Shown here: one piece after another, positions 1-64,000 of the stretch
How positions within the stretch are numbered: position 1 is the first letter of the stretch
Layout of the letters: each line of letters opens with the position of its first letter
Source: Elusimicrobiota bacterium
Lineage (GTDB): Bacteria; Elusimicrobiota; Elusimicrobia; UBA1565; UBA9628
Reading direction: 5' to 3'
Assembly: GCA_016218575.1 (NCBI GenBank)
Contig: JACRDN010000019.1
Span: 458,302-522,301, forward strand
Length of the DNA: 64,000 bases
Made by a program: the position numbers and the translations under genes
Notes under the pieces: generated by a model
The model's input: only the letters and a program-made list of their open reading frames with translations
What the model was told of the DNA's origin: nothing
The model's database searches: none

Positions 1-1
1 A

Positions 2-454
2 GCCGTCGTGACGGTCACGGCAAGAACCCCCGCCGACGCCTCGGGGATTCTCCTCACCCGCGATCCAGTTTCGGGCAGCCGCGAACGGGCCTTGGTCCGC
101 GCCGTCTATGGCGAGGTCCAGGGACTTGTTTCCGAGGAGATTTCGGCCGACGAGTACGTCATCGACTTGAGAACCGGGCGGGAAGCCATGCCGCCCTTGG
201 TCGCCGAGAAGCGCGAGCAGTACGCCTGGGACGTTTCGTCCCAGGCGTTGAAAAAGATGGCGGTGCGCGATGAACTTGCCGTAAAGCCCTGCCTTTCCTC
301 CGCTGAGCTCTCGGCCTTGGCCCGGGCGGCCCGGGCTCTCGAGAGCCACTTCGGCTGCCCTTTAGAGCTTGAGTATTCTTTTTCTCAAGGCCGCTTGCTC
401 CTCGGGCTCGAGAAAGCCTGTGAGGACGAGGGCCGCGGGAAAGGCGAGCAGTAG
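2..454 (+). CDS. PEP synthase / pyruvate phosphate dikinase N-terminal-domain protein, 3' part only
   Basis: The open frame runs in from the left edge, so only the C-terminal 150 or so residues of this protein are visible. It shows the pattern of the ATP-binding domain of PEP synthase and pyruvate phosphate dikinase: SGILLTRDP near the start, ADEYVIDLRTG in the middle and a LESHFGCPLELEY stretch corresponding to the usual 'hFG.PqDiEwa' motif. The family phosphorylates pyruvate or transfers phosphate through a swivelling His domain. The usual closing LQaRP motif is replaced by a charged tail. The last 93 bases overlap the convergent flippase gene. A stand-alone N-terminal domain or a degraded end are both possible, because the 5' part lies outside the window. 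Confidence 0.6.
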   Translation, partial: AVVTVTARTPADASGILLTRDPVSGSRERALVRAVYGEVQGLVSEEISADEYVIDLRTGREAMPPLVAEKREQYAWDVSSQALKKMAVRDELAVKPCLSSAELSALARAARALESHFGCPLELEYSFSQGRLLLGLEKACEDEGRGKGEQ

Positions 455-1834
455 AAGAGCCCTGACCCCGAGCCTGTCGGAGCCCACGCCAAGCCCCAGG
501 AAATAGGCCCCCGCTCCGGCCGCGCCCAGACAGAGGGCGATATGGGCCAGGCGCCCATACTCGTAGTCGATGGGATAGACTTTGCGTCCCATGAGAAACA
601 GCGCCAAGGCCATGGTCGCGTAAGCGAGCAAGGTGGCCCAGGCCGCGCCCATCATCCCATGGGCCGGGATCAGGAGGAGATTGGCGGGCACGTTCACCAA
701 GGCCCCCGCGGCCGTGGCGTAGGCCACGAGCTCGGTGCGCTTGGCCAGGCTCACCGGGGCCAGCATGTTCACGTAGATTCCGTTGAAAAGATAGCTCGCC
801 GTGACCACGGGAACGATGGGAAGGCCGATCCAGTAATTAGGATGGATCAGGGGCCGGCCAGCCAGGATGGGGATGGCCACCAAGGACGCTATGAAAAGAT
901 GGATGAAGAGCAGCACCGCGGAGCCGGCCAGGACGAAATAGGTGAGTATTCTCGCGAACAGCCGCTTGGAATCCGGGGCGTCCCCTCTTTGGAGGAAAAA
1001 CGGCCTCCAGGCCATGTCGAACATGTTGATCCCCATCATCATCAGGATCCCGAGCCGGTAGTTGGCCTGGTAGAGCCCCACCGTGGCGTCGTCGGTCAGG
1101 AACTTGAGGATGGGCCGATCGATGACCTGCACCACCATGGAGGCCAGGCCCGCCGGGACCAAGGGCAAGGCGAAGCGCAGAAGGGATTTGTAGACAGGCC
1201 AGTCGAAGAGCCCCTCGAGCTCCGCGGCCAGCACCGGGGAGAGGGCCGCGAGCGTGGCGCATGAGGAGATCATGTTGGCGAGGAAAACCCCGGAGGCTCC
1301 CATGCGCCAGCGCGCGAGAAACACGTAGCTCAAGGCTACGTTCATGGCGATGTTGAAAATCTTGACTCCCGCGTAGAGCCCGGCCCGGTGGTTGAGCCGG
1401 AGCTGCGCGAAGGGGATGAGAGCCAGAGCGTCGAAAGCCAATATCCAAGCCGAGTACCTGACCGCGTCCGAGAGGCTGGCCGGGACTCCTGCCAGGGCCG
1501 AGAGGGGGCCGGCCGCGGCGTGGATGAGGCCGGAGAAGGCCAAAGAGGTCGCGGCCAGCGACCAGAAGGCCGTGCTGAAGCAGGTCCTGGCCGGAGAATC
1601 GCTCCGGCCCCGGGAGCCGGGGTCGTGCCTCATGAAAGCGAAATCGATGCCGTAGCCGTAGAGAATGTTGAGGAAGGCGAGGTAGGAAAAAAGCGTGGCC
1701 ACGACCCCCAGCTCGGCCGGGGACAGGAAGTACGTGTGCAGGGGAAGGAGCAGGATGTTAAGGAAGCGCCCGAGGACGGTCGAAAGCCCGTAGAGGAGCG
1801 ATTCCCGGCCGAGCTGCTTTATGTCCTTGAGCAT
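362..1834 (-). CDS. Polysaccharide/oligosaccharide flippase (MOP superfamily, Wzx-like)
   Basis: A 490-residue integral membrane protein with about twelve to fourteen hydrophobic segments and short loops. Family members flip lipid-linked sugars across the inner membrane. The start MLKDIKQLGRESLLYGLSTV is typical of the group, and the chosen ATG at 1832-1834 opens straight into the first membrane helix; the upstream in-frame extension is antisense to the HNH gene and reads as noise. The mid-region 'PILKFLTDDATVGLYQAN' resembles the conserved segment of O-antigen and teichoic acid exporters. It is divergent from the HNH gene across 66 bp and converges on the PEP-synthase-like gene. Substrate is not predictable. 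Confidence 0.8.
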   Translation of the reverse strand: MLKDIKQLGRESLLYGLSTVLGRFLNILLLPLHTYFLSPAELGVVATLFSYLAFLNILYGYGIDFAFMRHDPGSRGRSDSPARTCFSTAFWSLAATSLAFSGLIHAAAGPLSALAGVPASLSDAVRYSAWILAFDALALIPFAQLRLNHRAGLYAGVKIFNIAMNVALSYVFLARWRMGASGVFLANMISSCATLAALSPVLAAELEGLFDWPVYKSLLRFALPLVPAGLASMVVQVIDRPILKFLTDDATVGLYQANYRLGILMMMGINMFDMAWRPFFLQRGDAPDSKRLFARILTYFVLAGSAVLLFIHLFIASLVAIPILAGRPLIHPNYWIGLPIVPVVTASYLFNGIYVNMLAPVSLAKRTELVAYATAAGALVNVPANLLLIPAHGMMGAAWATLLAYATMALALFLMGRKVYPIDYEYGRLAHIALCLGAAGAGAYFLGLGVGSDRLGVRALLLLAFPAALVLTGFLEPEEQAALRKRILKL

Positions 1835-1844
1835 CCCCGTCGGA

Positions 1845-1891
1845 ATTGTAACAAAAAAGACCTGGCATTTCGGGGGCGCTCCTGTTACAAT
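1845..1891. repeat. Inverted repeat in the divergent flippase/HNH promoter region
   Basis: ATTGTAACA at 1845-1853 is repeated in reverse complement at 1883-1891, with 29 bp between. It occupies most of the 66-bp gap between the two divergent start codons, so it may be a shared operator or a pair of promoter elements. The TGTAAC core is the same as in the candidate ECF promoters of the 34-53 kb region, but I see no matching -10 element at the expected distance. Confidence 0.4.
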
Positions 1892-1900
1892 GAGTAAACA

Positions 1901-2497
1901 ATGTCCCACGTTCTTGTCCTGAATAGAAGCCTCCTCGCCGTGCAGGTCGCCTCGCTTGAGCGCGCTTTGACCCTTCTCTATCTCGACCGCGCCGCGGTCG
2001 TAGACGAGGAGTACCGCACCTACAATTTCCAGGACTGGGCCGAGCTTTCCAAGGCGCTGGCCGACCACCCGGAGGGCTTCATCCATACCCCGACCTTGAG
2101 ACTGGCCGTGCCCGAGGTGATCGCTCTCAGGTTCTTTGACAAGGTTCCCCTCCAGGCCGTCCCGTTCACGCGGCGCAATATCTACCATCATTACGGCTAC
2201 CGCTGCTGTTACTGCGGTCGCCGTCTCCCCACGAGCGAACTCAACTTGGACCATGTCCTTCCCCGTTCCCGCGGCGGGGGCGCGGATTGGTCCAATATCG
2301 TCACCGCCTGCATTCCCTGCAATCTGCGCAAGGCAAGCCGCACCCCGATCGAGGCCGGGATGGCGATGGTGATTCCGGTTTCCAAGCCCAAGCTTCGCCG
2401 GGGCGTGGCGGTCTTGGCGCGCTCGCCCATACGCATGAGGCGCTCCTGGCAGCGCTTCGTGGACAATATCTACTGGGACAGCCAGATCGAGGAATGA
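1901..2497 (+). CDS. HNH endonuclease family protein
   Basis: This 198-residue protein carries a zinc-supported HNH (beta-beta-alpha metal) nuclease fold in its C-terminal half. CCYC around residues 102-105 and the AC..CN pair at 137-141 bind the structural zinc. LDHVLPRSRGG at 116-126 gives the catalytic His, and N132 follows. The N-terminal 90 residues match a widespread stand-alone HNH family that opens with 'VLVLNRSLLAV' and has no firmly known role; chromosomally encoded members occur in many phyla without nearby phage genes. The stop overlaps the start of the phosphoesterase gene by ATGA, indicating a two-gene operon. Confidence 0.88.
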   Translation: MSHVLVLNRSLLAVQVASLERALTLLYLDRAAVVDEEYRTYNFQDWAELSKALADHPEGFIHTPTLRLAVPEVIALRFFDKVPLQAVPFTRRNIYHHYGYRCCYCGRRLPTSELNLDHVLPRSRGGGADWSNIVTACIPCNLRKASRTPIEAGMAMVIPVSKPKLRRGVAVLARSPIRMRRSWQRFVDNIYWDSQIEE

Positions 2498-3390
2498 TGT
2501 TCCGCTACAAGGAGACCAACGACAAGGGCGAGATCCTCAACCAATTAGCCGCTCCTTGGAGCACGCGCATCCAGCTCTCCAGGCTCAAGACTAGGCCCAG
2601 GCAGGCCCACGAGAGCTTCCAATTCGGAGTCCTGGGGGACGCCGAGCCCGGGCGCTTTTGGCTCTTCCGGACTTTGTTCAACCGGCGAGGGGTTTTTAGA
2701 AGGCAACTTTCCTCCATACAGCAGCAGTCGGTGGACTTCACCATGCAGTTGGGGGACATGGTCAGCTGCGGTTTTCCCAGCCACTACCTCAGATTTTTCG
2801 AGGAGCTCAACTCCGTCAACGTGGACAAGCCCTACCTCACCGTCATCGGCAACCACGACCGCTCCAATCCCCACGGGGACTCCCACTCGCGGATGTACCG
2901 CTCCCTTTTCGGCCGCAACAACTATCACTTCGACTACGGCGGGGTGCGCTTCGTGGTGCTCGACTCGAGCACCAAGCGCGTGACGAAGAGACAACTGCGC
3001 TGGCTTTCGATGATCCTGGAGTCCCACGGACGCAAGGTGGTCTTCACGCACATGCCCCCGGTGCTCCTCAAGCTCTGGGGCGGAGCCGCGGCTCATCGCA
3101 TGGGAGGCTTCGAGGACGGGGCCAAGGAGTTCGTCGAGCTCATGGCCCGCAGACAGGTCGAGCGGCTCTACATGGGGCACGTCCACTGCTTCGGCGTGCA
3201 GGACTACAAGGGAGTGCGCTACGTCTTGACCGGGGGCGGGGGTTCTCCCCTATTCCCTTGCGGCTCCGCGGATAAATTCCATCATTATCTCACCGTCTCG
3301 GTCACTCCCGATGGCCTCTCCGAACGCGTCCATGCCCTGGACGGCTCCTCCTTCCTCATCCCGGCGGGGAAGGTCATTCTCTCCCATTAA
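2494..3390 (+). CDS. Calcineurin-like metallophosphoesterase
   Basis: A 298-residue phosphoesterase; the start at 2494 overlaps the HNH stop, and a second ATG follows immediately at 2497. The dimetal motifs are present in order: GD at residue 48-49, GDMV at 87-90, GNHD at 119-122, a lone His in FTHMPP, and GHVH near residue 230. The family hydrolyses phosphomono- or diesters with two metal ions. The first motif, normally D-x-H, here reads D49-A-E51, so one metal ligand is changed from His to Glu. There is no signal peptide, so it is probably cytoplasmic. The substrate is unknown; a partner role with the coupled HNH protein is only inferred from the overlap. Confidence 0.82.
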   Translation: MMFRYKETNDKGEILNQLAAPWSTRIQLSRLKTRPRQAHESFQFGVLGDAEPGRFWLFRTLFNRRGVFRRQLSSIQQQSVDFTMQLGDMVSCGFPSHYLRFFEELNSVNVDKPYLTVIGNHDRSNPHGDSHSRMYRSLFGRNNYHFDYGGVRFVVLDSSTKRVTKRQLRWLSMILESHGRKVVFTHMPPVLLKLWGGAAAHRMGGFEDGAKEFVELMARRQVERLYMGHVHCFGVQDYKGVRYVLTGGGGSPLFPCGSADKFHHYLTVSVTPDGLSERVHALDGSSFLIPAGKVILSH

Positions 3391-4424
3391 TCGAGCGAAA
3401 GGAGCGGCCCCCGCCGCTTCCACGAGGAAGCCTCGGGATGGGGTCCGAGCAAGTGGTCGCTGTCCAAGTCCACGTGCTTGAAAAATCCAGTGCCGAGCGC
3501 CAAATGGACGCTGGGGGCCAGGCCCTCGGCCGTTTCCGTCATGCAGCCGATCATGAGCCCGAGTCCCGCTCCCCGAGCTATGGCGGCAATCTCGAGCGAG
3601 CGGCGAATGCCCGATTTGGCGACCTTGATGTTGATGACGTGGGCCGCCCCCTCCCCGGCAACGCGCGCCGCGTCCTCCGGGGTCTTTACCATCTCGTCGG
3701 CGGCCACCGGGACGGGGCAGCGCCGGGATAGGGCTGCCATTTGAGCGAATTGCCCGCGCCCGAGGGGCTGCTCCAGGAGTTCGACGGGCCAGCCCTTCGC
3801 GAGGCAGGCCTCCACGAGCTTCAAGGCGCCTTTTTCGCTCAAGCTTTGGTTGCCGTCCAGGATCAAGCGCGCCTTGGGGCCGGCCTCATGAGCCAGGCGC
3901 ACGCGCTCCAAGTCTCCTTGTAACTCCCCCCCGACCTTGACCTTGAAAATCCCGAAGCCCTCGTTGCGGGCTTCCTGCGCTGCCTGCCTCGTGGCGGTGG
4001 GCTCCCCCCAGGCCGACAGCGTGATGTCGGTCTCGACTTTCCGCAGCGCGCCGCCGAGCCACTCGGCCATGGGCATTCCCATGGAAGCCAGGACTGCCTG
4101 CCACAGGGCGCATTCAAAGGCGGCGGCGGCGGGATTGATCCGGCCATGGGTTTTCCAGGCTTTGTCGATGATGCTTCCGGCCCCGGCGAGGTCTTCGCCC
4201 AGGTTCTCTAGGGTCAAGGCCTTCATGGTTTTGGCCAGGCAGCCCGCCGAGAGGTGGGCCAGGGCCAGGGAGGAGGAGGCCTCTCCGTAGCCGCGGCTGC
4301 CGTCGCTGAGCTCCAAGGTCAGGCCCACGTTGACGCTTGAGTCTTTGCGGCCGAGGGCCGTGATGAAAGGCCTTTTAAGGGCGGTCTCGAACGTGTTTAG
4401 GGAGAATGACTTGATCTTCAACAT
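3387..4424 (-). CDS. Enolase-superfamily dipeptide epimerase (L-Ala-D/L-Glu epimerase-like)
   Basis: A 345-residue protein of the mandelate racemase/muconate lactonizing group. It has the capping domain (residues 1-120) and a barrel with KVKVG at 161-165 (two catalytic Lys), DGNQ at 190, LLEQP with E218, ADE with D243, and IKVAK with K267/K270. Three acidic residues therefore bind Mg2+ and two Lys sit on opposite faces. A VDLDSD motif at 318-323 resembles the D-x-D that recognises the N-terminus of dipeptides in L-Ala-D/L-Glu epimerases, which recycle murein peptides. It converges on the phosphoesterase with a 4-base overlap. Other dipeptides are possible substrates. Confidence 0.8.
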   Translation of the reverse strand: MLKIKSFSLNTFETALKRPFITALGRKDSSVNVGLTLELSDGSRGYGEASSSLALAHLSAGCLAKTMKALTLENLGEDLAGAGSIIDKAWKTHGRINPAAAAFECALWQAVLASMGMPMAEWLGGALRKVETDITLSAWGEPTATRQAAQEARNEGFGIFKVKVGGELQGDLERVRLAHEAGPKARLILDGNQSLSEKGALKLVEACLAKGWPVELLEQPLGRGQFAQMAALSRRCPVPVAADEMVKTPEDAARVAGEGAAHVINIKVAKSGIRRSLEIAAIARGAGLGLMIGCMTETAEGLAPSVHLALGTGFFKHVDLDSDHLLGPHPEASSWKRRGPLLSLD

Positions 4425-4431
4425 AATTCGG

Positions 4432-4490
4432 ATAATTCGGTGACAGTTACTTAATTCTAATATAGAATTAAGTAACTGTCACCGAATTAT
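4432..4490. repeat. Long perfect palindrome between divergent genes
   Basis: A 27-bp arm at 4432-4458 is perfectly repeated in reverse complement at 4464-4490, leaving a 5-bp centre. It sits 8 bp upstream of the epimerase start and 18 bp before the HEAT-like gene. It is AT-rich against a GC-rich background. The outer end contains a short tandem copy of ATAATTCGG (4423-4440). Such size and symmetry exceed a normal operator and resemble a REP/REPIN- or MITE-type element. No transposase is nearby and I found no second copy in this window. Confidence 0.8.
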
Positions 4491-4508
4491 AAAGTATACT
4501 CTCACCCG

Positions 4509-5546
4509 ATGCCCGCCTTTATTTTGGCGTTTCTAAGTCTTGTAACAGTCTGCCAGGCCGAGCTGACCTACAAAGGCTTCGACATCTACCGCTCCCGAAC
4601 GGCCACGGTCGAGAAGATACAAAAGGCGGTCGGGCCCTGGATCGATTCCTACATGCGGATGCGCCAGGACGGGCGTCCTCCCGTGCTTAGGAACGCGGAT
4701 CGGCTCAAGGATCGCATCGAGAGGGAGGTGCGCCGGCTCGGCCGCTTGGCTTTCGTCAACATGCATTACGCCGAGTATATCACCTCGGCCGACCGCGGCG
4801 GCTACATCACTTTCGAGCTGGTGGACGTCCAGGATGCCGCCTTACGGATGCCCTTTAAGCCGGCCCCTGCGAAAAGTCTGGCGGACCCGCAGGGGCTTTT
4901 GGCCGCGTGGAGACAGTACTACGATATTGGAATCTCCTTGTCGGCGCAGGGGGCCCTTCCCACGGAGCGCGTCTCATGCCCGGCCTTCTTTTGCCTGTGG
5001 GGGTCGGCCACGCCCGAACTGGGGGCCCTCGAGAAGCAGATTAGGGATGGGGTTGCGGCCAATAAGAAATTTCTACATCGTGTCGCGGTTGAGGATCGCG
5101 ATCCGCAAAAGCGCGCCGCGGCCCTGTATGTCCTTTCCTACTCGACCTCGGGCGCGGAGGTCGTGGACCTCATGATGGACCGCCTGCAGGACCCCTCCGA
5201 GGAGGTGAGGGCTGCCGCGCTCCAAGTCCTTTCCGACATTGCCCTGTACAGCCGCTCCCTGTTCATCGAGGTGAAGAAAATCATCCCCCTCCTGGACTAC
5301 CCAACGAGCTCGGACCGCAGCAAGGCCATGGGAGTGCTCATCGGCCTGGCCGACAATCCGACCTATCGCCCCTACGTGCTGAGCCGCGCTACTCCCTATC
5401 TCTTGGGCCTGCTCAAGCTCGAACAGCCCAGCAACCATGACTTGGCTTTTACCCTTCTCTCCATTCTCTCCAAGGAGAGATACGGCCGGCGCGATTACCA
5501 GGCCTGGGAAAAATGGATTTCCAGTCAGACATCCCCTATAAAATAG
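4509..5546 (+). CDS. Secreted helical-repeat (HEAT-like) protein of unknown function
   Basis: A 345-residue protein with a short N-terminal signal peptide (hydrophobic residues 3-15, cleavage near CQA-E). The C-terminal half, from about residue 190, shows repeated alpha-helical pairs such as RAAALYVLSYS and EEVRAAALQVLSDIAL, typical of HEAT/PBS-type repeats used for protein binding. Two Cys (SCPAFFCLW) lie before the repeats. I do not recognise the N-terminal 180 residues. The protein is predicted periplasmic. The ATG chosen opens the signal peptide; it follows the long palindrome by 18 bp. The end overlaps a small membrane protein gene by 34 bases. Confidence 0.65.
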   Translation: MPAFILAFLSLVTVCQAELTYKGFDIYRSRTATVEKIQKAVGPWIDSYMRMRQDGRPPVLRNADRLKDRIEREVRRLGRLAFVNMHYAEYITSADRGGYITFELVDVQDAALRMPFKPAPAKSLADPQGLLAAWRQYYDIGISLSAQGALPTERVSCPAFFCLWGSATPELGALEKQIRDGVAANKKFLHRVAVEDRDPQKRAAALYVLSYSTSGAEVVDLMMDRLQDPSEEVRAAALQVLSDIALYSRSLFIEVKKIIPLLDYPTSSDRSKAMGVLIGLADNPTYRPYVLSRATPYLLGLLKLEQPSNHDLAFTLLSILSKERYGRRDYQAWEKWISSQTSPIK

Positions 5547-5680
5547 CCGGCAAGGTATTCCTCGGCTTGGTCACGAGCGTGCTGGGGATGCATTATCTTG
5601 CCTTGGGCAAGAGGAACCAGGAAGTCGAGAAGATGATTTGGGGCGCGGCCCTGATCATCGCGAGCTTCCTTATTTTTTAG
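5513..5680 (+). CDS. Small two-helix membrane protein (55 aa)
   Basis: An open frame of 55 residues beginning MDFQSDIPYKIAGK, with a hydrophobic segment at residues 14-31, a charged loop LGKRNQEVEK, and a second hydrophobic segment at 41-55 ending at the stop. This layout resembles small uncharacterised membrane proteins with two helices joined by a basic loop that are common in Gram-negative genomes. It overlaps the end of the secreted repeat protein by 34 bases in another frame and converges on the hybrid kinase with a 4-base overlap. It is below usual gene-finder cut-offs. Function is unknown. Confidence 0.55.
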   Translation: MDFQSDIPYKIAGKVFLGLVTSVLGMHYLALGKRNQEVEKMIWGAALIIASFLIF

Positions 5681-7290
5681 TAGGGTCCGCGGCGGCCTAC
5701 CAGATTGGCCACCAAGGCGGCCAGTTCTTCGGGGTGGATGGGTTTGGGGATATGTATTTGGTAGCCTGCGAGAATCGCCTTGGTCCTGTCTTCCGGGCGG
5801 GCGTAAGCCGTGAGTGCTGCGGCCGGGATATGCCCCCCTTGAGCGGGTGGGAGCTTTCTCACCTTGCGGATGAAGTCGTAGCCGTCCTCCCCGGGCATGG
5901 CGAGGTCCGAGACGATGACGTCGGGAGCCTTCCTTGAGATTGATTCCATCGCCTCGCTCGGGCACGACACGGCGGTCACCCGGGCTCCGTATTTGCTCAG
6001 GATGAACGCGAGCATTTCCCTCTGATCCGTCTCGTCCTCCACCAGGAGTATGGAGAGCCCATTGAGCTCGGGTCGGCCGGGCAAAGCGGCGGGAGGCTGG
6101 ATTTGGACGGGCTTCTCATCTCCGGATGCTAGGGGCGAGGCGGCTTGCGCCAGGGGCAAGGTCACGGTGAAGCAGGAGCCTCGGCCGACTCCCGCGCTGG
6201 AGACTTCCACCGTCCCGTTGTGGAGATGGACAAGGTCCCGCACGATGGACATCCCGAGGCCAAGGCCTCCATGGGTGCGTGTGAGCGAATTCTCGGACTG
6301 CCTGAAGCGGTCGAACACGTGGGGCAGGAACTCCGCGGGAATTCCCTGGCCGTTGTCCGAGACCATGATCTGGGCGTAGGAGCCCTTGCGGCCCACAGTC
6401 AGGCTGATCTTGCCCCCGGGCTGGGTGAATTTCATCGAGTTGGACAGCAAGTTCCAGAGGATCTGGTAAAAGCGCTCGGCATCGATAGGGACCGGCTCTG
6501 GAAGCGGACCCAGCCGGGTTTCGAGACTCAAGCCTTTGGACTCCGCCATGGGGCGAAGCGCGCCCAGGACGCCCTCGATGAGAGGCACCAGCGGCCCCGG
6601 CTTTAGGTCGAGCCGGAGCCTTCCGGCCACGAGGCTCGAGACGTCCAGTATCTCCTTGATGATCTGGGCTTGGAACTTCATGTTGCGCTCGATGATGTCC
6701 AGGGCCTTTAACTTCTCTTCGGGCGAGAGCTCTTCCGAGCGCAGAAGGGCCGTCCAACCGAGCATCGCGGTCAACGGGGTGCGCAGTTCGTGGGAAGCGA
6801 GGGCCAGGAACTCGTCCTTGGCCCAGCTCGCCTGCTCGGCCTCCAGGCGCGCGGTTCTCTCGCGTTTTAGGATGTTCTCCTGTTCGCGCTCGAAACGGGC
6901 GAAGTCCCGGCGCCGGCGGGCTTCCTCCAATGCCCTTTTAATAGCGGAGGGAAGGCCTTGCATCTTGTCCTTGACTAGGTAGTCCATCGCCCCCTGCTTC
7001 AAGGCCTCGACCGCGGCCTCGACCCCTATGGAGCCGGAGATGAAAATGAAGGGGATGTCCTCCCGCGCCCGGCGGGCCAGCTTCAGGGCCTCGAGGCCGC
7101 CGAAGGACGGAAGGTTGTAGTCGGACAGGATCAGGTCGGGCTGGAACTCCGCCAACGCTTTCTCGAAATCCTTGCGCGACCCGGCCTGCCGGTGGCGGAA
7201 GGCGATCTTGGATTTCTTGAGCGCGTGGAGGAGGAGCTCCAAGTCGGCTTCGTCGTCCTCCAGTATCAGAATGTGGAATTCTTTATCCAT
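5677..7290 (-). CDS. Hybrid histidine kinase, REC-HisKA-HATPase-REC
   Basis: A 537-residue soluble signalling protein. It starts with a receiver domain (acidic pocket EDDE at 11-14, phospho-acceptor D57, K near 107). A coiled linker then leads to a HisKA dimerisation domain with ASHELRTPL (H167). The ATPase domain carries NLLSNSMKF (N box), DNGQGIP (G1) and GGLGLGMSI (G2). A second receiver ends the protein, with phospho-acceptor about D462 in VSDLAMPGEDG. There is no membrane helix or sensor domain, so it probably relays phosphate inside the cytoplasm. The second kinase lies 36 bp upstream in the same direction, suggesting one phosphorelay pair. No response regulator with an output domain is in the window. 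Confidence 0.88.
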   Translation of the reverse strand: MDKEFHILILEDDEADLELLLHALKKSKIAFRHRQAGSRKDFEKALAEFQPDLILSDYNLPSFGGLEALKLARRAREDIPFIFISGSIGVEAAVEALKQGAMDYLVKDKMQGLPSAIKRALEEARRRRDFARFEREQENILKRERTARLEAEQASWAKDEFLALASHELRTPLTAMLGWTALLRSEELSPEEKLKALDIIERNMKFQAQIIKEILDVSSLVAGRLRLDLKPGPLVPLIEGVLGALRPMAESKGLSLETRLGPLPEPVPIDAERFYQILWNLLSNSMKFTQPGGKISLTVGRKGSYAQIMVSDNGQGIPAEFLPHVFDRFRQSENSLTRTHGGLGLGMSIVRDLVHLHNGTVEVSSAGVGRGSCFTVTLPLAQAASPLASGDEKPVQIQPPAALPGRPELNGLSILLVEDETDQREMLAFILSKYGARVTAVSCPSEAMESISRKAPDVIVSDLAMPGEDGYDFIRKVRKLPPAQGGHIPAAALTAYARPEDRTKAILAGYQIHIPKPIHPEELAALVANLVGRRGPY

Positions 7291-7326
7291 TATCTGCCTG
7301 GAATTTGATTCAAGAGCGTCCAGGAC

Positions 7327-8046
7327 CTAGGCATCGTCCCTGCCTCCGGGCAACGTGAAATAAAACGATGCTCCCTGGCGCGGGCTTGCTTCGGCCCAAA
7401 CCTTGCCTCCATGGCGCCTGACGACGCGCTTGACCATGGCGAGGTCCGCTCCCAAGCCGGGGAATTCGCTTTCCGGATGGAGGCGTTGGAACAGGCCGAA
7501 AAGTTTGTCCGCGTATTTCATGTCGAAGCCCGCGCCGTTGTCCTTGACGCGATAGGCTTTTTCCGAGGGTTCATACGACACATCCACGAGAGGCGCGTCC
7601 TTCTTCGCGCTGAATTTCACGGCGTTGGAGATAAGGCGGCTCCAGACCAATCCGATGAGGGCTGAGTCCCCGAACGCCCCGGGAAGCTCGCCCAGTCGAA
7701 ATTGCGTCCGTATTCCCTCGGGCGACTTCTTAATCTCATCTATCACCGAGGCGGCGAGATCTCGCATGTCGAGCGCGGCAGGGGCCAACGGCATGCGTCC
7801 CAGGCGCGAAAAGTAAAGCAGGCCTTCGATGAGGCTTTCCATTTTTTGGGCGTTCTGGCGTATCACCCCCAGAAGGCGGAGACCCTCAGCATCCAGGGCT
7901 GGGCTGTAGTCCTCCGCCATGATTTGGGAGAAGCCGTTTATGGCTCGCAGGGGAGCGCGCAAATCATGAGAAATCGAGCAGGTGATGATTTCGAGCTCCT
8001 TTTTAAGGTCTGCCACTTCCCTGGGGGCAGGCGGATTCACAACCAT
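7327..8046 (-). CDS. Short sensor-less histidine kinase (phytochrome-type HisKA)
   Basis: A 239-residue kinase. The start is placed at the ATG of MVVNPPAPREVADLKKEL because a longer reading frame would overlap the divergent gene and reads as noise. Residues 20-40 give the phosphorylation site SISHDLRAPLRAINGF (H27), the form seen in phytochrome-like and two-component kinases with a light-harvesting-type HisKA. The ATPase domain has LISNAVKFS, DNGAGFDMKYADKLFGLF and a weakened G2 box (GLGADLAMVKRV) before the FTLPG end. No sensor domain is encoded, so input probably comes from a partner protein such as the REC-containing hybrid kinase next to it. Confidence 0.8.
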   Translation of the reverse strand: MVVNPPAPREVADLKKELEIITCSISHDLRAPLRAINGFSQIMAEDYSPALDAEGLRLLGVIRQNAQKMESLIEGLLYFSRLGRMPLAPAALDMRDLAASVIDEIKKSPEGIRTQFRLGELPGAFGDSALIGLVWSRLISNAVKFSAKKDAPLVDVSYEPSEKAYRVKDNGAGFDMKYADKLFGLFQRLHPESEFPGLGADLAMVKRVVRRHGGKVWAEASPRQGASFYFTLPGGRDDA

Positions 8047-8109
8047 GAAGATAGGGCGAGAACCGAATTTTGTCAATACCGGGAAGCCATTAAAGACTAT
8101 AATTGCGCC

Positions 8110-9090
8110 ATGACCGAGCATATGGCGGGCAAGATTCCCCAGGGCTTGGACCCCGCGGTTGCCCGGAGCCTGGTTCTGGACGAACTTTTCGATCTGACGT
8201 TGTACCAAGAATTGCGCAATATCAGCTCCGGAGGCCTGCGCGACGTTCTCGACCAGCTCGTGCCGATCGAGATCAAGCATTATCAGTTCTGGAATGAATT
8301 CTTCGGCCTGGACATCGCGGCCTTGGACCTCCGGCGTCGGATCAAGCTCCGCCTGATTCTGCGCCTATGCCGTGCCTTCAATCCCACGGCCGCCCACTTG
8401 GCCCTAGAGGCCATAGAGATCTACGGTGTGCGCAAATATTTGAGCCTGTGGGATGCCCATGAGGCGACGCCCTTCGGCCAGGCCTTGAGGGAAATATTGA
8501 GGGACGAATTCCAGCACGAGGACGCCGTGGTGTCTCAGATGGCCGAGCGCAAGATCAGCCCCGAGCGCATCCGCAGCATCTTCCTCGGCCTCAACGACGG
8601 CCTGGTTGAGATACTGGGGGCCATCACCGGCTTCTTCGCGGCCTTCGGCAAGCCCTCCGCCATACTCGCCGCGAGTGTCACCACCGCGGTGGCGGGAGCC
8701 TTCTCCATGGCCGCCGGGGCCTACGTGGCGGGAAGCTCCGAGCGCGAGATGAGGCGGATCGAGGCCGGCAAGGAGAGCTTCTTGAACGGGCGGCGACCCA
8801 AACCCGCTGAGGAGCCCCGCCCCCTGTTTTCGGCCGTCCTCGTGGGAGCGAGCTACTTCGCAGGCGCCGTCATCCCGATACTCCCGGTGGCCTTCGGGGC
8901 CAAGACCGTCCTTGCGCCCATCATCGCCTCGAGCGTGTTATTCTCATTGGTCTCCGTGATCCTGGCCGCCCTCTCGGGGATGGACGTCAAGAGAAGACTT
9001 CTCACCAACCTCGGCATCCTCTCCGTCGCCGTCGCGGTGACCTACGCCATAGGCCTGGCCGCCAAGGCTTTCTGGGGAATACCTCTTTAA
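8110..9090 (+). CDS. Ferritin-like / VIT1-CCC1 family metal transporter fusion
   Basis: A 326-residue protein with two parts. Residues 20-150 form a rubrerythrin-like four-helix segment with Glu and His at metal-site spacings (LDELFDLTLYQEL, PIEIKHYQFW, ALEAIEIYG, DEFQHED). From residue 160 a VIT1/CCC1 domain follows, beginning IFLGLNDGLVEILGAITGF and containing several membrane helices. VIT1/CCC1 proteins move Fe2+ or Mn2+ out of the cytoplasm, and membrane-bound ferritin (Mbf) proteins share this two-domain design. The ATG at 8110 is chosen as the first Met before the ferritin-like helices. It is divergent from the histidine kinase with 63 bp between. Confidence 0.85.
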   Translation: MTEHMAGKIPQGLDPAVARSLVLDELFDLTLYQELRNISSGGLRDVLDQLVPIEIKHYQFWNEFFGLDIAALDLRRRIKLRLILRLCRAFNPTAAHLALEAIEIYGVRKYLSLWDAHEATPFGQALREILRDEFQHEDAVVSQMAERKISPERIRSIFLGLNDGLVEILGAITGFFAAFGKPSAILAASVTTAVAGAFSMAAGAYVAGSSEREMRRIEAGKESFLNGRRPKPAEEPRPLFSAVLVGASYFAGAVIPILPVAFGAKTVLAPIIASSVLFSLVSVILAALSGMDVKRRLLTNLGILSVAVAVTYAIGLAAKAFWGIPL

Positions 9091-9113
9091 AAAACCATCA
9101 GAACTCCGCAGTC

Positions 9114-9146
9114 ATCCACAGAACTTCGCGGCGAAGCTCTGTGGAT
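9114..9146. repeat. Inverted repeat containing DnaA-box-like sequences
   Basis: Arms at 9114-9129 and 9131-9146 are complementary except at one position and would form a long hairpin 23 bp after the VIT1 stop codon. The right arm holds TGTGGATAA (9140-9148), the exact reverse complement of the DnaA box TTATCCACA; the left end holds TCATCCACA (9112-9120), one mismatch from it. A transcription stop for the VIT1 gene is the simplest role, although no T-run follows. Confidence 0.5.
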
Positions 9147-9169
9147 AACTCGAATGGAGCGAGGCAAAT

Positions 9170-9241
9170 TGTCCCCAGGAGGAATCGAACCTCCATCACC
9201 GACTTAGAAGGTCGGGGCTTTATCCATTAAGCTATGGGGAC
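9170..9241 (-). tRNA. tRNA-Arg (anticodon TCT)
   Basis: Read on the minus strand the segment folds as a standard cloverleaf. The acceptor stem GTCCCCA pairs with TGGGGAC, the D arm is AGCTTAATGGATAAAGC-like, and the anticodon stem CCGAC/GTCGG encloses the loop CTTCTAA with anticodon TCT at 9206-9208. The T arm is GGAGGTTCGATTCCTCC. The discriminator base is A and CCA is not encoded. It would read AGA and AGG codons, which are rare in a GC-rich genome. It lies between the VIT1 gene and the molybdenum cofactor operon. Confidence 0.95.
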
Positions 9242-9253
9242 CTTCGTCATAGT

Positions 9254-9454
9254 TTACAAAGCCTTTAAGGGACGGTCCAATTGCTCGTCGTTATAGACCC
9301 AGCTTGCGGCGCGTTTTGCCGACATCTCCCAGATGAACACGCAAGCTCCTCCGGGGCGGTAGCGTGGACAGCGCGAGGCGAGTGGACATCGATCAAACTC
9401 GGCCCTGGACGGCAGTGCGCGGGCAGTCCGTTCTAATCCTGTCTCCCGTCGCAA
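9254..9454 (-). CDS. Possible small Cys-containing protein after MOSC
   Basis: A 66-codon frame starting at a TTG inside the end of the MOSC gene and stopping just before the tRNA. The central part has three Cys in CPLASRCPRYRPGGAC followed by VFIWEMSAKRA, which looks more like a structured metal-binding knuckle than random sequence. The N-terminal 20 residues are Arg-rich and may not be translated. It would be the last gene of the molybdenum cofactor operon. I do not recognise a family. A non-coding 3' end of the operon is the alternative. Confidence 0.35.
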   Translation of the reverse strand: MRRETGLERTARALPSRAEFDRCPLASRCPRYRPGGACVFIWEMSAKRAASWVYNDEQLDRPLKAL

Positions 9455-9854
9455 CGGCGCCGCCGCGGATCACGCGAGCGAATATCCCTTCCTTGGGCAT
9501 GACGCAATCGCCCGCCAAGTAGTAAATGGCGCAACGCGTATGACATTCCTTCCCGATCTGCGTCACCTCCAGCTCAACCTCCGGCCCTATACGGATGCGC
9601 CATCCCACCGGGAGGGCAGGCAAGTCGATTCCTTGAGTCGTAAGATTCTCTGCGAAACTGCCCACGTTCACGTTAAGTCCCTTGGCGCGCATCTTTTCGA
9701 TGCTCTCCCAGGCCAGCAAGCTTACTTGCCTGTGCCAGTTGCCGGCATGAGCGTCTTTCTCTATTCCAAAATCAGCCTTGAAAATGGCTTGCCCCACGTT
9801 TTGTTTGCGTATGCCCTTTCTAGGGCTGATGCAAACCGCCAATACTTTACCCAC
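9393..9854 (-). CDS. MOSC domain protein
   Basis: A 153-residue single-domain MOSC protein. The MOSC (MoCo sulfurase C-terminal) fold binds or delivers sulfur and cofactor in molybdenum enzymes. The expected elements are visible: DAHAGNWHRQVSLL, VGSFAENLTTQGIDL, a GKECHTRCAIY segment with the conserved Cys, MPKEGIFARVIRGG and a final GD. Start is GTG, overlapping the end of the molybdate transporter gene by 8 bases, so it belongs to the molybdenum cofactor operon. Small MOSC proteins of this type often sit beside moaC/mog genes; the exact reaction is not established. Confidence 0.88.
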   Translation of the reverse strand: MGKVLAVCISPRKGIRKQNVGQAIFKADFGIEKDAHAGNWHRQVSLLAWESIEKMRAKGLNVNVGSFAENLTTQGIDLPALPVGWRIRIGPEVELEVTQIGKECHTRCAIYYLAGDCVMPKEGIFARVIRGGAVATGDRIRTDCPRTAVQGRV

Positions 9855-10920
9855 GGTATTTTCCTCCCGCGGCTTCCGATTCGAGCGAAGCTGCCGGGAC
9901 TTCAGACGGATTTCGCTCTATGGAACGCCTCCCGCCGAATCTCCGGCAGGCTTGCTCCGCAATCAGCCCGAAGCCCAAGGCGTAGGCGAGGTTCCCGGTC
10001 ACAAGCCCGATGCCTCCCACAATCCCGGCCAGAAGACGTTTCTCCTTGAGACCGCGGAGAAGAAGCGCATGACAGATTCCGACGTAAATGACCATCGCCC
10101 CCAAAAGAGCCGCCGGGATTGATCCCAGTATCTTATGGGCGTGACCGGCAAAAGCGAGGGCGAGGACGACATAAAACCCTCCCATAATGATGGTCGAACC
10201 GGCGGTCCGGGCTCCGAAGCGGTAGTGCGCTGTCAATCCTCCGGAGCCATGGCAGACCGGCAGCCCTCCTAATGCGCCCATCATCAGGTTGGCCAAGCCT
10301 AGGGAGATGGAAAGACTCGTCGGGGTCGCTCGATGAGCCTTTTCGGAGAAATAGGCATGGGCTACGTCGGAAACGGCGAATACGGCGTTGCCCAGGGTCA
10401 GGGGTAGCTGGGGCAGAACCAATAGCCACAGAACAGAAATGGCCCCGAACAAGTTCAACGGCGAGGCCGGCAAGCCGGTTGAGACGACATGAGGAGGGCC
10501 TGAGGCTATCAGTTTGAGACCGACTTTCACCAGCATCAGCCCTATGCCAAGCTGAATCCCCTTGATGATGGGTTGCGTGAAATACCGGGACAACCATTCG
10601 ATCCTTCCGGTAAACGCCAGACCCAGCAGCAGGACTCCCATCCAGAGCCCCGCTGCCGCCAGCATGGGCATTCCCAGTCCATTGGCGATGGCGATGGCGC
10701 CCATCGCTTTGAGCGGCTGCACTGGAATCGGGAGGCGGAAATAGAGCGAAGATCCTATGTAGACCATGCCGACCAATATCAAGGAGCGCGCGGGAGGCAT
10801 GCCGTTCAATGCGACGAGGGCGAGGTAGATTGGGACGAAGGTTCCCATATCTCCAAGCGCCCCCAGCCATTCCCAAAAGTTGAAGCGGATGGGCAAGAGA
10901 TCCTCTTTCATGGCTGTCAT
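9847..10920 (-). CDS. MOT1-type molybdate transporter
   Basis: A 357-residue membrane protein with about ten helices. It carries the MOT1 signatures: WLGALGDMGTFVPI near the N-terminus, PIPVQPLKAMGAIAIANG, and PVCHGSGGLTAHYRFGARTAGS in the second half. MOT1 proteins are SulP-related carriers for molybdate. The start MTAMKEDLL at 10920 is preceded by GGAGG, which overlaps the moaA stop region; an earlier in-frame Met would overlap moaA heavily. Its place inside the Moco operon agrees with supplying molybdate to the cofactor needed by NarG. No modABC genes are in the window. Confidence 0.85.
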   Translation of the reverse strand: MTAMKEDLLPIRFNFWEWLGALGDMGTFVPIYLALVALNGMPPARSLILVGMVYIGSSLYFRLPIPVQPLKAMGAIAIANGLGMPMLAAAGLWMGVLLLGLAFTGRIEWLSRYFTQPIIKGIQLGIGLMLVKVGLKLIASGPPHVVSTGLPASPLNLFGAISVLWLLVLPQLPLTLGNAVFAVSDVAHAYFSEKAHRATPTSLSISLGLANLMMGALGGLPVCHGSGGLTAHYRFGARTAGSTIIMGGFYVVLALAFAGHAHKILGSIPAALLGAMVIYVGICHALLLRGLKEKRLLAGIVGGIGLVTGNLAYALGFGLIAEQACRRFGGRRSIERNPSEVPAASLESEAAGGKYRG

Positions 10921-10927
10921 CCGTGTC

Positions 10928-11917
10928 TCATCCTCCGATCTGGCACATGAACCTCGGATTAGCCGACAAGGCATCAGCTCTTTCCAGCATGGAATGTTTT
11001 TCGGGTTTCTTCCGGATGACCTCCGCGAGAAGGCGCCGTATCTCCCTTCGATCGGCTTTACTTCGCACAAGTGTCCGGAAGTCCGCTCCCTCGGACCCGT
11101 CCAAGCATGGCATCAAGACTCCCTTGGCCGTCAGGCGCATACGGTTGCAGGAAGAGCAGAATCCACAGCTTAAAGCGCTGACGAATCCAACGGTTCCTTT
11201 TCCACCGGGGCGCTTGTAGTAGCGAGCCGGGCCGTGGCCGATGGGCCAATCTTCCCGGGGCAAGGGCGTCAAAGGGGCCGCTCTCTCCATCATCTCGGGA
11301 AGCGGCAGCCAATTCCTCTTGGAGAAGAAACCGGTTTCTCCCATCGGCATAAGCTCGATGAAACGCACATGAAGCGGGGCGGTTTCGGTCAGCTTCGCGA
11401 AAGCGCCTATCTCGTCGTCATTCAATCCCTTGGCCACGACCACGTTGACTTTGACCGGCGCAAGCCCGGCGGAAAGGGCCGCATCAATGCCGGTCAGGAC
11501 GTCTTGAAGTTTGCCGAAACGGGTGATCCGGCTGAATTTGTCGGAATTTAGGGAATCCATGCTGATGTTGACCCTTTTAAGACCGGCCCGGGCAAGCTCC
11601 GCGGCGAATTTGTGAAGGAGCACCCCGTTGGTGCTCAGGGATATATCCGAGACCCCGTCAATTCTTGAAAGCCTCCCGATCAACTCCGGGATTCCAGGCC
11701 GCACCAGAGGCTCTCCGCCGGTAATGCGGATTTTGGACGTACCCATCTCCGCAAAGCACGAAACGAGCTGCGCGATCTCATCGGCGCTTAAAATATCCTC
11801 CGAGGCCGCGAAGTCGGAATAGAACTCCGGCAGGCAATAGGCGCAACGCAGATTGCAGCGGTCAGTGACCGACAGGCGGAGGTAATCAATCCTGCGGCCG
11901 AAGGAATCGATCAACAT
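10928..11917 (-). CDS. moaA: GTP 3',8-cyclase MoaA
   Basis: A 329-residue radical SAM enzyme that converts GTP to 3',8-cyclo-7,8-dihydro-GTP, the first step of molybdopterin synthesis. The N-terminal cluster motif is C21-x3-C25-x2-C28 (DRCNLRCAYC). ITGGEPLVRPG binds SAM. The C-terminal cluster motif SCGFCSSCNRMRLTAKGVLMPC binds the second 4Fe-4S and GTP. The protein ends in -GG, as MoaA proteins require for activity. Length matches the family. It overlaps mobA by 7 bases and is followed within 7 bp by the molybdate transporter. Confidence 0.97.
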   Translation of the reverse strand: MLIDSFGRRIDYLRLSVTDRCNLRCAYCLPEFYSDFAASEDILSADEIAQLVSCFAEMGTSKIRITGGEPLVRPGIPELIGRLSRIDGVSDISLSTNGVLLHKFAAELARAGLKRVNISMDSLNSDKFSRITRFGKLQDVLTGIDAALSAGLAPVKVNVVVAKGLNDDEIGAFAKLTETAPLHVRFIELMPMGETGFFSKRNWLPLPEMMERAAPLTPLPREDWPIGHGPARYYKRPGGKGTVGFVSALSCGFCSSCNRMRLTAKGVLMPCLDGSEGADFRTLVRSKADRREIRRLLAEVIRKKPEKHSMLERADALSANPRFMCQIGG

Positions 11918-12522
11918 GGCTGCTCCCGCCTCGCCCTTTCATATTCATGCCTGGTGTCGAGGTCCACAAAAGAAAGGCCTGTCGGATCAGCCGATCTGAC
12001 CTCTGGTTCCAAATAGAAGCGAGTGCGGACGATGCTAAAAAGCTCCTGAATCTTGAGCCGTTGGTCTTTGATCAGGCATTCCATGACCCCGCGGCATTTC
12101 TTGGAGTAGATTCCGCACAATGGCTGAGGCTTCTCGCGCCAAACAGGAATGACGGCGTCATAACCTCGGCCTGCGTCCCAAAGGTCTTTCACAAGTTTCG
12201 GTTGCAGAAAAGGCATGTCGCAGGCGCAGACGAACACATGCTCGGTCTCAGCGTGGGACAAACCGGACCAAATCCCGCCCATAGAGTGCGGCTCTGAAAT
12301 CATGTCTTTGACAACCCGAACATTTGTCTTGCCCCAAAATTGGAATGATTCCGGTTTTTTCACTACAACAAGGTTGGACGGAAACATGCCTGAGATAATT
12401 TCGACCACGCTCTCCACCATGGTTTTACCGTTCCATGCCGCCAATGCCTTATCGGAACCAAACCGGCGGCTTTCGCCGCCCGCCAGCACCACGCCCGTAA
12501 TCTCTTTCATCATTTCAGCCAT
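11911..12522 (-). CDS. mobA: Molybdenum cofactor guanylyltransferase MobA
   Basis: A 203-residue nucleotidyltransferase that attaches GMP to molybdopterin, giving the bis-MGD cofactor of NarG-type enzymes. The GTP-binding loop LAGGESRRFGSDKAL lies at residues 13-27, and the metal/nucleotide site CDMPFLQP near 103. The size fits MobA. Its end overlaps moaA and its start overlaps the moeA stop; an internal ATG at 12513 forming ATGA with that stop is an equally good start. It belongs to the moaC-to-MOSC operon. Confidence 0.93.
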   Translation of the reverse strand: MAEMMKEITGVVLAGGESRRFGSDKALAAWNGKTMVESVVEIISGMFPSNLVVVKKPESFQFWGKTNVRVVKDMISEPHSMGGIWSGLSHAETEHVFVCACDMPFLQPKLVKDLWDAGRGYDAVIPVWREKPQPLCGIYSKKCRGVMECLIKDQRLKIQELFSIVRTRFYLEPEVRSADPTGLSFVDLDTRHEYERARREQPC

Positions 12523-13724
12523 CTAAAAACCAGCGTGTCTCCTTGCTTAACGCGGCTCACGCCGAGGGGAGCGATCGCCAGCGCATTGGCCTTGCATGCC
12601 ATCCCAAGCATGGCGGAGCCTTGCGGCCGGATGATTTGAAGTTTGTAGCCGTTCTCCTCCCGCTCGGCTTGGCAAAACAGGTACTGCTGTCTGTCCTTGG
12701 GCTTGGGATAATCGTTGGCCGCCCGGCCGCTCAGGTGATAGCTGGGATATCCCGGAGCGTGGCCTTGCAGTTTCTCCAGGGCGGGGCGGACGAATTCCTC
12801 AAGGCAAACCATCGCCGAGACGGGATTGCCCGGTAGGCCGAAAACGAGCTTCCTGTTCCAGAGCCCGAACAGAAGAGGCTTGCCTGGTTTGATCGCGGCC
12901 TTCCAGAAGACGACCTTCAACCCCAGCTCTTCCAACAATATCTTGGTATAGTCAAAATCCCCCACCGAAACGCCGCCACTGACCAGCAGCACGTCCGACC
13001 TGATCGAAGAGGCCTCTAGAGCTTTTCGCATGAGGACGGGATCATCCTTGACGATGCCGTGGGGCTGTACGGCGGCTTCCCAGCGCGCAAGCGCCGCGGC
13101 CAGGGCCGGGCCATTGGAGTTTCGGATCTTCCCAGGAGTCAGGCTTTCGGCGACATCCATAAGCTCGTCACCGGTCGCTAAAATGGAAATACGCGGTTTC
13201 TTGACTACAAATAGATGATCTATTCCCTGGGCGGCCAGGAGAGCCACTTCGTAAGGGCGAATCCTGATTCCTTTAGTCAAGATTAAGACTCCCGCGCGAA
13301 TATCCTCGCCATGACATCGAATGTGATCCCCGGACTCCGGAGCCTGAAGGATGCTTACCTGCCCATTCTCCTCAGGTCTCGTCACTTCCTTCATAACCAC
13401 GGCATCCGCGCCCTTCGGGATCGGCGCTCCGGTCATGATCTTGACCGCTTCCCCTGGCTGGACCTCATATTGAGCTAGAGTACCCGCCCGGACGGTTTCT
13501 TTGATGGTGAGAAGGGCCGGATTCTGCCGCGAAGCGTGGGAACAATCCAGGAGCCTCACCGCAAATCCGTCCATCGCTGAATTGTCAAAAGGAGGAAGGT
13601 CTTCTTTAGAATAAATATCCTCCGCAAGAACCCGGCCCACGGAATCCGCCAATGGCACGGACTCCGCGGAAAGCCGGGCGGTATTTTCAAGGATCAGTCT
13701 CAGCGCTTCTTCAGGCGTGATCAT
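12510..13724 (-). CDS. moeA: Molybdopterin molybdenumtransferase MoeA
   Basis: A 404-residue protein that inserts molybdate into adenylylated molybdopterin. Family features in order: PLADSVGRVLAEDI, PPFDNSAMDGFAVR, MTGAPIPKGADAVV, GTP/MPT-fold motifs ILATGDEL and SGGVSVGDFD, and GLPGNPVSA. The C-terminal domain is present, ending LVFRWLK. The start [10 protein letters not shown] at 13724 overlaps the end of mog by 14 bases. Paired with mog upstream it provides both adenylylation and metal insertion. Confidence 0.96.
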   Translation of the reverse strand: MITPEEALRLILENTARLSAESVPLADSVGRVLAEDIYSKEDLPPFDNSAMDGFAVRLLDCSHASRQNPALLTIKETVRAGTLAQYEVQPGEAVKIMTGAPIPKGADAVVMKEVTRPEENGQVSILQAPESGDHIRCHGEDIRAGVLILTKGIRIRPYEVALLAAQGIDHLFVVKKPRISILATGDELMDVAESLTPGKIRNSNGPALAAALARWEAAVQPHGIVKDDPVLMRKALEASSIRSDVLLVSGGVSVGDFDYTKILLEELGLKVVFWKAAIKPGKPLLFGLWNRKLVFGLPGNPVSAMVCLEEFVRPALEKLQGHAPGYPSYHLSGRAANDYPKPKDRQQYLFCQAEREENGYKLQIIRPQGSAMLGMACKANALAIAPLGVSRVKQGDTLVFRWLK

Positions 13725-14220
13725 GGTGAGTCTCCAGTTCGGGATGCTCGGCCCCGGCCAGAGTGGCCAGGGCATGTGGAATGAGGTCTAAAATCGCTGA
13801 TAGAGAATCAAGGGTTCCTTTAGGACTCCCCGGCAGGTTGATGATAAGAGTTTGTTTTCTAGAGCCGGCCAGAGCTCTGGAGAGAATCGCCATGGGCGAA
13901 GTCCTGAGCCCTTGGGATCGCATGAATTCCGAAAATCCCGGCAGCTCTTTATTCAAGACCTTTCTCGTGGCTTCAGGGGTGACGTCTCTCGGAGACAGTC
14001 CCGTGCCCCCCGTGGTCAGGATGAGAGAGACCCCATCTCGGTCGCACCACTCCAGGAGGGTTTTCTCAATTTGCGGCTCTTCATCAGGAACAACCCGCGA
14101 TTGAATTACCTGCCAATCCCGACGCTCCACCGCTCTCCGGAGGCTAGGGCCGCTCTCATCCGCGCGGAGTCCCTGCGAGCAGCGATCGCTGACGGTGAGA
14201 ATCCCGACGGTGATCTTCAC
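13711..14220 (-). CDS. mog: Molybdopterin adenylyltransferase (MogA/MoaB family)
   Basis: A 169-residue protein that activates molybdopterin by adenylylation. It opens [16 protein letters not shown], the typical start of the family, and carries [20 protein letters not shown] and INLPGSPKG, the MPT- and ATP-binding loops. The GTG start at 14220 overlaps the moaC TGA as GTGA; a longer upstream reading would run antisense-like through moaC and is rejected. Whether it is strictly MogA or the MoaB form cannot be decided by eye. Confidence 0.92.
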
Positions 14221-14693
14221 CTGGCGCTCCTCACAAAGTGTCCTGATCGCCCGCCTTCTTTCTCCTTCAGATAGATGGGGCCGATCGTCATCTTCTTGTC
14301 GGCGGCCTTGGCCATATCGTAAATCGTCAAGCAAGCCACGCTCACGGCCGTCAACGCTTCCATCTCCACGCCGGTTCTGCCTTGCGATGAGACTTGAGCC
14401 TGAACACATATACGATCCGCTTTCAGCTTGAGGGTTAGCTCCACAGAATCAAGGGCCAGGGTATGGCAAAGAGGAACAAGCTCATCGACCCGTTTCGCCG
14501 CCATGATTCCGGCGATCTTGGCGACCGCCATGACATCGCCCTTGGGGACTTTCCGGTCTCTTATCTGCCGAAGAACTCCGGGGCTCATTCGGATCTCGCC
14601 GTAAGCAATCGCCTTCCGACTGCTCACGGGCTTTGACCCAACGTCAACCATGCGGGCATTCCCTTCGGAGTCCAAATGGGTCAATGCCTTCAT
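14217..14693 (-). CDS. moaC: Cyclic pyranopterin monophosphate synthase MoaC
   Basis: A 158-residue enzyme that turns the MoaA product into cyclic pyranopterin monophosphate. The core motifs are present: [43 protein letters not shown] (conserved Lys, Arg, Cys and His) and [23 protein letters not shown] split across the C-terminal half, with the catalytic Lys in KAADKK. Start is placed at the ATG of [11 protein letters not shown]; a GTG seven codons upstream is possible. This ATG overlaps the stop of an 18-codon leader frame, suggesting coupled translation. It is the first gene of the Moco operon. Confidence 0.95.
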
Positions 14694-14746
14694 AAAATAA
14701 AACGCCAGCTCCACAATACAATGGAACCAGCGCGCCTAAATTTCAT
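14690..14746 (-). CDS. Possible 18-aa leader peptide coupled to moaC
   Basis: An ATG at 14746 follows AAAGGAG at a 5-base spacing and opens a frame [18 protein letters not shown] that stops at TGA 14692-14690, overlapping the moaC ATG as ATGA. MoaC itself has no good ribosome site at the usual distance, so ribosomes that finish the leader could restart on moaC. The peptide is basic and hydrophobic and has no known family. The rest of the gap to tatA (14747-14871) holds a small CCCGA/TCGGG hairpin and nothing else I recognise. Confidence 0.4.
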
Positions 14747-14871
14747 TCATTCTCCTTTCTGAACTTGAGAGGTCAGCTCCTTTCGAAACTGGCCCTGTTT
14801 CCCCGATCTTTCGGGATTGGCCCTGCGTCCATATCCTATTTGGGAATTAGGAACGCGGGCTCGGAGTCCGC

Positions 14872-15081
14872 CTAAGAACCTATACCTTGTTTTCCTCGGG
14901 GTAATTTCTTAACCTCGTTTTTAGTCGTCTCAACATCTTGGGATGCTTCTTTAAGCCCATCCTTGAAGGCTTTGACGGACTGTCCTAGGGCCCTTGCGGT
15001 TTCCGGAATCCGCTTGGCTCCAAACAAAAGCAACCCGACGGCCAAGATCACGGCTAATTCCCCGAACCCCATGTCGAACAT
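14872..15081 (-). CDS. tatA: Sec-independent translocase subunit TatA/E
   Basis: A 69-residue protein with one N-terminal helix (GFGELAVILAVGLLLFGAKRIPETARALGQSVKAFKDGL) in the classic TatA order: helix, FG hinge, KRIPE and amphipathic helix. TatA oligomers form the passage for folded twin-arginine substrates. It starts 4 bp after actF stops, so it is in the respiratory operon. Its likely local client is ActB, which has an [10 protein letters not shown] twin-arginine motif. No tatB or tatC is in the window. Confidence 0.92.
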   Translation of the reverse strand: MFDMGFGELAVILAVGLLLFGAKRIPETARALGQSVKAFKDGLKEASQDVETTKNEVKKLPRGKQGIGS

Positions 15082-15085
15082 TCAT

Positions 15086-16123
15086 TCACCTCTGCGATTT
15101 CATTTCCCGCAACAAGAGCGATCCAGCCGCGCCGATCGTTCCCAAAAAGACAAGCGCTTCCCAAGGCGCGAACGAAGCGCCGGCTCCGGCGAAGCGCGGC
15201 ATGGCGACGATGTATAGATCCAGCCAGTGGCCCGCGAGAATCGCCAAACTCACTCTAAAAAGCACCCTGCCGTCGCGCTTGGTCCATTCCGGCAGAAGAA
15301 CCAAGAAGGGCGCGAACCAATTCAAGCCGACGCTCGTCATCGAGAGGACCGCCCAGCCGCCGGTATGACGCCGTAAGAAGAAGCTGGTCTCTTCGGGATT
15401 GTTCGTGTACCAGATCAGCATGTACTGGCAATACCAGATGTAGGCCCAGAACATGCTGAAGCCGAAGATCAACTTGCCAAGGTCATGGAGTTCCGCTCCG
15501 GAAAGAGCGTCGGCACCGTTGTCCGAGTCCCCCATGAGGAAAGCCGCCGCGGCCAAAGCGGCCAAGGCGCCAAGAAAAAGCCCTGAAAAGACGTAGACGC
15601 CGAACATCGTACTCGACCAGCGAGGCTCCAGCGCCATCAGCCAGTCGAAGGAGGCCAGAGAAACGGTAACGCCGAACGTAACGAGGAAAGCCGCGGCCGA
15701 GGCCGTGCCCCGAATCATCCGCAACAGAAAGCCCCAGACCGTAAGGTAAACCATGGCGCGGGCAAGAAGAAAAGACGGCGCAAGCCATATCTTCTGAGCT
15801 TCAGGAATGATGCTTGGCGGGCCCGCCTGGACCCAGTCGTAAAGTTCTCCTCGGCCAAACCAGAGCGCGGCCATCACGACCAACGCGACCGGCCAGTAGC
15901 ATCGCGTCATGGCCTCGGCGATTGGACGAAGGCGCGAACTCCATCTGGCGCCCGTTACATGCTGGATCGCAAGAAATACGCCCGCTCCCAGACAGAGAGT
16001 TACCGGATAGAGCCCCGCGACAAGCAGGGTCGGAAACAACTTCTCCGGCGCTCGCCAAGCGCCGAAGGCCAACGCGGCCGCGCCCAGCGCTGCGGCCACC
16101 GCGAGCGCATTACGCAGCCTCAC
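15086..16123 (-). CDS. actF: Alternative complex III subunit ActF
   Basis: A 345-residue membrane protein with about ten helices, corresponding to the integral subunit F of ACIII, the quinol:cytochrome c oxidoreductase that replaces cytochrome bc1. It begins at a GTG forming GTGA with the actE stop. Visible features include FDWLMALEPRWSSTMFGVY and YLIWYTNNPEET-like stretches that are characteristic of ActF. It forms the membrane part of the complex together with ActC. No ActG gene follows; tatA comes next. Confidence 0.88.
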   Translation of the reverse strand: MRLRNALAVAAALGAAALAFGAWRAPEKLFPTLLVAGLYPVTLCLGAGVFLAIQHVTGARWSSRLRPIAEAMTRCYWPVALVVMAALWFGRGELYDWVQAGPPSIIPEAQKIWLAPSFLLARAMVYLTVWGFLLRMIRGTASAAAFLVTFGVTVSLASFDWLMALEPRWSSTMFGVYVFSGLFLGALAALAAAAFLMGDSDNGADALSGAELHDLGKLIFGFSMFWAYIWYCQYMLIWYTNNPEETSFFLRRHTGGWAVLSMTSVGLNWFAPFLVLLPEWTKRDGRVLFRVSLAILAGHWLDLYIVAMPRFAGAGASFAPWEALVFLGTIGAAGSLLLREMKSQR

Positions 16124-16710
16124 GGGGTTTTCTCCTTGACTTTCGCCGAGCGCTGGAGCGAACGGACGAAGAGGATCGCCTTCCAGCGGTCGTCGCGATC
16201 CACCTGCGAGGCATAGGGCGGCATGTTTCCCTGACCATAAGTGATGATGTGGAAGAGCCGGCCGTCGGGAATGGCAATAGTTTTGTCGCCCAACAGCGAG
16301 GGAGGCGCGGGCACGCCTCTCTTGGTGACCGGGCCGTCGCCGAGGCCGGCGGCGCCGTGGCACGGCAAGCAATACGCCGCGTAGACCCGGCCGCCGCTGG
16401 CGACAAGGTCTTGCGAGGGTTTCAGCGGAGAAAGCAGTTCGCGCCCGGCTCGCGCGGCGCCCTCGCGCGTCGGCGGGTAGGCAATAGGCAGATAGCCGCG
16501 CGCGATCGTTCCCCGCGCGGAGACTCCCGTAGAACGCTTATCCGCGATGGGCAGAAATTCGCGTTGAGACTCGAAGGTGAGAGCGTCCTCCATCTGAGGA
16601 ATCCAGCGGTAGTTCCTGCGCGTTCGGTCCGGCCGCGAGACCCCGATGGCCGTCCATATGCCTAGCAAAACGACAATCAAAGCTATATCGAGTCTCGTGA
16701 GCCGTTTCAT
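16120..16710 (-). CDS. actE: Alternative complex III monohaem cytochrome c subunit ActE
   Basis: A 196-residue protein with an N-terminal membrane anchor (IALIVVLLGIWTAIGV) and a single haem site, CLPCHG, followed by a Met-containing segment (NMPPYASQVDRDDRW) that can supply the sixth haem ligand. ActE is the soluble-side monohaem cytochrome that hands electrons from ACIII to an acceptor. The start MKRLTRLD at 16710 gives an ATGA overlap with actD and its stop overlaps the actF GTG. The order D-E-F is canonical. Confidence 0.9.
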   Translation of the reverse strand: MKRLTRLDIALIVVLLGIWTAIGVSRPDRTRRNYRWIPQMEDALTFESQREFLPIADKRSTGVSARGTIARGYLPIAYPPTREGAARAGRELLSPLKPSQDLVASGGRVYAAYCLPCHGAAGLGDGPVTKRGVPAPPSLLGDKTIAIPDGRLFHIITYGQGNMPPYASQVDRDDRWKAILFVRSLQRSAKVKEKTP

Positions 16711-17230
16711 GGCGCGTTTTCCAAGAAATCTCGGGTCTCGACAACGCGGTAGCGCCGGCAAACCGAGAGGACCTCCTCTTCGTCAAAGGCCGTGTTGGTC
16801 TTGACCAAGACCAACACGAAGCGGTCATTGGTTGCGCCCAGGTCGGGCACCGATGGTCGCCGCCCCGGAAGCAATCGCTGACCCACGAGCAGGGTCGCGA
16901 CGGTACCCAAACCGGCGCACAGCACCGTGAACTCGAAGCCGACCGGGACGAACATCTGCCAGAAGAAGAAAGGCTTGCCGCCGATGTTGATGGGCCAGTC
17001 GATCGCCGCGACCCAAGATTGAAACGAGAGCGCAGCCACCAGCGCCGGAGCGCCGAAGAGAAAACACGCCCAGCCGAGGCGTGATGGCTTGATGCCCATT
17101 GCCTCATCAAGCCCATGGACCGGAAACGGCACATAGGCATCGTGGATTGTCCAGCCGCGGCGCCGCGCCTCTCTCACGGTGTCAAGCAAGTCACTCGCCG
17201 AAGAGAACGAGGCGATGAAGAACGTTCGGC

Positions 17231-17234
<4 letters not shown>
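16707..17234 (-). CDS. actD: Alternative complex III subunit ActD (DUF3341)
   Basis: A 175-residue membrane protein with two helices and a soluble end. It opens with [24 protein letters not shown] and has [22 protein letters not shown], the signature of DUF3341 ActD proteins, then a hairpin of helices and a TNDRFVLVL segment. In known ACIII structures ActD is a small scaffold subunit near ActC. The start at 17234 overlaps the end of actC. A longer frame upstream would be out of phase with actC and is not used. Confidence 0.9.
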
Positions 17235-18590
<1,356 letters not shown>

Positions 18591-18598
<8 letters not shown>

Positions 18599-21500
18599 CC
18601 TCCGGCCTCCCTCCATCTGCGGCGCGGTTGCGAACCTTGACCAAGTAGCCTATTGATGGCTGGACATTGAGATCGGCGAGAACACGGTAATGCCGCGGGT
18701 CTTTTCGAAAGCGAGAAATCTGGCTCTTCGGGTCGTTGAGGTCTCCGAACACGATCGCCTGCGCCGGGCATGATTGCGCGCAGGCGGGGCGTATGTCGCC
18801 ATCTTGCAGCGGTCTCCCCTGACGCTTGGCCTCGAATTTCCCTTCCTGGATGCGCTGTACGCAGAATGAGCACTTCTCCATGACGCCGCGCATGCGTACG
18901 GTTACGTCCGGATTGAGCGCCAGGTTGGACAGTCGGCCTTCCTTCTGGTACTGGAACCAGTTGAAGCGGCGGACCTTGTAGGGGCAATTGTTCTCGCAAT
19001 AGCGGGTCCCCACACAGCGGTTGTAAACCTGCTGGTTGAGGCCCTCGCTGGAATGCATCGTCGCGAGCACGGGACAAACGGTCTCGCAGGGAGCGTTGCC
19101 GCAGTGCTGGCACATCATCGGCTGGAAAACGACGTCCGTATCATGACCGCGGTCGGCGTAGTAGCGGTCGATGCGCAGCCACGCCATGTCGCGGCGGCGG
19201 CCGACCTCGTCCTTGCCGACGACGGGCACGTTGTTTTCGGCTTGGCAGGCGATCACGCAGGCCGAGCAACCCGTGCACGAGCCCAGATCGATGGCCATGC
19301 CCCATCGGTGGCCTTCGTAGGCGTGCTCAGGCCAAAGGCTCTCCTCTTTCCTTTCGGGCTCATTGCCGGATGCCGGGTGCTTGCGGTAATCCTCGAGCGT
19401 CGTCTCGCGCACGATCGGCCGCGTTTCGCCTGGGAACGCGGCCAAACGCGCGGGCATTTGAAGGGAATGGTAGGCCTGGGTGCAAGCCAAGGCTCGAGAC
19501 GCGCCCGTCTTGACCACCGAGACATCGCCGGCCACTTCGGAGATCGCGCCATCGTCCCAATCGAGAAGGAGGGAGGCGTTCATGCCAACGCGCTCCCCTA
19601 CGGCCACCGTGGGCTTGCCCTCGAGCCAATTGGGACCGATGTCCGTGAAGCGTTCGGTTCCCTTTCGGCCGTAGCCGAGAGCCACCGCCACCGTGCCATC
19701 GTGCTGCCCCGGTTGGACGTGCGCTGGAAGCTGGATCGACCGACCGCCGGCGCCCACGATCTTGACCACGTCGCCTTCCGTCACCCCGAGGTTCTTGGCG
19801 CCTGCCGGGGAGATCGACGCGTAATTATCCCAGACGATCTTCGTGATCGGATCGGGAAGTTCCTGTAGCCATGGATTTTGCGCATGACGACCATCCATCA
19901 TGCCTACCTTCGCGTAGACCACGAGCGACATCTTCTCGGAGCTGCGCGCTGACGAAGCGGCGCTGAGAGCTTCCGGCCGAAAAACGCCGGCATTCTGCTT
20001 CGCAGGCTCGATCTCGGCAAAGCCGTCATGCACGGTCTTGTTCCAGAATTCCTCGAAAGAGGCAAAACCCCGCCGGCGCGGGAAAATTCCTAGGCGCCAG
20101 TGCTCCTTGATCAGCTCAAGCGACTCTTTGCGTTCGCCCATCCAAGCCGAAAGGCTTTCCAACGCGGGACGCGTGAGACCCATCGGCGCGATTGAGGGCT
20201 GGGCCACAGCCACAAGACCAGAGACGGGCTCCAGATCTCCCCAGGCCTCGAATTGATTGTGCTCCGGACAAACGAAGCGCGCCATTGCCGCCGTCTCATC
20301 GAGATGGTCGGTGAAACTCACGACAAGCGGTGTCTTTCCCAGAGCCATTTCCCATGCTTCGGGCGCCGGAAGCTCTGCCAGCGGATTGCCGTCCAGCACG
20401 AAAAGCGCGTCAACGCGGCCCTGAGCCAGCTCGTCGAGCAGAGCCTTAACCGCTTTATCGTCGCCTTGCTTCTGATATGACGGATGCTCAAGGTCGAGGG
20501 TCTTGCCGTAATTGCCCAGCGCCTGGTTGGCCAGCGCCGCGAAGAGCTGCGCGGACACGCTGTTTTGTCCGCAGACTACGAGACTTCTTCCGCGAGCCGT
20601 CCAAAGCTCATCGGCAAAACCCCTGAGCGCCCCGGCATCGAGAGATATCGGCGGCAGGTTGATATTCGGCACTGAAATCCCCGCCCTGCCGGCGAGCATC
20701 AGCGCCATCCTCGCCAGGGCGGCCGTAATCTCACGCGGCCCTAAGACGACGCGAGCGTCGGCGTTGGCTCCGGTGAGCGAAAGGCGAGACTCGAACTGGA
20801 TGTGGCGCGCTACCTTCGCCTGGTTGCCGTCAATCGCGCGTCCGGAGCGATAACCCGCGGAATATTCAACGGGTGATATCCACGTCCCGAGGAAGTCGGC
20901 ATCGAAGCTTGCGATGACGCCGGCCCGGTCGAAGCGCGGGCGGGGCAAAACACGGACCCCGAAGGCGCTCTCATGGGCATCGAGCATCGCGGAGCATGAC
21001 AGGGGATCATAGACGACCAGGCGTCCGCCGTCGAATCGGTCGAGGAACCGTCCTATAACCGCCTTTTTCGTGGGACTTAGGATCGTTCGCGACAGGATTC
21101 TCACCCGGCCGCCTTTGCGCCTGATTTCATCTAGCTCCTGGCCGATCCGTCGGTCGACTGTCTCCCAGGAGGCCGTCCGACCGGCGATCAGCGGCCCTCT
21201 GAGGCGGCGATCGTCGTAGAGCTCCAGAACCGAGGCTTGACCGACGGCGCAGAGACCTCCCAAAGATAATGGATGCTCGGGATTGCCCTCGAGCTTCAAC
21301 GGGCGCGCGTCGCGCGTCTTGACGAGCGTCGCGCAGCCCACGCTGCAGCCGAGACAGGAGGACGCGTACCAGTAAGCCCGCCCCGGAACGATTTCCTCGG
21401 GCTGGGATAGGTAGGAGATCACTTTGTTCATTGGCCCGCGCCCGCAAGCCGAGAGAAGCACGCCGCCGATCGAGAAGCCAGCGGCTTTAAGGAACGTGCG

Positions 21501-21623
21501 CCTATCAATGTTCACGGTGGAAGTCGACGCCTCTCCCGATACCTCGGGAAATTCCGGCCCAGGGGGAGGCGAGTTCTTCGCGTCACGTTCTTCTAGGCTG
21601 CGCCAATATCTCTTGTCGGCCAT
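18591..21623 (-). CDS. actB: Alternative complex III Fe-S subunit ActB (MopB-like plus ferredoxin domain)
   Basis: A 1010-residue two-part protein. The N-terminus carries a twin-arginine motif [10 protein letters not shown] followed by a hydrophobic stretch ending SACG. The first 650 residues resemble molybdopterin oxidoreductases but serve as a scaffold in ACIII. Residues about 760-1000 form a four-cluster ferredoxin domain: [39 protein letters not shown] and CSFCVQRIQ with CAQSCP. A C-x2-C-x3-C stretch (CLGCSVGC) survives in the first domain. It lies between actA (5 bp away) and actC (8-base overlap). Its Tat motif makes the neighbouring tatA relevant. Confidence 0.95.
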
Positions 21624-21627
21624 AAGA

Positions 21628-22287
21628 TCAATAGTGGCACCTTGAGCAGTCGGTGGCGGCATGGTGAGGCTTTGTGAGCGAGGAATCAGCCACCTCCGCC
21701 TTGCGATGGCAGTTGACGCACCAGCCCATCGTCAGCTCGCCGAACTGCCGTACACGTTCCATGCTTTGCACGGGGCCGTGGCAAGCCTGGCACCGCACTC
21801 CGGCATTGACGTGGGGACGATGGTCGAAGTAGACGAAGTCCGGCAGGTTGTGGACCCGATTCCATACGACAGGAGCCGCCGTTAGGCTTAGGTCCGGCTT
21901 TAGATCGTCATTAAGACCCAAGGCGCGGTATATCTTGCGGATTTCGGGCGAGACGAGTCGGCGAGATCCGCGGTTCTCCCTCTCGGAATCCGCTGCTTCC
22001 TGCCGAATCTGCATGAAAGGGGCGGCTACTGTCTTATGGCAGTTCATGCAGAGACTCATCGATGGAACACCTGCGTTGCGGCTTTTCCGGACACCGGAAT
22101 GGCAGTAAAGGCACGATATCTCCAGCTCACCGGCATGCAGTCTATGCGAGAACGCGATCGGTTGCGCGGGTTCATAACCTTGGTCCACGCCGGGGAGGCG
22201 AAACTCGAAAGCCACAGGAATCAAGACTATGACGCTCAGCGTAATCGCTGCCAGCAGAAAGATCGTCAGCGGTCTGCCTTTCAGCAT
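21628..22287 (-). CDS. actA: Alternative complex III pentahaem cytochrome subunit ActA
   Basis: A 219-residue protein with an N-terminal membrane helix (TIFLLAAITLSVIVLIPVAF) and exactly five CxxCH haem sites: CLYCH, CMNCH, CQACH, CVNCH and CSRCH, with extra His residues (FSHRLH, FDHRPH, KPHH) as distal ligands. This is the expected haem number for ActA, the periplasmic electron wire of ACIII. The ATG at 22287 overlaps the end of the upstream narK gene by 7 bases, joining the nar and act operons. Confidence 0.95.
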   Translation of the reverse strand: MLKGRPLTIFLLAAITLSVIVLIPVAFEFRLPGVDQGYEPAQPIAFSHRLHAGELEISCLYCHSGVRKSRNAGVPSMSLCMNCHKTVAAPFMQIRQEAADSERENRGSRRLVSPEIRKIYRALGLNDDLKPDLSLTAAPVVWNRVHNLPDFVYFDHRPHVNAGVRCQACHGPVQSMERVRQFGELTMGWCVNCHRKAEVADSSLTKPHHAATDCSRCHY

Positions 22288-23687
22288 GAGGGCCAAGTCG
22301 CCTTCGCCTTATCCCACCATGTGCCGCCCCACGCGCCGAAATCGTAGCGCTCGGAAGCAGCCCGCGTGTAATACCACCAGTTGACGCACGTGGCGACGGC
22401 ATAAAAGGCCGCGGCGCACCAGAAAAATGCGATCGCCGAACCCGTGTGTGTGATCGATTTCCCGATCAAAGACGAGAAGACAAACGGCCCGTAGGCGGCC
22501 CAAGCCCCCGTCCAGCCCAGAACTTGAGCTCCCTGCCGAGGAGAGAACGCGAAAATGATCGGGTACTGCCGGAATGTGCCGAAGTTGCCGATGCCGGCCA
22601 TCAGGAATATCCACAGCATCACGCCGAGAAAATAGGGGAATGAGGACAGGGAAGTCGGCGTCAAAAGCCCGCCAAGAATCAGCGCGAGACATCCCGCGAT
22701 AAGTCCGAATCCCGAAACTTGGGTCCAGACACTGCCTCCCCAGCGGTCGCTCAAGGGTCCTCCGAGAAAGCGGATGGACGAGCCGACCAGAGGGCCCAGA
22801 AAGGCGTATTTCAGCGCATCAGGAGCCCCTGGGAATCCTCCGTAGATCTTGCCGATCATGAGAGGAAACGCCGCCGATAGTCCGGAGAAGGAGCCGAAGG
22901 TCATGAAGTAAGTAATGACGCAAAACCATGTGTGCTTGTCCTTCATGATGTCCAACTGCTGGCGGATCGACGCCTTGACCGGCACGCTGCGCAGATAAAC
23001 CGCGCAGAGGATACCAGCGAGGATGAGGATTGGCATATAGCAGAAGGCGGCGTTCTGAAGCCAGAGGTTCTTGACCACGGCGCCTTTTGTGAATGCCTGC
23101 GGGCCACCGGCGATGGCTCCGAACGCCCCAAAGCCGACGATCCAGGGCGTAACGAACTGCACTAGGCTGACCCCGAAGTTTCCGATGCCGGCCTGAATGC
23201 CCATCGCCGTGCCCTGCAAACGTTTTGGAAAGAAAAGGCTTGAGGACGGCATGAAGGAAGAAAAGTCCCCGCCGCCAAATCCGCATAGAAAGTAGATGGC
23301 CATGAACGTGGCGAAGGACGTGCCTGGATTTCCCGGACCCGGGACGTTCTGGATTGCGTAGAAGAGCCATGCCATGGGAATGATCTTGATGAACGTCGCC
23401 GTTGAAATGGTGGCTCGCGTTCCAAAAATGGGAATGAGGAAGGAATGGATCAGCCTGAGTGTGCCCCCAGCCAAGCCGGGGATCGCCGCCAGCCAGAAGA
23501 GCTGCATCGTGCTGAACTTAAACCCCACCCCCGGCATTCGGACAACCAGGGCGCTCGGCACGAACCACGTCGCAAAGGAGAAAATGAGCGAGAAGGTCGT
23601 GAGGATCAGCGTCCGCCAGGCGACAATGCGCCCCTCGGCCAGCCAAAACTCGGAATTCTCAGGCTCCCACTTCGTCAACCATGTCAT
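22281..23687 (-). CDS. narK: NarK-family nitrate/nitrite transporter (second copy)
   Basis: A 468-residue major facilitator with about twelve helices. The nitrate-signature regions are recognisable: FGGGDFSSFMPSSSLFFPKRLQG and GIGNFGVSLVQFVTP in the first half and GIGNFGTFRQYPIIF in the second. Family members exchange nitrate for nitrite or import nitrate with protons. The start MTWLTKWEPEN at 23687 is 4 bp from the narI stop. It differs clearly from the other NarK upstream of narG, so the two probably have different modes. Its end overlaps actA. Confidence 0.9.
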   Translation of the reverse strand: MTWLTKWEPENSEFWLAEGRIVAWRTLILTTFSLIFSFATWFVPSALVVRMPGVGFKFSTMQLFWLAAIPGLAGGTLRLIHSFLIPIFGTRATISTATFIKIIPMAWLFYAIQNVPGPGNPGTSFATFMAIYFLCGFGGGDFSSFMPSSSLFFPKRLQGTAMGIQAGIGNFGVSLVQFVTPWIVGFGAFGAIAGGPQAFTKGAVVKNLWLQNAAFCYMPILILAGILCAVYLRSVPVKASIRQQLDIMKDKHTWFCVITYFMTFGSFSGLSAAFPLMIGKIYGGFPGAPDALKYAFLGPLVGSSIRFLGGPLSDRWGGSVWTQVSGFGLIAGCLALILGGLLTPTSLSSFPYFLGVMLWIFLMAGIGNFGTFRQYPIIFAFSPRQGAQVLGWTGAWAAYGPFVFSSLIGKSITHTGSAIAFFWCAAAFYAVATCVNWWYYTRAASERYDFGAWGGTWWDKAKATWPSC

Positions 23688-23691
23688 GGAA

Positions 23692-24390
23692 TCATCTCCT
23701 TGGAATGCCGGTCCGCGGCCGGGTCCAGCGGACAACCTGAGGCCTGCGCCAGAGATAAGGGATAGGCATGACGAGCGCATGGACCAATCTCGTGAAGGGC
23801 GCCACCGCTACGATCGTAAACGCACCCACGATGTGGAGCTTGACTTCGATCGGCATCGGCGACACATAAGCCAGATCGGGAGCAAGCTTGAGGATCGACC
23901 ACAGATACGGCGTCAACGACGCCGCAAACCAAGAGGTTCCCCAAGGCCTGAAAATAGCGATGTACGTCCCGAGGCCGATTTGAGCCAGCAGAAGACCGAG
24001 CAAGAACCAGTCAGCTTTCGTCGTAACGACTCTCAATGAGGAATGAGAGTGCCGCCTCGCGATCAGATTCGCCAAGCCTACCAGAGCCAAGAGCGCGAAC
24101 ATGAAACCTGTCGCTTCAAGGAGATAAAGCCTCGCCGGCACGGCATTCCACAGAAGAACGGTCCGCGGGAAGGCGAAGGCCGCGAAATGCATGCTCAGCA
24201 CGATCCCGAGTCCGTAATGGAACGGCACGGCCCCCCAGAAGTGATGCCGGTTCTCAAGGAACTGGGAGGAGAGGCTCGAGTAAGTAAACGGCTGCCGAAA
24301 GTACCGTCGAATCGATTCGATGGCGAAGCTCGCCAGCGCCAGGTATGGGAACGCCACAAACAGCAGTGCATCGAGATAGGACGGCGTCAT
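23692..24390 (-). CDS. narI: Respiratory nitrate reductase gamma subunit (cytochrome b) NarI
   Basis: A 232-residue membrane protein with five helices and the His residues that ligate two b haems (HYGLGIVLSMHF in helix 2; KLHIVGAF and TRLVHALVMP near the end). NarI oxidises quinol and sends electrons through NarH to NarG. PYLWRRPQVVRW near the C-terminus matches the family. The start overlaps the narJ stop by ATGA. Order G-H-J-I is conserved. Confidence 0.95.
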   Translation of the reverse strand: MTPSYLDALLFVAFPYLALASFAIESIRRYFRQPFTYSSLSSQFLENRHHFWGAVPFHYGLGIVLSMHFAAFAFPRTVLLWNAVPARLYLLEATGFMFALLALVGLANLIARRHSHSSLRVVTTKADWFLLGLLLAQIGLGTYIAIFRPWGTSWFAASLTPYLWSILKLAPDLAYVSPMPIEVKLHIVGAFTIVAVAPFTRLVHALVMPIPYLWRRPQVVRWTRPRTGIPRR

Positions 24391-24917
24391 CGCGCTCCTC
24401 CCGCGGCTGCAAAGCGAGTCTCAATTAGCAGTTCAACGGCGCGAAGGACGGCGTCGTAGGCAGCTCCCTGCGAGGCCAGCCGCATCTTGGCCAAGGCCGG
24501 AAGCACCTTGTCCTGCGCTAATTGCCATCCTGCGGCTGGCTCCAGGCGCGCAAGCACCTCCAAGACGTGCCGCAAATGGTCCGGCAACTCCGAGTCTTCG
24601 GCGATGGCGAGGCGTCGCATGAAACCCCGCATCTCGACGAGGAAGGCGCCGCGCTTGTAATCCTCCCCGTAGAGGTGCCAGCCGATCTCTAGCGCGCAAG
24701 AGGGGTTCAGATCGAAGGTCTGGACGAAGGCCTCCTCCAGTTCGGCCTGCGAATGATCCTGAGCAAACCCGGCGAAGGGCTCGAGCGCCGCGGCCGCCTC
24801 CAGCGACTCGGCAACGGCGGACTTCCGGGCGCGCGCGATCGCGGACATTAGGTCGCCTTTGGGATATTCCAGGAGAACCGCGATATGCGTCAGGACATCG
24901 GCCGGGGTCGTCTTCAT
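24387..24917 (-). CDS. narJ: Nitrate reductase assembly chaperone NarJ
   Basis: A 176-residue member of the TorD/NarJ chaperone family, which binds NarG and delivers molybdenum cofactor before the complex is membrane bound. It has LLEYPKGDL near the start, the helix with FVQTFDLNPSCALEIGWHLYGEDYKRG (conserved family segment) and DHLRHVLEVLARL. The start MKTTPADVLT at 24917 overlaps the narH stop as ATGA; a longer frame would be antisense-like and is not used. Confidence 0.94.
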   Translation of the reverse strand: MKTTPADVLTHIAVLLEYPKGDLMSAIARARKSAVAESLEAAAALEPFAGFAQDHSQAELEEAFVQTFDLNPSCALEIGWHLYGEDYKRGAFLVEMRGFMRRLAIAEDSELPDHLRHVLEVLARLEPAAGWQLAQDKVLPALAKMRLASQGAAYDAVLRAVELLIETRFAAAGGAR

Positions 24918-26404
24918 GCTCCCCTCTTGGGCCCTTGGACGAACCCGAAACCGACCGCCCCTTTGTGCTCCTGGGGGTCCTCGAGCATCTCGATGGCCAT
25001 CTCGCGATGGGCTGGCGGGATAACGAATCGGTCCTCGAAGGTGCAGAGCGCGGTCAGCTTGAAGATTGCCTCGGCCTCCTCTGTCGTGCAGTCGGCCTCG
25101 CACAACATCCGGTCGGCCGTCGCGCGGTCGAGGTCTCCGACCGTGACCGCCCGCCGATGCGCGCGCACGGCCATCTGCTTCTTGAGCGCATAGCGCACCT
25201 TTCCTGAGTGGCCGGCGCCAAAAAGCCTGGCCAGATACTCCAAAGGCGCGCGCGCGTTGTCGACCTCATGGAAAAGCGACTCGGTCTCGTTCTTGAGGAC
25301 GCCCGACGCCTTCGATGAAAGAACGGGCGAAAGCGGCGGCACATAGAAGAGCATCGGCAAGGTCCGGTACTCGATGTGCGGCGCAAGCGCGATCTTCCAG
25401 ACCTTGACGAACTGGTACACGGGCGATTTCTGCGCCGCTTCGATGACGGACTCGTGGATGCCGCCGCGACGCGCCGCCTCAAGAACGAGGGGATCGAAGG
25501 GGTCGAGGATCATCGAACGTTGGGCCTCGATGAGCTCTTCGTCGGCCTTCCGGGCGGTCTCTTCGATACGATCGGCGTCGTAAAGCAGGACGCCCAAATA
25601 GCGGATGCGCCCCACGCATGAATGAAAACAGGCCGGAGCCTGGCCGGTCTCGAGACGCGGGAAACAAAGGATGCACTTCTCGGACTTGCCCGTTTGCCAG
25701 TTATAGAAGGTCTTCTTGTAGGGGCAGGCCGCGATGCAGGCGCGCCAGCCGCGGCAGCGGGCCTGGTCGATCAGCACGATGCCGTCTTCACCGCGCTTGT
25801 GCAGCGCTCCGGACGGGCAGGCGGCCACACAGCCGGCGTTGAGACAGTGGTTGCAGATGCGCGGAAGGTAGAACATCACCAGCCGCTCGACCGCGAAGAG
25901 TTGGCGGCGCTGCTCGGGGCTTAGCGCCGCCAGGTTCGGGTCGTTGGCCGCGTAGACAGGCGAGCCTCCAAGATCGTCGTCCCAGTTGGGTCCGGCCTCG
26001 ATGTTGATCGGCTCCCCGGTCACCATCGACAGCGGGCGGGCCGTGGGCTGGTCGTCTCCTTCCGGCGCGTTGAAGAGGTTTTGATAGTCGTAGGTCCAGG
26101 GCTCGTAGTAGTCGTCCATCGTCGGCTGCGCCGGATGATGGAAGATGTCCGTCAAGGATTTGGATTTGCTCGTCGATTTGAGCTGCGGCTTTCCGTCGCA
26201 AAGCTCCCAACCGCCACGGTATTTCTCCTGGTCTTCCCATCGCGTGGGAAAGCCCGTCCCCGGCTTGGTTTCGACGTTGTTCCACCACATGTATTCGGAG
26301 CCCTTGCGGTCGGTCCAGATATTCTTGCAGGCGACGCTGCAGGTATGGCAGCCGATGCACTTGTCGAGATGGAACACCATGGATATCTGCGCGCGCACGT
26401 CCAT
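24914..26404 (-). CDS. narH: Respiratory nitrate reductase beta subunit NarH
   Basis: A 496-residue Fe-S protein. Four cluster motifs are visible: CIGCHTCSVACKN at 16-28, CNHCLNAGCVAACP, CRGWRACIAACPYKK and CILCFPRLETGQAPACFHSC. The third motif has Trp instead of the second Cys, the hallmark of NarH that makes one cluster 3Fe-4S. It carries electrons from NarI haem to NarG. It starts 28 bp after narG and overlaps narJ. No signal peptide, in line with a cytoplasm-facing enzyme. Confidence 0.96.
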   Translation of the reverse strand: MDVRAQISMVFHLDKCIGCHTCSVACKNIWTDRKGSEYMWWNNVETKPGTGFPTRWEDQEKYRGGWELCDGKPQLKSTSKSKSLTDIFHHPAQPTMDDYYEPWTYDYQNLFNAPEGDDQPTARPLSMVTGEPINIEAGPNWDDDLGGSPVYAANDPNLAALSPEQRRQLFAVERLVMFYLPRICNHCLNAGCVAACPSGALHKRGEDGIVLIDQARCRGWRACIAACPYKKTFYNWQTGKSEKCILCFPRLETGQAPACFHSCVGRIRYLGVLLYDADRIEETARKADEELIEAQRSMILDPFDPLVLEAARRGGIHESVIEAAQKSPVYQFVKVWKIALAPHIEYRTLPMLFYVPPLSPVLSSKASGVLKNETESLFHEVDNARAPLEYLARLFGAGHSGKVRYALKKQMAVRAHRRAVTVGDLDRATADRMLCEADCTTEEAEAIFKLTALCTFEDRFVIPPAHREMAIEMLEDPQEHKGAVGFGFVQGPKRGA

Positions 26405-26432
26405 CAGGAAGCCCTCCTAGCCGTCTTCATCG

Positions 26433-29400
26433 CTACCACCGCAGCTCCGGCAGCTTGCGCACCAGCACATGGGTATCCCGATTGCAGCCGATGGGCCCCC
26501 AATAGTTGAAGTGAAACGTGAACTGCCCGTAACCACCGGCCATCAGGTTGGGCTTGAGGCGCGTGCGCGTGAGGCTATTGTGGCCTCCGGCGCGGCGCCA
26601 GCCGCGAAGCGGCGACTTCGGAACCGAATACGTCCGCTCCGGGGAGTGGTAGATGATGCATATCCCGCGCGGAATGCGGGCGCTCACCGCCGCGCGCGTA
26701 ACGACGACGCCGTGGTCGTTGTGCACCTCGACCCAGTCGTTGTCCTTGACGTCGATCTCCTCGGCGTCATTTTCGTTGATCCAAAAGGGTTCCACGCCGC
26801 GCGAAAGAGTTGTCATGCGCTGGTTGTCGCCGTACGTCGAGTGAATGTGCCACTTCCCGTGGGGCGTGAGGTAGTTGAGCATCTTCGTCTTGCCGGCCTC
26901 TTTACTGAATCGCAGGTCCCCGTACTGCACCGAGCCGGGTTTAGGCTTATAGGTCGGCAGATGCTCTCCGAACTGCAAATAGATCGGGTGGTCGAGATAG
27001 AGATGCTGACGGCCCGTCAGCGTGCGCCAAGGCACGAGGTGCTCACGGTTGTAGGTGAATGGGGCGTAAGCCCTTCCACCCGTCACCAACCCGGACCACA
27101 TCGGGCTGTTGACGAAGCGTCGCGGCTGGGCCTGCAAGTCCTTGAAGGTCGTTCGAACATTGCGATCGCCTTCGGCCAATTGGGTCAGGCGCAGGCCGGT
27201 TTTTTCCTCCATGTTCTTATAGGAACGATAGGACAGCTCCCCGTTTGTCACCGTCGCGAGGTTGAGAATCACGTTGCAGACTTGGGCGCCCTCCCTCAGC
27301 GAGGGATAGGTCTTGCCTGCCCAGGCCACCGCGGGATGGGTCTCGAGCATCTTGTCGTAGAAGTCATCGATGGCATAGGAGGTCCCATGCGCGCCGAGTC
27401 CCTTATCGCGCGCCAGCCGCCCGAATGAGACGAACTGGTTGTAGAGATTCTTATAGTCGCGCGTGACGATTGCGATCCCCGGCATCGTTTTGCCGGGGAT
27501 CGCCTCAACCTCGCCGCGCGACCAATCCTTGGGAGAGGCCTGCGCGATCTCGGCGGCGGTGTCATGCGCCAGCGGGGTCACGACCACGTCCTTGACCGGC
27601 TCGGGGAAGTGGCGCACAGCGAGTTCCGAGAACTTCTTTGCGATTGCCTTGAAGATGTCCCAGTCGCTCTTCGACTCCCAGGACGGGGGAACGGCCTCCG
27701 CGAGTGGATGAATGAAGCTGTGCATGTCGGTCGAGTTGAGATCGTTCTTCTCGTACCACGTCGCCGCGGGCAAAACGATGTCCGAATAGAGCGCCGAGGT
27801 ATCCATGCGGAAATTCAGATCGACGACAAGATCGAGCTTCCCGGTGGGCGCCTTGTCGCTCCAACTGACTTCGCTCGTGGAGCCCTCGGCCAGCTCCTCG
27901 GCAATCGCGTTATTGTGTGTCCCAAGGTAATGCTTAAGGAAATACTCGTGTCCCTTGCTGCTCGACATGAGCGCGTTGCCGCGCCAGATATACCAGACGC
28001 GCGGCCAATTGGCCTCGGCGTCGGGTTCCTCCACCGAGAATCGCAGATGCTTGGCCTTGAGTTCGTCTGTAACATGCCGAACGATCTCGGCGTCATCCTT
28101 GGCTCCTCCGGCGAGGGCCTCGCGCGCGACCTCGAGCGGGCTTTTGTTGAACTGCGGATAGAACGGAAGCCATCCGCACTTGACCGCGCGGACCTGCATG
28201 TCCATCGTGTGGCCCTTGGCGAGCGAGTCCGGGCCGCCGTTCGACGGAACCGAATGGTAGTCCGTGAAATGCTTCTCGTAGCGCCACTGGTCCGAATGAA
28301 CGTAGTGCCAGCTCGGCGCGTTTTGCAGGCGCGACGCGCCATACCAGTCCTTGCCGAAAGCGATCGCGCTCCACGGCTCCATCGGCGCGAGTTTCTCCTG
28401 GCCGACGTAGTGGGCCAGTCCGCCGCCGTTAACCCCGACGCAGCCGGTGAGAACGAGAGCGTGGATGCCGGCTCGGTACATGAGGTTGGCGTGATACCAG
28501 TGGTTGATGCCGGCGCCGATGATGATCGTGCACTTTCCGCCGGTACGCTCGGCGGTCACCGCCCATTCACGCGCGAACTTAATGAGAGTGTCCCGGCTCA
28601 AGCCCGTGTACTTCTCGCTCCATGCCGGCGTATAGGGGGCGCTCTCGTCGCCGTAATCTTTCGGATACTCCCCCCCCAACCCGCGACCCACGCCGTACTG
28701 CGCCATCATGAGATCGTAGACGGTCGTCACGGCGATCTTGCCGGTCCCCGTGTCGAGGTAACGCACGGGCACCTCGCGCCGGACGCTCTGTCCCTCGCCG
28801 AAGTCGTCGAAACGGACCGGGACGGCTCCCTCGCGCGCTTTGAGGAAAGTCAGCCGAGGCTTGATCTCAGACCCGTCGAGGCCGTCCTTGAGCAACAGAT
28901 TCCACTTGCCTTTCTCCTTGCCCCAACGAAAGCCCACGCTGCCCATGGGCATCTTGGGCCTGTCGGACGCGTCGTCCCAGATTAGGAATTTCCATTCGCC
29001 GTTCTCGATCCCGGCGTAGCTCTGGAGCCGGCCGGCCCGCACGAGTTGACCCGCCTCGTAGCCTCCCTCCGAATTCGGGATCAGCTCGACGAGAAATGGA
29101 GCGTCGGTGAAGCGAGCCGTATAATCTAAAAAGAAGGGGGTTTGCTTCTCGTGATGGAATTCGTTGAGGAGCACATGGTTGACCGCCATCCACCACGCGC
29201 CGTCCTGGCCGGCATTGACGGCCATCCATTCATCCGCGTATTTGGCGACCTGGTTGAAGTCGGGTGAGAAGACGATCATCTTCGTGCCGTTGTGCCGCGC
29301 CTCGGCCGCGAAATGACAGTCGGGGGTACGCGTCATGTTGAGGTTTGAGCCCATGACGGCAAGGAGCTTGGCATTGAACCAGTCGGCGGATTCATTAACG

Positions 29401-30074
29401 TCTGTCTGCTCGCCCCAAGTCTCGGGCGAGGCGCTGGGCAGATCGCAATACCAGTCATAGAAGGAGAGCGATATCCCGCCCATGAGCTGGAGCATGCGAG
29501 CGCCGGCAGCGTAGCTTACCATCGACATTGCCGGGATCGGCGAGAAGCCGGCGATCCGATCGGGGCCATGCTTCTTGATCGTGTAGATGTTGGCCGCCGC
29601 CATGATCTCAAGCACGGTGTCCCAGTCGGCTCGCCTAAACCCTCCCTTGCCGCGCGCGCGTTGCCAGCGTCGGCGCGCTTCGGGATTCTCGATTAAACTC
29701 TTCCAGGCCTCGACCGGGTCCTCGGCTCTAGCGCGAGCTTCTTTCCAGAGGTCGAGCAGGGCGCCGCGGATGTAGGGGTACTTCACGCGCAGCGGGCTAT
29801 ACAGGTACCACGAGTAGGAGATTCCTCGCTGGCAACCGCGCGGCTCGTACGGGGGCAGGCTCGACTCAAGCAAGGGGTAATCAAGGCCCTGCATCTCCCA
29901 GGTCACGATGCCGTCTTTCACGTGTATGTTCCACGTGCAGCCGCCCGTGCAGTTGACCCCATGGGTGCTGCGCACGACTTTGTCGTGCTGCCAACGGTTG
30001 CGATAGAACTCTTCCCACGAGCGCAACTCGGGCTTCGTCTCGTCCTTGATCCAGGGGTTGTGGCCGTCAGACAT
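26433..30074 (-). CDS. narG: Respiratory nitrate reductase alpha subunit NarG
   Basis: A 1213-residue molybdenum enzyme reducing nitrate to nitrite. H38-x3-C42-x3-C46 (HGVNCTGGC) with C81 binds the FS0 cluster. [20 protein letters not shown] contains D211, the position of the Asp that ligates Mo in NarG-type enzymes. RTPDCHF and later NarG blocks are intact. There is no twin-arginine signal, so the catalytic side faces the cytoplasm. The ATG at 30074 is chosen because GGAGG lies six bases before it; a second ATG at 30080 is too close to that site. It overlaps the dihaem cytochrome gene by 8 bases. Nitrite oxidoreductases share this fold, but narJ, narI and narK favour nitrate reduction. Confidence 0.97.
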
Positions 30075-30939
30075 TGGCATCCTCCGCAGAGTCCGTCTTG
30101 TTGACCATTGCTCGCCTGACCGAGCGCAAGCGGTCACCCCACCTCGAGTCCAATACGACGAATAGGGCCGCAGCGCCCAGCAGACCGATGACTAGGAAAG
30201 AGAGCCGAGCAATGGAGTCCGCGGGCCTCCCGCGCTGTGCCGCATCCTTCAGATAGGCGACCAGCGGCAGAATCTCTTGAGGGTTGAGGGCCCGCCCCGC
30301 GAACAAGGGCTTCATCATCGGGGAGCCAGGGCTCACCAGCCAGGCGGCTGAGGCTTTTTCCCCGCCTAGGCGCGAGAAGGCCAGAGTCAGGTCCGGGCCA
30401 AGGAAGCCTCCGCCAAGCCAGCTCATGCCCCCGACCGAGTGGCAAGAGATGCAGGACGGCCCGCCGTTCTTAAGCCGAGATTTTCCAAGAAAGAGCGCTT
30501 CGCCGTCCGCGACGTCGCTGGGCAAGAGCGGCCTGTTAATGAGTTGGGAACCCGCGAAGCGAGACTTCGGCAAGGCCGATTCCGCGTCAATGAGCTCGAG
30601 GAATTCCTCAATGCGCTGAGTCGTCATCCCCGCGATCGCGGGCATGATGACGTTATTGTGGGTCTTGTAGAGTTCCGTGACGGTCGGGTCTCCGGACTCA
30701 AGCATCCTGCTGGGATCGCTGATGAAGCGTTCGAGCCACTCCCGGCTGCGGCGCTTGCTCACATCCTTGAGGTCGGGGCCCGTCAGGCGTCCCCCGCCTA
30801 TGGTGTGGCAGCTCGTGCAATTCTGCGCGAAGTCGGCGGGGTCGGCCTTGGCCCAGGCGATATCCGCCCGCGCGAGAACTCCGGCGGAGGCAACAACCGC
30901 CGCTATGCCGACGCGGGCCAGCGCCTGACTCCGGTTCAA
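30067..30939 (-). CDS. Membrane-anchored dihaem cytochrome c of the nar operon (NarC-like)
   Basis: A 290-residue protein with an N-terminal signal peptide, two cytochrome c domains with CTSCH (near residue 42) and CISCH (near 165), and a single C-terminal helix ([18 protein letters not shown]) that anchors it to the periplasmic face. Dihaem cytochromes in this position are known from Thermus-type nar operons (NarC), where they take part in electron transfer around NarGHI. The start codon is TTG, forming TTGA with the end of narK; its stop overlaps the narG start. Confidence 0.85.
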
Positions 30940-32444
30940 GGGGTCGCCCTCGAAACTTGCCGTTCTCTGACGATCTCATGGTCGACACTGGAGAGATGAT
31001 ATTCCTCGGCGAAGGCGCCCGCCGGCTCCCGAAGGAAGATCATGCAGAACACGAAAGTCGCGGCGGCCGTCGCGGCGATAAAGAAGAAGAAGCGGTTCGG
31101 ACTCATGAAGGTCAGGGCCGTCAGATAGATCGTGGCGCCGACGTTCCCGTAGGCGCCGACGTAGCCCGAAATCTGGCCGGTCAGCCGCCTCTTGATCATG
31201 GGGACGATGGCATAGGTTGTTCCGCAGCCTCCCGTCACAAAGACCGCCGCGGCCAAGGTCACCAAGACAGCCAGGGTCAAGGGCCAAGAAGGGCCGATGA
31301 AACCCATCAGGCCCATCGTAACCGTAACCCCGGCTAAGTACGCAAGCATGGCCCAACGCCGCGAGGGGACGCGGTCCGAGATGAAGCCGCCCAACGCCCG
31401 CGAGAAGAAGTTCAAGATGGCGAAGGTCGAACCGATAAGACCCGCCAGTTGGGGACTCAAACCGAAAGTTTTCTGGAAAAATGCCGGCAACATCGAGATC
31501 ACACCAAGCTCGACGCCGAAGGTCGCGACGTAACAGGCGCAGAGGCAAGCGACATCGGTGAATCGGTAGCGGTCGTCCTCCGGCACGCCTCTTCCAAGCA
31601 ACGGCGTATTGACCCTGAAGAGTTGGACGATCTGGTATACGGTCACCGCGCCTATGGCTGTGTAGGCTGCGGCCGCCGTTCCCGTTCCCATGAACCCAAG
31701 CCCGTGGATGCGCCAAACCAGGATTGCCAACACTCCAACCACCGGGATAGTCCAGACGACCGCATTGACTAGATCGCCCCAGGTGCTGACCTCGATGGCC
31801 TCGGCCTTCCTCGGGCGATGGTGGACGGAGCCGGGCGGGCCGTCGGTGACGGCAAACCAATAGTAGATGCCGTAGGCGAACATGACAAGACCGCTGATGG
31901 CGGTGGCCCACCGCCAACTGCCAAGGAAGTTGAGGGCCAAAAGAGGCAGCGTGATCGCCGCGATGGAGGAACCCCAATTGCCCAGTCCCGCTTCGACGCC
32001 TTGGGCAAATCCGGCGTCACGGGGCTTGAACCACAGCGAGGTCATGTGGATGCCGACGACGAAGCCGGTTCCCACCATGCTCAAGAGAAGCCGCGCTACC
32101 AGCATCTGCGTGTAGGTCGTGCCGAAGGCGAAGAGCAAGCACGGAAAGGCCATAGTCGTCATGACCAAGGTGAACGTTCGCCGCGGCCCCAGCCGATCGG
32201 AGATCATCCCGATGAGCAGGCGGCTGGGAACCGTCAGCGCGACGTTGCAGATCGCCAGGAGGTTCAACTGCTGCAGGGTGAAGCCCGTGTCCTTGACGAT
32301 CGTCGTGACGAGCGGCGCCATGTTGAACCACACATAGAACGTCAGGAAAAATGCAAACCATGTCTTGTGGAGGGCCAGGATGTCCGCCCTCCCGAAGTCG
32401 AACAGATCCATCCAGCTCATTCTAGCGCCGGTTTTTTTACTCAT
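30936..32444 (-). CDS. narK: NarK-family nitrate/nitrite transporter (first copy)
   Basis: A 502-residue major facilitator with twelve helices. It contains FVVGIHMTSLWFKPRDAGFAQGVEAGLGNWGSSIAAI and GGCGTTYAIVPMIKRRLTGQISGYVGAYGNVGA split over both halves, the nitrate-signature segments of NarK proteins. GGGAGG at the right spacing precedes the ATG at 32444. It lies at the head of the nar genes, 113 bp after the porin. Compared with the other NarK here it has a longer central loop and a soluble C-terminal tail, so antiport versus symport roles may be divided. Confidence 0.9.
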   Translation of the reverse strand: MSKKTGARMSWMDLFDFGRADILALHKTWFAFFLTFYVWFNMAPLVTTIVKDTGFTLQQLNLLAICNVALTVPSRLLIGMISDRLGPRRTFTLVMTTMAFPCLLFAFGTTYTQMLVARLLLSMVGTGFVVGIHMTSLWFKPRDAGFAQGVEAGLGNWGSSIAAITLPLLALNFLGSWRWATAISGLVMFAYGIYYWFAVTDGPPGSVHHRPRKAEAIEVSTWGDLVNAVVWTIPVVGVLAILVWRIHGLGFMGTGTAAAAYTAIGAVTVYQIVQLFRVNTPLLGRGVPEDDRYRFTDVACLCACYVATFGVELGVISMLPAFFQKTFGLSPQLAGLIGSTFAILNFFSRALGGFISDRVPSRRWAMLAYLAGVTVTMGLMGFIGPSWPLTLAVLVTLAAAVFVTGGCGTTYAIVPMIKRRLTGQISGYVGAYGNVGATIYLTALTFMSPNRFFFFIAATAAATFVFCMIFLREPAGAFAEEYHLSSVDHEIVRERQVSRATP

Positions 32445-32557
32445 CTCGCCTCCCGCAATGCCCGCCCCTACTGTCCATAGCGCTCCTGATAGTTTCGCCG
32501 CAGCGCCTCCGCCTCTTTGGGAGAAAGGCCCTTGGTCCAGACATGTCGCTGCTCCTC

Positions 32558-33775
32558 TTAAAAGCGATACTGAGCAGCCATGCCGAGGTTCTTTGTGTCA
32601 CCCGCAAGCGCCCCTACGAAATAGGAATGTATGCGGCCAAACTCCAACGACAACGCCAAGTCCGCAGTCGCGTCCCAAATTGCATTGGCAGCGATCGTTT
32701 CGTTGCGGAAGATCGCAGTCGCCCCCGCGGCGAGGCCCGTTTGATCGATGCTTTCGAACCCAGCCATTGCGTTGAAGCGCCAGTTCTTGATCGGCTTCAC
32801 CTGAGCCTGCGCGAAACCTCCGCGGGTCTGTGTCGTACGCGCGTTTCCTAGGTCGTTGTAGACCGTCCCAAGCCCGTTAAGGTTCTGATCAGAACGGCCA
32901 TAGAAGCCCTCCACCGAGAGCGTCACGGATGGGAGAATCGGCAAGAGCAAGTGCCCGGAGCCCAGTAGGCCGTCGACCCGGTGATTTGTCGCGCCCGCCG
33001 GCTGCGGGACGACAGAGTTAAATGACTCCCGCAAGTATTGCATCGAAGCGCCGATAACGAAGGTCCGGCCGTCGATCTTCCTTTTGAGTTCAGTGAGCGC
33101 CTGGTAAGCCGGTCCACCGGAGAACTCTCCCGATCCCGCGAGATCCGACGCGGTCGCGACGGTCGCGGCTCCCGAGGTGCGCCCGGCCTCGTCAGCGGAG
33201 AAAGATCGCACTAACGCTATTTTAGTGCCTGCGCTCCAATCGCCGCCCAGTTCCCAGTCAGCGTCCCAGCGCAGTTGCGGCAGTCGGTTCCAAAGGTTTC
33301 CCGAGTTGGAGAGAGACGTGATCCCGGCATGCGCGAGCGACTCCGGATTCAACGGGGCAAACGCCTTGACCCAATCTTGGCCGAATACGACCGCATGGTT
33401 CCCGCGTTTGGCCTGAATGTAGGCCAGGCGCACGCGCGGGGCCACGGCGTTGACGTCAAGTCCGGCCGAACCCGTGTTACGCAATCCGAAAAAGTCAATC
33501 TCTACGACGCCGCTCAAGTCGGAGTCCCAGGGTCCCGTGCTCTTCGAGATATTCAGGCCCAAGCGCGTCTGGCGCGCGGTAAACAGCGATAAATTTTGGT
33601 TGGGCGGCAGCGCGTTTGACCCCGAGATCGCTTGAGTCGGCACGTCGGCGAAATTGGGCCGGTTCCAGTTCTGCACGTAGTTGACCAGCACCAAGCCATA
33701 CGGCTTGATCTCGGCAGCGCGTGAAGGAACCGCGAGCAGGACCGCTACGATGAGTGCGACTGATAGTTGGATCAT
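32558..33775 (-). CDS. Outer-membrane porin of the nar operon
   Basis: A 405-residue protein with a signal peptide (LSVALIVAVLLAVPSRAAE), alternating beta-strand patterns throughout and a final aromatic residue (AAQYRF), the usual C-terminal signal of Gram-negative outer-membrane barrels. The early TARQTRLGLNISK stretch resembles DcaP-like and sugar/anion porins. Being 16 bp after the Rrf2 gene and ahead of narK, it probably lets nitrate or nitrite cross the outer membrane. The 113-bp gap to narK has no gene that I can support. Confidence 0.75.
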   Translation of the reverse strand: MIQLSVALIVAVLLAVPSRAAEIKPYGLVLVNYVQNWNRPNFADVPTQAISGSNALPPNQNLSLFTARQTRLGLNISKSTGPWDSDLSGVVEIDFFGLRNTGSAGLDVNAVAPRVRLAYIQAKRGNHAVVFGQDWVKAFAPLNPESLAHAGITSLSNSGNLWNRLPQLRWDADWELGGDWSAGTKIALVRSFSADEAGRTSGAATVATASDLAGSGEFSGGPAYQALTELKRKIDGRTFVIGASMQYLRESFNSVVPQPAGATNHRVDGLLGSGHLLLPILPSVTLSVEGFYGRSDQNLNGLGTVYNDLGNARTTQTRGGFAQAQVKPIKNWRFNAMAGFESIDQTGLAAGATAIFRNETIAANAIWDATADLALSLEFGRIHSYFVGALAGDTKNLGMAAQYRF

Positions 33776-33791
33776 CTATTCCTCTCCACCC

Positions 33792-34280
33792 TCATTTCAT
33801 GCTCTCGTGAAACCTGGTGGTCGTGTAACTGGCGACCGTGGTGGCGCCAAGAACCTTCCAGAGTTGGCGTTCGGCAAGACAGACTTGGTCATGAATGGCG
33901 CATGGCGATGCGCCGCCGCACCCATGCAACTCGAAGAGGCATTGGCGCCGTTCCGCCGATGGTCTTTCGACGGCTCTTATGACTTCGGCCAAGGAAATCT
34001 GTTCGGGATTCCGCCCCAAGGCATGTCCGTCCCCTGGACCACGCTGAGCGGTCGTGATTCCCCAGCGGGCCAATTGGCGGAGAATTTTGGCCAGAAAGCT
34101 TGGGGGCAATCCCTGCGCTTTAGCGATGTCCTCGATGGTGAAGAACGCGCCGGACTTTTGGCGGACCAGCCATGAGATGGCGCTTAAGGCATGTCTTAAG
34201 GAGGAGGAAAAATGAAAGAGAGTGATTTCTGGACCTGCTTCTCCAGCTTTAGAAAACAACAAACCATCGGCGGAGTCCAT
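33792..34280 (-). CDS. Rrf2-family Fe-S transcriptional regulator (NsrR/RirA-like)
   Basis: A 162-residue winged-helix regulator. RHALSAISWLVRQKSGAF, TIEDIAKAQGLPPSFLAKILRQLARWGI forms the DNA-binding part, and SLAEVIRAVE the dimer helix. Three Cys in C-x6-C-x5-C (CLFELHGCGGASPC) are the cluster ligands of NsrR, RirA and IscR relatives, which sense NO, iron or cluster status. Start at MDSADG is approximate, since the family usually begins nearer HFSSSLRH and no strong ribosome site helps. It heads the nar/act run, so NO- or redox-sensing control of nitrate respiration is a reasonable inference. Confidence 0.82.
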   Translation of the reverse strand: MDSADGLLFSKAGEAGPEITLFHFSSSLRHALSAISWLVRQKSGAFFTIEDIAKAQGLPPSFLAKILRQLARWGITTAQRGPGDGHALGRNPEQISLAEVIRAVERPSAERRQCLFELHGCGGASPCAIHDQVCLAERQLWKVLGATTVASYTTTRFHESMK

Positions 34281-34340
34281 TAAGTAGTAATGAAACCACG
34301 AAGCGGCGCAAACGGGCAATGAACAACGTCAAGCGTTCGT

Positions 34341-34354
34341 TTGATTTTTGTCAA
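34341..34354 (-). promoter_or_regulatory. Candidate FNR/DNR-type box upstream of the nar run
   Basis: TTGATTTTTGTCAA matches nine of ten specified positions of TTGAT-N4-ATCAA, the site of FNR and NO-responsive Dnr/Nnr regulators. It is about 61 bp before the Rrf2 start codon, a usual activator distance. The 286-bp stretch 34281-34566 that contains it holds no gene I can support; at 34548-34553 it also has CGCAAC followed by ATTTTCC, similar to the -35 part of the ECF-like sites but without a matching -10. Confidence 0.4.
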
Positions 34355-34566
34355 GTTCTGGCCGAAGCGGTCTTCCTTGAATTAGTTTCACGCGGCCTTG
34401 ACAGATGAAATGGAGACCCAAAGGGCGAGTCCGTGTCGTTCCTTCCGGGATCGCTCCGGACTTGGGAGACGGTAACGCGGGATGAAACCACGGATACGAA
34501 CGCTCGCAACGATGTGGCCAAGACTTGCTCGGCCAAACCCGGAAAATGTTGCGAGCCCGCCCGCCT

Positions 34567-34734
34567 TCAAGACACGGGAACGAGAGTGCCGCCGACGCAG
34601 TTGGCGCAGCGCTCTGAGCCGGAAGCGCACTTGGGGCACCAGAGCATCCCGCACTTGCCGCATTTCCGCCAGCCTTCTGGCTTTGCCTCCGCCTGATAGT
34701 TGCAACGCCTGCAGGCCAACGCATTGTCTTCCAT
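34567..34734 (-). CDS. Small zinc-ribbon protein (55 aa)
   Basis: A 55-residue frame beginning MEDNALACRRCNYQ with four CxxC pairs (CRRC, CGKC, CPKC, CANC), the pattern of two zinc ribbons or a rubredoxin-like knuckle. GGAGGACGAAAACA gives a clear ribosome site before ATG 34734. A candidate ECF promoter ends 25 bp upstream. The gene is shorter than common cut-offs and easily missed. No partner is obvious; similar tiny Cys-rich proteins act as metal-binding or redox accessory factors. Downstream is the Rrf2 gene. Confidence 0.7.
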   Translation of the reverse strand: MEDNALACRRCNYQAEAKPEGWRKCGKCGMLWCPKCASGSERCANCVGGTLVPVS

Positions 34735-34758
34735 TGTTTTCGTCCTCCGCAGTCGATA

Positions 34759-34788
34759 ATAAGTTTCCCGAGTGCGGAAAATGTTACA
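34759..34788 (-). promoter_or_regulatory. Candidate ECF-type promoter, site C (zinc-ribbon gene)
   Basis: On the minus strand TGTAAC (34788-34783) is followed after 18 bp by ACTTAT (34764-34759), with TTTTCC just after the first element. The same arrangement occurs at 51022-51051, 45967-45996 and 42857-42886. Here the -10-like part lies 25 bp before the start codon, leaving a short leader with a GGAGG ribosome site. The spacing and placement fit a promoter well. Confidence 0.55.
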
Positions 34789-34833
34789 TGGAAGAACGGA
34801 GTTGGAGACAAGCGATATCGCGTGATTGAGCAG

Positions 34834-37245
34834 CTATTGCTTAAACAAGTCCTTTACGTACTCAACGACGCGGGATATCTCATCCGAGGTAAGGATCTTG
34901 CCCCAATGCGGCATCCGTTGCATGGGCCGGCCGTCTAGGACCACGACCCCCATCCCGCCTTCTCTGGCGATTTGGCCGAGTGGTTTTCCGGTGATGCCTT
35001 GGCCGCGGCTTCCGTGGCAGACGGCGCAGTTCAATTTAAACACATCCGCTCCGGTAAGTTTTGAGTCGGCGCGTGCGGGCACCTGACTGGTGTCCGAAGC
35101 AAGCTGGGAAATGCCCACCGTCTTCGTGAAGGAAGTTGCTTTGGGAATCGAGTCTAGACGTAACGGCGTTGAGTCCTCGCCGCCTGCGCGATAAGCGAAA
35201 TTGACTTTCGGGTTCATCACGTGAAGCTCTCCCTGGAGGGATTTGAAAGCCTTGTTGTCCGGACCGCCGATATTGACATAAACCTCATGAGCCGCGATGG
35301 GGGCGATGCCATAGCGGCCGTGCGATTTTCCGACGAAGGGAATGCCATCTTCGTCCTCACCTTCGGTTCCGTAAGTGATCTCCCCGGTTTGATAATTTTC
35401 AGACATCTGGAGCCCTGAGACATCCATGGCCTGAATCCAGAATCGGGTAAACCTCTCCAGCAATGGCCTGATCCTGGATGGTTCCGCGGCAAAGCTCATT
35501 TCGCGGAAGGTTCCAATCGCCGCAGCCACCCCTTTCGGCGTTAAAGTTACCGTGTCATCGCCTAGGCGGGTTCTATAGAGTCCGGACTTTTCATCCCAGA
35601 ACTTTTCGTTCAACCGATTGAAAGTCCGGTAGGCTCCTCTCAAGTATTTATCGTCCTTGGTGGCCTGCCACGCGGCTAAAAGGCCGCGCGTTCCCCAAAA
35701 CAAGGGTTCGCTCAAATCGGCTCCCCCCGCCCCCGCGCGCTCAGGGATTGAGTATTCAGGTTCGAATGAGCCGTCTGTCCCCTCCAGGGTCAGAAGAAAA
35801 TCGGCTTGGGCGATCAATAACTGTTGCGCCTCTTTCCTGAGCCATTGCTCCGTCTTTTCATTTCCAGAGAAGCGGTCGACAACGTCTTTGAGGGCAACAA
35901 GCAATAGGGCCGAATCCTCCATGGAGATGCGATCCCCCGCCCCCGCGCGCGGCGACCAACCCGAAACGAACATTCCATCTTTCTGGTGCATGGTTTTGAT
36001 GTTTTTGATCAAGACGGACGCGAGCCCTAAAGCCACTTGGCCGGAGCCCTTTTCAACCACGCCTTCATCTACGGGAGGATTTGCGGTAAAAGCCCGGTCG
36101 AAGTGTTGGGTCAAGTTGTAGTATTCGGAGCAAAGCCAGAGCCAGCTGGCTTGATCCCAAAGGCGGCTTGTGCCGTCCTTGACATGGAGGGACCATGGCC
36201 TATTGGGCAGGTCGCCAATCATGACTAAGTTAGAGCCGAGGGCGTGGGGTAGATAGCGTAGGCCTTCGGCCGGGTCATATTGGAAGGGCTCGATACCGCC
36301 TAGTCTTCCGCGTTCATCCGAGAATAGAGCAGCCTTCGCTTCAAGCAGCGTGTTGAAGGCGGCCAAGGACAGTACGATTCCACGGAAGCCTTCCTCAGCA
36401 TCGTTACCCAGAAGGTTTGTGTCGCTGAATTCTTCGTTTGAAGCGCCCTTCTTGACATGATCGGAGTGCCAGAAGTACTGGACCCACATGGCTTGTTTGG
36501 CGGCCGCCTGAGCGGTGCCCCCCATATCGATGGTTTTGTCCATCCGGTCGCGGCTCCAACGCGTGTTGAAATAGTCCAGATAATAGGTGGGCATGCCCCA
36601 GTTTCCTTTTTTACCGCTCATCGGGTCGTCAAAGTTGTCGGCTGTGATCACCGGGCCTATGAAATGAGGATCAGCGGAAGTGAAGTTTAAGTAAGTCGGC
36701 GCGGCATCGTCAAAAACGCGCGGCATGCCCGTTCTTTGGTAGTAGAGCGGCATATAGTGGCTCAGCACTACACCCTTGTTGGCCGGCACCCGCTCGCCGC
36801 GGTCGCGCAGCGTGCGGTTGCGGTCGTAGAGCTCTCGGGCTTTGAGCGTCCAATAGGGACCGTGGACCGTGCTGATCCCGGCGTGCGCCCTGCTCGTCGC
36901 CCACTCCAGCGTATAACGCGAATACCAGTAGTTCTCAAGCGCAGTGATCCATTGGAATTGGGGCCAGTGCGCGATTGGAAAGCCGGCCTCGACGGCGTCA
37001 ACGAAGTACTCCATTCCCGAGAGGAACTCCTCGTTGGCAAGATACAAGTTGTCGTTGGTGAAGAACCGTCGGCTCGCAATTTTGCTTTCCAAGGGGCTGC
37101 GATAGGCGGAGAGGTCCGGTTGCGGGGTGCCTTCCTTGATTTCAACTTCCGTTCCGTCCGGCGCGTGGAGATAGACCTTGGCGTTAACAGCGGGCCCATC
37201 GGCTAAGAGAAGGGCAACGATCATAGACATAATGACGGTCTTCAT
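34834..37245 (-). CDS. Secreted alpha/alpha-barrel-like protein fused to cytochrome c
   Basis: An 803-residue exported protein. A signal peptide (residues 1-22) is followed by some 700 residues rich in helix pairs with aromatic clusters (HWPQFQWITALENYWY, WGTRGLLAAWQAT, YLRGAYRTFNRLNEKFWD), reminiscent of six-hairpin alpha/alpha toroid enzymes. A cytochrome c domain closes the protein, with CAVCH at 740-744 and Met near 778 in QRMPHW. GGAGG precedes ATG 37245. It is 29 bp after the outer-membrane barrel gene and surely co-transcribed. I do not recognise the large domain as a named family; a redox enzyme acting on a sugar-like or polymeric substrate is one guess. Confidence 0.7.
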   Translation of the reverse strand: MKTVIMSMIVALLLADGPAVNAKVYLHAPDGTEVEIKEGTPQPDLSAYRSPLESKIASRRFFTNDNLYLANEEFLSGMEYFVDAVEAGFPIAHWPQFQWITALENYWYSRYTLEWATSRAHAGISTVHGPYWTLKARELYDRNRTLRDRGERVPANKGVVLSHYMPLYYQRTGMPRVFDDAAPTYLNFTSADPHFIGPVITADNFDDPMSGKKGNWGMPTYYLDYFNTRWSRDRMDKTIDMGGTAQAAAKQAMWVQYFWHSDHVKKGASNEEFSDTNLLGNDAEEGFRGIVLSLAAFNTLLEAKAALFSDERGRLGGIEPFQYDPAEGLRYLPHALGSNLVMIGDLPNRPWSLHVKDGTSRLWDQASWLWLCSEYYNLTQHFDRAFTANPPVDEGVVEKGSGQVALGLASVLIKNIKTMHQKDGMFVSGWSPRAGAGDRISMEDSALLLVALKDVVDRFSGNEKTEQWLRKEAQQLLIAQADFLLTLEGTDGSFEPEYSIPERAGAGGADLSEPLFWGTRGLLAAWQATKDDKYLRGAYRTFNRLNEKFWDEKSGLYRTRLGDDTVTLTPKGVAAAIGTFREMSFAAEPSRIRPLLERFTRFWIQAMDVSGLQMSENYQTGEITYGTEGEDEDGIPFVGKSHGRYGIAPIAAHEVYVNIGGPDNKAFKSLQGELHVMNPKVNFAYRAGGEDSTPLRLDSIPKATSFTKTVGISQLASDTSQVPARADSKLTGADVFKLNCAVCHGSRGQGITGKPLGQIAREGGMGVVVLDGRPMQRMPHWGKILTSDEISRVVEYVKDLFKQ

Positions 37246-37274
37246 GGTTCCTCCGGAAAAAGTTTGCTTGTTCA

Positions 37275-38648
37275 TTAGAATGTCACCTCCATTGCCAGAC
37301 GGGAAATGAAGGCGGGAGCGGGTCCCAATTCAGGCGTCTTGACTCTGAACATGCCCGTTGCCGTCAGGCGGATCTGAGGGTCAGGGCTAAAAATAAGACT
37401 CGGCGCTATGTAGCCGCTGATGCCGCCCTGGAACGGAGGGCGGTCGATGCGCCGAAAGGTGACGCAGGGGCCGCCCCCGCACACCCCCGGCGTGGGGAAC
37501 GGGTGGATGATCTGGCCATCGTAGTGGTCCGTCTCCTGCCGCTTGCCGAGGAACGTGGTATCGAGCGACAAGTAGTCCTTAAACAGCGGTTTGACGAAGG
37601 ACGCGAAGAACGTCGTCGTGTCGCCGGGGTCGATGCCGTCGTGCTTGGAGACGAACTGATGCGTGGCGCCCAGGTGCGCGGCACTGCGCCCGAGGACGGA
37701 ATCCAGAGGTCCCCAGTCGCCTTGGAGAAATTGCCTGGTGAAGAAGAGGCCCGCGGTGTAACTCACCGCCCCCAGCCCAGGCTGCATGAGCGCCGGCAGG
37801 CGGCCGTCGGGCGAGAACCGGTCGAAGACGTTGTCCGGGCTCAAGGGAAACGGGAACTGCCCGACCTTCATGCCGCAGGGCATCGCGGGCATCGCCATCC
37901 CGAGCATGGGGGCGAAATCGGCCGAGGTGAGAGGGCTCGTCGTGAAGTCGCGTCCTGGGAACATGCAGCTCATATCCGGCATCCGGACCTGGACGCCTTT
38001 GCCGTCATTGGCGAACTTCCGCGCGTTGCTTCCCATCGGGATCGTGAAGCCGCCCATCAGCGCGACGCCGACCGGGAAGTTCGCCTGATCCTGGAGTTTC
38101 TTCTTCAGGAAGATCCCGATGTCGCCGACGTCCTGCGTGGCGCCGTCGCCGAGGACGGTCATGCCTGGTTTGAAGCCCTCGGGATAAGCCTGCCCGCCAA
38201 CGCGGCTGCCGAGCACGGGGATGTTCACCCGAAGCGTGAAGCTGTGAAGGAAACGTCGGTTTAGGTCGAACCCGTACAAGAAGTCGAGATCGCCGAACTG
38301 CCGTGTGACCACCCTGTCCGTCAGATCGATCGGCTCGACCTCGTTGTCATCATAGAAATCGTCGCCGCCGATGCGCGCGAAGCGACCGGAAAGGCCGATA
38401 CGGAACGCATTGGGGGGCAGCGTATAGGCGTCGCCGGCAAACGCGGGCTGCAGGTTCGGGGGTATCCCCTGCTTGATCTGATGCTTGATCTGCGAGCGCT
38501 CATAGCGCAGCCAGTCTTCGCCCCCATAGCCTTGAGCGGTTCCCAGTTTTAGAAAGTCTCGGTAGCCGGTCCCCTCCTGCGCATCTGTCACGCCTCCGAT
38601 AAAAACAGGCAGGATGGCCCAAATTCCTACTGCTATGAGACGCTTCAT
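37275..38648 (-). CDS. Outer-membrane beta-barrel partner of the barrel-cytochrome protein
   Basis: A 457-residue protein with a signal peptide (LIAVGIWAILPVFIGGVTDAQ), amphipathic beta-strand runs and a terminal aromatic residue (LAMEVTF). The fold looks like the 'transporter / phenol-degradation MetA-like' barrels. Two Cys pairs (MPDMSCMFPGRD and MPAMPCGMKVG) and several Met-Pro repeats in loop regions are unusual and might bind metal. GAGAGGTGA provides the ribosome site before ATG 38648. It is the first gene of a two-gene operon with the cytochrome fusion. The exact cargo is unknown. Confidence 0.65.
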   Translation of the reverse strand: MKRLIAVGIWAILPVFIGGVTDAQEGTGYRDFLKLGTAQGYGGEDWLRYERSQIKHQIKQGIPPNLQPAFAGDAYTLPPNAFRIGLSGRFARIGGDDFYDDNEVEPIDLTDRVVTRQFGDLDFLYGFDLNRRFLHSFTLRVNIPVLGSRVGGQAYPEGFKPGMTVLGDGATQDVGDIGIFLKKKLQDQANFPVGVALMGGFTIPMGSNARKFANDGKGVQVRMPDMSCMFPGRDFTTSPLTSADFAPMLGMAMPAMPCGMKVGQFPFPLSPDNVFDRFSPDGRLPALMQPGLGAVSYTAGLFFTRQFLQGDWGPLDSVLGRSAAHLGATHQFVSKHDGIDPGDTTTFFASFVKPLFKDYLSLDTTFLGKRQETDHYDGQIIHPFPTPGVCGGGPCVTFRRIDRPPFQGGISGYIAPSLIFSPDPQIRLTATGMFRVKTPELGPAPAFISRLAMEVTF

Positions 38649-38680
38649 AGAATCACCTCTCTTAATATCCCTGAAATGCA

Positions 38681-38721
38681 AAAAGGCCGATATCCCGTTA
38701 AGGATACCGGCCTCTGTTTTT
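38681..38721 (-). terminator. Rho-independent terminator (both orientations possible)
   Basis: Arms 38684-38695 and 38702-38713 pair with one mismatch around a 6-base loop. AAAAA precedes and CTGTTTTT follows, so the structure has a U-run when read on either strand. On the minus strand it ends the long operon that runs from the flavoprotein reductase to the 78-residue protein. It lies 33 bp before the start of the outer-membrane barrel gene. Confidence 0.75.
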
Positions 38722-38783
38722 CAGCTAGACCGATTAAATCGTCGTTTAAGAGCCCCCGGGATTTTTACCCAAGGGAACGACCG

Positions 38784-39020
38784 CTATTTCATGTCTTTGT
38801 CCACCATTCGTTCCACGACACGTTCACGGTCTTCGATCGTGATATCACAGGATTTGCCGCTGTCGTAGAACATGATCTCCATGCGCGAGCGATGGCCTTG
38901 TGCCGCCAGCTCGCGCGCCTTGCGAAGCTTTTGAATCAGCATCCACTCTTTATAAGTGATGGTCAAATCTTCATGAGAAGAGCTGTTGCCGGCGATTAGA
39001 ACGGCTCTTTCGTTTTTCAT
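38784..39020 (-). CDS. Hypothetical protein, 78 aa
   Basis: A small soluble, charged protein starting MKNERAVLIAGN after a GGGGGATCTC ribosome site. It has a helix EWMLIQKLRKARELAAQGHRSRMEIMF and one Cys (GKSCDITIED). I do not recognise a family. It overlaps the end of the HTH gene by 50 bases in another frame and is followed by the terminator, making it the last gene of the operon. A longer start at 39032 is possible. Confidence 0.5.
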   Translation of the reverse strand: MKNERAVLIAGNSSSHEDLTITYKEWMLIQKLRKARELAAQGHRSRMEIMFYDSGKSCDITIEDRERVVERMVDKDMK

Positions 39021-39462
39021 GAGATCCCCCATGCCATTTCGCAACAATCCCTCCATTGCATGCGGACGCCCGGTTCTTGCGAAGCATCCGTTGGCGCAAC
39101 GGCAGTGAACCAACACTTTTTACAAAGAAAGGGCTCGTCGTGGAAGTATTATTTACATCAAAAAGGTGAATCGCAGTCGGAGTTGTCCTGAGAAGGGCGT
39201 AGACGTGCTTGTTGGAAATATCGAAACGTTTGCTGATTTGGCGTATGGAGGTTCCCTTTCGGCGCAAGGCATGAATATGGGCGACTCGATGAGGACAAGT
39301 TTTGCATGGGTATTGATCGCCTCGTTTCGGAATCCATACGCACTGGCCCCCGAACTGCGCTTGGAATCGGCGAAAGGCCCCAGCCCCAAGAGCCGCCCAC
39401 AGCCACAAGGCCGGATTCCGTCGTGTCGGAGGATTTTTGAAAGGGCAGTCCTTGGGAATCAT
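38971..39462 (-). CDS. Mor-like helix-turn-helix protein
   Basis: A 163-codon frame. Residues 17-75 look like the Mor/C-type transcription activator layout: LWAALGAGAFRRFQAQFGGQCVWIPKRG, then RVAHIHALRRKGTSIRQISKRFDISNKHVYALLR as a resolvase-type helix-turn-helix. CKTC between them may bind metal. The C-terminal 60 residues are Ser/Arg-rich and less convincing, so the true end or a frameshift there is uncertain. There is no strong ribosome site; it lies 11 bp after the DsrE-like gene and is probably read through. A local regulator is inferred. Confidence 0.45.
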   Translation of the reverse strand: MIPKDCPFKNPPTRRNPALWLWAALGAGAFRRFQAQFGGQCVWIPKRGDQYPCKTCPHRVAHIHALRRKGTSIRQISKRFDISNKHVYALLRTTPTAIHLFDVNNTSTTSPFFVKSVGSLPLRQRMLRKNRASACNGGIVAKWHGGSHEKRKSRSNRRQQLFS

Positions 39463-39473
39463 CGTCGGTCACA

Positions 39474-39836
39474 TCATAAAACCAGTAACTGGTAGCCTTC
39501 CGAAACATACTTCGCGATGGACGGGTGGCCCTGGAACTCCGCCTTCATGGGGATAGAGCTCTTCTGAGCCAGGTCTTTCACTCCGAATGCGCCGGCGCAG
39601 AAATCGCAGATCGCGTCTATCGACCCCGTGGCCTGTATTTCCTTGAACAGCGGATGGAGCTTGTGCTCGGGCTTCATCAGTTCGGGCACCCATTCGGTCC
39701 CCGCTCCATCGAAGACGAGCTTGGCCCCGTGCCCTTTCTCCAAGAAGTCCTTGCAGTAGAGTAGCGCGTGATAGGCGCGGGCCAGCCCTTCATGGCTTTC
39801 CTTTCCCGCGTGCAGAACGATAAGGTACTGGCTCAT
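39474..39836 (-). CDS. DsrE-family protein
   Basis: A 120-residue single-domain protein. It begins QYLIVLHAGKESHEGLARAYHALLYCKDF and has AKLVFDGAGTEWV and a Cys pair in AICDFCAGAFG, matching the small DsrE/YchN-like alpha/beta fold. DsrE proteins act in sulfur relay, but this stand-alone type is mostly uncharacterised. The start overlaps the patatin stop as ATGA, so it is translated from the same mRNA. Whether the Cys pair carries sulfur or binds thiophilic metal is not known. Confidence 0.75.
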   Translation of the reverse strand: MSQYLIVLHAGKESHEGLARAYHALLYCKDFLEKGHGAKLVFDGAGTEWVPELMKPEHKLHPLFKEIQATGSIDAICDFCAGAFGVKDLAQKSSIPMKAEFQGHPSIAKYVSEGYQLLVL

Positions 39837-40762
39837 CGTGTCGTCCTCCCTTCAGTGTTCGACGGTCGTTGGGGCGCGGCGCACTCCTGCGGGCGAATAG
39901 GCTCGGGTGAATGGCCATGCGGCGAAAGCTCCGCGGGTATTCCGCGTCGCGACAAGCCGCCATGGCGCAGCCAAAGCCTTGTGGAGGCCTCGGCCCGGCG
40001 GATAAGCTGGGCGGTGCTGGAGAAATCGAAGGGGGTCACTTCCACGGGGCAGAGCGGAGGGACGACGGCGATCTCGACATTGCCGGCGGTTTCCTCAAGG
40101 TCCCGAACGAGGCGGCGATTGATGAGGAGGTTCAAGGCGTGGAGCGCCGTCGCAACGGCCCCGCGCGGAGGCGTCGAGAGCGCGCAGGAGAAGCCGGTCG
40201 AAAGCGCGATCACTTTTGTCGCGCCCAGGGAGACGGCGGTCGAGACCGGCTCATTATTGGATAAGCCGCCGTCGGCGAGGAATCGTCCCTCGTGCAGAAC
40301 CGGCGGGTACAGGGCCGGAATCGCCGCGCTGGCGAGCAAAAGGTCCATCGCGGGCCCTTCCCTGTAGACGCGCTCGGTTCCGTCGATCAGGTCGGTCGCC
40401 ACGACCGCGCAGGTCAGGGCGCACTTTTCGAGCCGGTCGCAAGGCAGCCGCGGCTCCAGGACCCTGCGTAGCAGGGCTGGGTCCGAGACGTGGGAGGAGC
40501 GCCCGGAGAGGCCGAGGAGGGCCTGCACGAGCGGGAAAGGGAACACGTCGCGGCGGGACAAGCCGAACCAGATGCGCTCGATGCGCGCCACACCCGCGGG
40601 CGTCGGGTCGCCCGCGTAGAACATGCCGTTGATCGCGCCGACCGAGGCCCCGACGACCAAGTCCGGGACGACCCCGGCCCGCGCCAGCGCCTTGAGCATC
40701 CCCACCTGTACGGCGCCGAGGCTGCCACCGCCCGCCAAGACGAAGGCCGTGAGCGGTTTCAT
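39833..40762 (-). CDS. Patatin-like phospholipase
   Basis: A 309-residue lipid acyl hydrolase. The oxyanion loop GGGSLGAVQVGML and nucleophile elbow GASVG (residues 41-45) are followed by the catalytic Asp in DGGLSNN near residue 158. RssA/YlbK-type proteins share this form. The start MKPLTAFVLAGGG at 40762 overlaps the redoxin stop as ATGA. A role in handling lipids carrying modified head groups would fit the glycosyltransferase cluster, but that is speculation. Confidence 0.88.
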   Translation of the reverse strand: MKPLTAFVLAGGGSLGAVQVGMLKALARAGVVPDLVVGASVGAINGMFYAGDPTPAGVARIERIWFGLSRRDVFPFPLVQALLGLSGRSSHVSDPALLRRVLEPRLPCDRLEKCALTCAVVATDLIDGTERVYREGPAMDLLLASAAIPALYPPVLHEGRFLADGGLSNNEPVSTAVSLGATKVIALSTGFSCALSTPPRGAVATALHALNLLINRRLVRDLEETAGNVEIAVVPPLCPVEVTPFDFSSTAQLIRRAEASTRLWLRHGGLSRRGIPAELSPHGHSPEPIRPQECAAPQRPSNTEGRTTR

Positions 40763-41280
40763 GACCGCTCCTTGCTCAGCGCGCCTAAAGCCGCGCGGAA
40801 CTCCGCCGGCCGCACGGCCGATAGATGGTGCTTGAAGCGTATCCTGCCGGCGCCGTCCACGACGTAAAGGTTTCGCAGCGGGCATGTCCCGGGCGGGTGC
40901 GTCTGCCCGAGCCGGCGCGCGACGATATCGTCGGGGTCGAGGAGGATCGGAAACCCGCAATTCCGCGCGACCTTCGGCGGCAGAGGATCGTTGATGTCCA
41001 GGATGCTGACGGCTAGGACGCGGAGGCGGCCGCCCGATTCGCGGCGCGCCTCCTCCAGCAGCGGGATGCGAGCCCGGCAGTCATCGCAGAGATTCGTGAG
41101 CCACAACACCGTCAGGCCGCCTGGCTTGCCGTCATAGAGCGAATGAGACTTCCCATCGACATCTTTTAGGGTGAAATCGGGGAAGCACCCTCCCACCTCG
41201 ACGCCGGGGTGAAGCCGCGCCCTCAACGGCCAGAGAGCTCTCCACAGCCAGATTTGCAGGCGGCGGCTTATCGGCTCCAT
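40759..41280 (-). CDS. Redoxin (AhpC/TSA, TlpA-like) domain protein
   Basis: A 173-residue thioredoxin-fold protein. An N-terminal amphipathic or membrane-near helix precedes GGCFPDFTLKDVDGKSHSLYD, the start of the redoxin fold, and the redox site lies in TNLCDDCRARIP. A further Cys in PPGTCPLRNLYVVDGAGRI follows the cis-Pro region. It may reduce peroxides or act as a thiol oxidoreductase. The start MEPISRR overlaps the end of the flavoprotein disulfide reductase gene by 13 bases, which suggests that the two form a redox pair. Confidence 0.8.
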   Translation of the reverse strand: MEPISRRLQIWLWRALWPLRARLHPGVEVGGCFPDFTLKDVDGKSHSLYDGKPGGLTVLWLTNLCDDCRARIPLLEEARRESGGRLRVLAVSILDINDPLPPKVARNCGFPILLDPDDIVARRLGQTHPPGTCPLRNLYVVDGAGRIRFKHHLSAVRPAEFRAALGALSKERS

Positions 41281-42824
41281 CGAAGCCACCCGCCGAGCAC
41301 GTCCTTGACGAAAGGCGTCAGGCGCGTCCGGCTGTAGGCGTCGGCGACCTTCTTGATGCACTCGGCCTGCGTGGGATAGGGATGGATGGTCTGGGCTATG
41401 GTCTTGAGTCCCGCTCCCGGGGTCATGGCCACGGAGATCTCGCTGAGCATCTCTCCGGCGTGCCGGGCCACGATGGTCGCGCCTAGGATATGGTCCGTTC
41501 CCTTGCGCACATGCACTTTGATGAACCCCTCGCTCTCTCCATCCAGGACGGCGCGATCCACGTCACGGAATTCCGAGACGAAGGTCTCGACCGGGATTCC
41601 CTTGTCCTTGGCGTCCTTCTCGTAAAGGCCCACGTGCGCGATCTCGGGATCGGTGTAGGTGCACCAGGGGATGGTCAGCGCGCCGGCCCGCTTGCGCCCC
41701 ATGAACAGCGCGTTCTGGATGGCGATGCGGGCCATGGCGTCGGCCGCGTGCGTGAACTTGTAGGCGGAGCAGACGTCGCCCGCCGCGTAAACCTTGGGAT
41801 TCGAGGTCCGCAGGCGCTCGTCGACCTTGACCCCGGTCTTGTCGTAGCTGATCCCCGCGGTCTCAAGCCCGAGGCCTTCGACGTTCGGCGAGCGCCCCAC
41901 GCCGACGAGCACGGCGTCGAAGGCCGCCTCGCCCGAGGGGCCGTGCTTGGACTTGAACCGCACCACCCTCTCGCCGCCGCGACGCTCGACGCGCTCAATA
42001 TCGACGCAGCACAGAAATTCTACCTTATCCCGGCCCAAAGCCTTGCGGATAAGCTCGGAGGCGTCCAAGTCCTCGCGGGGCAAGACCCCGTGCATCGCCT
42101 CGAACAGGGTCACGTGCGAGCCGAACCGCGCGAAAGCCTGCGCCAGCTCCACGCCGATGGGGCCCGCGCCGATCACGAGGAGGCGTTTCGGGAGCTCGGT
42201 CAGGCTGAACACCGTCTCGTTGGTCAGCGCCTCCGCCTCCCAAAGCCCCGGGATCGGCAGCCTCGCGGCGCGCGCTCCCGTGGCGATCACGGCCTTCGAG
42301 AAGCTCAGGCGCTTGCCGTCAACCTCCAGAGAATCCGGCGACACGAACTTCCCCTGTCCCAGGAAGACATCGACGCCGAGGTTCTTGAACCTCTGGACCG
42401 AATCGTTGGGGCTTAATGCCGCGCGCAAGCGCCGCATCCGCTCCATGACCTTCGGGAAATCTACCGTCGTCCCGGGCGGGACGCGCACCCCATACTCTCC
42501 CGCGTCGCGCACGTCGGCGCAGGCGCGCGCGGCCCGGATGAGGGCCTTGGACGGGACACAGCCCACGTTCAAGCAATCGCCGCCCATCAAGTGCTTCTCG
42601 ACCAGGGCTACCTTCGCGCCCAGCCCGGCGGCCCCGGCGGCCGTCACGAGCCCGGCCGTGCCCGCGCCGATGACGACGAGGTTGTAGCGGTCCGCCGGCT
42701 GCGGGTTGACCCAGGCGGGCGGATGGGCGTTCGCGACGACCGTGCGGTTATGTTCGTCAAAGGGCTCGATGCGCACGGTCTGATCCATAAGCCTCCGGTC
42801 GTTCAACGTCGTGTCCGTCTTCAT
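41268..42824 (-). CDS. MerA-like FAD-dependent disulfide oxidoreductase
   Basis: A 518-residue flavoprotein of the pyridine nucleotide-disulfide family. FAD motif VIGAGTAGLVTAAGAAGLGAKV at 51-72 (read as a GxGxxG block), redox-active pair GGDCLNVGC (C84, C89), NAD(P) motif VIGAGPIGVELAQAF, AAGDVC and the interface TIHPYPTQAE. It resembles mercuric reductase, but has neither an N-terminal HMA domain nor the C-terminal Cys pair that binds Hg. Such proteins recur beside arsenosugar genes with TVP38 and DUF547. GGGAGG precedes the ATG. A candidate ECF promoter lies 33 bp upstream. Confidence 0.88.
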   Translation of the reverse strand: MKTDTTLNDRRLMDQTVRIEPFDEHNRTVVANAHPPAWVNPQPADRYNLVVIGAGTAGLVTAAGAAGLGAKVALVEKHLMGGDCLNVGCVPSKALIRAARACADVRDAGEYGVRVPPGTTVDFPKVMERMRRLRAALSPNDSVQRFKNLGVDVFLGQGKFVSPDSLEVDGKRLSFSKAVIATGARAARLPIPGLWEAEALTNETVFSLTELPKRLLVIGAGPIGVELAQAFARFGSHVTLFEAMHGVLPREDLDASELIRKALGRDKVEFLCCVDIERVERRGGERVVRFKSKHGPSGEAAFDAVLVGVGRSPNVEGLGLETAGISYDKTGVKVDERLRTSNPKVYAAGDVCSAYKFTHAADAMARIAIQNALFMGRKRAGALTIPWCTYTDPEIAHVGLYEKDAKDKGIPVETFVSEFRDVDRAVLDGESEGFIKVHVRKGTDHILGATIVARHAGEMLSEISVAMTPGAGLKTIAQTIHPYPTQAECIKKVADAYSRTRLTPFVKDVLGGWLRWSR

Positions 42825-42850
42825 GCCGTCCTCCCACGCAACGGTGCGGC

Positions 42851-43012
42851 CTAAAAATGAGTAGGGCCATGCCCCGGAAAGTTGCGGCGCCCGCGTTTCC
42901 TTCCTCCGAATCGCGTCCAGCAGACTTCCACGCCGCAGCCGATCAGGGCAAGGCCGATGGCTCCCAGCAGGATGGCGATGGCGAAACGGAGCGTCGGGAT
43001 GCCGAATATCAT
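42851..43012 (-). CDS. Small single-helix membrane protein (53 aa)
   Basis: Starts MIFGIPTLRFAIAILLGAIGLALIGCGVEV, one hydrophobic helix, then a basic tail WTRFGGRKRGRRNFPGHGP. The ATG overlaps the TVP38 stop as ATGA, which argues for translation. Two Cys flank the end of the helix. No family recognised. The stop region overlaps the candidate promoter for the next gene. Confidence 0.55.
   Translation of the reverse strand: MIFGIPTLRFAIAILLGAIGLALIGCGVEVCWTRFGGRKRGRRNFPGHGPTHF
42857..42886 (-). promoter_or_regulatory. Candidate ECF-type promoter, site E (flavoprotein operon)
   Basis: Minus-strand CGCAAC (42886-42881) followed after 18 bp by ACTCAT (42862-42857), with TTTCCGGGG directly after the first part. 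The TTTCCGGGG and CCCTACT flanks match site A (51022-51051) closely. It is 33 bp before the flavoprotein reductase start and inside the end of the small membrane protein gene. Confidence 0.5.
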
Positions 43013-43698
43013 GATTGGACCCGGGTTTGCTCGTCGAGAGCGGAACGCGCTAGGCGCGTGATGAGCACGCTCACGGCCGCGGTGGCGGCGAGGCCGAGGG
43101 CGTAGAGTGCCCATTCCATCCTCGTCCGGGCTCGGCCGCCCGAGCCGAGACCTGCGAGGCTGCCGGCGAGCGAACCGATGTAGACGTACATGACGGTTCC
43201 CGGCAGCATGCCGATCCATGAAGCCAGGACATAGTCCCGCAGCCGGACTTCCGTGATCCCGAAGGCATAGTTCAGGAGATTGAACGGGAATACGGGCGAG
43301 AGCCTCGTCAATCCGACGATCTTCCAGCCTTCTCGCGCGACCGCCGCGCTCACGGCGGCGAATCTCGGGTTGGTTTCCAGCTTCCGTGCGACCCATTCCC
43401 GGGCCATATAGCGGCCGATCAAGAACGAAGCCGTCGCGCCCGCCACCGAGGCGATGGAGACATACACCGTCCCCATGACCAGCCCGAACAGCGCTCCCGC
43501 TCCCAGCGTGAGCAGCGATCCAGGCAGGAACAAGACGCAGGCCGCGACGTAGGCGGTTATGAAAGCGGCGGGCGCCCAGGGGCCGAGGCCATGCACGCGG
43601 ATAAGAAGTCCTTCGAGCAGCGTTCGGGCGTCTTGCTGTCGCAGGAAGACGAACAGCCCCACGGCCAAGAGCGCGATGACGACATGCCTGAGTTTCAC
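43009..43698 (-). CDS. TVP38/TMEM64 family membrane protein
   Basis: A 229-residue polytopic protein of the SNARE-associated/DedA-like superfamily. The core ALFGLVMGTVYVSIASVAGATASFLIGRY and GLTRLSPVFPFNLLNYAFGIT are diagnostic, followed by SWIGMLPGTVMYVYIGS. Related proteins move lipids between leaflets. It overlaps DUF547 by ATGA and the small membrane gene on the other side. TVP38 genes are common companions of arsenosugar clusters. The actual substrate is not established. Confidence 0.9.
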   Translation of the reverse strand: MKLRHVVIALLAVGLFVFLRQQDARTLLEGLLIRVHGLGPWAPAAFITAYVAACVLFLPGSLLTLGAGALFGLVMGTVYVSIASVAGATASFLIGRYMAREWVARKLETNPRFAAVSAAVAREGWKIVGLTRLSPVFPFNLLNYAFGITEVRLRDYVLASWIGMLPGTVMYVYIGSLAGSLAGLGSGGRARTRMEWALYALGLAATAAVSVLITRLARSALDEQTRVQS

Positions 43699-44534
43699 GG
43701 CCGCGGCCTCTCGTTGAGCGACCAGTCGTAATCGAGGTACTTGATCTTGAACTCTCGCTCCGTCAGGAAGGCGCGGTCGATATCGCCCAAGGAGCGGCCG
43801 ATGAAGTTCAGCGAGGCTCTTTGCTCCGCGCTGTGACCGCCGAATCCCGAGGAGGGCGCGTAGGCCTGCGTGAAGTCACCGCCGAACCACTGGAAGATCG
43901 GCGACAGGTAGACGACTCCCGCGTCCCGGTCGATCCGGAACTTGTCCGTGGACTTCAGAAACCGCCCGGCTTGGTCGTCGAGTTGGAAGTCGAGCTTGGG
44001 TCCGGTGAACGCCTCGCCGCGCAAGGGTGGGCAGCCGATGGAGGCGCACACCAAGGCCACATGGATGCGCGGTTCTTTGAACCTCTTGCGCAGCGTCTCG
44101 TGCTCGATCTCCCCCAGCGTGACCCTGCGCCCCATGACGCGGAATCTTAGCTTGTCCCACACGCCGGGTATCTGCCGGATGCTGTTCTTCGGATAGCGTA
44201 CCGAACCAAGCCAGGAGGGCTTGATCGGGTAATGGTCGAGGATGGCTTTGACGGTCAAGGCGTTGTAGGCGTTGACCCAGAAGGCGATCTGCGCCTCGCT
44301 GGACCAGGAATCATGCTCTGCCGGGCGGAGCGCGGCCAGGGAGTCAAGATAGCGGTCAAGCGCTTCCGGATGGGACTGGAGTCCCTTGTAATCGACGCGC
44401 CCGTCTTGGACATGGGACTGGAGAACCTGTTCCCAAAGAGCGTGGGATGGGTCGAACGCGGCCAAGGCCGGGGCGCCCAGAACGATTCCCCCCACCAACG
44501 GCATGAAGAGTCGGCTGATGTTACGCGGCGTCAT
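43695..44534 (-). CDS. DUF547 domain protein, exported
   Basis: A 279-residue protein with a signal peptide (LFMPLVGGIVLGAPALAA) and a DUF547 domain: DYKGLQSHPEALDRYLDSLA, QIAFWVNAYNALTVKAIL, and HVALVCASIGCPPLRGEAF with the conserved Cys residues. The fold is related to papain-like or transglutaminase-type hydrolases, but no reaction is agreed. The start at 44534 overlaps the previous glycosyltransferase gene by 14 bases. It is a standard member of the cluster. Confidence 0.88.
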   Translation of the reverse strand: MTPRNISRLFMPLVGGIVLGAPALAAFDPSHALWEQVLQSHVQDGRVDYKGLQSHPEALDRYLDSLAALRPAEHDSWSSEAQIAFWVNAYNALTVKAILDHYPIKPSWLGSVRYPKNSIRQIPGVWDKLRFRVMGRRVTLGEIEHETLRKRFKEPRIHVALVCASIGCPPLRGEAFTGPKLDFQLDDQAGRFLKSTDKFRIDRDAGVVYLSPIFQWFGGDFTQAYAPSSGFGGHSAEQRASLNFIGRSLGDIDRAFLTEREFKIKYLDYDWSLNERPRP

Positions 44535-45207
44535 GGAGTTTCTCCTCGCTGAGCAATGCGGCGAGCGCGTCTCTCGTGAATGCCGCCCTGGTCGGACTGC
44601 CGGCACGCAGCTCGTCGGCGACACGCTCCAGATCCGCGAAGGTGTCGATGTCGTTCAATTCGGGAAGGCGTCCCAAGGAAACGCCTTCCAACCGCGCGCG
44701 GGCAACCGTTTCCGCGAAGACCTTGTCGCTTGACCAGGGTATGCGAGCGAACAGGCCTGGGCGCGCCTTGCGCAGGCCGATCAGGTAGTAGCCTCCGTCT
44801 CTCGCGGGACCTAGGACGGCCTCCTCGCGGTCCAAGACCGAGAAAGCCTTCGCCACGATGGCGCAATCGAGCTGGGGCGTATCCGACCCGATGATCACCG
44901 CCTTGTCCGCGCCGTCGGAGAAAGTTTTGGCGAAGGCATTCTCAAGCCGCTGGCCGAGGTCAACGCCTTGCTGGAGGAAGAAGCGGAGTGGGGTTCGCGG
45001 CTCGATCCAGTCCAGGGCCGGGTGATCGTCGCAAGGGGCATAAGCGACTTCGACCCGCGCCTCTGGAACCCCGGCCGCGGACGCCAGGGTGTCTTTGACG
45101 AAGGCGCGGTAGAGTTCCGCGGCCTGGGCGAAAGACAGCGGAGGGCAGAGTCTGGTCTTGACTTGTCCCGCCACCGGGGCTTTGACGAAGACGATGATCG
45201 TGTTCAT
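44521..45207 (-). CDS. DUF2064 / TIGR04282-type arsenosugar glycosyltransferase
   Basis: A 228-residue nucleotidyl/glycosyl-transferase-fold protein. FVKAPVAGQVKTRLCPPLS at the N-terminus, VIIGSDTPQLD in the middle and GPARDGGYYLIGLRKARPGLF near the end are the DUF2064 signature. The TIGR04282 subgroup is named for its place in arsenosugar gene clusters. It lies 55 bp after the GT2 gene and overlaps DUF547. Its donor and acceptor are not known. Confidence 0.88.
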   Translation of the reverse strand: MNTIIVFVKAPVAGQVKTRLCPPLSFAQAAELYRAFVKDTLASAAGVPEARVEVAYAPCDDHPALDWIEPRTPLRFFLQQGVDLGQRLENAFAKTFSDGADKAVIIGSDTPQLDCAIVAKAFSVLDREEAVLGPARDGGYYLIGLRKARPGLFARIPWSSDKVFAETVARARLEGVSLGRLPELNDIDTFADLERVADELRAGSPTRAAFTRDALAALLSEEKLHDAA

Positions 45208-45262
45208 GGTATTCGCCTGCTTGGCTCAACCATTCCCTTGCATTCGACTGCGAATGCTGCGG

Positions 45263-45946
45263 TCATCGGTACAACCTCGCCAGGGAGCGCGGAGGCACCC
45301 CCAGATAATACAAAACGATGATGCCCACGCTACGCAGGGCGTTGAAGACCCTGCCGTTTCTCTCGTAGCGCCGGGCGGACGTCGCCACCGAGCCCGGCAG
45401 TATCATGACCCGGCCCAACGGTTTGAGCTTCTTGAAGAGCTCGTATTCTTCCATCAGAGGGACCGGCGGAAAACCTCCGATCCTGAGGAAGGTATCCCGA
45501 CGCAAGGCGATGCCTTGGTCTCCATGAGGGACGCGGGTCAGGTCGGTTCTGAGGCTTGCCAGCCGGGAGACGAAGCGGTAGTAGGGGTCTGGACTCCCGA
45601 ACCCCAGCCGGAAGGCCGTGGCGACCGGCGCATCGTCGGACGACCAGGCTTGAGTCAACTCATCGAGCCAGTCCCCTGGAAGCCTCGTGTCCGCGTGGAG
45701 GAATAGGAGCAGGTCGCCGCTGGAGGCTAACGCTCCTTTCTGCATCTGCAAGGCCCGCCCTGATTGCTTTACCTGGATGAGCTTGTCCGCCTTGGCTCTA
45801 GCCACCTCCGCGGTGCGGTCGGAGCTTGCGCCATCGGCGACAATGATCTCCACTCGGCCGGGGCCTGAGCTCAGCCGAAGGCGCGCGATCGCCTGGGCGA
45901 TATTTTCCTCCTCGTTGAGCGTGGGGATGATGACCGAGATGTTCAT
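45263..45946 (-). CDS. GT2 glycosyltransferase, TIGR04283 (arsenosugar cluster) type
   Basis: A 227-residue GT-A enzyme. ISVIIPTLNEEENI, EIIVADGASSDRTAEVA, LLLFLHADTRLP (DxD-type HADT) and PHGDQGIALRR match the TIGR04283 subgroup, which recurs next to TIGR04282 in arsenosugar clusters. MEEYELFKKLKPLG is the conserved acceptor-side segment. A hydrophobic patch near the C-terminus (VGIIVLYYLGV) may touch the membrane. The start overlaps the mannosyltransferase-like gene by ATGA, and a candidate internal promoter lies just upstream. Confidence 0.88.
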   Translation of the reverse strand: MNISVIIPTLNEEENIAQAIARLRLSSGPGRVEIIVADGASSDRTAEVARAKADKLIQVKQSGRALQMQKGALASSGDLLLFLHADTRLPGDWLDELTQAWSSDDAPVATAFRLGFGSPDPYYRFVSRLASLRTDLTRVPHGDQGIALRRDTFLRIGGFPPVPLMEEYELFKKLKPLGRVMILPGSVATSARRYERNGRVFNALRSVGIIVLYYLGVPPRSLARLYR

Positions 45947-47346
45947 GGTGCGTTCGTCTCCTGAAACTGAGTCGTAGCAGCGGGGGAAACGTTACACCGC
46001 GCGGCCTGGATGAGCCTGCCGATTTCCCAAAGGAGGAGCCCAAGAACGGTGCCGTATTGCGCCAGCCATAGAAGGGTCGAGGCAGGAACGAGCCAAGGGC
46101 TGGTTCTTAGGCGGCTGTCGACCATCAGGTATGCCAAGCCCACGAGCCAGGTCCAGGCCAGAGCGCTCCAGAGGCGATGCAGGCACAGCAGAGGGAGCAG
46201 CCAGAGGACGTACCAGGGTTGGACGACCGGGCTGCACAAGAGCAGCGCGAACAGGCAGCCCAAAGCGTAGGCGGTCGGGCGATCCCTGTTGGCGAGGGCC
46301 CAAGGTATGGAGAGGGTGCCCAGGGCGGCGGCGAACGCGATCCTCCGGGCCGCGGGATCGGCAATGACGGCTATCGCCAGGCTGAAAAGCCCGGGATTGG
46401 TCAGCCACTCCGACGCGAAGGCCCGCATTCCTACGAACATGGGAAGTCCTTGCCTATAGGCCTCCCAGAGGTCACCCGCAAATGGCGCGACGCAGAGGGC
46501 GATGACGCCGAAGTAGGCGAGGGCGGGGCCGCGGCGGCGTTGGACTAGGACCCATGGAATCATGACGAGCGGCGCGAGCTTGGCCATGGCCGACAGCCCG
46601 AGCACGGCGCAGCCGGCCAGCGGCCTCCCTCTTTCGAGGAGGTAAAGGCCCGCCAACATGGCGAACATCATCAGAGGGTCAAGGTGCCCGGAGCCGGCGA
46701 ACTCGATCACCGGCAGCGGATGCCAGGCGTAGAGCGTCGCCCACGCGGCGGACTGCCCGCGCGCGCTCAAAAAACGCATGAGCAGCCAGATCGTGAGCAA
46801 GTCGAAGAAGACGAAGGCGCCCTTTTGAGCCAGCACGGCGGGAGAGGCGGTCGCGGCAAGGCGAAAGACCCACTGAGCCAGGGGCGGGTAGATCGTGGAC
46901 AATTCGGGATGATTGATGAGTCCGTGCCACGAGGCCCGCAGGGAGGCCAACTCCGCAGACGACGGCGCGTGGAGGTAGGGGTTGATCCCGGCGAGCTGCA
47001 CGCGCCCGTCCCAGGCATAGCGGTACACGTCGGTCGAGATCATCGGCGGCCCCCAGATCAGGACGAGGCGAAAGAGGGCCGCGCAACCGAGGATGAGCCA
47101 AGGCAGGGCGGCGCGCGCGCGCGCTGAAAGCGGCTCCAGGACCGGGGCGTTGTCCGTGAGCCAAAATGCGGTCGCCATGGACAGCAGGCAGAGGGCGGCG
47201 TAAATCGCGAGGAACTCGGGGATGTGTTGCCGCAGGGGCGCATACAGGCGCAATGCCGCATGTCCGGCGAGGGTGGAGGACGCGATGACGAGGAGGAACT
47301 TCGCTGAGGCCGATCGAGAAAGCGACTGGGTATCGCGCTGCTCCAT
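45943..47346 (-). CDS. Polytopic glycosyltransferase (GT87/DUF2029-like)
   Basis: A 467-residue membrane protein with about eleven helices. RYAWDGRVQLAGINPYLHAP in the first periplasmic loop, containing Asp and Arg/Tyr after a helix, is typical of GT-C polyprenol-phosphate-sugar-dependent mannosyltransferases. YPPLAQWVF and SGHLDPLMMFAMLAGLY also fit. The start at 47346 overlaps the stop of the radical SAM fusion gene by one base (TGATG). It may glycosylate a lipid-linked product of the cluster. The acceptor is unknown. Confidence 0.8.
   Translation of the reverse strand: MEQRDTQSLSRSASAKFLLVIASSTLAGHAALRLYAPLRQHIPEFLAIYAALCLLSMATAFWLTDNAPVLEPLSARARAALPWLILGCAALFRLVLIWGPPMISTDVYRYAWDGRVQLAGINPYLHAPSSAELASLRASWHGLINHPELSTIYPPLAQWVFRLAATASPAVLAQKGAFVFFDLLTIWLLMRFLSARGQSAAWATLYAWHPLPVIEFAGSGHLDPLMMFAMLAGLYLLERGRPLAGCAVLGLSAMAKLAPLVMIPWVLVQRRRGPALAYFGVIALCVAPFAGDLWEAYRQGLPMFVGMRAFASEWLTNPGLFSLAIAVIADPAARRIAFAAALGTLSIPWALANRDRPTAYALGCLFALLLCSPVVQPWYVLWLLPLLCLHRLWSALAWTWLVGLAYLMVDSRLRTSPWLVPASTLLWLAQYGTVLGLLLWEIGRLIQAARCNVSPAATTQFQETNAP
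45967..45996 (-). promoter_or_regulatory. Candidate ECF-type promoter, site D (GT2 gene)
   Basis: Minus-strand TGTAAC (45996-45991), then GTTTCC, and after 18 bp ACTCAG (45972-45967). It sits 21 bp before the GT2 start and inside the end of the upstream coding region, so it would be an internal promoter for the distal part of the operon. Confidence 0.45.
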
Positions 47347-49886
47347 CAGCAACAGGATGAGCCGCCGCTTCCCGTCGCGCAGCAGGCTTCTTGCGAGAGG
47401 GCTCCTGAAGAGGCCTCCAGCGAGCCATCGGGTTCGATCAGGGCGAAGCGGCCGACGTAAGGGGCGGCCTTGAGTTTTGCCGCCGTGTCGGTGCAGACCT
47501 CGACGACCTCCCCGCGCGGGAAAAGGTGGCCCTCCTCGTCGATCACGGCCTTGTAGGGTCCCCAGTAGATTGCCTTCTGGCCAATGAAGGAACAGCCCGC
47601 CTTCTTCTCGAACTTGAAGCCGCGCACGGTGATCGAGTGGAACTTGTAGCCTTCCACCTCCTTCCAGAAGGTCTTCTTGAGGAGAGCAAGACCGTAAAAG
47701 CCGGCCTTCTCCAAGCCGGCGATGAACTCCTCCTCCGACAGCGCCCCCGAGATGCACTCGCCCCACAGGTCCTTGTGCGCCTGAAGCGACAATGGCACCG
47801 GCTGGTCCGCGACGATGTCGGCCACCACCAGGCGGCCGTTGTCCTTGAGTATTCTCCAAATCTCGGAGAAGACCCTGCTCTTGTCGGGCGACAGGTTGAT
47901 GACGCAGTTGGAGGTCACCAGATCCACGCTCTTGTCGTCCGCCGGGATGTTCTCCAGGTAGCCCTTGCGGAATTCCACCGCGTCATAGCCGAGGCGTTCG
48001 GCGACCACGGGCTTGCATCGGTTCGCGGTCTGGAGCATCGGGTCGGTCATGTCCACGCCGATGACCTTGCCGCTCGCCCCGACCTTCTTGGCCGCGATGA
48101 AGCAGTCGATGCCGGCGCCCGAGCCGAGGTCCAATACCGTCTCCCCCGGGCGGACCTCGGCCGACGAGATGGGCGAGCCGCAGCCATAGAAGCGGTCGAT
48201 GACCTCCTGCGGGATGTGTCCCACCTCGCTCTCGTCGTACTTGACGGGGCAGCAGAGCTCCTTTTGCGGCTCTATCGCCGCCTTGCCGTAGAAGTTCTGG
48301 ATGATCCGGTAGGGCTTCTCCACGTCGAAGGAGAGCACGCAGTTGGTGTGCAGCAGCCGGACCCGGCGGTTGCCGTTCTCCGAGAGCAGGTCGCGGGCGT
48401 CCGAACTGCAGGCGATGGAGTCGTCTCCCATGGCATGGTAGACCGGGGGTGGGTTGAAGCCGGACTTGAGGTTCAAGGCCGCCTTCTTCTTCAGGGCCAG
48501 TTCCGCCATCGCGTCCTGGATCAGCTCCACGTACAGGTCATGGTAGGGGTCTTGGGCCACGAGGCTGCCTTCCTTGCCGTTCGCGCTGAAGAAATAGCTG
48601 TGCTCCATGTCACCACCGCCGGTCAGATAGCGGAAGGGGTGCCCCGAAAGCGACGCGATCTCAGCTACGCTGGCTTCGCGGAAGGACTTGGCGACGGGGC
48701 TCTCCAGCCACAGGGAGCGCAGGGGCAGTTGCCGGGCCGGCCCGAGACTCAACGTGGGCACGCCGGCCAACGCGGCCGACGGATAGACCTGCCCGTCCAT
48801 GTACAGGGCTAGGCTCTCCCAGCACAGGTTGCCCAGGTCGTACTTGATCCCCGGCCAGCCGTTGACGCGCTTCCGGATGGAGGCGAAGTTGTCGAAAGTG
48901 ACGCCGAGCTTTTCGGAGGATTCCCTCACCTTGCGCGATAGAGCCAGAAGCTCGGCCGTGGCCGGGAAGGAGTCGCCTCCGGCGGTCTGCAGGATCCGGC
49001 CACGCTTGTGGAGCCACATGAGGTGCACGGATTTCGCGCCCAGCCGACTCGCCAGAGCCGGCAGTTCCTCCAGGTCCTTCAGGTTGGACCGCGTGACCGC
49101 CGCGGTCAAGGAAGTCGCAAAGCCCAGGAGGTTCAACGCCTTCAGGCCCTCCGAGGCTTTCTCGAACACGCCGCGACCGCGGATGGGGTCGTTGACCGCA
49201 GGAGTGGTCCCATCCAAGCTGACTTGGAACTTGAGTTTTTCGCGGTCGAGGCCCTTGAGCCGTTCGAGCCGGCTCCCCTCAAAAAGCGTGGCGTTGGTCA
49301 AGATGATGAGTTCCGACTTCTTCGCCTCCGTGACGTGGCGGATCAAATCGCCGATGTCCTCGCGGACGAAGGGCTCGCCGCCGGTGAAGTAGAAGCGCCG
49401 GACCCCGAGTTCGTGGGCTTGGTCGATCATCCGAGCGTAGAAGGCGACGCCCTCTCCCTTGGCGCCCTGGGGATTGGAAGAAACCAGGCAGTGAGTGCAG
49501 GCGAGGTTGCAGGTCTGGAGAAGGTGTATCCAGAATTCCTTGAGCGACTCAGGCTCCAGGTGTTGCGCGCGTCCGACGTAGGCCGATCGGTGGATGGGCT
49601 CCAAGGACAGCATTCCCTTGCGCAGCGCCTCCCGAACGAAGACATGGACGTCCCGCCAGCTTTTGCCGGAGTCCATATCCTGAAGCGCGGCGTAGCGCCG
49701 GCGGATATCCCCCAAGGTCCTCTTGCCGTCGATTTGCCCGAGCAGTTCCGCCCCCCTGGCGTCCGTGGCCATCCAGTTGGGCGCCTCGGCGTCCACGAAA
49801 AAGTTCACGCCGTCGCGCTCAAAGGCGTGAAGGTCCGGTTTGTAGAGCACGGCGGCGTCTTTGAGTTCTGCGGTCGAGGTTTCCAT
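47346..49886 (-). CDS. PqqD-like / radical SAM / ArsM-type methyltransferase fusion
   Basis: An 846-residue three-part protein. Residues 15-95 resemble PqqD peptide-chaperone domains (winged helix, EAPNWMATDARGAELLGQID). Residues 118-345 are a radical SAM core with C126-x3-C130-x2-C133 and TGGEP at 168-172. Residues 525-770 form an ArsM-like methyltransferase with CCPVKYDESEVG (545-556), YGCGSP (567-572), SAM loop VLDLGSGAGIDCF, SNCVINLSPDK and a CISGAL Cys at 711. The tail CCATGSGGSSCC is Cys-rich, as in many ArsM proteins. A good ribosome site, AAAGGAG, precedes the ATG. Separate ArsM and ArsS enzymes make arsenosugars elsewhere; a single fused enzyme that methylates and alkylates As(III) is the inference. 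It is 12 bp after the phosphate transporter gene. Confidence 0.8.
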   Translation of the reverse strand: METSTAELKDAAVLYKPDLHAFERDGVNFFVDAEAPNWMATDARGAELLGQIDGKRTLGDIRRRYAALQDMDSGKSWRDVHVFVREALRKGMLSLEPIHRSAYVGRAQHLEPESLKEFWIHLLQTCNLACTHCLVSSNPQGAKGEGVAFYARMIDQAHELGVRRFYFTGGEPFVREDIGDLIRHVTEAKKSELIILTNATLFEGSRLERLKGLDREKLKFQVSLDGTTPAVNDPIRGRGVFEKASEGLKALNLLGFATSLTAAVTRSNLKDLEELPALASRLGAKSVHLMWLHKRGRILQTAGGDSFPATAELLALSRKVRESSEKLGVTFDNFASIRKRVNGWPGIKYDLGNLCWESLALYMDGQVYPSAALAGVPTLSLGPARQLPLRSLWLESPVAKSFREASVAEIASLSGHPFRYLTGGGDMEHSYFFSANGKEGSLVAQDPYHDLYVELIQDAMAELALKKKAALNLKSGFNPPPVYHAMGDDSIACSSDARDLLSENGNRRVRLLHTNCVLSFDVEKPYRIIQNFYGKAAIEPQKELCCPVKYDESEVGHIPQEVIDRFYGCGSPISSAEVRPGETVLDLGSGAGIDCFIAAKKVGASGKVIGVDMTDPMLQTANRCKPVVAERLGYDAVEFRKGYLENIPADDKSVDLVTSNCVINLSPDKSRVFSEIWRILKDNGRLVVADIVADQPVPLSLQAHKDLWGECISGALSEEEFIAGLEKAGFYGLALLKKTFWKEVEGYKFHSITVRGFKFEKKAGCSFIGQKAIYWGPYKAVIDEEGHLFPRGEVVEVCTDTAAKLKAAPYVGRFALIEPDGSLEASSGALSQEACCATGSGGSSCC

Positions 49887-49898
49887 GGTCGATCTCCT

Positions 49899-50945
49899 TT
49901 AAAACACCTGGCGCAATATGGTGCGCCAGGTGCCTGCCAGAAGGGAGTATACCTCACTGGCAGGCATCCATTTGAGCGTCCAGTAGGCGCCGGCGCCGAG
50001 AATGCCGGCGGCGGGCAAAGTGATGAGCCAGGCCGCGAGGATTTCACCGGCGACCTTCCAATCAATCGCGGCGGTGCCTTTGCGAAGCCCCATGCCCATG
50101 ATGGCCGAGCTCGAGACATGGGTCGTAGAGACCGGAAATCCATGGACCGCCGTTGCGACGGTCAGGGCGGCGGTCGCCAGGTTGGCCGCGAAGCCTTCGA
50201 GATGGTCCATCCGCGTGACCTTGTGCGCCAGCGTCTCCGTCACTTTGAGACCCATGACGATGCCGCCGAGGGCGTTGGAGAGAGCCAGGACGAGGAAAAA
50301 CCAGCGCGGGGCGACCGAGACGACGGGGTCGGCCAGGAAGTAGAACACCAGCCCCAGGGCCGCGATCTTTGGGGTATCGTTCAAGCCCCGCGCGAAGCCG
50401 CTCGACATGGCGCTCATCCAGTGGGCCCAGTGACAGTTCAGGCAGTATTTCTGCCGGCACAACCAGAACAGGCTCCGGAAGGCGAGGCGGGCCAAGCCGA
50501 AAGCGAGGACGGGTGATAGAAGGAGCGGCAGGAAGACCTTCGTCGTGACCCCGCTCCAGAGGACGCTCGAAAACCCGAAGGCATAGACCGCCGTCAGGAT
50601 GACGCTGCCCACGATGGCGTGGGTGGTTGAGACGGGAAGCCCGAGCCTTGTCGCGAGAAGGACCCAGCCGATGGCGCCGGCCAGCACGGCCATGGCGAAG
50701 AGCTGGTTGATCTGCGTCTGGGGCAGCAGCATCCCCTTCGTGAACAGCAAAGTCATCTTGATGGCCCAGGCCGATGCCAGGACCGCGCCGGCGGCCACGG
50801 CGAAGGATGTCAAAACGACGGCTCGCTTATAGTCCGACTCGCCGCTGCCGACCAAGGTGGCGATCGACTTCGAGATGTCGTTGGCGCCGTTTGCGAACGC
50901 CAGCAGCGCGGCGCCAAACAAACCGGCGGAAGTCATCAAGTCCAT
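49899..50945 (-). CDS. PiT-family inorganic phosphate transporter
   Basis: A 348-residue membrane protein with the paired PiT repeats: FANGANDISKSIATLVGS near the N-terminus and FARGLNDTPKIAALGLV in the second half, plus LPVSTTHAIVGSV and FPVSTTHVSSSAIMG. PiT carriers import phosphate with protons or as metal-phosphate, and arsenate can enter this way. It is the first gene of the minus-strand operon leading to the radical SAM fusion and is divergent from the ECF sigma gene. A loop CRQKYCLNCHWAHW contains a CxxCH sequence that is probably not haem-loaded, since it is in a transporter loop. Confidence 0.9.
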   Translation of the reverse strand: MDLMTSAGLFGAALLAFANGANDISKSIATLVGSGESDYKRAVVLTSFAVAAGAVLASAWAIKMTLLFTKGMLLPQTQINQLFAMAVLAGAIGWVLLATRLGLPVSTTHAIVGSVILTAVYAFGFSSVLWSGVTTKVFLPLLLSPVLAFGLARLAFRSLFWLCRQKYCLNCHWAHWMSAMSSGFARGLNDTPKIAALGLVFYFLADPVVSVAPRWFFLVLALSNALGGIVMGLKVTETLAHKVTRMDHLEGFAANLATAALTVATAVHGFPVSTTHVSSSAIMGMGLRKGTAAIDWKVAGEILAAWLITLPAAGILGAGAYWTLKWMPASEVYSLLAGTWRTILRQVF

Positions 50946-51021
50946 TGTAGCCCTCCTTTGTCAGGTCCGCCGCTTTCCAACGGCACGTGGAGGCGGCATT
51001 TCCTCGCCATATGGCTCGGTC

Positions 51022-51051
51022 ATAAGTAGGGTGAACCCCGGAAAGGTTACA
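51022..51051 (-). promoter_or_regulatory. Candidate ECF-type promoter, site A (PiT / radical SAM operon)
   Basis: Minus-strand TGTAAC (51051-51046), then CTTTCCGGGG, and 18 bp after the first hexamer ACTTAT (51027-51022). It is about 77 bp before the PiT start and faces away from the ECF sigma gene 66 bp further on. This is the clearest of the five sites. No equivalent element faces the sigma gene itself. Confidence 0.6.
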
Positions 51052-51116
51052 CCCATTCTGCTCATGACCGCAAGTAGGCCAAACTGCTAGGATGTTAGGA
51101 GCAAATTCTCGAATCC

Positions 51117-51701
51117 ATGACAGAGAAGGCCATCGAGGAGCAGGTCCGCGATCTCCGAACGCGCAAGAACGGCGCGATGGAGAAGCTCGTCGACGCCTAC
51201 ACGCAGCCGCTGATGGCGGGGGCCTTCGCCATGGGCTTCTCCGAGGCGGACGCGGAGGAGTTGGTCCAGGAGACCTTTGTCGCCTTCCTGACGGCCGTGG
51301 AGCGCTTCGAGGGAAGGTCCCAGCTCAAGACCTACCTGTTCGGCATCCTCTATAACAAGGCCTCCGACATGCGCCGCAAGCGCCATCGCGAGGAAAGCCT
51401 CGATGAGATCCAGGAGGATTTCGAGAAGCGCTTCGATTCCAAGGGCATGTGGGCCGAGCCGCCCCAGGGGCCCGAGGACAGCGCGCTGACCAAGGAGATC
51501 CAGGGGTGGATCGAGAAGTGCGCCGAGAAGCTGTCGGCGCGCCAGCGGGCCGCCTTCTTCCTCAGAGAGTCGGAGGGAGAGTCCTCGGAGGCGATCTGTA
51601 ACATCTTGGGCGTGACCTATACCAATCTGCGGGTGCTCATGTGCCGGGCCAGGATGGGACTCCGGGAGTGCCTGGAGAAGAACTGGGTACGGCTCAAATG
51701 A
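51117..51701 (+). CDS. ECF-type RNA polymerase sigma factor
   Basis: A 194-residue sigma-70 relative with only regions 2 and 4. Region 2 has EELVQETFVAFLTAVERFEGRSQLKTYLFGILYNKASDMRRKR, which gives the typical helix and RNA-polymerase contacts; region 4 has LSARQRAAFFLRESEGESSEAICNILGVTYTNLRVLMCRARMGLRECL. It is followed by an overlapping zinc-finger anti-sigma gene. Its position between the phosphate/arsenic operon and the porin makes it the natural candidate regulator of the surrounding TGTAAC-type promoters. Confidence 0.93.
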   Translation: MTEKAIEEQVRDLRTRKNGAMEKLVDAYTQPLMAGAFAMGFSEADAEELVQETFVAFLTAVERFEGRSQLKTYLFGILYNKASDMRRKRHREESLDEIQEDFEKRFDSKGMWAEPPQGPEDSALTKEIQGWIEKCAEKLSARQRAAFFLRESEGESSEAICNILGVTYTNLRVLMCRARMGLRECLEKNWVRLK

Positions 51702-51952
51702 TCATGGATGGGTTGCTTCCTACTTGCCGCGAGGTCACGCGAAAGCTCGCCGAGGGCGAATTCGAGATTCTCCCGTGGCACAGGCGGCTGCTCGCGCGGC
51801 TCCACCTTGGGATGTGCGGGCATTGCAGCCGTTTCGCCCGGCAGCTCGGCCTGATCTCCGAGGCGCTGAGGAAGGCGTGGAAACGCAAGCCCGATCCGGG
51901 CACGCTGGACGGAGCCAAGCGCCGCATCCTTTCGGCGCTCCGCAAAATCTAG
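51698..51952 (+). CDS. Zinc-finger anti-sigma factor (zf-HC2 type)
   Basis: An 84-residue protein starting at an ATG that overlaps the sigma stop as ATGA. CREVTRKLAEGE, RRLLARLHLGMCGHCSRFARQL gives H-x3-C-x2-C, the anti-sigma zinc motif (HLGMCGHC), with an upstream Cys as the fourth ligand. There is no membrane helix, so it is a soluble redox- or metal-sensitive anti-sigma factor. Thiophilic metals could release the sigma factor by disturbing the zinc site, which would fit the gene neighbourhood; this is inference. Confidence 0.85.
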   Translation: MIMDGLLPTCREVTRKLAEGEFEILPWHRRLLARLHLGMCGHCSRFARQLGLISEALRKAWKRKPDPGTLDGAKRRILSALRKI

Positions 51953-51987
51953 GCCAGCCCTCAAGCAACCGGAGCCACTCCGATGCC

Positions 51988-52016
51988 TTGACTGCGGACT
52001 ATAGAAGCCCTATGTT
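51988..52016 (+). promoter_or_regulatory. Sigma-70-like promoter before the porin
   Basis: TTGACT (51988-51993), a 17-bp spacer and TATGTT (52011-52016). The porin start follows 89 bp later, preceded by AAGGAG. The -35 is five of six and the -10 four of six to the consensus. Confidence 0.4.
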
Positions 52017-52105
52017 GGTAGGGCAGGCGTAAGCCGTGGGCCGGAATTCTGGTCCATGAAATTCGACCTAAATGGGCCGTTTCTATAACTTTAAGGAGAC
52101 GCAAC

Positions 52106-52977
52106 ATGCGATCTGTATTTCTGAACATTATGCTGTTGGTTATTTGCGGCGGTCTCGCTGGGGTCGCAGGGGCCGAGGCTCCCGCCTCGGAGGGAGAGGG
52201 CCAATCCCTGGAGCAGAGGCTCAAATCCCTTGAGAATTGGAAGGCGGAACAGGAAAAGAACCCCGTGGGGACTTTCCTCGGGAAACAGAAAATCGGGCTG
52301 CTCCTGCAGGTAAAAGCCTTCCATGATGAGACTCCAGGAGTGAACGATGCCTTCAAGGGGCGACGCGCCGAAGTAAAGCTTTCTGGTGACATCGTGGCTG
52401 ACAGGATATCTTGCGGGTTGATGGTGGACCCATTCCTCGCCGGCAGCATCACCAAGGACGGCTTCATCGTTTTGAGCTATGTCCCGTATGCCGATGTGCA
52501 GTTCGGGCAGTACAAATTCCCCCAGAGCTTGGAGGGGCGTTGGAGTTCCGGGGACCTTGACTTCATCGAGCGCTCCGTCGTAACGGGGACCTTCGGAGAC
52601 AAGAGGGACTTCGGCGCTCAGGTGGGCAGCACCAAGATCAAGCTGCGCGACTTCCGCTTTGAGTACGGTGTCGGACTGTTCAATGGATCGGGTCAGAACA
52701 CGGCCGAGAACAACGAGAGCAAGGACGTCGCCGGGCGCGTGGGAATGGAATGGCGTGGGCTGTGGGCAGGTCCTTGCGTCCAGGTCTCAGATGGGAGTCA
52801 TGGAATCCGGACCGCGATACGGCGGGAAGCCGCCAGGATGCGCTGACCTCTGGCCTGGACTATCTCTTCACCGCGGATCGTAAGAACAAGCTCTCGCTTA
52901 ATTTTACGAAGAGGCTTGAGAGCGGATCTCCGGTCACCAACGACGAGTGGTCCCTTCAGGCCCAGGTTTCCTTCTGA
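52106..52977 (+). pseudogene. OprP/OprO-like phosphate-selective porin, frameshifted and shortened
   Basis: The first frame (52106-52846) encodes a signal peptide, a short coiled coil (QSLEQRLKSLENWKAEQEK) and early porin strands with VQFGQYKFPQSLE, SSGDLDFIERS and YGVGLFNGSGQN, which are OprP/OprO motifs. It then drifts into an unrelated tail. The proper barrel end (SGLDYLFTADRKNKLSLNF ... LQAQVSF, closing on Phe) continues in a different frame to 52977. A frameshift near 52750-52800 joins them, and the whole is about 290 residues where the family has over 400, so internal strands are also lost. OprP-type porins bind phosphate and arsenate. A sequencing error would explain the shift but not the missing strands. 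Confidence 0.7.
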
Positions 52978-52984
52978 TCATGCG

Positions 52985-53018
52985 GAAGGCACGGCGTATC
53001 CATTCTCGCCGCGCCTTC
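52985..53018 (+). terminator. GC-rich hairpin after the porin
   Basis: Arms 52985-52996 and 53007-53018 pair with one mismatch around a 10-base loop, starting 8 bp after the porin stop. There is no T-run, so termination is plausible but not certain. Confidence 0.45.
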
Positions 53019-53030
53019 GCTTATGCCCTA

Positions 53031-53060
53031 CGTAACATTTTGAGGCCGGAATGCACTTAG
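53031..53060 (+). promoter_or_regulatory. Candidate ECF-type promoter, site B (weaker)
   Basis: CGTAAC (53031-53036), ATTTT, and after 18 bp ACTTAG (53055-53060) on the plus strand. It fits the other sites in spacing and both hexamers, but the apparent start codon of the transglutaminase-like gene lies between the two parts. Either the real start is further downstream or the match is chance. Confidence 0.3.
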
Positions 53061-54061
53061 TTTCCAGGAGCTTTACGGCGATTCGTCTGGGCGCTCTGTC
53101 GGGCTTCATCGGACTCGTACTGGCTCTGGGGTTCGCAGCCGGGACGCGGTCCGAGCCGGCGAAGTCCCCTTCGACTCGGACGCTGGAGCTTGCCGAGACC
53201 GTCCGCTTGAGCCTTCCCCCGGGAAAGCGAACCGCTCGGCTTTGGATTCCACGGCTGCCCAGCGATGCCTTCCAGACCGCCAAGCTGGTCGAGGTCGACT
53301 CGCCCTGGCCCCATCGGGTGAGCGCGGACTCCGAATTCAAGAATCCCCTGCTCTATTTTGAGTCCAAATCCGCGGGGCCCGCGACGGTGGAGATCAAGCT
53401 CCGGTATCGCGTCACCCGGAGGGAGCAGAGCGGTCCCCAACCGGAGGCGGAGCCGCTCCCCCCCATTTTTCTGAAGCCCCGCGGTTTGGTCGTGATCGAC
53501 GATGAGGTCCGCCGCATAGCCCGCGAGGCGACGCGAGGCCTTCAGGACCCCCTTGAGAAGGCGCGGGCGCTCTTTCGTTCGGTGCTCGGCCGGATGAGCT
53601 ACGACACCAGCGGCGAGGGCTGGGGCCGGGGCGACGTGGTCTATGCCTGCAGGGTGGGCAAGGGCAACTGCACGGACTTCCACTCCCTCTTCATCGCTCT
53701 CGCTCTAGCCGAGGGCATTCCCGCCAGATTCAAGATGGGCTATCCCCTGCCCGAGGCGGCCGAAGGTCCGGTGCTCAAACCCTACCACTGTTGGGCCGAG
53801 TTCCACGTCGCGGGCAGGGGCTGGCTCCCCGTGGACATCTCCGAGGCCTGGAAGAACCCGGCCAAGGCTGACTATTACTTCGGCAGCCTGGACCCGAACC
53901 GGGTCCTGGTCTCGACCGGCCGGGAGATCCGCCTCCCCGGACAGAAGGGACGGCCGTTGAATTACATGATCCGTCCCTACGCGGAAATCGGAGGGAAGCC
54001 CTTCCACGAGATCGAGTTCAAACGCCGTTACAAAGACATCAAAGGAGGAGAGAGAACATGA
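53051..54061 (+). CDS. Transglutaminase-like cysteine hydrolase, exported
   Basis: A 336-residue protein with an N-terminal signal/anchor (IGLVLALGFAAG) and a transglutaminase-core domain. The catalytic triad is visible: C207 in GKGNCTDFHSLF, H246 in YHCWAEFH and D262 in LPVDISEAW. Family members act as proteases or amidases in the periplasm. It overlaps the next gene by ATGA. The start is uncertain because a candidate promoter covers the first codons and AGGAG occurs at 53066-53070, before a non-standard ATT codon. Role in the island is not known. Confidence 0.8.
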   Translation: MHLVSRSFTAIRLGALSGFIGLVLALGFAAGTRSEPAKSPSTRTLELAETVRLSLPPGKRTARLWIPRLPSDAFQTAKLVEVDSPWPHRVSADSEFKNPLLYFESKSAGPATVEIKLRYRVTRREQSGPQPEAEPLPPIFLKPRGLVVIDDEVRRIAREATRGLQDPLEKARALFRSVLGRMSYDTSGEGWGRGDVVYACRVGKGNCTDFHSLFIALALAEGIPARFKMGYPLPEAAEGPVLKPYHCWAEFHVAGRGWLPVDISEAWKNPAKADYYFGSLDPNRVLVSTGREIRLPGQKGRPLNYMIRPYAEIGGKPFHEIEFKRRYKDIKGGERT

Positions 54062-54585
54062 AGAAAATGATACCGGCACTGGCGCTTGGTTTGGCGCTGG
54101 CTTCAGCCGCCGCGTCGCGGGCGGGCGAGCATCCCAAGGAGCATCCAAGCGCGCCAAGCGGGACTGTCGAATCGGCTCCGGCCGGTGAGCATCCCAAGGG
54201 CCACGAGCACCCGGTCGGGTCGAAGGCGTGGACCAAGGCGATGAACAAGGAGTTCACCAAGGCCGTCGAGGATCACGTCGCCCAACGGTCCGCGGCCGAA
54301 GGGGGCGCCTTCAAAATCCAGGACGAGAAGCTGGGCAAGGAGTGGGCGCTCAAGCTCATCGGGGTCCACAAGAAGCGGGTCGTCCATCTGGGCGACCAGC
54401 GTTTCTTCGCCTGCGCCGACTTCAAGACGGTCGAGAAAGGGAAGAAGGACAAGCTGGACCTCGACTTCTACGCCAGCAAGACTCCGGAGGGCTGGAAGAT
54501 CGACAAGACCGTGATCCATAAGGTCAACGGCAAGCCGCGCTACACCTACAACGAGAAAAACAAGATGGTGCTGATGAGGGACTAG
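54058..54585 (+). CDS. Exported His-rich protein of unknown function
   Basis: A 175-residue protein with a signal peptide (ALALGLALASAAASRAG) followed by a His-rich stretch with two GEHPK repeats (GEHPKEHPSAPSG and GEHPKGHEHP), which can bind metal. The remaining 120 residues form an alpha/beta domain (FFACADFKTVEKGKKDKLDLDFY) with one Cys. GGAGGAGAGA precedes the ATG. The start overlaps the transglutaminase gene, so the two are coupled. I do not recognise the C-terminal domain. Confidence 0.6.
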   Translation: MKKMIPALALGLALASAAASRAGEHPKEHPSAPSGTVESAPAGEHPKGHEHPVGSKAWTKAMNKEFTKAVEDHVAQRSAAEGGAFKIQDEKLGKEWALKLIGVHKKRVVHLGDQRFFACADFKTVEKGKKDKLDLDFYASKTPEGWKIDKTVIHKVNGKPRYTYNEKNKMVLMRD

Positions 54586-54654
54586 GCCGGGCTCGGTAGC
54601 TCGCCCGGCACAGCGCCAGAGGAGAACGGCTGGGCGCTAGCCGCCGGCCCAGGA

Positions 54655-54684
54655 GGCCTCCCCCGGAGCGTTCCGGGGGAGGCC
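54655..54684 (+). terminator. Strong GC hairpin after the His-rich gene
   Basis: A perfect 13-bp stem (54655-54667 with 54672-54684) around the loop GCGT. It lies 70 bp after the stop codon. There is no T-run, but the stem is very stable. The 185-bp gap 54586-54770 contains nothing else I recognise apart from GGAGG before the next gene. Confidence 0.55.
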
Positions 54685-54770
54685 CTGGGGAGCGGAACAG
54701 TTGGAGAAAGACATCGCCGCTATTCTAGCGAGAAGAAATTCCTGACGAAATTGACGAAGGAGGTCCGGTC

Positions 54771-57026
54771 ATGAAGCATCCCAACGCGGCAAAGCGAAGT
54801 TGCGGCCTTCTCGTCGGGGCCTTGATGACCACTGTGGTATGCGATGCCGCCGCTCCCCAGCGCAAGCCCAACCGGTTGGCCGGGGAGAAGAGCCCGTATC
54901 TCCTCCAGCACGCCTACAACCCCGTGGACTGGTATCCCTGGGGCGAGGCCGCCTTCGCCAAGGCCCGCAAGGAGAACAAGCCGATCTTCTTTTCCATCGG
55001 CTACTCCACCTGCCACTGGTGCCACGTGATGGAGAAAGAGTCCTTCTCCAACCCCGAGATCGCGGCGGTGATGAACAAGTCCTTCGTCTCGATCAAGGTG
55101 GACCGGGAGGAGCGTCCGGACGTCGACGAGATCTACATGAGCGCGGCCAGCGGCGCCGGCTGGGGCGGAGGCTGGCCCCTGTCCCTGTGGCTGACTCCCG
55201 AGCTCAAGCCGTTTTTCGGCGGCACCTATTTCCCTCCCGAGTCGATGTACGGCCGTCCGGGCTTTAAGCAGATACTCCAGCGGGTCGCGCAGGTATGGGC
55301 GACCAAGCGCGAGGATGTCCGGTCGGACGCCGAGAGGGTGGTCAAGGCCCTCGGGCGCTACGTCCTGGTCGAGGGGCGCGGCGGGCCCTTGGACCCCGCG
55401 GCCCTGACGAGCGCCTTCGAGGGCTACAAGGACAGCTTCGTCTCTTCCAAGGGCGGCTTCGGCGGAGCCCCGAAGTTTCCCATGCCGGTCAACCAGAACT
55501 TCCTGCTGCGCTACTATGCCCGGTCCAAGGACAAGAAAGCCCTCGACATGGTCGTGCACACGCTCAAGGAGATGGCCAAGGGCGGCATATACGACCAAGT
55601 CGGCGGCGGGTTCCATCGCTACTCGACCGACGCCCAATGGCATATCCCCCACTTTGAGAAGATGCTCTACGACAACGCCCAACTTGCGGCGAACTACATC
55701 GACGCCTACCAGGTCACCAAGGACGAGGGCTTCGCCCACGTCGCGCGCGAGACTTTGGAGTACGTGCGGCGCGACATGACGCATCCCGAGGGCGGCTTCT
55801 ACTCGGCCGAGGACGCCGACAGCCTGCCGCCGGAACTCGCGGGCAAGGTGGACGACGTGGGTCACGAGCACCGCTCCGAGGGCGCGTTCTACCTCTGGTC
55901 CAAGGACGAGGTCCACCAGGTCCTTGGCAAGGAGGCCGCCGAGCTGTTCAGCTACCGCTACGGCGTCGAGCCGAACGGCAACGCCGAGTCGGACCCCCAT
56001 GGCGACTTCAAGGGCAAGAACATCCTATTCGCCGCCAGAACGATCCCCGAGACGGCCCGCAAATTCGGCAAGTCCGAGGCGGAGGCCGAGGGCCTCCTGC
56101 GGGGGGCCAGAGCCAAGCTACTCGAAGTCCGCGCCAAGCGGCCTCGTCCGCACCTCGACGACAAGGTCCTCTCAGACTGGAACGGCCTCATGATCTCGGC
56201 CTTCGCTCGGGCGGCTCAGGTCTTGGACGACCCCGGCTACCTCCGGGCCGCCGAGAAGTCCGCGCGCTTCATCCGGACCCGGCTCTACGATGAGAAGCAG
56301 AACCGCCTATACCGTCGCTGGCGGGAAGGCGAGAGGAAGGTCTCAGGTCTGGCGATCGACTACGTCCTGCTGACACAGGGACTCATCGACCTCTATGAGG
56401 CGTCCCTCGACGCGGACTGGCTGCGCTGGGCGGTTCGGCTCTCGGAGGCGCAGCTCAAGGTCTTCTATGACGCCGGGAAGGGCGGCTTCTATCAGACCGC
56501 GCCCGGCTACGACAAGAACCTGCTGTTGCGCTCCATGGACGACTCGGACAACGTGATTCCGGCGGCGAGCTCGGTGGCGGCGTTGAACTTTCTCAGGCTC
56601 GCGCAGTTCACCGGCCGCAAGGACTTCCGGCAAGCCGCGGATAAGACCTTGACTCGCTTCGGGGCGCAGATGAAGCAGCAGCCGCGCTCGCTGCCGCAGA
56701 TGCTGGCGGCGCTCGATTATGCCCTCGGAAAGCCGAAGCAGATCATCATCGCCGGCGTCCCGGACGCGCCGGACACCCGGAGGATGCTGCGCGAGGTGCA
56801 CGAGCGGTTCCTGCCGCACAAGATACTCATGCTCGTCGGGGAAGGCGGAGACCGCGAGACCTTGATGAGGTGGCTGCCGTTCCTCAAAGGCGTCACCCCG
56901 ATCAAGGGCAAGGCGACGGCCTACGTGTGCGTCGATTACGCGTGCGAGCTGCCGACCAACGACCTGCCGACTTTCCAGGCGATCCTGGACGGCAAGACCG
57001 CGGTTCCCCCAAGCAAGGGTCCGTGA
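54771..57026 (+). CDS. DUF255 / YyaL-type thioredoxin-domain protein, exported form
   Basis: A 751-residue protein. The family layout is intact: an N-terminal thioredoxin-like domain with [31 protein letters not shown] and [24 protein letters not shown], followed by an alpha/alpha-toroid of glycosidase type ([25 protein letters not shown]). A hydrophobic N-terminus (residues 10-27) suggests export, unlike many relatives. The usual assignment as a thioredoxin-domain protein (human SPATA20) gives no reaction. It overlaps the next gene by GTGA. Confidence 0.93.
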
Positions 57027-57580
57027 ACACGCCCAGCCACGTCTTGATCGGCTGCGCCGCCGTCGGCAGCCGCCCGGCCCGCCGTTTCTGGCCGGCGTTG
57101 CTCGGCGGGGCCTTGCCCGATGCGCCCATCTATCTGTTCTATGCCTACGAGAAGCTGATCCTGCGGGCGCCTGAGCTTCGGATATGGCGCCAGGATTACT
57201 TCGCCTCGCCTGTTCAACCTGTTCTCGACGCGCTGCATTCTTTCCCGTTGATCCTGGGCGCGCTCGCCGTGGCTCTGGCCGCGCGCAGCGAAGTCCTCAA
57301 ATGGTTCTCCCTGAGTCTGCTGCTGCACGCCTGCACGGACTTCCCCTTGCATCACGATGACGCGCACCGCCAGTTCTTCCCGTTCAGCGATTATCGTTTC
57401 GCGAGCCCCGTTTCCTATTGGGACCCGCGCCACTACGGCGCCTGGGGCGGCGGCATTGAACTGGCCGTGACGGCCGTCGCGGTGGCGGTCCTGCTGCGCC
57501 GGCATAAGAACGCTCGCATTCGCACGCTGTGGGCAGCAATCTGGCTCCTCAATGTCGTGCCGTTTCTTTATTGGGGATGA
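57023..57580 (+). CDS. Polytopic membrane protein, YdjM/DUF457-like
   Basis: A 185-residue protein starting at GTG, overlapping the DUF255 stop. [26 protein letters not shown] and [24 protein letters not shown] carry the His/Asp pattern of membrane-bound YdjM/YbcI-type 'metal-dependent hydrolase' proteins, with four hydrophobic segments. No activity is firmly shown for this group. The C-terminus converges on the next operon with a 15-bp gap. Confidence 0.65.
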
Positions 57581-57595
57581 CAGGTCTTGGAGGGT

Positions 57596-58489
57596 TCAAA
57601 ACCAGAGGCGAAAGCTGCCTAACAGGCGGTAGTCCGTCCTTAGAGCGGTCCCGTTGAGGCTTTGCACGGCCGGCAATTGCGCCGCAAACTCGAACACGGC
57701 CCTTTTGGTGACCCATTGCAGTCCGGGCGTCAGGAACAACTGGTAGCCGCCTGAGTCGCCGTCCGTGACGCCGCCCGCCTCGTTCTTCGCCTGGTAGACG
57801 TTGTTGGCTTCCAGGACCCCGTAAAGGTAGTTGGGCAGGCCCTCCGCCTGCAATACCCTGGGCCAAATGCGATACTGTAGGGAAACGTTCTGCTCCAGCG
57901 CATCGCCGAACTTGAAGTCATCGGCCTTTGTGTTTCTCCGGTAGGAGATATCCGCATCCGCCTGAAAGGCGAGCCACTGGCCGGTCCACACCGTGCCGAA
58001 CATGGGATCGTAGGACCCCGATCCAAGCTGCACGGAGGGCGGCAGGACGCCGAGGGCGTCGGATTCGGTGTTTCTGCCGCTCGGCCACTTTAGTCCGGCG
58101 AAGACCGCTCCGCGGGTGGTCTGTCCGGAGCTGCTGCGCGCAAAGATCTCGTATCGGCCGACGGTCATGATGTCTCCCAGCCCGGAAGCTCGCCGGACGG
58201 CGCCGGTCGACTTGATCGCCAGCCTTTTGTCCATGTACGGGAACACGCCCATCAGCGCCAGCTTGGAGCTGACCCCGTAAACCAGCACGGAGGGAACCGC
58301 CGCGACATCCATTTCCCGGCCCATGGGAGAAGGGTCGTTATGCATTCTCATCCAAACTCCCTGCCCGCGAAAGAGCATTCCTCCCTCATGCACGGGAAGG
58401 GCGGTGTTGAAGCTGATGGGCGCGGCCTCAAGGGGCGGGACGGGGATGGCCAGTAGGGATAGGGAGAGCAGAATCCGCGCCGTTTTCAT
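57596..58489 (-). CDS. Outer-membrane beta-barrel of the mer-type operon
   Basis: A 297-residue protein with a signal peptide, repeated amphipathic strands (VFAGLKWPSGRNTES, LFLTPGLQWVTKRAVFEFA) and a C-terminal Phe (LGSFRLWF). It resembles transporter-like barrels seen in heavy-metal clusters. It is the last gene of the operon and overlaps the NHL-HMA gene by 4 bases. It may let metal or a metallophore cross the outer membrane; no direct evidence. Confidence 0.65.
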   Translation of the reverse strand: MKTARILLSLSLLAIPVPPLEAAPISFNTALPVHEGGMLFRGQGVWMRMHNDPSPMGREMDVAAVPSVLVYGVSSKLALMGVFPYMDKRLAIKSTGAVRRASGLGDIMTVGRYEIFARSSSGQTTRGAVFAGLKWPSGRNTESDALGVLPPSVQLGSGSYDPMFGTVWTGQWLAFQADADISYRRNTKADDFKFGDALEQNVSLQYRIWPRVLQAEGLPNYLYGVLEANNVYQAKNEAGGVTDGDSGGYQLFLTPGLQWVTKRAVFEFAAQLPAVQSLNGTALRTDYRLLGSFRLWF

Positions 58490-59706
58490 GGGTGCGCCTT
58501 ACGGACGGGCGACATTTCCTTGAGTTCCGTGGCCTTGAACCCGGCCTTCTCCACGGCCTTGCGAACCTCATCGAAGGAAACGGTCTTGCCCGGCTCCAGA
58601 TCCAGTATCGCCGTGCCCTGACCCAGGTTCACGCGGGCGGAGCGCACGCCGGCAAGCCGGCCCAGGTGTTTCTCTATGCCGTAGGCGCAGAAGGGGCAGG
58701 CCATGCCTTCGATCCGCACCAGTACATCCCCGGAAACATGCTCGGCGGCAGGAGGCTCTGGGGCTTGCCGGCCCGCGCCAGCGGCCTCGGAGGCTCCAAG
58801 GCCCAGGACCAGGATGCGGTCATTGGCGGTGTCGGCCGCAAAGATGCGTCCTCGCGGTCCGGCGGCGATATGGGTCGGGGAGTAGACGTTGGGACGCCTG
58901 TCGTCTGCCGGCCTCCATTCGCCTTCAAAGTCTCCCTTGGCTCCCAGCAAGACGACGCGTTTGTTGGCTGAGTCCGCAACGTGGATGTCGCCGCGGGCGT
59001 CTACCGCGACGCCGCTGGGCACATGTAAAGCGCCGCGTGAGAAGAAGCGCTTCCAGGCGGAGCCCCATATTTCCAGGGACCGTCCGTCCGGCGCGACCCT
59101 CTGGATCCGATGGTTGTAGGCGTCAGCTACGACCAGATTGCCTGAGTTATCAAAATCCAAATCCGTGGGATAAGTAAATTCGCCTTTGCCGCGCCCCTTC
59201 TTACCGATGGACTTGAGCCACTTGCCTTTGGAGTCGAAGGCCTGGATGCGGTGGTTGTAGAAGTCGGCCACGTAGACATTTCCTGCCTTATCCACCGCGA
59301 CCCCGGCAGGCGAACGGAATTGGCTGTTTCCCTCTCCCGGCTCTCCCCAGCCGTAAAGGCGCTTGCCGTCCGGGGAAAAAGCCTCGACGCGGTCCGCCTC
59401 GTAGTCGCACACATAGAGCGTCCCTTCGACGCTGATCGCTATATCCACGGGTTTTTTGAACGTATCCGACCCGCCGAACTCCGCAAGGAATTTACCTTCC
59501 GGCGAGAGCTTCTGCACTCGGCGGTTGCGCGAATCGGCCACGTAGACGTTTCCTTGCGCGTCTACTCCAACCCCCATGGGCTCCCTGAATTGCGCAGGGC
59601 CGGCGCCGCTCGTCCCCCACGCGGCTATGAGGCTATAGCCCGGAACAGCGGCTCTGGCGGTCGCCATGGAGACTGCAAGGAAAACAAGCGCCAGCATCAT
59701 TCTCAT
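58486..59706 (-). CDS. Exported NHL-repeat propeller fused to an HMA metal-binding domain
   Basis: A 406-residue protein with a signal peptide (MMLALVFLAVSMATARAA). Six NHL repeats follow (GVGVDAQGNVYVADSRNRRVQKL, GVAVDKAGNVYVADFYNHRIQAF and so on), forming a beta propeller to about residue 310. After a Pro-rich linker, an HMA domain starts at about residue 330 with GMACPFCAYGIEKHLG, the CxxC metal site of MerP/CopZ-type proteins. The fusion suggests a periplasmic metal carrier held by a propeller. It starts 19 bp after the small thioredoxin-like gene. I know no named family with this pairing. Confidence 0.82.
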   Translation of the reverse strand: MRMMLALVFLAVSMATARAAVPGYSLIAAWGTSGAGPAQFREPMGVGVDAQGNVYVADSRNRRVQKLSPEGKFLAEFGGSDTFKKPVDIAISVEGTLYVCDYEADRVEAFSPDGKRLYGWGEPGEGNSQFRSPAGVAVDKAGNVYVADFYNHRIQAFDSKGKWLKSIGKKGRGKGEFTYPTDLDFDNSGNLVVADAYNHRIQRVAPDGRSLEIWGSAWKRFFSRGALHVPSGVAVDARGDIHVADSANKRVVLLGAKGDFEGEWRPADDRRPNVYSPTHIAAGPRGRIFAADTANDRILVLGLGASEAAGAGRQAPEPPAAEHVSGDVLVRIEGMACPFCAYGIEKHLGRLAGVRSARVNLGQGTAILDLEPGKTVSFDEVRKAVEKAGFKATELKEMSPVRKAHP

Positions 59707-59725
59707 ATAGTCCAGACCTAAGTCT

Positions 59726-59998
59726 TTAACTGAGTCCAACACCGGCGGCCTTCAGCGCCTCCGCCGTCAACTGACCTTGACGGCAACAGTCCAATAGACG
59801 CCCGTCCACCGCGACCGCCGGGACCCGCTTGATACCGTATTCCTTTGCCTTGGTCCGGCATTCGTTGGTGGAGCACCCCTTATTAAGGTCATAGACCACG
59901 ACATCACAGCTCGGACAGGCCAGCGACTTGACGGTCTTGACCGCGTCCTCGCAGACCGGACAGCCCGCGGTGAACACCTCGACATTTCTTTTAGCCAT
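59726..59998 (-). CDS. Small thioredoxin-like protein
   Basis: A 90-residue protein with an N-terminal CPVC in EVFTAGCPVCEDAVK, a second CPSC, and a C-terminal RVPAVAVDGRLLDCC. The cis-Pro segment VPAV fits a glutaredoxin/thioredoxin fold. Similar Cys-rich small thioredoxins accompany mercury operons. It overlaps the CopZ-like gene by 8 bases. It might pass metal or electrons between the chaperone and the other operon products; not established. Confidence 0.75.
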   Translation of the reverse strand: MAKRNVEVFTAGCPVCEDAVKTVKSLACPSCDVVVYDLNKGCSTNECRTKAKEYGIKRVPAVAVDGRLLDCCRQGQLTAEALKAAGVGLS

Positions 59999-60470
59999 GA
60001 CTTTTCACCTCCTCTTGAATCTTCTTGATCGCTCCGGCCACGTTGCCGAGGCAGCACGCTCCCTGCGGGTTCTTGCGCTCGCAGGCGCAGCGGCCCTCGG
60101 CGATTCCCTTCTTGATTCGCTCCGGGATATCGGTCTTGCCTCTCTCCGCCAGGTCCTGTCGGAGATCGCCGCGCTTGAAGTCGAAGCAATAGCAGACGGG
60201 CACCTGATCTCCCCCGTCCTTTATCGTCACTGGCAGAATCGTCTGGCTTTTGCGGACGACGAATCCGCTCGGGTTGCAGTAGACCGCTTCGCAGGCCGGG
60301 TTGAGGCAGAACGTGGCGTCGTCGCCGATGGCCGCTCTCAAGGGCTGAGGGACGTGATGATCCAAGGTCAAAGCCGCCACCTTGCGCCCGGCGTTGCCGC
60401 AGAGGGGGCACGGACAAGCCGTCGTCCCGATGTGGCAGCACTCTTCGTGGTTAGGAGCGCGGCTTTCCAT
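59991..60470 (-). CDS. CopZ-like Fe-S cluster metallochaperone
   Basis: A 159-residue protein without an HMA tail. The N-terminal part has ACPCPLCGNAGRKV, a zinc-type knuckle, and the C-terminal part CYCFDFKRGDL and GRCACERKNPQGACCLGNV, which match the 2Fe-2S and zinc domain of Archaeoglobus CopZ. In that protein the cluster domain is fused to a copper-binding HMA domain. Proteins of this kind are frequent next to merT/merP. It overlaps merTP by 20 bases and the thioredoxin gene by 8. Confidence 0.82.
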   Translation of the reverse strand: MESRAPNHEECCHIGTTACPCPLCGNAGRKVAALTLDHHVPQPLRAAIGDDATFCLNPACEAVYCNPSGFVVRKSQTILPVTIKDGGDQVPVCYCFDFKRGDLRQDLAERGKTDIPERIKKGIAEGRCACERKNPQGACCLGNVAGAIKKIQEEVKSHG

Positions 60471-61053
60471 GAGCCCCTCCCTCCAGAATTTCGGCCTTGT
60501 AGCCGGCGGCGGCTACTGCCTTGAGCACAGCCTGGGGATCGGCCTTGCCGTTCGTGGCTACCCGAGCCTGTTGGCTGTCGAAATCCACGCTGGCGGAGTA
60601 GACTCCGGGGACCTTCTCCACCGACTTCTTGATCGCCACGGTGCAGGCCGCGCAGTCCATGCCCGAAACCCTGAGACTGATCACCTGGGCGTCCGCCGGA
60701 GCGGCGACAGACCCTCCGTTGAGCACCCAGGCGGACCAGTTGGGAAAAGTCGCCACGCCCAAAGTCATGACCGTTACGGCCCAGAGCGTGGCCTTCACCG
60801 TGCGGCTGCCGGATCGCAGCTCACAGTCGCCATCCGCGCAGGCGACCGGCCGCTTCCTGTATGCCTGGTAGAAACCGGCGGCGAGGACCAGTCCCGTCAG
60901 GGCAAGAAACAGCGGCCGGTACTGGGAGAGACCCGCGGCCAAACCCAGGCTGCCAAGACCCAGGCCGGTCACGATCAGCGGGCCGACGCAGCAAATTGAG
61001 GCCAAGCCCGCTGAAGCCAGGGCAACGGCTCCGACAATGACTCTATTGTTCAT
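60451..61053 (-). CDS. MerT-MerP fusion mercury transport protein
   Basis: A 200-residue protein. The MerT part has three helices with a CC pair at 21-22 in the first helix and a loop pair C71/C76 (ACADGDC). After a third helix, a MerP/HMA domain follows with SGMDCAACTVA (C133, C136). This is the MerTP arrangement, which moves Hg2+ from the periplasm to the cytoplasm. The ATG at 61053 overlaps merR by 11 bases. No merA is nearby, so the metal might be exported, sequestered, or handled by another reductase. Confidence 0.92.
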   Translation of the reverse strand: MNNRVIVGAVALASAGLASICCVGPLIVTGLGLGSLGLAAGLSQYRPLFLALTGLVLAAGFYQAYRKRPVACADGDCELRSGSRTVKATLWAVTVMTLGVATFPNWSAWVLNGGSVAAPADAQVISLRVSGMDCAACTVAIKKSVEKVPGVYSASVDFDSQQARVATNGKADPQAVLKAVAAAGYKAEILEGGAHGKPRS

Positions 61054-61468
61054 GGCGATTTCCTCCCCCATCTTCAAGACTGTCCAGGATCGGGCAGCGA
61101 TTGGTCGTCGCCCTAGCCGAGCATGTCCGAATGAGCCGTTCGAGCACCCTCTCCATCGCGCCAAGCCCCGCGATCTTGTCCTGCACGATCTTGAGTCGTG
61201 CCTGGGCCTGACCTTTGACCTTGCCGCACTGGATCTTGCGGCCGATGCGCAGGCGCAGGAGCTTGGCGATCTCGTCAAGGGAGAAGCCGAGGTTTTGGGC
61301 ATTCCTGATGAAACGAAGCTTCCTGACGGCCTCCTTGCCGTATAGCCTATAGCCTGAGTCCCGGTGGCCGTCTGGAAACAAGAGTCCGCGGCGCTCATAG
61401 TAGCGGACCGTTTGAACGTTGACCCCGGCCTGCTTGGCCACCCTGCCTATAGTCAATCTTCCATCCAT
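61043..61468 (-). CDS. merR: MerR family mercury-responsive regulator
   Basis: A 141-residue regulator with a winged-helix domain (TIGRVAKQAGVNVQTVRYYERRGLL) and a dimer helix. The three Hg-binding Cys are present at C81 (IQCGKV), C116 and C125 (CSARATTNRCPIL), the same spacing as in MerR. It is the first gene of the mer-type operon, unlike many systems where merR is divergent, so it is probably self-controlled. Other thiophilic metals cannot be excluded. Confidence 0.92.
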   Translation of the reverse strand: MDGRLTIGRVAKQAGVNVQTVRYYERRGLLFPDGHRDSGYRLYGKEAVRKLRFIRNAQNLGFSLDEIAKLLRLRIGRKIQCGKVKGQAQARLKIVQDKIAGLGAMERVLERLIRTCSARATTNRCPILDSLEDGGGNRHEQ

Positions 61469-61485
61469 GGCAATCCCTCAATCAC

Positions 61486-61517
61486 AGTATAGACCCTATA
61501 CCTAAGTATAGAGTCAA
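61486..61517 (-). promoter_or_regulatory. MerR-type promoter and operator
   Basis: On the minus strand TTGACT (61517-61512) is separated from TATACT (61491-61486) by 20 bp, a long spacer as needed for MerR activation. The spacer holds the inverted repeat CTATAC-N4-GTATAG (61496-61511), which is the operator. The merR start follows 18 bp later. A weak ECF-like pair, AGTAAC with ACTTAG 18 bp on, overlaps the same DNA. Confidence 0.85.
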
Positions 61518-61547
61518 GGGGATTTGTTACTGGAAACTGAGGGGATG

Positions 61548-62309
61548 CTACCGCTTCGCCCGCAGCAGAAACTGATAGTTCAATGAGAGCGATTGGTAGA
61601 GATGCCTTGCGCCCAGCAGCCGCGCGACCACGAAGGCGACGAGGGATGCCAGCATGATGGGAGTCAGCATCTGGTGGTGTCCGGTCATCTCGAAGATGAT
61701 GACGAATTCCTTGACTTCGCCGAAGTAGTCGGTCGTCAGTTCCTCGACGGCAAAAGTGACGCCGGCCAGCGGCGTGTTGAACGCAGCGGCCAAGCCCGCC
61801 GCGCCCCCGGCGACCATGGCCGAGCGTAGATCGAGTTGAAGCCCTAAGAGTCCTCGTGCGGCGAGGACAAGAGTTACGAAGACGCATGTTGCGATATGCA
61901 CGGTCGGGCCCTCGCGGCCCGTGGAGGCTCCGGCTAACAACGCGATGAGCAGCGCGGCGACCTTGACGAACATCGTATGGGGAGAGGTCAACGGTGCCAG
62001 CGCGTGTTCCGACGCGGGTGTGGAATGCTTGATCGCGAAGATGACTTGGGGGATTCCCGTGCCGTCGGCGCACGGGGCCGCTCGGCGCATCAATTCGACC
62101 GACAATAGGAACAGGGCCGGGGTGGTCAGCAGGCACCACCAGCCTATGCTGTGGAAGTCGAGCCGGCGGGCTAAGACCGCTTCAAAGGCCCGCATGAAAG
62201 CCACGCATGAGATGCCCGTGATGACTGCGGCCAATATGAAGGTGAAGAATGCGGCGCCGTAGCGGTGTTTGGAGACGATCATGAGGAAGCGCTTGGTGGA
62301 GGCGATCAT
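61548..62309 (-). CDS. ClC-type chloride channel/antiporter, internally shortened
   Basis: A 253-residue membrane protein. The first half has ClC elements DGTGIPQVIFAIKH and GASTGREGPTVHIA (the selectivity loop with the gating Glu), and AAAFNTPLAGVTFAVEEL. The protein then moves directly into VIIFEMTGHHQMLTPIMLASLVAFVVARLLG, the usual late segment. The middle helices with the GxFxP loop are absent, and the length is about half of the family's, so an in-frame loss of roughly 150 residues is likely. It is probably non-functional or has a different role. It lies 79 bp upstream of merR on the same strand. Confidence 0.7.
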   Translation of the reverse strand: MIASTKRFLMIVSKHRYGAAFFTFILAAVITGISCVAFMRAFEAVLARRLDFHSIGWWCLLTTPALFLLSVELMRRAAPCADGTGIPQVIFAIKHSTPASEHALAPLTSPHTMFVKVAALLIALLAGASTGREGPTVHIATCVFVTLVLAARGLLGLQLDLRSAMVAGGAAGLAAAFNTPLAGVTFAVEELTTDYFGEVKEFVIIFEMTGHHQMLTPIMLASLVAFVVARLLGARHLYQSLSLNYQFLLRAKR

Positions 62310-62390
62310 CGGATGGCCTTGCGGCCATGGATCGGAGGATCATCGTTAGGCGGGAAGCGAAGACAGCGAAGACTCCCTTGGGGCATGACA

Positions 62391-62415
62391 TGCATAAAAT
62401 GAATTATAATATGCA
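62391..62415 (+). promoter_or_regulatory. LysR-type operator region with -10 box
   Basis: TGCATA (62391-62396) and TATGCA (62410-62415) form an inverted repeat with 13 bp between, and TATAAT occurs at 62405-62410. The stretch is AT-rich and lies just before the LysR-type gene, so it could be an autoregulatory site. It also faces the divergent ClC gene. Confidence 0.4.
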
Positions 62416-62434
62416 TTATACATAGAATAACACG

Positions 62435-63337
62435 ATGATACCTCTGAACTACCATCACCTCTTCTATTTCTGGACGGTGGCCAGGGCCGGGAGCATCGCG
62501 GCGGCTAAAGGACGGCTGCGGTTGTCCCAGCCCACCTTGAGTGCTCAGCTAAAGGAACTCGAGCGATCATGCCGGACTTCGCTGTTCGACCGCGGTAAGA
62601 AAGGCATGTCGCTGACGGCCCAGGGACGAAGAGTGTTCGAGTATTGCGAGAGGATTTTCATCCCGGGAGAGGAATTGGCCGCGCTTCTTGAAAACGGATT
62701 CACCGCACCGCCCGTCCTTCACGTCGGCATCCAGGCGAGGGTGCCGAAGGAGGTCGTCGTCGGCATCCTGGAATTCGCCCGAAGCGCGGACAGGCGTGTG
62801 CGCGTGGCGGCATTCAACGCGGGCCAGGAGGAGCTCGCTGCGGGGCTCCAACGGCAGTCCTTCGAGTTGGTGGTGTCCTGCGCCAGGCTGACTATCTCAT
62901 CTGTCCCGGCCATCAGGAGCAGGTTGGTTGCCGATTTGCCCGTGGCCTTCGTCGCGAGTCCTCCGATCGCGCGGCTGGTCAAACGTTTCCCGGCCCAGCT
63001 CTCCCGGGTTCCCATGCTGCTGAGGCCGCGCGAGCACCCGATCCGCGGGCAGGTGGACCGGTACTTGAACGCGCGCGGGGTGGTTGCCTCCGTCGAGGCG
63101 GAGTTGGAGGATGCCGACGTCATTCGGCGTCTGGCGGTGAAGGGAAGGGGCGTGGCCGCCCTGAGCCTATTGGTGGTCAAGCCCGATCTGGAGGCCGGAC
63201 GGCTGGTCAAACTGCATGAGCGAAGGACTGGAATCAGGGAGCGCGTCTGGCTTAGCAGCGGGAGGTCTCCGAGCCGCAATCCCGCGGTCCGCAGGATGGT
63301 TGCCGCCTTGATGGAGCGCTTTCGGATGCGTGAATGA
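62435..63337 (+). CDS. nhaR: LysR family regulator, NhaR-like
   Basis: A 300-residue LysR protein. The N-terminal NYHHLFYFWTVARAGSIAAAKGRLRLSQPTLSAQLKELE gives the winged-helix with the NhaR-type opening (LNYHHLYYFW). The effector domain follows. NhaR regulates sodium/proton antiporter genes and osmotic responses. An antiporter gene begins 223 bp downstream on the same strand, which supports the assignment. Confidence 0.85.
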   Translation: MIPLNYHHLFYFWTVARAGSIAAAKGRLRLSQPTLSAQLKELERSCRTSLFDRGKKGMSLTAQGRRVFEYCERIFIPGEELAALLENGFTAPPVLHVGIQARVPKEVVVGILEFARSADRRVRVAAFNAGQEELAAGLQRQSFELVVSCARLTISSVPAIRSRLVADLPVAFVASPPIARLVKRFPAQLSRVPMLLRPREHPIRGQVDRYLNARGVVASVEAELEDADVIRRLAVKGRGVAALSLLVVKPDLEAGRLVKLHERRTGIRERVWLSSGRSPSRNPAVRRMVAALMERFRMRE

Positions 63338-63559
63338 GCTCCTCCATTTTGACGGGTTTCCGCGGAAATGCTTCAATGGAGAGAGCAGTCCAAGGGTCTG
63401 GGACGACAGCCTCGCTTCCAGAGGGCTTTGGATGGTCGGGCCGCCATCCTGCGCAACAGGGGTGGCCTTTTTATTTCAGTCGTCATCCTGCCTTGCGTGG
63501 GATGGCGATTTTTCATTCCAGGGGGGATCTCGGGCGACCTCTTCGACGAGCGACCGGCA

Positions 63560-64000
63560 ATGCATGAGATAAACGTCGTCGGTTTTCTGGCCAATCTCAC
63601 GGTCATTCTCTTGAGCGCCAAAATTTTCGGCGAAGTGGCCGAACGCTTGGGACAGCCTCCCGTGTTGGGAGAATTGTTGGGGGGCGTGGTCCTAGGATTC
63701 GGCCTTTTCAATTTTTTCCATCCGGAGGACCCTGCCTTGACGCTGATGGCAGAGTTCGGGGTGATTCTCCTGCTCTTCGAGACGGGTATCAACAGCGACC
63801 TGTCTCAGCTTCTTAAGGCAGGGCCGGCCTCGCTGGCCGTGGCGTGCGTCGGCGTGGTCGCGCCTTTTGTCCTGGGGTATGCGCTGATGTCTGTCTTGGG
63901 CTACGGCGGAATGCAGGCGGTCTTCGTAGGCGCGGCCTTGACCGCGACGAGCGTCGGGATTACGGCCAGGGTACTGGCCGATATGGGCAAACTGAACATC
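63560..64000 (+). CDS. CPA2-type cation:proton antiporter, 5' part
   Basis: Only the first 147 residues are in the window. EVAERLGQPPVLGELLGGVVLG, FGVILLLFETGI and VGAALTATSVGITARVLADMGKLN are the signatures of KefB/NapA-type CPA2 antiporters, which exchange Na+ or K+ for protons. The ATG at 63560 starts in the first helix. The 222 bp before it (63338-63559) holds two small overlapping frames that read as noise and no clear promoter. It is probably controlled by the NhaR-like protein upstream. Confidence 0.85.
   Translation, partial: MHEINVVGFLANLTVILLSAKIFGEVAERLGQPPVLGELLGGVVLGFGLFNFFHPEDPALTLMAEFGVILLLFETGINSDLSQLLKAGPASLAVACVGVVAPFVLGYALMSVLGYGGMQAVFVGAALTATSVGITARVLADMGKLNI

Follow-up and report, generated by a model that had tools for sequence, protein, structure and literature searches.

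An RRE-like domain normally signals a peptide substrate. Radical SAM enzymes that make C-As bonds are few in the literature searched, which describes only two, ArsS and ArsL, the second of which transfers a 3-amino-3-carboxypropyl group in arsinothricin biosynthesis (PMC8552651). The stretch of DNA analysed here (the window, 64,000 nucleotides of a contig from an Elusimicrobiota bacterium) encodes a protein in which an RRE-like radical SAM half is joined to an ArsM methyltransferase. No description of such a fusion was found in the literature searched, which mostly did not extend to subscription journals.

The fusion gene is a single frame of 846 codons from ATG to TGA, with its own RBS (AAGGAG) and with the upstream gene ending 12 bp away. 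The plus strand over the gene has in-frame stops, and a plus-strand reading of the locus was rejected for that reason. An antisense ORF of 428 aa also overlies the gene, in DNA of 64% G+C, so that frame length alone is weak evidence at this composition. The reality of the frame was therefore settled by conservation, as 17 full-length relatives are 51-81% identical to it from end to end and 13 cysteines are invariant across the 27 complete copies. The one-piece gene is thus confirmed, and an assembly or frameshift join was rejected, since these complete copies are spread over three phyla, Elusimicrobiota, Nitrospirota and Planctomycetota. An earlier, sequence-only reading of this DNA had described one uninterrupted protein in which PqqD-like, radical SAM and ArsM-type domains are combined, and had proposed to check whether close relatives split these domains into separate genes. 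The relatives carry the same fusion instead, and the three-part makeup is borne out by profiles and by an AlphaFold2 model. The CxxxCxxC, the ArsM-like motifs and the Cys-rich tail of that reading were all found in the translation (CxxxCxxC, LCCP at 544-547, YGCGSP, SNCVINL, GECISGAL and the final CC).

The PqqD match is weak in the window protein itself (Pfam, E=0.0054) and clear in the family, where 10 of 13 members match (best 1.8e-6); the structure model agrees, with pLDDT mostly 83-96 over this domain. Foldseek matches of the N-terminal half are CteB, SkfB and SuiB, all bearing a PqqD/RRE domain, and the CteB match spans 477 columns (TMt 0.69). The PqqD/RRE-like assignment draws on Pfam and fold, because a PDB sequence search with the N-terminal domain gave nothing significant (best 0.09; PqqC/D 0.58). 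The part that follows belongs to the radical SAM superfamily by its CxxxCxxC, its GGE motif (invariant in an 18-sequence alignment) and its radical SAM core fold, and its nearest NCBIfam model is Rv1681-like (127.6 bits). The SPASM cysteines (positions 413, 416, 422 and 449 of the window copy) are present in 10/10 copies from Planctomycetota and L011 and in 0/17 copies from Elusimicrobiota and Troglogloeales; the window copy and its clade thus lack the auxiliary-cluster cysteines.

That this part does not resemble canonical ArsS, as had been suggested, was upheld. The ArsS model (TIGR04167), whose cut-off is 300 bits, scores 66.6 bits and matches over model positions 2-151 only, the fold is that of RiPP maturases, and in the radical SAM tree ArsS forms a separate, distant clade (100/100) outside which the fusion falls. 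Canonical ArsS identity was rejected on score and tree: the radical SAM half belongs to the RRE/SPASM peptide-maturase branch. ArsS lies so far off in this tree that common descent gives no ground for expecting the same reaction.

The C-terminal part is placed in the ArsM family by profiles, its class I methyltransferase fold matches ArsM structures by sequence and fold comparison, and it is the sole ArsM match in the window genome. A comparison of As-binding cysteines, also proposed earlier, showed that all three crystallographically defined ones are kept (alignment to 4kw7), with C569, C661 and C711 corresponding to C72, C174 and C224 of CmArsM. The fusion protein reaches none of the curated ArsM cut-offs: the best model gives 238.7 bits against 263 (NF008823), with a match beginning at model position 39, and the arsinothricin ArsM model (209.7 bits) scores above the arsenosugar ArsM model (150.4 bits), both below cut-off. 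Judged by its sequence, this part is an ArsM-like subfamily outside the modelled one.

Table 1. Features of the fusion gene and its neighbours (coordinates in the window; residues of the fusion protein).
Feature	Residues	Coordinates	Strand	Basis or remark
PHO4/Pit-type phosphate transporter, first gene of run		49899..50945	-	Pfam PHO4 208 bits
RRE/PqqD-like + radical SAM + degenerate SPASM + ArsM fusion, 846 aa		47346..49886	-	Frame, family profiles, relatives
PqqD/RRE-like domain	12-100	49587..49853	-	Pfam PqqD in family, pLDDT, Foldseek
Radical SAM core	112-300	48987..49553	-	Pfam Radical_SAM 68.1 bits
CxxxCxxC motif	C126/C130/C133	49488..49511	-	Present in 27/27 fusions
SPASM-like region without cluster cysteines	345-470	48477..48854	-	Cys comparison across copies
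ArsM arsenite methyltransferase	545-815	47442..48254	-	PRK11873 238.7 bits; ArsM crystal structures by sequence and fold
Predicted As-binding Cys (CmArsM C72)	C569	48180..48182	-	Alignment to 4kw7; 27/27 fusions
Predicted As-binding Cys (CmArsM C174)	C661	47904..47906	-	Alignment to 4kw7; 27/27 fusions
Predicted As-binding Cys (CmArsM C224)	C711	47754..47756	-	Alignment to 4kw7; 27/27 fusions
Disordered Cys tail	C836, C845, C846 invariant	47349..47408	-	Structure model; 27 fusions
GT87 glycosyltransferase		45943..47346	-	Family profile; ATG overlaps TGA of fusion
TIGR04283 arsenosugar-type glycosyltransferase		45263..45946	-	230.4 bits, cut-off 182
TIGR04282 arsenosugar-type glycosyltransferase		44521..45207	-	208.1 bits, cut-off 134
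DUF547 protein, start codon uncertain		43695..44624	-	Pfam; recurs in fusion and ArsS clusters
VTT/TVP38-type membrane protein		43009..43698	-	Pfam; recurs in fusion and ArsS clusters
FAD-dependent disulfide oxidoreductase, MerA-like		41268..42824	-	NF004991 815 bits, cut-off 620; recurs in fusion and ArsS clusters

The junction with the GT87 gene is a TGATG overlap, and glycosyltransferase neighbours recur at fusion loci. The arsenosugar-type context, in which TIGR04283 and TIGR04282 proteins over cut-off are encoded next door, was absent from the sequence-only reading; the 'arsenosugar' in these names is NCBI's, and proof of such a role was not found in the literature searched. The PHO4 gene adjoins the fusion in most Elusimicrobiota loci and adjoins ArsM in L083 and L088. 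In L088, separate ArsM and ArsS genes lie in the same kind of cluster, and in L094, as in part in L096, this kind of cluster holds a fusion of a true ArsS (398 bits) with ArsM. None of the long Planctomycetota ArsS frames (up to 887 aa) has an ArsM domain in the same frame; for several of them ArsM is a separate adjoining gene.

The distribution of these genes was surveyed in 295 Elusimicrobiota genomes (15 with the fusion) and 294 Planctomycetota genomes (11 with the fusion). TIGR04283 is over cut-off in 13/15 fusion genomes versus 14/280 others in Elusimicrobiota (p=1e-13), and in 8/11 versus 81/283 in Planctomycetota (p=0.004), all survey p-values, here and below, ignoring shared ancestry. 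Several fusion genomes carry glycosyltransferases on other contigs, and 3 of the 11 Planctomycetota fusion genomes have no TIGR04283 match. Canonical ArsS is found in none of the 26 fusion genomes (0/15 and 0/11); 91 of the 294 Planctomycetota genomes carry it (P=0.016 for its exclusion from fusion genomes). Among TIGR04283-positive genomes the exclusion has P=0.025 for Elusimicrobiota and P=0.0003 for Planctomycetota, and over all Elusimicrobiota, irrespective of TIGR04283, it is not significant (0.66). Neither ArsS nor the fusion is present in 9/27 Elusimicrobiota and 27/89 Planctomycetota genomes with TIGR04283. The fusion has the genomic partners of ArsS, namely TIGR04283/TIGR04282 glycosyltransferases and an ArsM, and it occupies the place of ArsS without being ArsS.

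Fusion genomes lack ArsS, and in the clusters of relatives ArsM and ArsS occur as two genes or are joined in a true ArsS-ArsM fusion; a one-chain replacement of the pair is therefore read from this pattern. We consider it fairly probable that the fusion is a bifunctional organoarsenic synthase replacing ArsM and ArsS in an arsenosugar-type pathway. The C-terminal ArsM would very probably bind As(III) via C569, C661 and C711 and methylate it with SAM. As the context suggests, a second SAM would then be reductively cleaved by the radical SAM domain, whose [4Fe-4S] cluster would be bound by C126, C130 and C133. The resulting radical would bond carbon to the methylated arsenic, and the group added would most likely be 5'-deoxyadenosyl, the one that ArsS transfers. 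The invariant Cys tail could conceivably pass toxic trivalent methylarsenic between the two sites, perhaps held by the RRE-like domain, and the sugar part would come afterwards, from the TIGR04283, TIGR04282 and GT87 proteins. Of the earlier proposal of a one-piece enzyme for methylation and adenosylation of arsenic, the architecture and the ArsM membership thus stand on profiles and relatives, and neither of the two refuting outcomes named with it was found; it is the genomic context that points to an adenosylated arsenical as the product. As the radical SAM half comes from the RRE/SPASM branch, this would be a case of non-orthologous replacement with gene fusion.

Other readings share part of this evidence. 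The radical SAM half might make a C-As bond with another group, such as 3-amino-3-carboxypropyl or one so far undescribed; the product would be a new arsenical for the glycosyltransferases to decorate. Its distance from ArsS, the preference of the ArsM part for the arsinothricin model and the loss of the SPASM cysteines in the window clade all agree with this, but the L088 ArsM also prefers the arsinothricin model (300 versus 133 bits) and yet clusters with canonical ArsS, and the neighbours are arsenosugar-type glycosyltransferases rather than the genes of the arsQML arrangement (PMC8552651); we regard this reading as rather unlikely. The maturase-like fold and the PqqD matches in the family would suit an N-terminal half that is a RiPP maturase acting on a peptide, on which the fused ArsM loads or methylates arsenic. 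However, no conserved precursor-peptide ORF was found at distances up to 4 kb from 25 fusion loci, where the recurring short ORFs are all antisense to conserved genes; the gene junctions around the fusion leave no room for one, and no peptidase or peptide exporter is among the labelled neighbours. Since no precursor was found nearby, peptide modification is unlikely, a RiPP system was rejected, the earlier suggestion of a peptide-bound arsenic was not borne out, and this maturase reading is very improbable.

Hardly to be expected, too, is a detoxifying ArsM with a redundant or regulatory radical SAM part, in a cluster that only methylates arsenic for export. The complete set of As-binding cysteines and the lost SPASM cysteines would fit it, but the universal CxxxCxxC, the invariant GGE, the replacement pattern with ArsS and the recurring glycosyltransferase neighbours argue against it. 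The scores below every curated ArsM cut-off could also mean that the ArsM-like domain works on another element or small molecule; against this stand the invariant equivalents of C72, C174 and C224, the invariant Cys tail and the ArsM enzymes at the top of the structural matches, which make it the remotest of these readings.

With the replacement of ArsM and ArsS by one chain as the preferred reading, the fusion points to a further, unrelated C-As radical SAM lineage in uncultured Elusimicrobiota, Nitrospirota and Planctomycetota, and arsenosugar-type biosynthesis would reach genomes without ArsS. An RRE-type radical SAM enzyme recruited for arsenic would be a clear non-orthologous replacement, and since methylation and radical alkylation would lie on one protein of 846 residues, their coupling can be tested directly. 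More tentatively, the fusion may represent a previously undescribed class of radical SAM enzymes forming C-As bonds, drawn from the peptide-maturase branch, in which one chain both methylates As(III) and alkylates it by radical chemistry, the Cys tail and the RRE-like domain serve as internal arsenic carrier, and the arsenical made may differ from known arsenosugars.

Compared with known systems, the N-terminal half has the domain order and fold of the RRE-rSAM-SPASM peptide maturases CteB (5wgg), SkfB (6efn) and SuiB (5v1t), but no precursor peptide was found near the fusion loci searched, the SPASM cluster cysteines are missing in the window clade, and the half is joined to ArsM. With ArsM enzymes (CmArsM 4fr0/4kw7, CrArsM 5evj, human AS3MT 8xt7) the fusion protein shares the fold, the SAM site and the three As-binding cysteines, whereas here the ArsM part forms the C-terminal third of a chain, in a clade of its own below NCBIfam cut-offs. 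The likeness to ArsS (TIGR04167) lies in the radical SAM motif and in the partnership with ArsM beside TIGR04283/TIGR04282; the fusion lacks the DCDFN and CTAGxGSxC parts of the relatives' ArsS and carries an RRE-like domain. ArsL and ArsM of arsinothricin likewise combine a C-As bond-forming radical SAM enzyme with an ArsM, but as separate genes accompanied by the transporter ArsQ (PMC8552651), whereas the window has one fused gene. The canonical ArsS-ArsM fusion of the Elusimicrobiota genus g26 (L094, L096) also has its radical SAM half first and ArsM second, and in L094 it shares the DUF547, VTT and FAD-oxidoreductase neighbours. Because its radical SAM half is a true ArsS and its ArsM falls in another clade, the two fusions probably arose separately.

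The sequence-only reading of one protein joining PqqD-like, radical SAM and ArsM (arsenite methyltransferase) domains was borne out by profiles, predicted fold and full-length relatives, and all the motifs that it listed were found in this protein, called here the fusion. The gene has its own ribosome-binding site (AAGGAG), 12 bp past the upstream gene, and its stop codon overlaps the start of the next gene (TGATG); in-frame stops occur on the plus strand across the same stretch. A frameshift or assembly join had been named as a possible refutation; relatives across three phyla carry the fusion nearly end to end, a scan of GTDB contigs having yielded 12 of them in Elusimicrobiota, Nitrospirota and Planctomycetota (48-82% identity over nearly the whole length). 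In one Planctomycetota copy (L012), an in-frame TAG at 9204-9206 (+) stands at a conserved Ser (QI*LDG) and is either a point mutation or a sequencing error.

Location of the fusion gene in the window and domains of its product
Feature	Position	Strand	Details
Fusion gene	49886..47346	-	846 codons, ATG to TGA
PqqD/RRE-like domain	residues 12-100		Pfam PqqD and fold
Radical SAM core	residues 112-300		Pfam 68.1 bits; CxxxCxxC at 126-133; GGE motif
SPASM-like domain without its cysteines	residues 345-470		
ArsM	residues 545-815		PRK11873 arsenite methyltransferase, 238.7 bits

The Pfam PqqD match of the window protein is under the cut-off (17.5 bits, E=0.0054), and the model matched 10 of the 13 fusion family members (best E 1.8e-6). 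The proposed ArsM membership of the C-terminal part was upheld by the profile score and by the arsenic-binding cysteines, C569, C661 and C711 aligning with C72, C174 and C224 of CmArsM (4kw7); the best PDB sequence matches of this part are ArsM crystal structures. The C545/C546 pair, outside the reach of the 4kw7 alignment, is probably the counterpart of the further N-terminal ArsM cysteine. Thirteen cysteines are invariant in 27 complete copies: C126, C130, C133, C516, C545, C546, C569, C661, C711, C765, and C836, C845 and C846 of the disordered C-terminal tail.

An AlphaFold2 model, built from an alignment of 18 fusions (mean pLDDT 79.2, pTM 0.66), was compared with known structures using Foldseek. 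For the C-terminal part the matches were ArsM structures, with E values as low as 9e-21; the N-terminal part matched CteB (477 columns, TM-score by target 0.69-0.71), SkfB and SuiB, all three of them peptide maturases that combine RRE, radical SAM and SPASM-type domains. Modification of a peptide-bound arsenic, also proposed earlier, was not borne out: no conserved precursor-peptide ORF was found near the fusion at 25 loci, and a peptide is therefore an unlikely substrate.

As the sequence-only reading had suspected, the radical SAM part is unlike canonical ArsS (TIGR04167), the radical SAM enzyme of arsenosugar synthesis. With a cut-off of 300, the ArsS model gave 66.6 bits; among radical SAM models the nearest was Rv1681-like (127.6 bits, cut-off 380), and a tree built from radical SAM cores sets ArsS apart on a long branch as its own clade (100/100 support). 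This low score and separate clade rule out that the fusion is ArsS, and it can thus be described as a stand-in for ArsS rather than an ArsS itself. No ArsS over the cut-off was found in the window genome, where the top ArsS match is the fusion itself (69 bits), also the only ArsM match, nor in the other fusion genomes tested. The fusion is present in 15/295 Elusimicrobiota genomes, two copies (L059, L064) being interrupted by contig ends, and in 11/294 Planctomycetota genomes. With no account taken of shared ancestry, TIGR04283 over the cut-off was associated with the fusion both in Elusimicrobiota (13/15 fusion genomes versus 14/280 others, p=1e-13) and in Planctomycetota (8/11 versus 81/283, p=0.004); ArsS occurs over the cut-off in seven Elusimicrobiota genomes, plus one where it is truncated at a contig end, and in 91/294 Planctomycetota genomes, never with the fusion (P=0.016 for Planctomycetota), and the chance of such zero overlap among TIGR04283-positive genomes is 0.025 and 0.0003, respectively, the exclusion over all Elusimicrobiota, without this conditioning, being not significant (0.66).

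Four cysteines of the SPASM type, at the places of window residues 413, 416, 422 and 449, are shared by all 10 Planctomycetota/L011 clade members and absent from all 17 Elusimicrobiota/Troglogloeales copies. It thus appears that the auxiliary cluster can be dispensed with; the copy in the window is of the reduced form. Fusion-related radical SAM proteins without ArsM were seen in Planctomycetota (L125:9677-11641 (-), L127:9123-10757 (+) and L130:8314-9930 (+)), some with an RRE-like domain; those of L125 and L127 end in DNGYCICFA.

In the window, the fusion belongs to a same-strand run of genes for, in order, a PHO4 transporter, the fusion, GT87, TIGR04283, TIGR04282, DUF547, a VTT membrane protein and an FAD-dependent oxidoreductase. 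TIGR04283 and TIGR04282, both over the cut-off, are named arsenosugar biosynthesis glycosyltransferases by NCBI. Subsets of these neighbours recur at other fusions, PHO4 being the commonest in Elusimicrobiota, and one or the other TIGR family is found at four Planctomycetota loci (L116, L118, L119, L121). A possible mercury cassette, about 8 kb from where the arsenic gene run begins, was also noticed by eye: a MerT/MerP-like protein (60451-61398 (-)) and an NHL-repeat protein whose C-terminal domain is a heavy-metal-binding one (58486-59742 (-)).

Other arrangements exist. The L088 cluster holds PHO4, separate ArsM, GT87, canonical ArsS, TIGR04282, DUF547 and TIGR04283, and ArsM adjoins a separate ArsS in several Planctomycetota. 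In one Elusimicrobiota genus, canonical ArsS (398 bits) is fused to ArsM (L094:3433-5493 (-), 686 aa, beside DUF547, VTT and FAD oxidoreductase genes; the end of a sister copy is at L096:2-1495 (+)), an arrangement of which no report was found. The two kinds of fusion have ArsM halves that sit in different clades, in a tree where some long branches meet, so ArsM seems to have been joined to its radical SAM partner twice. In a third state, ArsM is immediately followed by yet another radical SAM protein that is not ArsS (L083:11173-12204 (-), L081:755-1621 (+)) and that may also serve as a partner in arsenic chemistry; relatives of this protein in L079 and L080 have TIGR04283 or TIGR04282 neighbours, and no ArsM was seen there. 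Two Planctomycetota fusion genomes contain a second ArsM-like frame broken by TGA or TAG (G505:C8:33313-33912, G527:C9:23908-24591), possibly a selenoprotein or a pseudogene.

Judging from its conserved active-site residues, the ArsM half would methylate As(III). The radical SAM half would then put a SAM-derived radical, probably 5'-deoxyadenosyl, on the methylated arsenic, as the replacement of ArsS and the gene context suggest, and the glycosyltransferases would act afterwards. We can only guess that the cysteine tail, held by the RRE-like domain, might pass the methylated arsenic on. No NCBIfam or Pfam model spanning the whole chain was among the matches listed, and no published description of the fusion was found in the literature searched. 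In oxo-arsenosugar biosynthesis, arsenic is adenosylated by ArsS, and 3-amino-3-carboxypropyl transfer is due to ArsL (PMC12159101, PMC8552651). We rate the fusion as belonging to the known ArsM and radical SAM organoarsenic biosynthesis, its novelty being a different radical SAM lineage and a single chain.

Follow-up and report, generated by a model that had tools for sequence, protein, structure and literature searches.

A mer-type operon without merA in an Elusimicrobia bacterium, encoding a CopZ N-terminal-like protein and a periplasmic and outer-membrane module

We describe a six-gene operon, found in a 64,000-nucleotide stretch of the genome of an uncultured Elusimicrobia bacterium (hereafter the window), that resembles mercury resistance operons in its regulator, promoter and importer and encodes no MerA. 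We consider it probable that Hg(II) controls this mer-type operon and that CopZn, a protein akin to the N-terminal domain of CopZ, handles the imported Hg(II) together with a thioredoxin-like protein (Trx) and perhaps a distant flavoprotein, alongside an added periplasmic and outer-membrane module; the chemistry we infer.

Results

The operon and its operator

All six open reading frames are present and lie on the minus strand. Every junction is an overlap if the long starts are used (11, 20, 8, 17 and 4 bp); an earlier note on this DNA had described the genes as overlapping or within 19 bp. The six genes of that note are real; its range of 58486-61468 ends before the barrel gene (57596-58489). 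All operon proteins except the barrel and the propeller are Cys-rich. The features are as follows.

61486..61517, minus strand: MerR-type promoter/operator (sequence; scan with composition shuffles)
61043..61468, minus strand: merR, 141 aa (Pfam/NCBIfam; alignment to 5crl; tree)
60451..61053, minus strand: merTP fusion, 200 aa (Pfam/NCBIfam; tree; motifs)
59991..60470, minus strand: CopZn, 159 aa, CopZ N-terminal-type Zn/[2Fe-2S] metallochaperone-like protein (PF18423, NF047645, 2hu9, cysteine conservation)
59726..59998, minus strand: Trx, 90 aa, small thioredoxin-like protein (profile search; relatives' neighborhoods)
58486..59742, minus strand: NHL-HMA, GTG start, probable start ATG 59706 (profiles and structure model)
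57596..58489, minus strand: OMB, predicted 12-strand outer-membrane barrel, last gene of the operon (structure model; relatives' PF13557 matches)
41268..42824, minus strand: MerA-like FAD oxidoreductase (PRK06370.1-3), outside the operon, possible distant partner
43009-43698: TVP38-like gene adjoining the MerA-like FAD oxidoreductase

The six genes sit behind a single MerR-type promoter, whose -35 element TTGACT (61517-61512) and -10 element TATACT (61491-61486) are separated by a 20-bp spacer. Inside this spacer the promoter/operator, which ends 17 bp ahead of merR, carries a 9-4-9 palindrome, ACTCTATAC-TTAG-GTATAGGGT (61514-61493). Our scan with composition shuffles found identical operator geometry in 17/17 other MerA-less merR-merT-copZn loci, and the same scan found it to be common to the merA operons of the phylum Elusimicrobiota (L176-L183) as well. 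A sigma-70 scan limited to 16-18 bp spacers and a terminator scan gave nothing useful at the locus. The available text of PMC1526738 describes firmicute mer operons with merR first and a 9-4-9 palindrome in a 20-bp spacer, the same arrangement as in the window.

The regulator points the same way. In an alignment to Tn501 MerR (5crl), Cys81, Cys116 and Cys125 of the window MerR coincide with its Hg(II) cysteines, all three of the 82/117/126-type triad being retained with their 9-residue spacing, in a protein that scores 127.8 bits, below the NCBIfam cut-off of 150.85. CueR-type copper regulators are not known to have a cysteine at the MerR-82 position; the window MerR, with Cys81 aligned to MerR Cys82, differs in this from a CueR-type copper regulon. 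In the importer, MerTP, the MerT part carries a CC in the first transmembrane segment (TM1), its loop has a Cys pair, and a C-terminal MerP-like HMA domain (GMDCAAC) follows; MerTP exceeds the cut-off for PF02411 (43.3 bits against 32.9) and falls below that for NF033556 (93.6 against 180). In both the MerR and the MerTP tree, which come from quick searches with SH-aLRT support only, 22 MerA-less rows from Elusimicrobia fall into a single group with 8 MerA-linked ones, and the two kinds are interleaved there, with at least 3 label changes. Because operator, MerR and MerTP group with those of bona fide Elusimicrobiota merA operons, Hg(II) is the most likely metal of the operon.

copZn at the position of merA in related operons

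CopZn matches NF047645 (CopZ_Nterm_CC) at 110.8 bits, over the cut-off of 100, is also over the cut-off for PF18423 (zf_CopZ) and matches the N-terminal domain of an archaeal CopZ (2hu9, E 1.4e-12). It carries a Zn and [2Fe-2S] cysteine set, predicted ligands that are conserved across relatives in our alignment, and Cys139-Cys140 is invariant in 37/37 sequences. The earlier note had called this product a CopZ-like chaperone; its kinship to CopZ holds, but it corresponds to the Zn/[2Fe-2S] N-terminal domain and not to the HMA CopZ.

Contiguous merR-merT-copZn without merA was observed at 17 other fetched Elusimicrobiota loci, and merR-merTP-copZn without merA, with variations, also occurs in Acidobacteriota and on plasmids. 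Elsewhere the order is merR-merTP-merA-copZn(-trx) (L152/L182 and L183). CopZn, MerT and MerP are a single polypeptide in a planctomycete, and a Trx-like protein, CopZn, MerT and MerP are one in two Acidobacteriota. Among 30 Acidobacteriota CopZn loci, 25 have a match to the MerT/MerTP model within 1.5 kb, although 'MerT-like' may here mean MerP, since the model includes the HMA/MerP domain, and merA is found in 6; strict motif counts were 25, 29 and 25 of the 30, lower than in the individual sequences, which show the TM1 CC and the HMA CxxC in all 30. By gene order, CopZn occupies the place of merA in related operons and is probably the key part of the system, one that the earlier note missed. 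We limit this claim to the same slot in related operons, as the statistics do not support the idea that CopZn and MerA replace and exclude each other: MerA is present in 2/17 Acidobacteriota genomes with CopZn versus 7/132 others (Fisher p 0.27, not significantly exclusive), and the CopZn/MerA overlap of 1 genome in Elusimicrobiota is within chance. CopZn also adjoins Cu-type or other P-type ATPases (Deinococcus, Enterococcus). The neighboring Trx carries CPVC and further Cys pairs, with thioredoxin/glutaredoxin matches that are only sub-threshold; its relatives adjoin merR/merF/copZn on plasmids and stand behind merA in three loci (L178, L180, L152).

MerA and its closest homolog in the genome

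In the 97%-complete genome to which the window belongs, no protein exceeds the curated cut-off for MerA (best TIGR02053 score 383 bits versus 454). On this ground we reject a merA elsewhere under the same control, and the earlier description of a mer-type operon without merA is supported. Mercury methylation by HgcA (CdhD-like) is likewise rejected, as the genome has no PF03599 match and control genomes gave matches. A search for MerB found no match in the genome, but the controls were likewise silent.

An operon that encodes no reductase, and in which all proteins but the barrel and the propeller are rich in cysteine, might simply sequester its metal, with MerTP, CopZn, Trx and NHL-HMA holding Hg(II) at thiols without reduction. 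We regard this as possible, if on the unlikely side: Trx and the conservation of the [2Fe-2S] ligands are suggestive of a redox function, and an importer paired with a stoichiometric sink would be costly.

The closest MerA homolog in the genome, at 383 bits, is the flavoprotein at 41268-42824, which has the redox motif CLNVGC and lacks the C-terminal CC. We found a flavoprotein of this kind within 20 kb of copZn in 10/20 loci (9/19 fetched loci and the window), in four families and on either side at 2.4-17 kb; by chance 1-4% would be expected at 1-3 copies per genome, a comparison that the binomial figure overstates, the loci being related. These observations raise the prospect that the flavoprotein, without a C-terminal Cys pair of its own, is the actual Hg(II) reductase, with CopZn, which has its own invariant CC, and Trx delivering Hg(II) or carrying electrons. 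We judge this unlikely. The flavoprotein fits NF004991 ('FAD-containing oxidoreductase', 815 bits against a cut-off of 620) and not MerA; it lies outside the operon and was not seen near copZn in 10/19 fetched loci, several of which have incomplete flanks. It also occurs near a true merA operon (G225), so that the neighborhood may be a general metal/redox island.

A putative three-part envelope module

NHL-HMA consists of a signal sequence, at which the alternative ATG 59706 falls exactly, a six-bladed NHL propeller (residues ~35-316), a linker and an HMA domain (340-410) with CPFCAYG. The NHL repeats score 137 bits against PF01436, and a structure model with Foldseek recovered the propeller fold. 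A metal site in the propeller is rejected: the invariant columns of the A2 alignment include no conserved Cys, His or Met. OMB, the product of the last gene, has no family match in the window, yet 32/41 relatives match PF13557, and AlphaFold models the protein as a barrel of 12 strands (pLDDT 92.8).

In most other phyla, HMA, 12-strand barrel and NHL propeller are encoded by three adjacent separate genes. Since NHL and HMA are separate neighbors outside Elusimicrobia, the fusion is, judging from this distribution, derived, Elusimicrobia having joined two of the three genes. The fusion supports a functional link, not a unique 'propeller carrier'. The earlier note had proposed a periplasmic propeller carrier and had itself named separate NHL and HMA genes in relatives as an observation against its reading; such genes exist, and NHL-HMA as a unique fusion or a new kind of carrier is rejected.

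The module is widespread, often adjoining merR and sometimes a true merA. We gathered 68 loci, with genes called by a crude custom caller, and counted the 46 with OMB; the 22 without it were dropped (giant NHL proteins or contig ends). The dropped loci include four with a true MerA near an NHL gene (L013, L027, L048, L068). HMA, OMB and NHL occur together in 38/46 OMB loci, and merR is present in 27, of which only 11 have the full cysteine triad and 9 others lack the first cysteine. MerA over the cut-off was found in 24/46 module genomes (22/46 without), versus 18/190, 9/149 and 8/340 in samples of other genomes. On plasmids, a search by NHL yielded nothing clear and one by OMB yielded 10 weak records. 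Some module loci adjoin Cu-type ATPases: in L060 and on plasmid pSMR5, an HMA-OMB pair is accompanied by a CcdA-like gene as well as by a Cu-type ATPase.

That pair, and the kinship of CopZn to a copper chaperone domain, could suggest that the operon serves Cu(I), Ag(I) or Cd/Zn/Pb, with MerTP and CopZn acting as in copper trafficking and the barrel as exit, but such a role for another thiophilic metal, which the earlier note had raised, is quite improbable given the 9-residue spacing of the MerR triad, the operator shared with true merA operons, the interleaved MerR and MerTP trees in which MerTP groups with MerA-linked MerTP, and an operon without a P-type ATPase; a search with the HMA model found one such ATPase, of Cu type, on a different contig.

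Discussion

In the reading that we prefer, of an Hg(II)-controlled operon without MerA, Hg(II) would enter via MerTP and be passed to CopZn in the cytosol, where it may be reduced or held, with Trx restoring thiols. Because MerTP without a sink causes Hg hypersensitivity, a sink must exist, and we infer that CopZn is this sink. NHL-HMA and the barrel would be a periplasmic and outer-membrane add-on, wherein the CPFC HMA would bind soft metal and the propeller would dock that metal at the barrel, through which it would cross, as metal or as metal-thiol complexes, between the periplasm and the outside. Such a route is plausible and may serve either exit or entry. We would only tentatively extend this to a second, MerA-independent enzymatic Hg(II) route running from MerTP to a fused or partner CopZn, with reduction involving Trx and possibly a 'split MerA' flavoprotein, and an HMA/NHL/barrel relay carrying Hg through the periplasm and the outer membrane.

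In one survey, 7.8% of 84,032 genomes had MerA, whereas MerA was missing from roughly half of those that had MerB, so that other ways of Hg(II) disposal must exist; the words 'CopZ' and 'NHL' are absent from its available text (PMC8261052). The recurring merR-merTP-copZn operon, whose CopZn and MerTP have fused counterparts in two further phyla, offers a concrete, testable candidate for MerA-free Hg(II) disposal, and the gene set may point to a second bacterial way of disposing of mercury. The HMA-barrel-NHL module, of which the literature searched held no description, seems to be an as yet unnamed part of the cell envelope that serves in the handling of soft metals across many phyla.

Several parts of this system have known counterparts. 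OMB shares the 12-strand barrel fold of FapF and COG4313 channels (5o67, 4rl8; TM 0.67-0.75), but at 12-14% identity and with metal proteins, rather than amyloid or catabolic genes, as neighbors. The Uet extracellular electron-transfer clusters likewise encode NHL-repeat proteins (UetHI) with a beta-barrel porin (UetC), a likeness in gene content; by the available text of PMC10734462 those clusters contain multihaem cytochromes, whereas the window operon has none. Like MerA and the PRK06370 FAD oxidoreductases, the flavoprotein has a disulfide redox motif; unlike MerA, it scores below the cut-off, lacks the C-terminal CC and is encoded outside the operon. CopZn has the Zn and [2Fe-2S] cysteine pattern of the N-terminal domain of Archaeoglobus fulgidus CopZ (2hu9), but it lacks the HMA half, is encoded with MerT-MerP (and fused to them elsewhere) and has an extra invariant CxC and CC. 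Finally, the window operon shares with the mer operons of Tn501/Tn21 and Gram-positive bacteria the Hg-type MerR, the long-spacer MerR-type promoter and MerT/MerP import, and has CopZn, Trx, NHL-HMA and the barrel instead of merA.

Operon content and the position of CopZn

In mer-type operons of Elusimicrobiota, the gene for CopZn, a CopZ N-terminal-type Zn/[2Fe-2S] protein, sits in the slot of merA or behind merA, as seen from the gene orders of MerA-less and merA operons. The window carries the following features:

61468-57596, minus strand: operon of six consecutive genes with overlapping ends, in the order below
merR: MerR regulator
merTP: MerT with a C-terminal MerP-like HMA in one gene
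CopZn: 159 aa, CopZ-N-like
trx: small thioredoxin-like protein, 90 aa
NHL-HMA: fusion of NHL propeller and HMA, with signal sequence
OMB: 12-strand outer-membrane barrel
41268-43698: adjacent genes for a MerA-like FAD oxidoreductase (PRK06370.1-3) and a TVP38-like protein

The six genes and their overlapping ends are present as the earlier note described, but the coordinates it gave omit the barrel gene. What it called a CopZ-like chaperone is CopZ-related, but its domain is the Zn/[2Fe-2S] type found at the CopZ N-terminus (it passes the NF047645 cut-off and matches 2hu9), and it is not an HMA chaperone. The absence of merA that it reported extends to the whole assembly (2.82 Mb, 97% complete), where no MerA passes the cut-off: the best TIGR02053 match reaches 383 bits, below the required 454. 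This match is the FAD oxidoreductase at 41268-42824, a PRK06370-type protein (815 bits, cut-off 620) without the C-terminal CC. A CLC chloride-channel gene adjoins merR at window 61548-62309 and, in a different orientation and recognized by eye, at L055:3-416, one of the loci fetched for comparison.

The MerA cut-off is exceeded in eight of 340 Elusimicrobiota genomes and that of CopZ_Nterm_CC in 22. Only in genome G138 do both proteins pass, and there they share a single operon, merR-merTP-merA-copZn-trx. In genome G145 the order is merR-merT-merA-copZn, CopZn scoring 81 bits, and the remaining six merA operons read merR-merT-merA, with trx next in two. We found the MerA-less order merR-merT-copZn in 17 fetched loci (L126, L127, L131, L145, L146, L148, L149, L150, L153, L154, L156 and L158-L163). 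A test for mutual exclusion of CopZn and MerA in Acidobacteriota was not significant, so we do not claim that the two exclude each other.

Association of CopZn with MerTP

CopZn and MerTP go together. Among 396 Acidobacteriota genomes, 31 have a CopZ_Nterm_CC score over cut-off, and within 1.5 kb of CopZn the 30 fetched loci held a MerT/MerTP-model match in 25 cases, MerR in 20 and merA in six. In two Acidobacteriota genomes, a single 496-aa frame (L233:1177-2664 and L235:1177-2664) joins a Trx-like domain, identified by eye, to CopZn, MerT and MerP. In the planctomycete K2D, CopZn, MerT and MerP form one polypeptide (L217:4342-5700, plasmid pK2D_1, CP036351), deposited as 'merA Mercuric reductase', in which NCBIfam detects no reductase domain. 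These fusions unite proteins encoded separately in the window, three in all. Six CopZn cysteines (Cys93, 95, 128, 130, 139 and 140) are Cys in 37/37 aligned rows.

We examined eight of 26 plasmid records with a CopZn match and three more of 26 with a Trx match. A Stanieria plasmid carries trx-MerR-merF-CopZn without merA, Peribacillus and Stenotrophomonas plasmids carry merR-CopZn, and a Methylomonas plasmid has MerR, merT, merP and CopZn. Counting against a purely mercury role of CopZn are Deinococcus and Enterococcus plasmids, where it adjoins P-type ATPases, and an Alicyclobacillus plasmid, where it occurs without merR. A SAM-dependent methyltransferase gene directly follows CopZn in the MerA-less MerR-MerF-CopZn cluster of the Stanieria plasmid (L215:4950-6036).

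In 9 of 19 fetched loci, and also in the window (about 17 kb), the FAD oxidoreductase/TVP38-like pair is found no more than 20 kb from copZn, with the oxidoreductase near copZn in four families and on either side; chance expectation at one to three copies per genome is 1-4%, although the loci are related to one another. Several Elusimicrobiota, MerA-bearing and MerA-less alike, have the pair at a distance of up to 20 kb from a mer locus, and the true merA operon of genome G225 has the same oxidoreductase neighbour. The invariant CC of CopZn could stand in for the CC that the flavoprotein lacks at its C-terminus, the two reducing Hg(II) as a split MerA, and this is now testable because the oxidoreductase recurs near copZn.

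The metal sensed

The metal of the window operon is probably Hg(II), given the MerR cysteines, the shared operator geometry and the interleaved MerTP and MerR trees. The best-aligning solved structure for the window MerR is Tn501 MerR (5crl), and the three Hg(II) cysteines are kept. TTGACT and TATACT lie 20 bp apart 5' of merR, around ACTCTATAC-TTAG-GTATAGGGT, a geometry repeated in 17/17 further loci of this phylum with contiguous merR-merT-copZn, and likewise 5' of merR in the phylum's true merA operons (L176-L183, of which L182 repeats L152). The operator score was attained by 30 of 61 real upstream regions versus 0.07% of composition shuffles. A 2006 comparative study gives firmicute MerR a 9-4-9 arrangement in a 20-bp spacer (PMC1526738). 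In trees of MerTP (39 rows) and MerR (69 rows), the Elusimicrobiota rows, 22 of them MerA-less and 8 MerA-linked, fall into a single group in which the two labels are intermixed and change at least three times.

The envelope module

The NHL-HMA fusion singled out by the earlier note recurs with OMB, but in the commonest orders NHL and HMA are separate genes. The NHL-HMA query returned 68 named loci from many phyla, the nearest named relatives being from Elusimicrobia MAGs, and a barrel was found in 46. These 46 include HMA in 44, NHL in 40 and all three in 38; MerR occurs in 27, a MerT-like gene in 12, trx in 15 and true MerA, with the C-terminal CC, in six. With the window included, HMA-OMB-NHL (18/47) and OMB-HMA-NHL (9/47) predominate. 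The fusion accompanies OMB in the window and in L010, and further Elusimicrobia fusions occur in L126 and, on a broken contig, L055. Where HMA is a separate protein, its N-terminus resembles a signal sequence and its motif is CPFCAYG or a near variant. The barrel is predicted to have 12 strands, with FapF and the COG4313 channel as its nearest structural counterparts, and the NHL-HMA protein is modelled as a propeller plus HMA; the propeller columns that are invariant include no Cys, His or Met.

Two further observations were made by eye. The NHL-HMA frame at L126:6922-8625 runs on from an upstream ECF-sigma-like stretch (567 aa in total) and is possibly two genes in one frame. DsrE-like small proteins, with no NCBIfam match, adjoin HMA/OMB genes in two Elusimicrobia loci, at L126:6286-6807 and L131:8116-8580.

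Of the 46 genomes that supplied the 47 module loci, 24 have a MerA over cut-off; in the comparison sets this holds for 18/190 Alphaproteobacteria, 9/149 Acidobacteriota and 8/340 Elusimicrobiota. An independent pattern, CPFC[AS]YG, matched in five of the 190 Alphaproteobacteria, with MerA in 3/5 of these versus 15/185 others (Fisher p 0.006). Counting against a mercury-only role are incomplete triads of Hg(II) cysteines (full in 11 of 27 MerR-bearing module loci, first Cys missing in nine) and P-type ATPase neighbours. HMA and OMB occur together with a P-type ATPase in L060. On Marinobacter plasmid pSMR5 (L189), genes for an ECF sigma factor, a zf-HC2 protein, a sulfite oxidase, a cytochrome, CcdA, a Cu-type ATPase, a CPFC-type HMA and a short barrel ORF lie in a row that looks like a copper version of the module. 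Judging by the few full triads and these ATPase contexts, the module appears to be a general envelope component for soft metals, which in the window is attached to a mercury operon.

Model and comparison with known systems

Sequence comparison establishes which parts the operon has, that they are under common control, that the gene order recurs and that fusions exist. In the model that we propose, Hg(II) would be imported by MerTP and handed to CopZn, Trx would keep thiols reduced, and the metal would finally be either reduced or held. NHL-HMA and the barrel may carry metal, or complexes of metal with thiols, through the outer membrane in one direction or the other. MerTP without a sink renders cells hypersensitive.

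A literature search, mostly short of full texts, found no description of CopZn in mer operons or of the HMA-barrel-NHL module. Disposal of Hg(II) without MerA has been posed as an open question (PMC8261052), in a paper whose available sections do not mention CopZ, NHL or Elusimicrobia. Another study reports NHL proteins together with a porin in electron-transfer clusters (PMC10734462).
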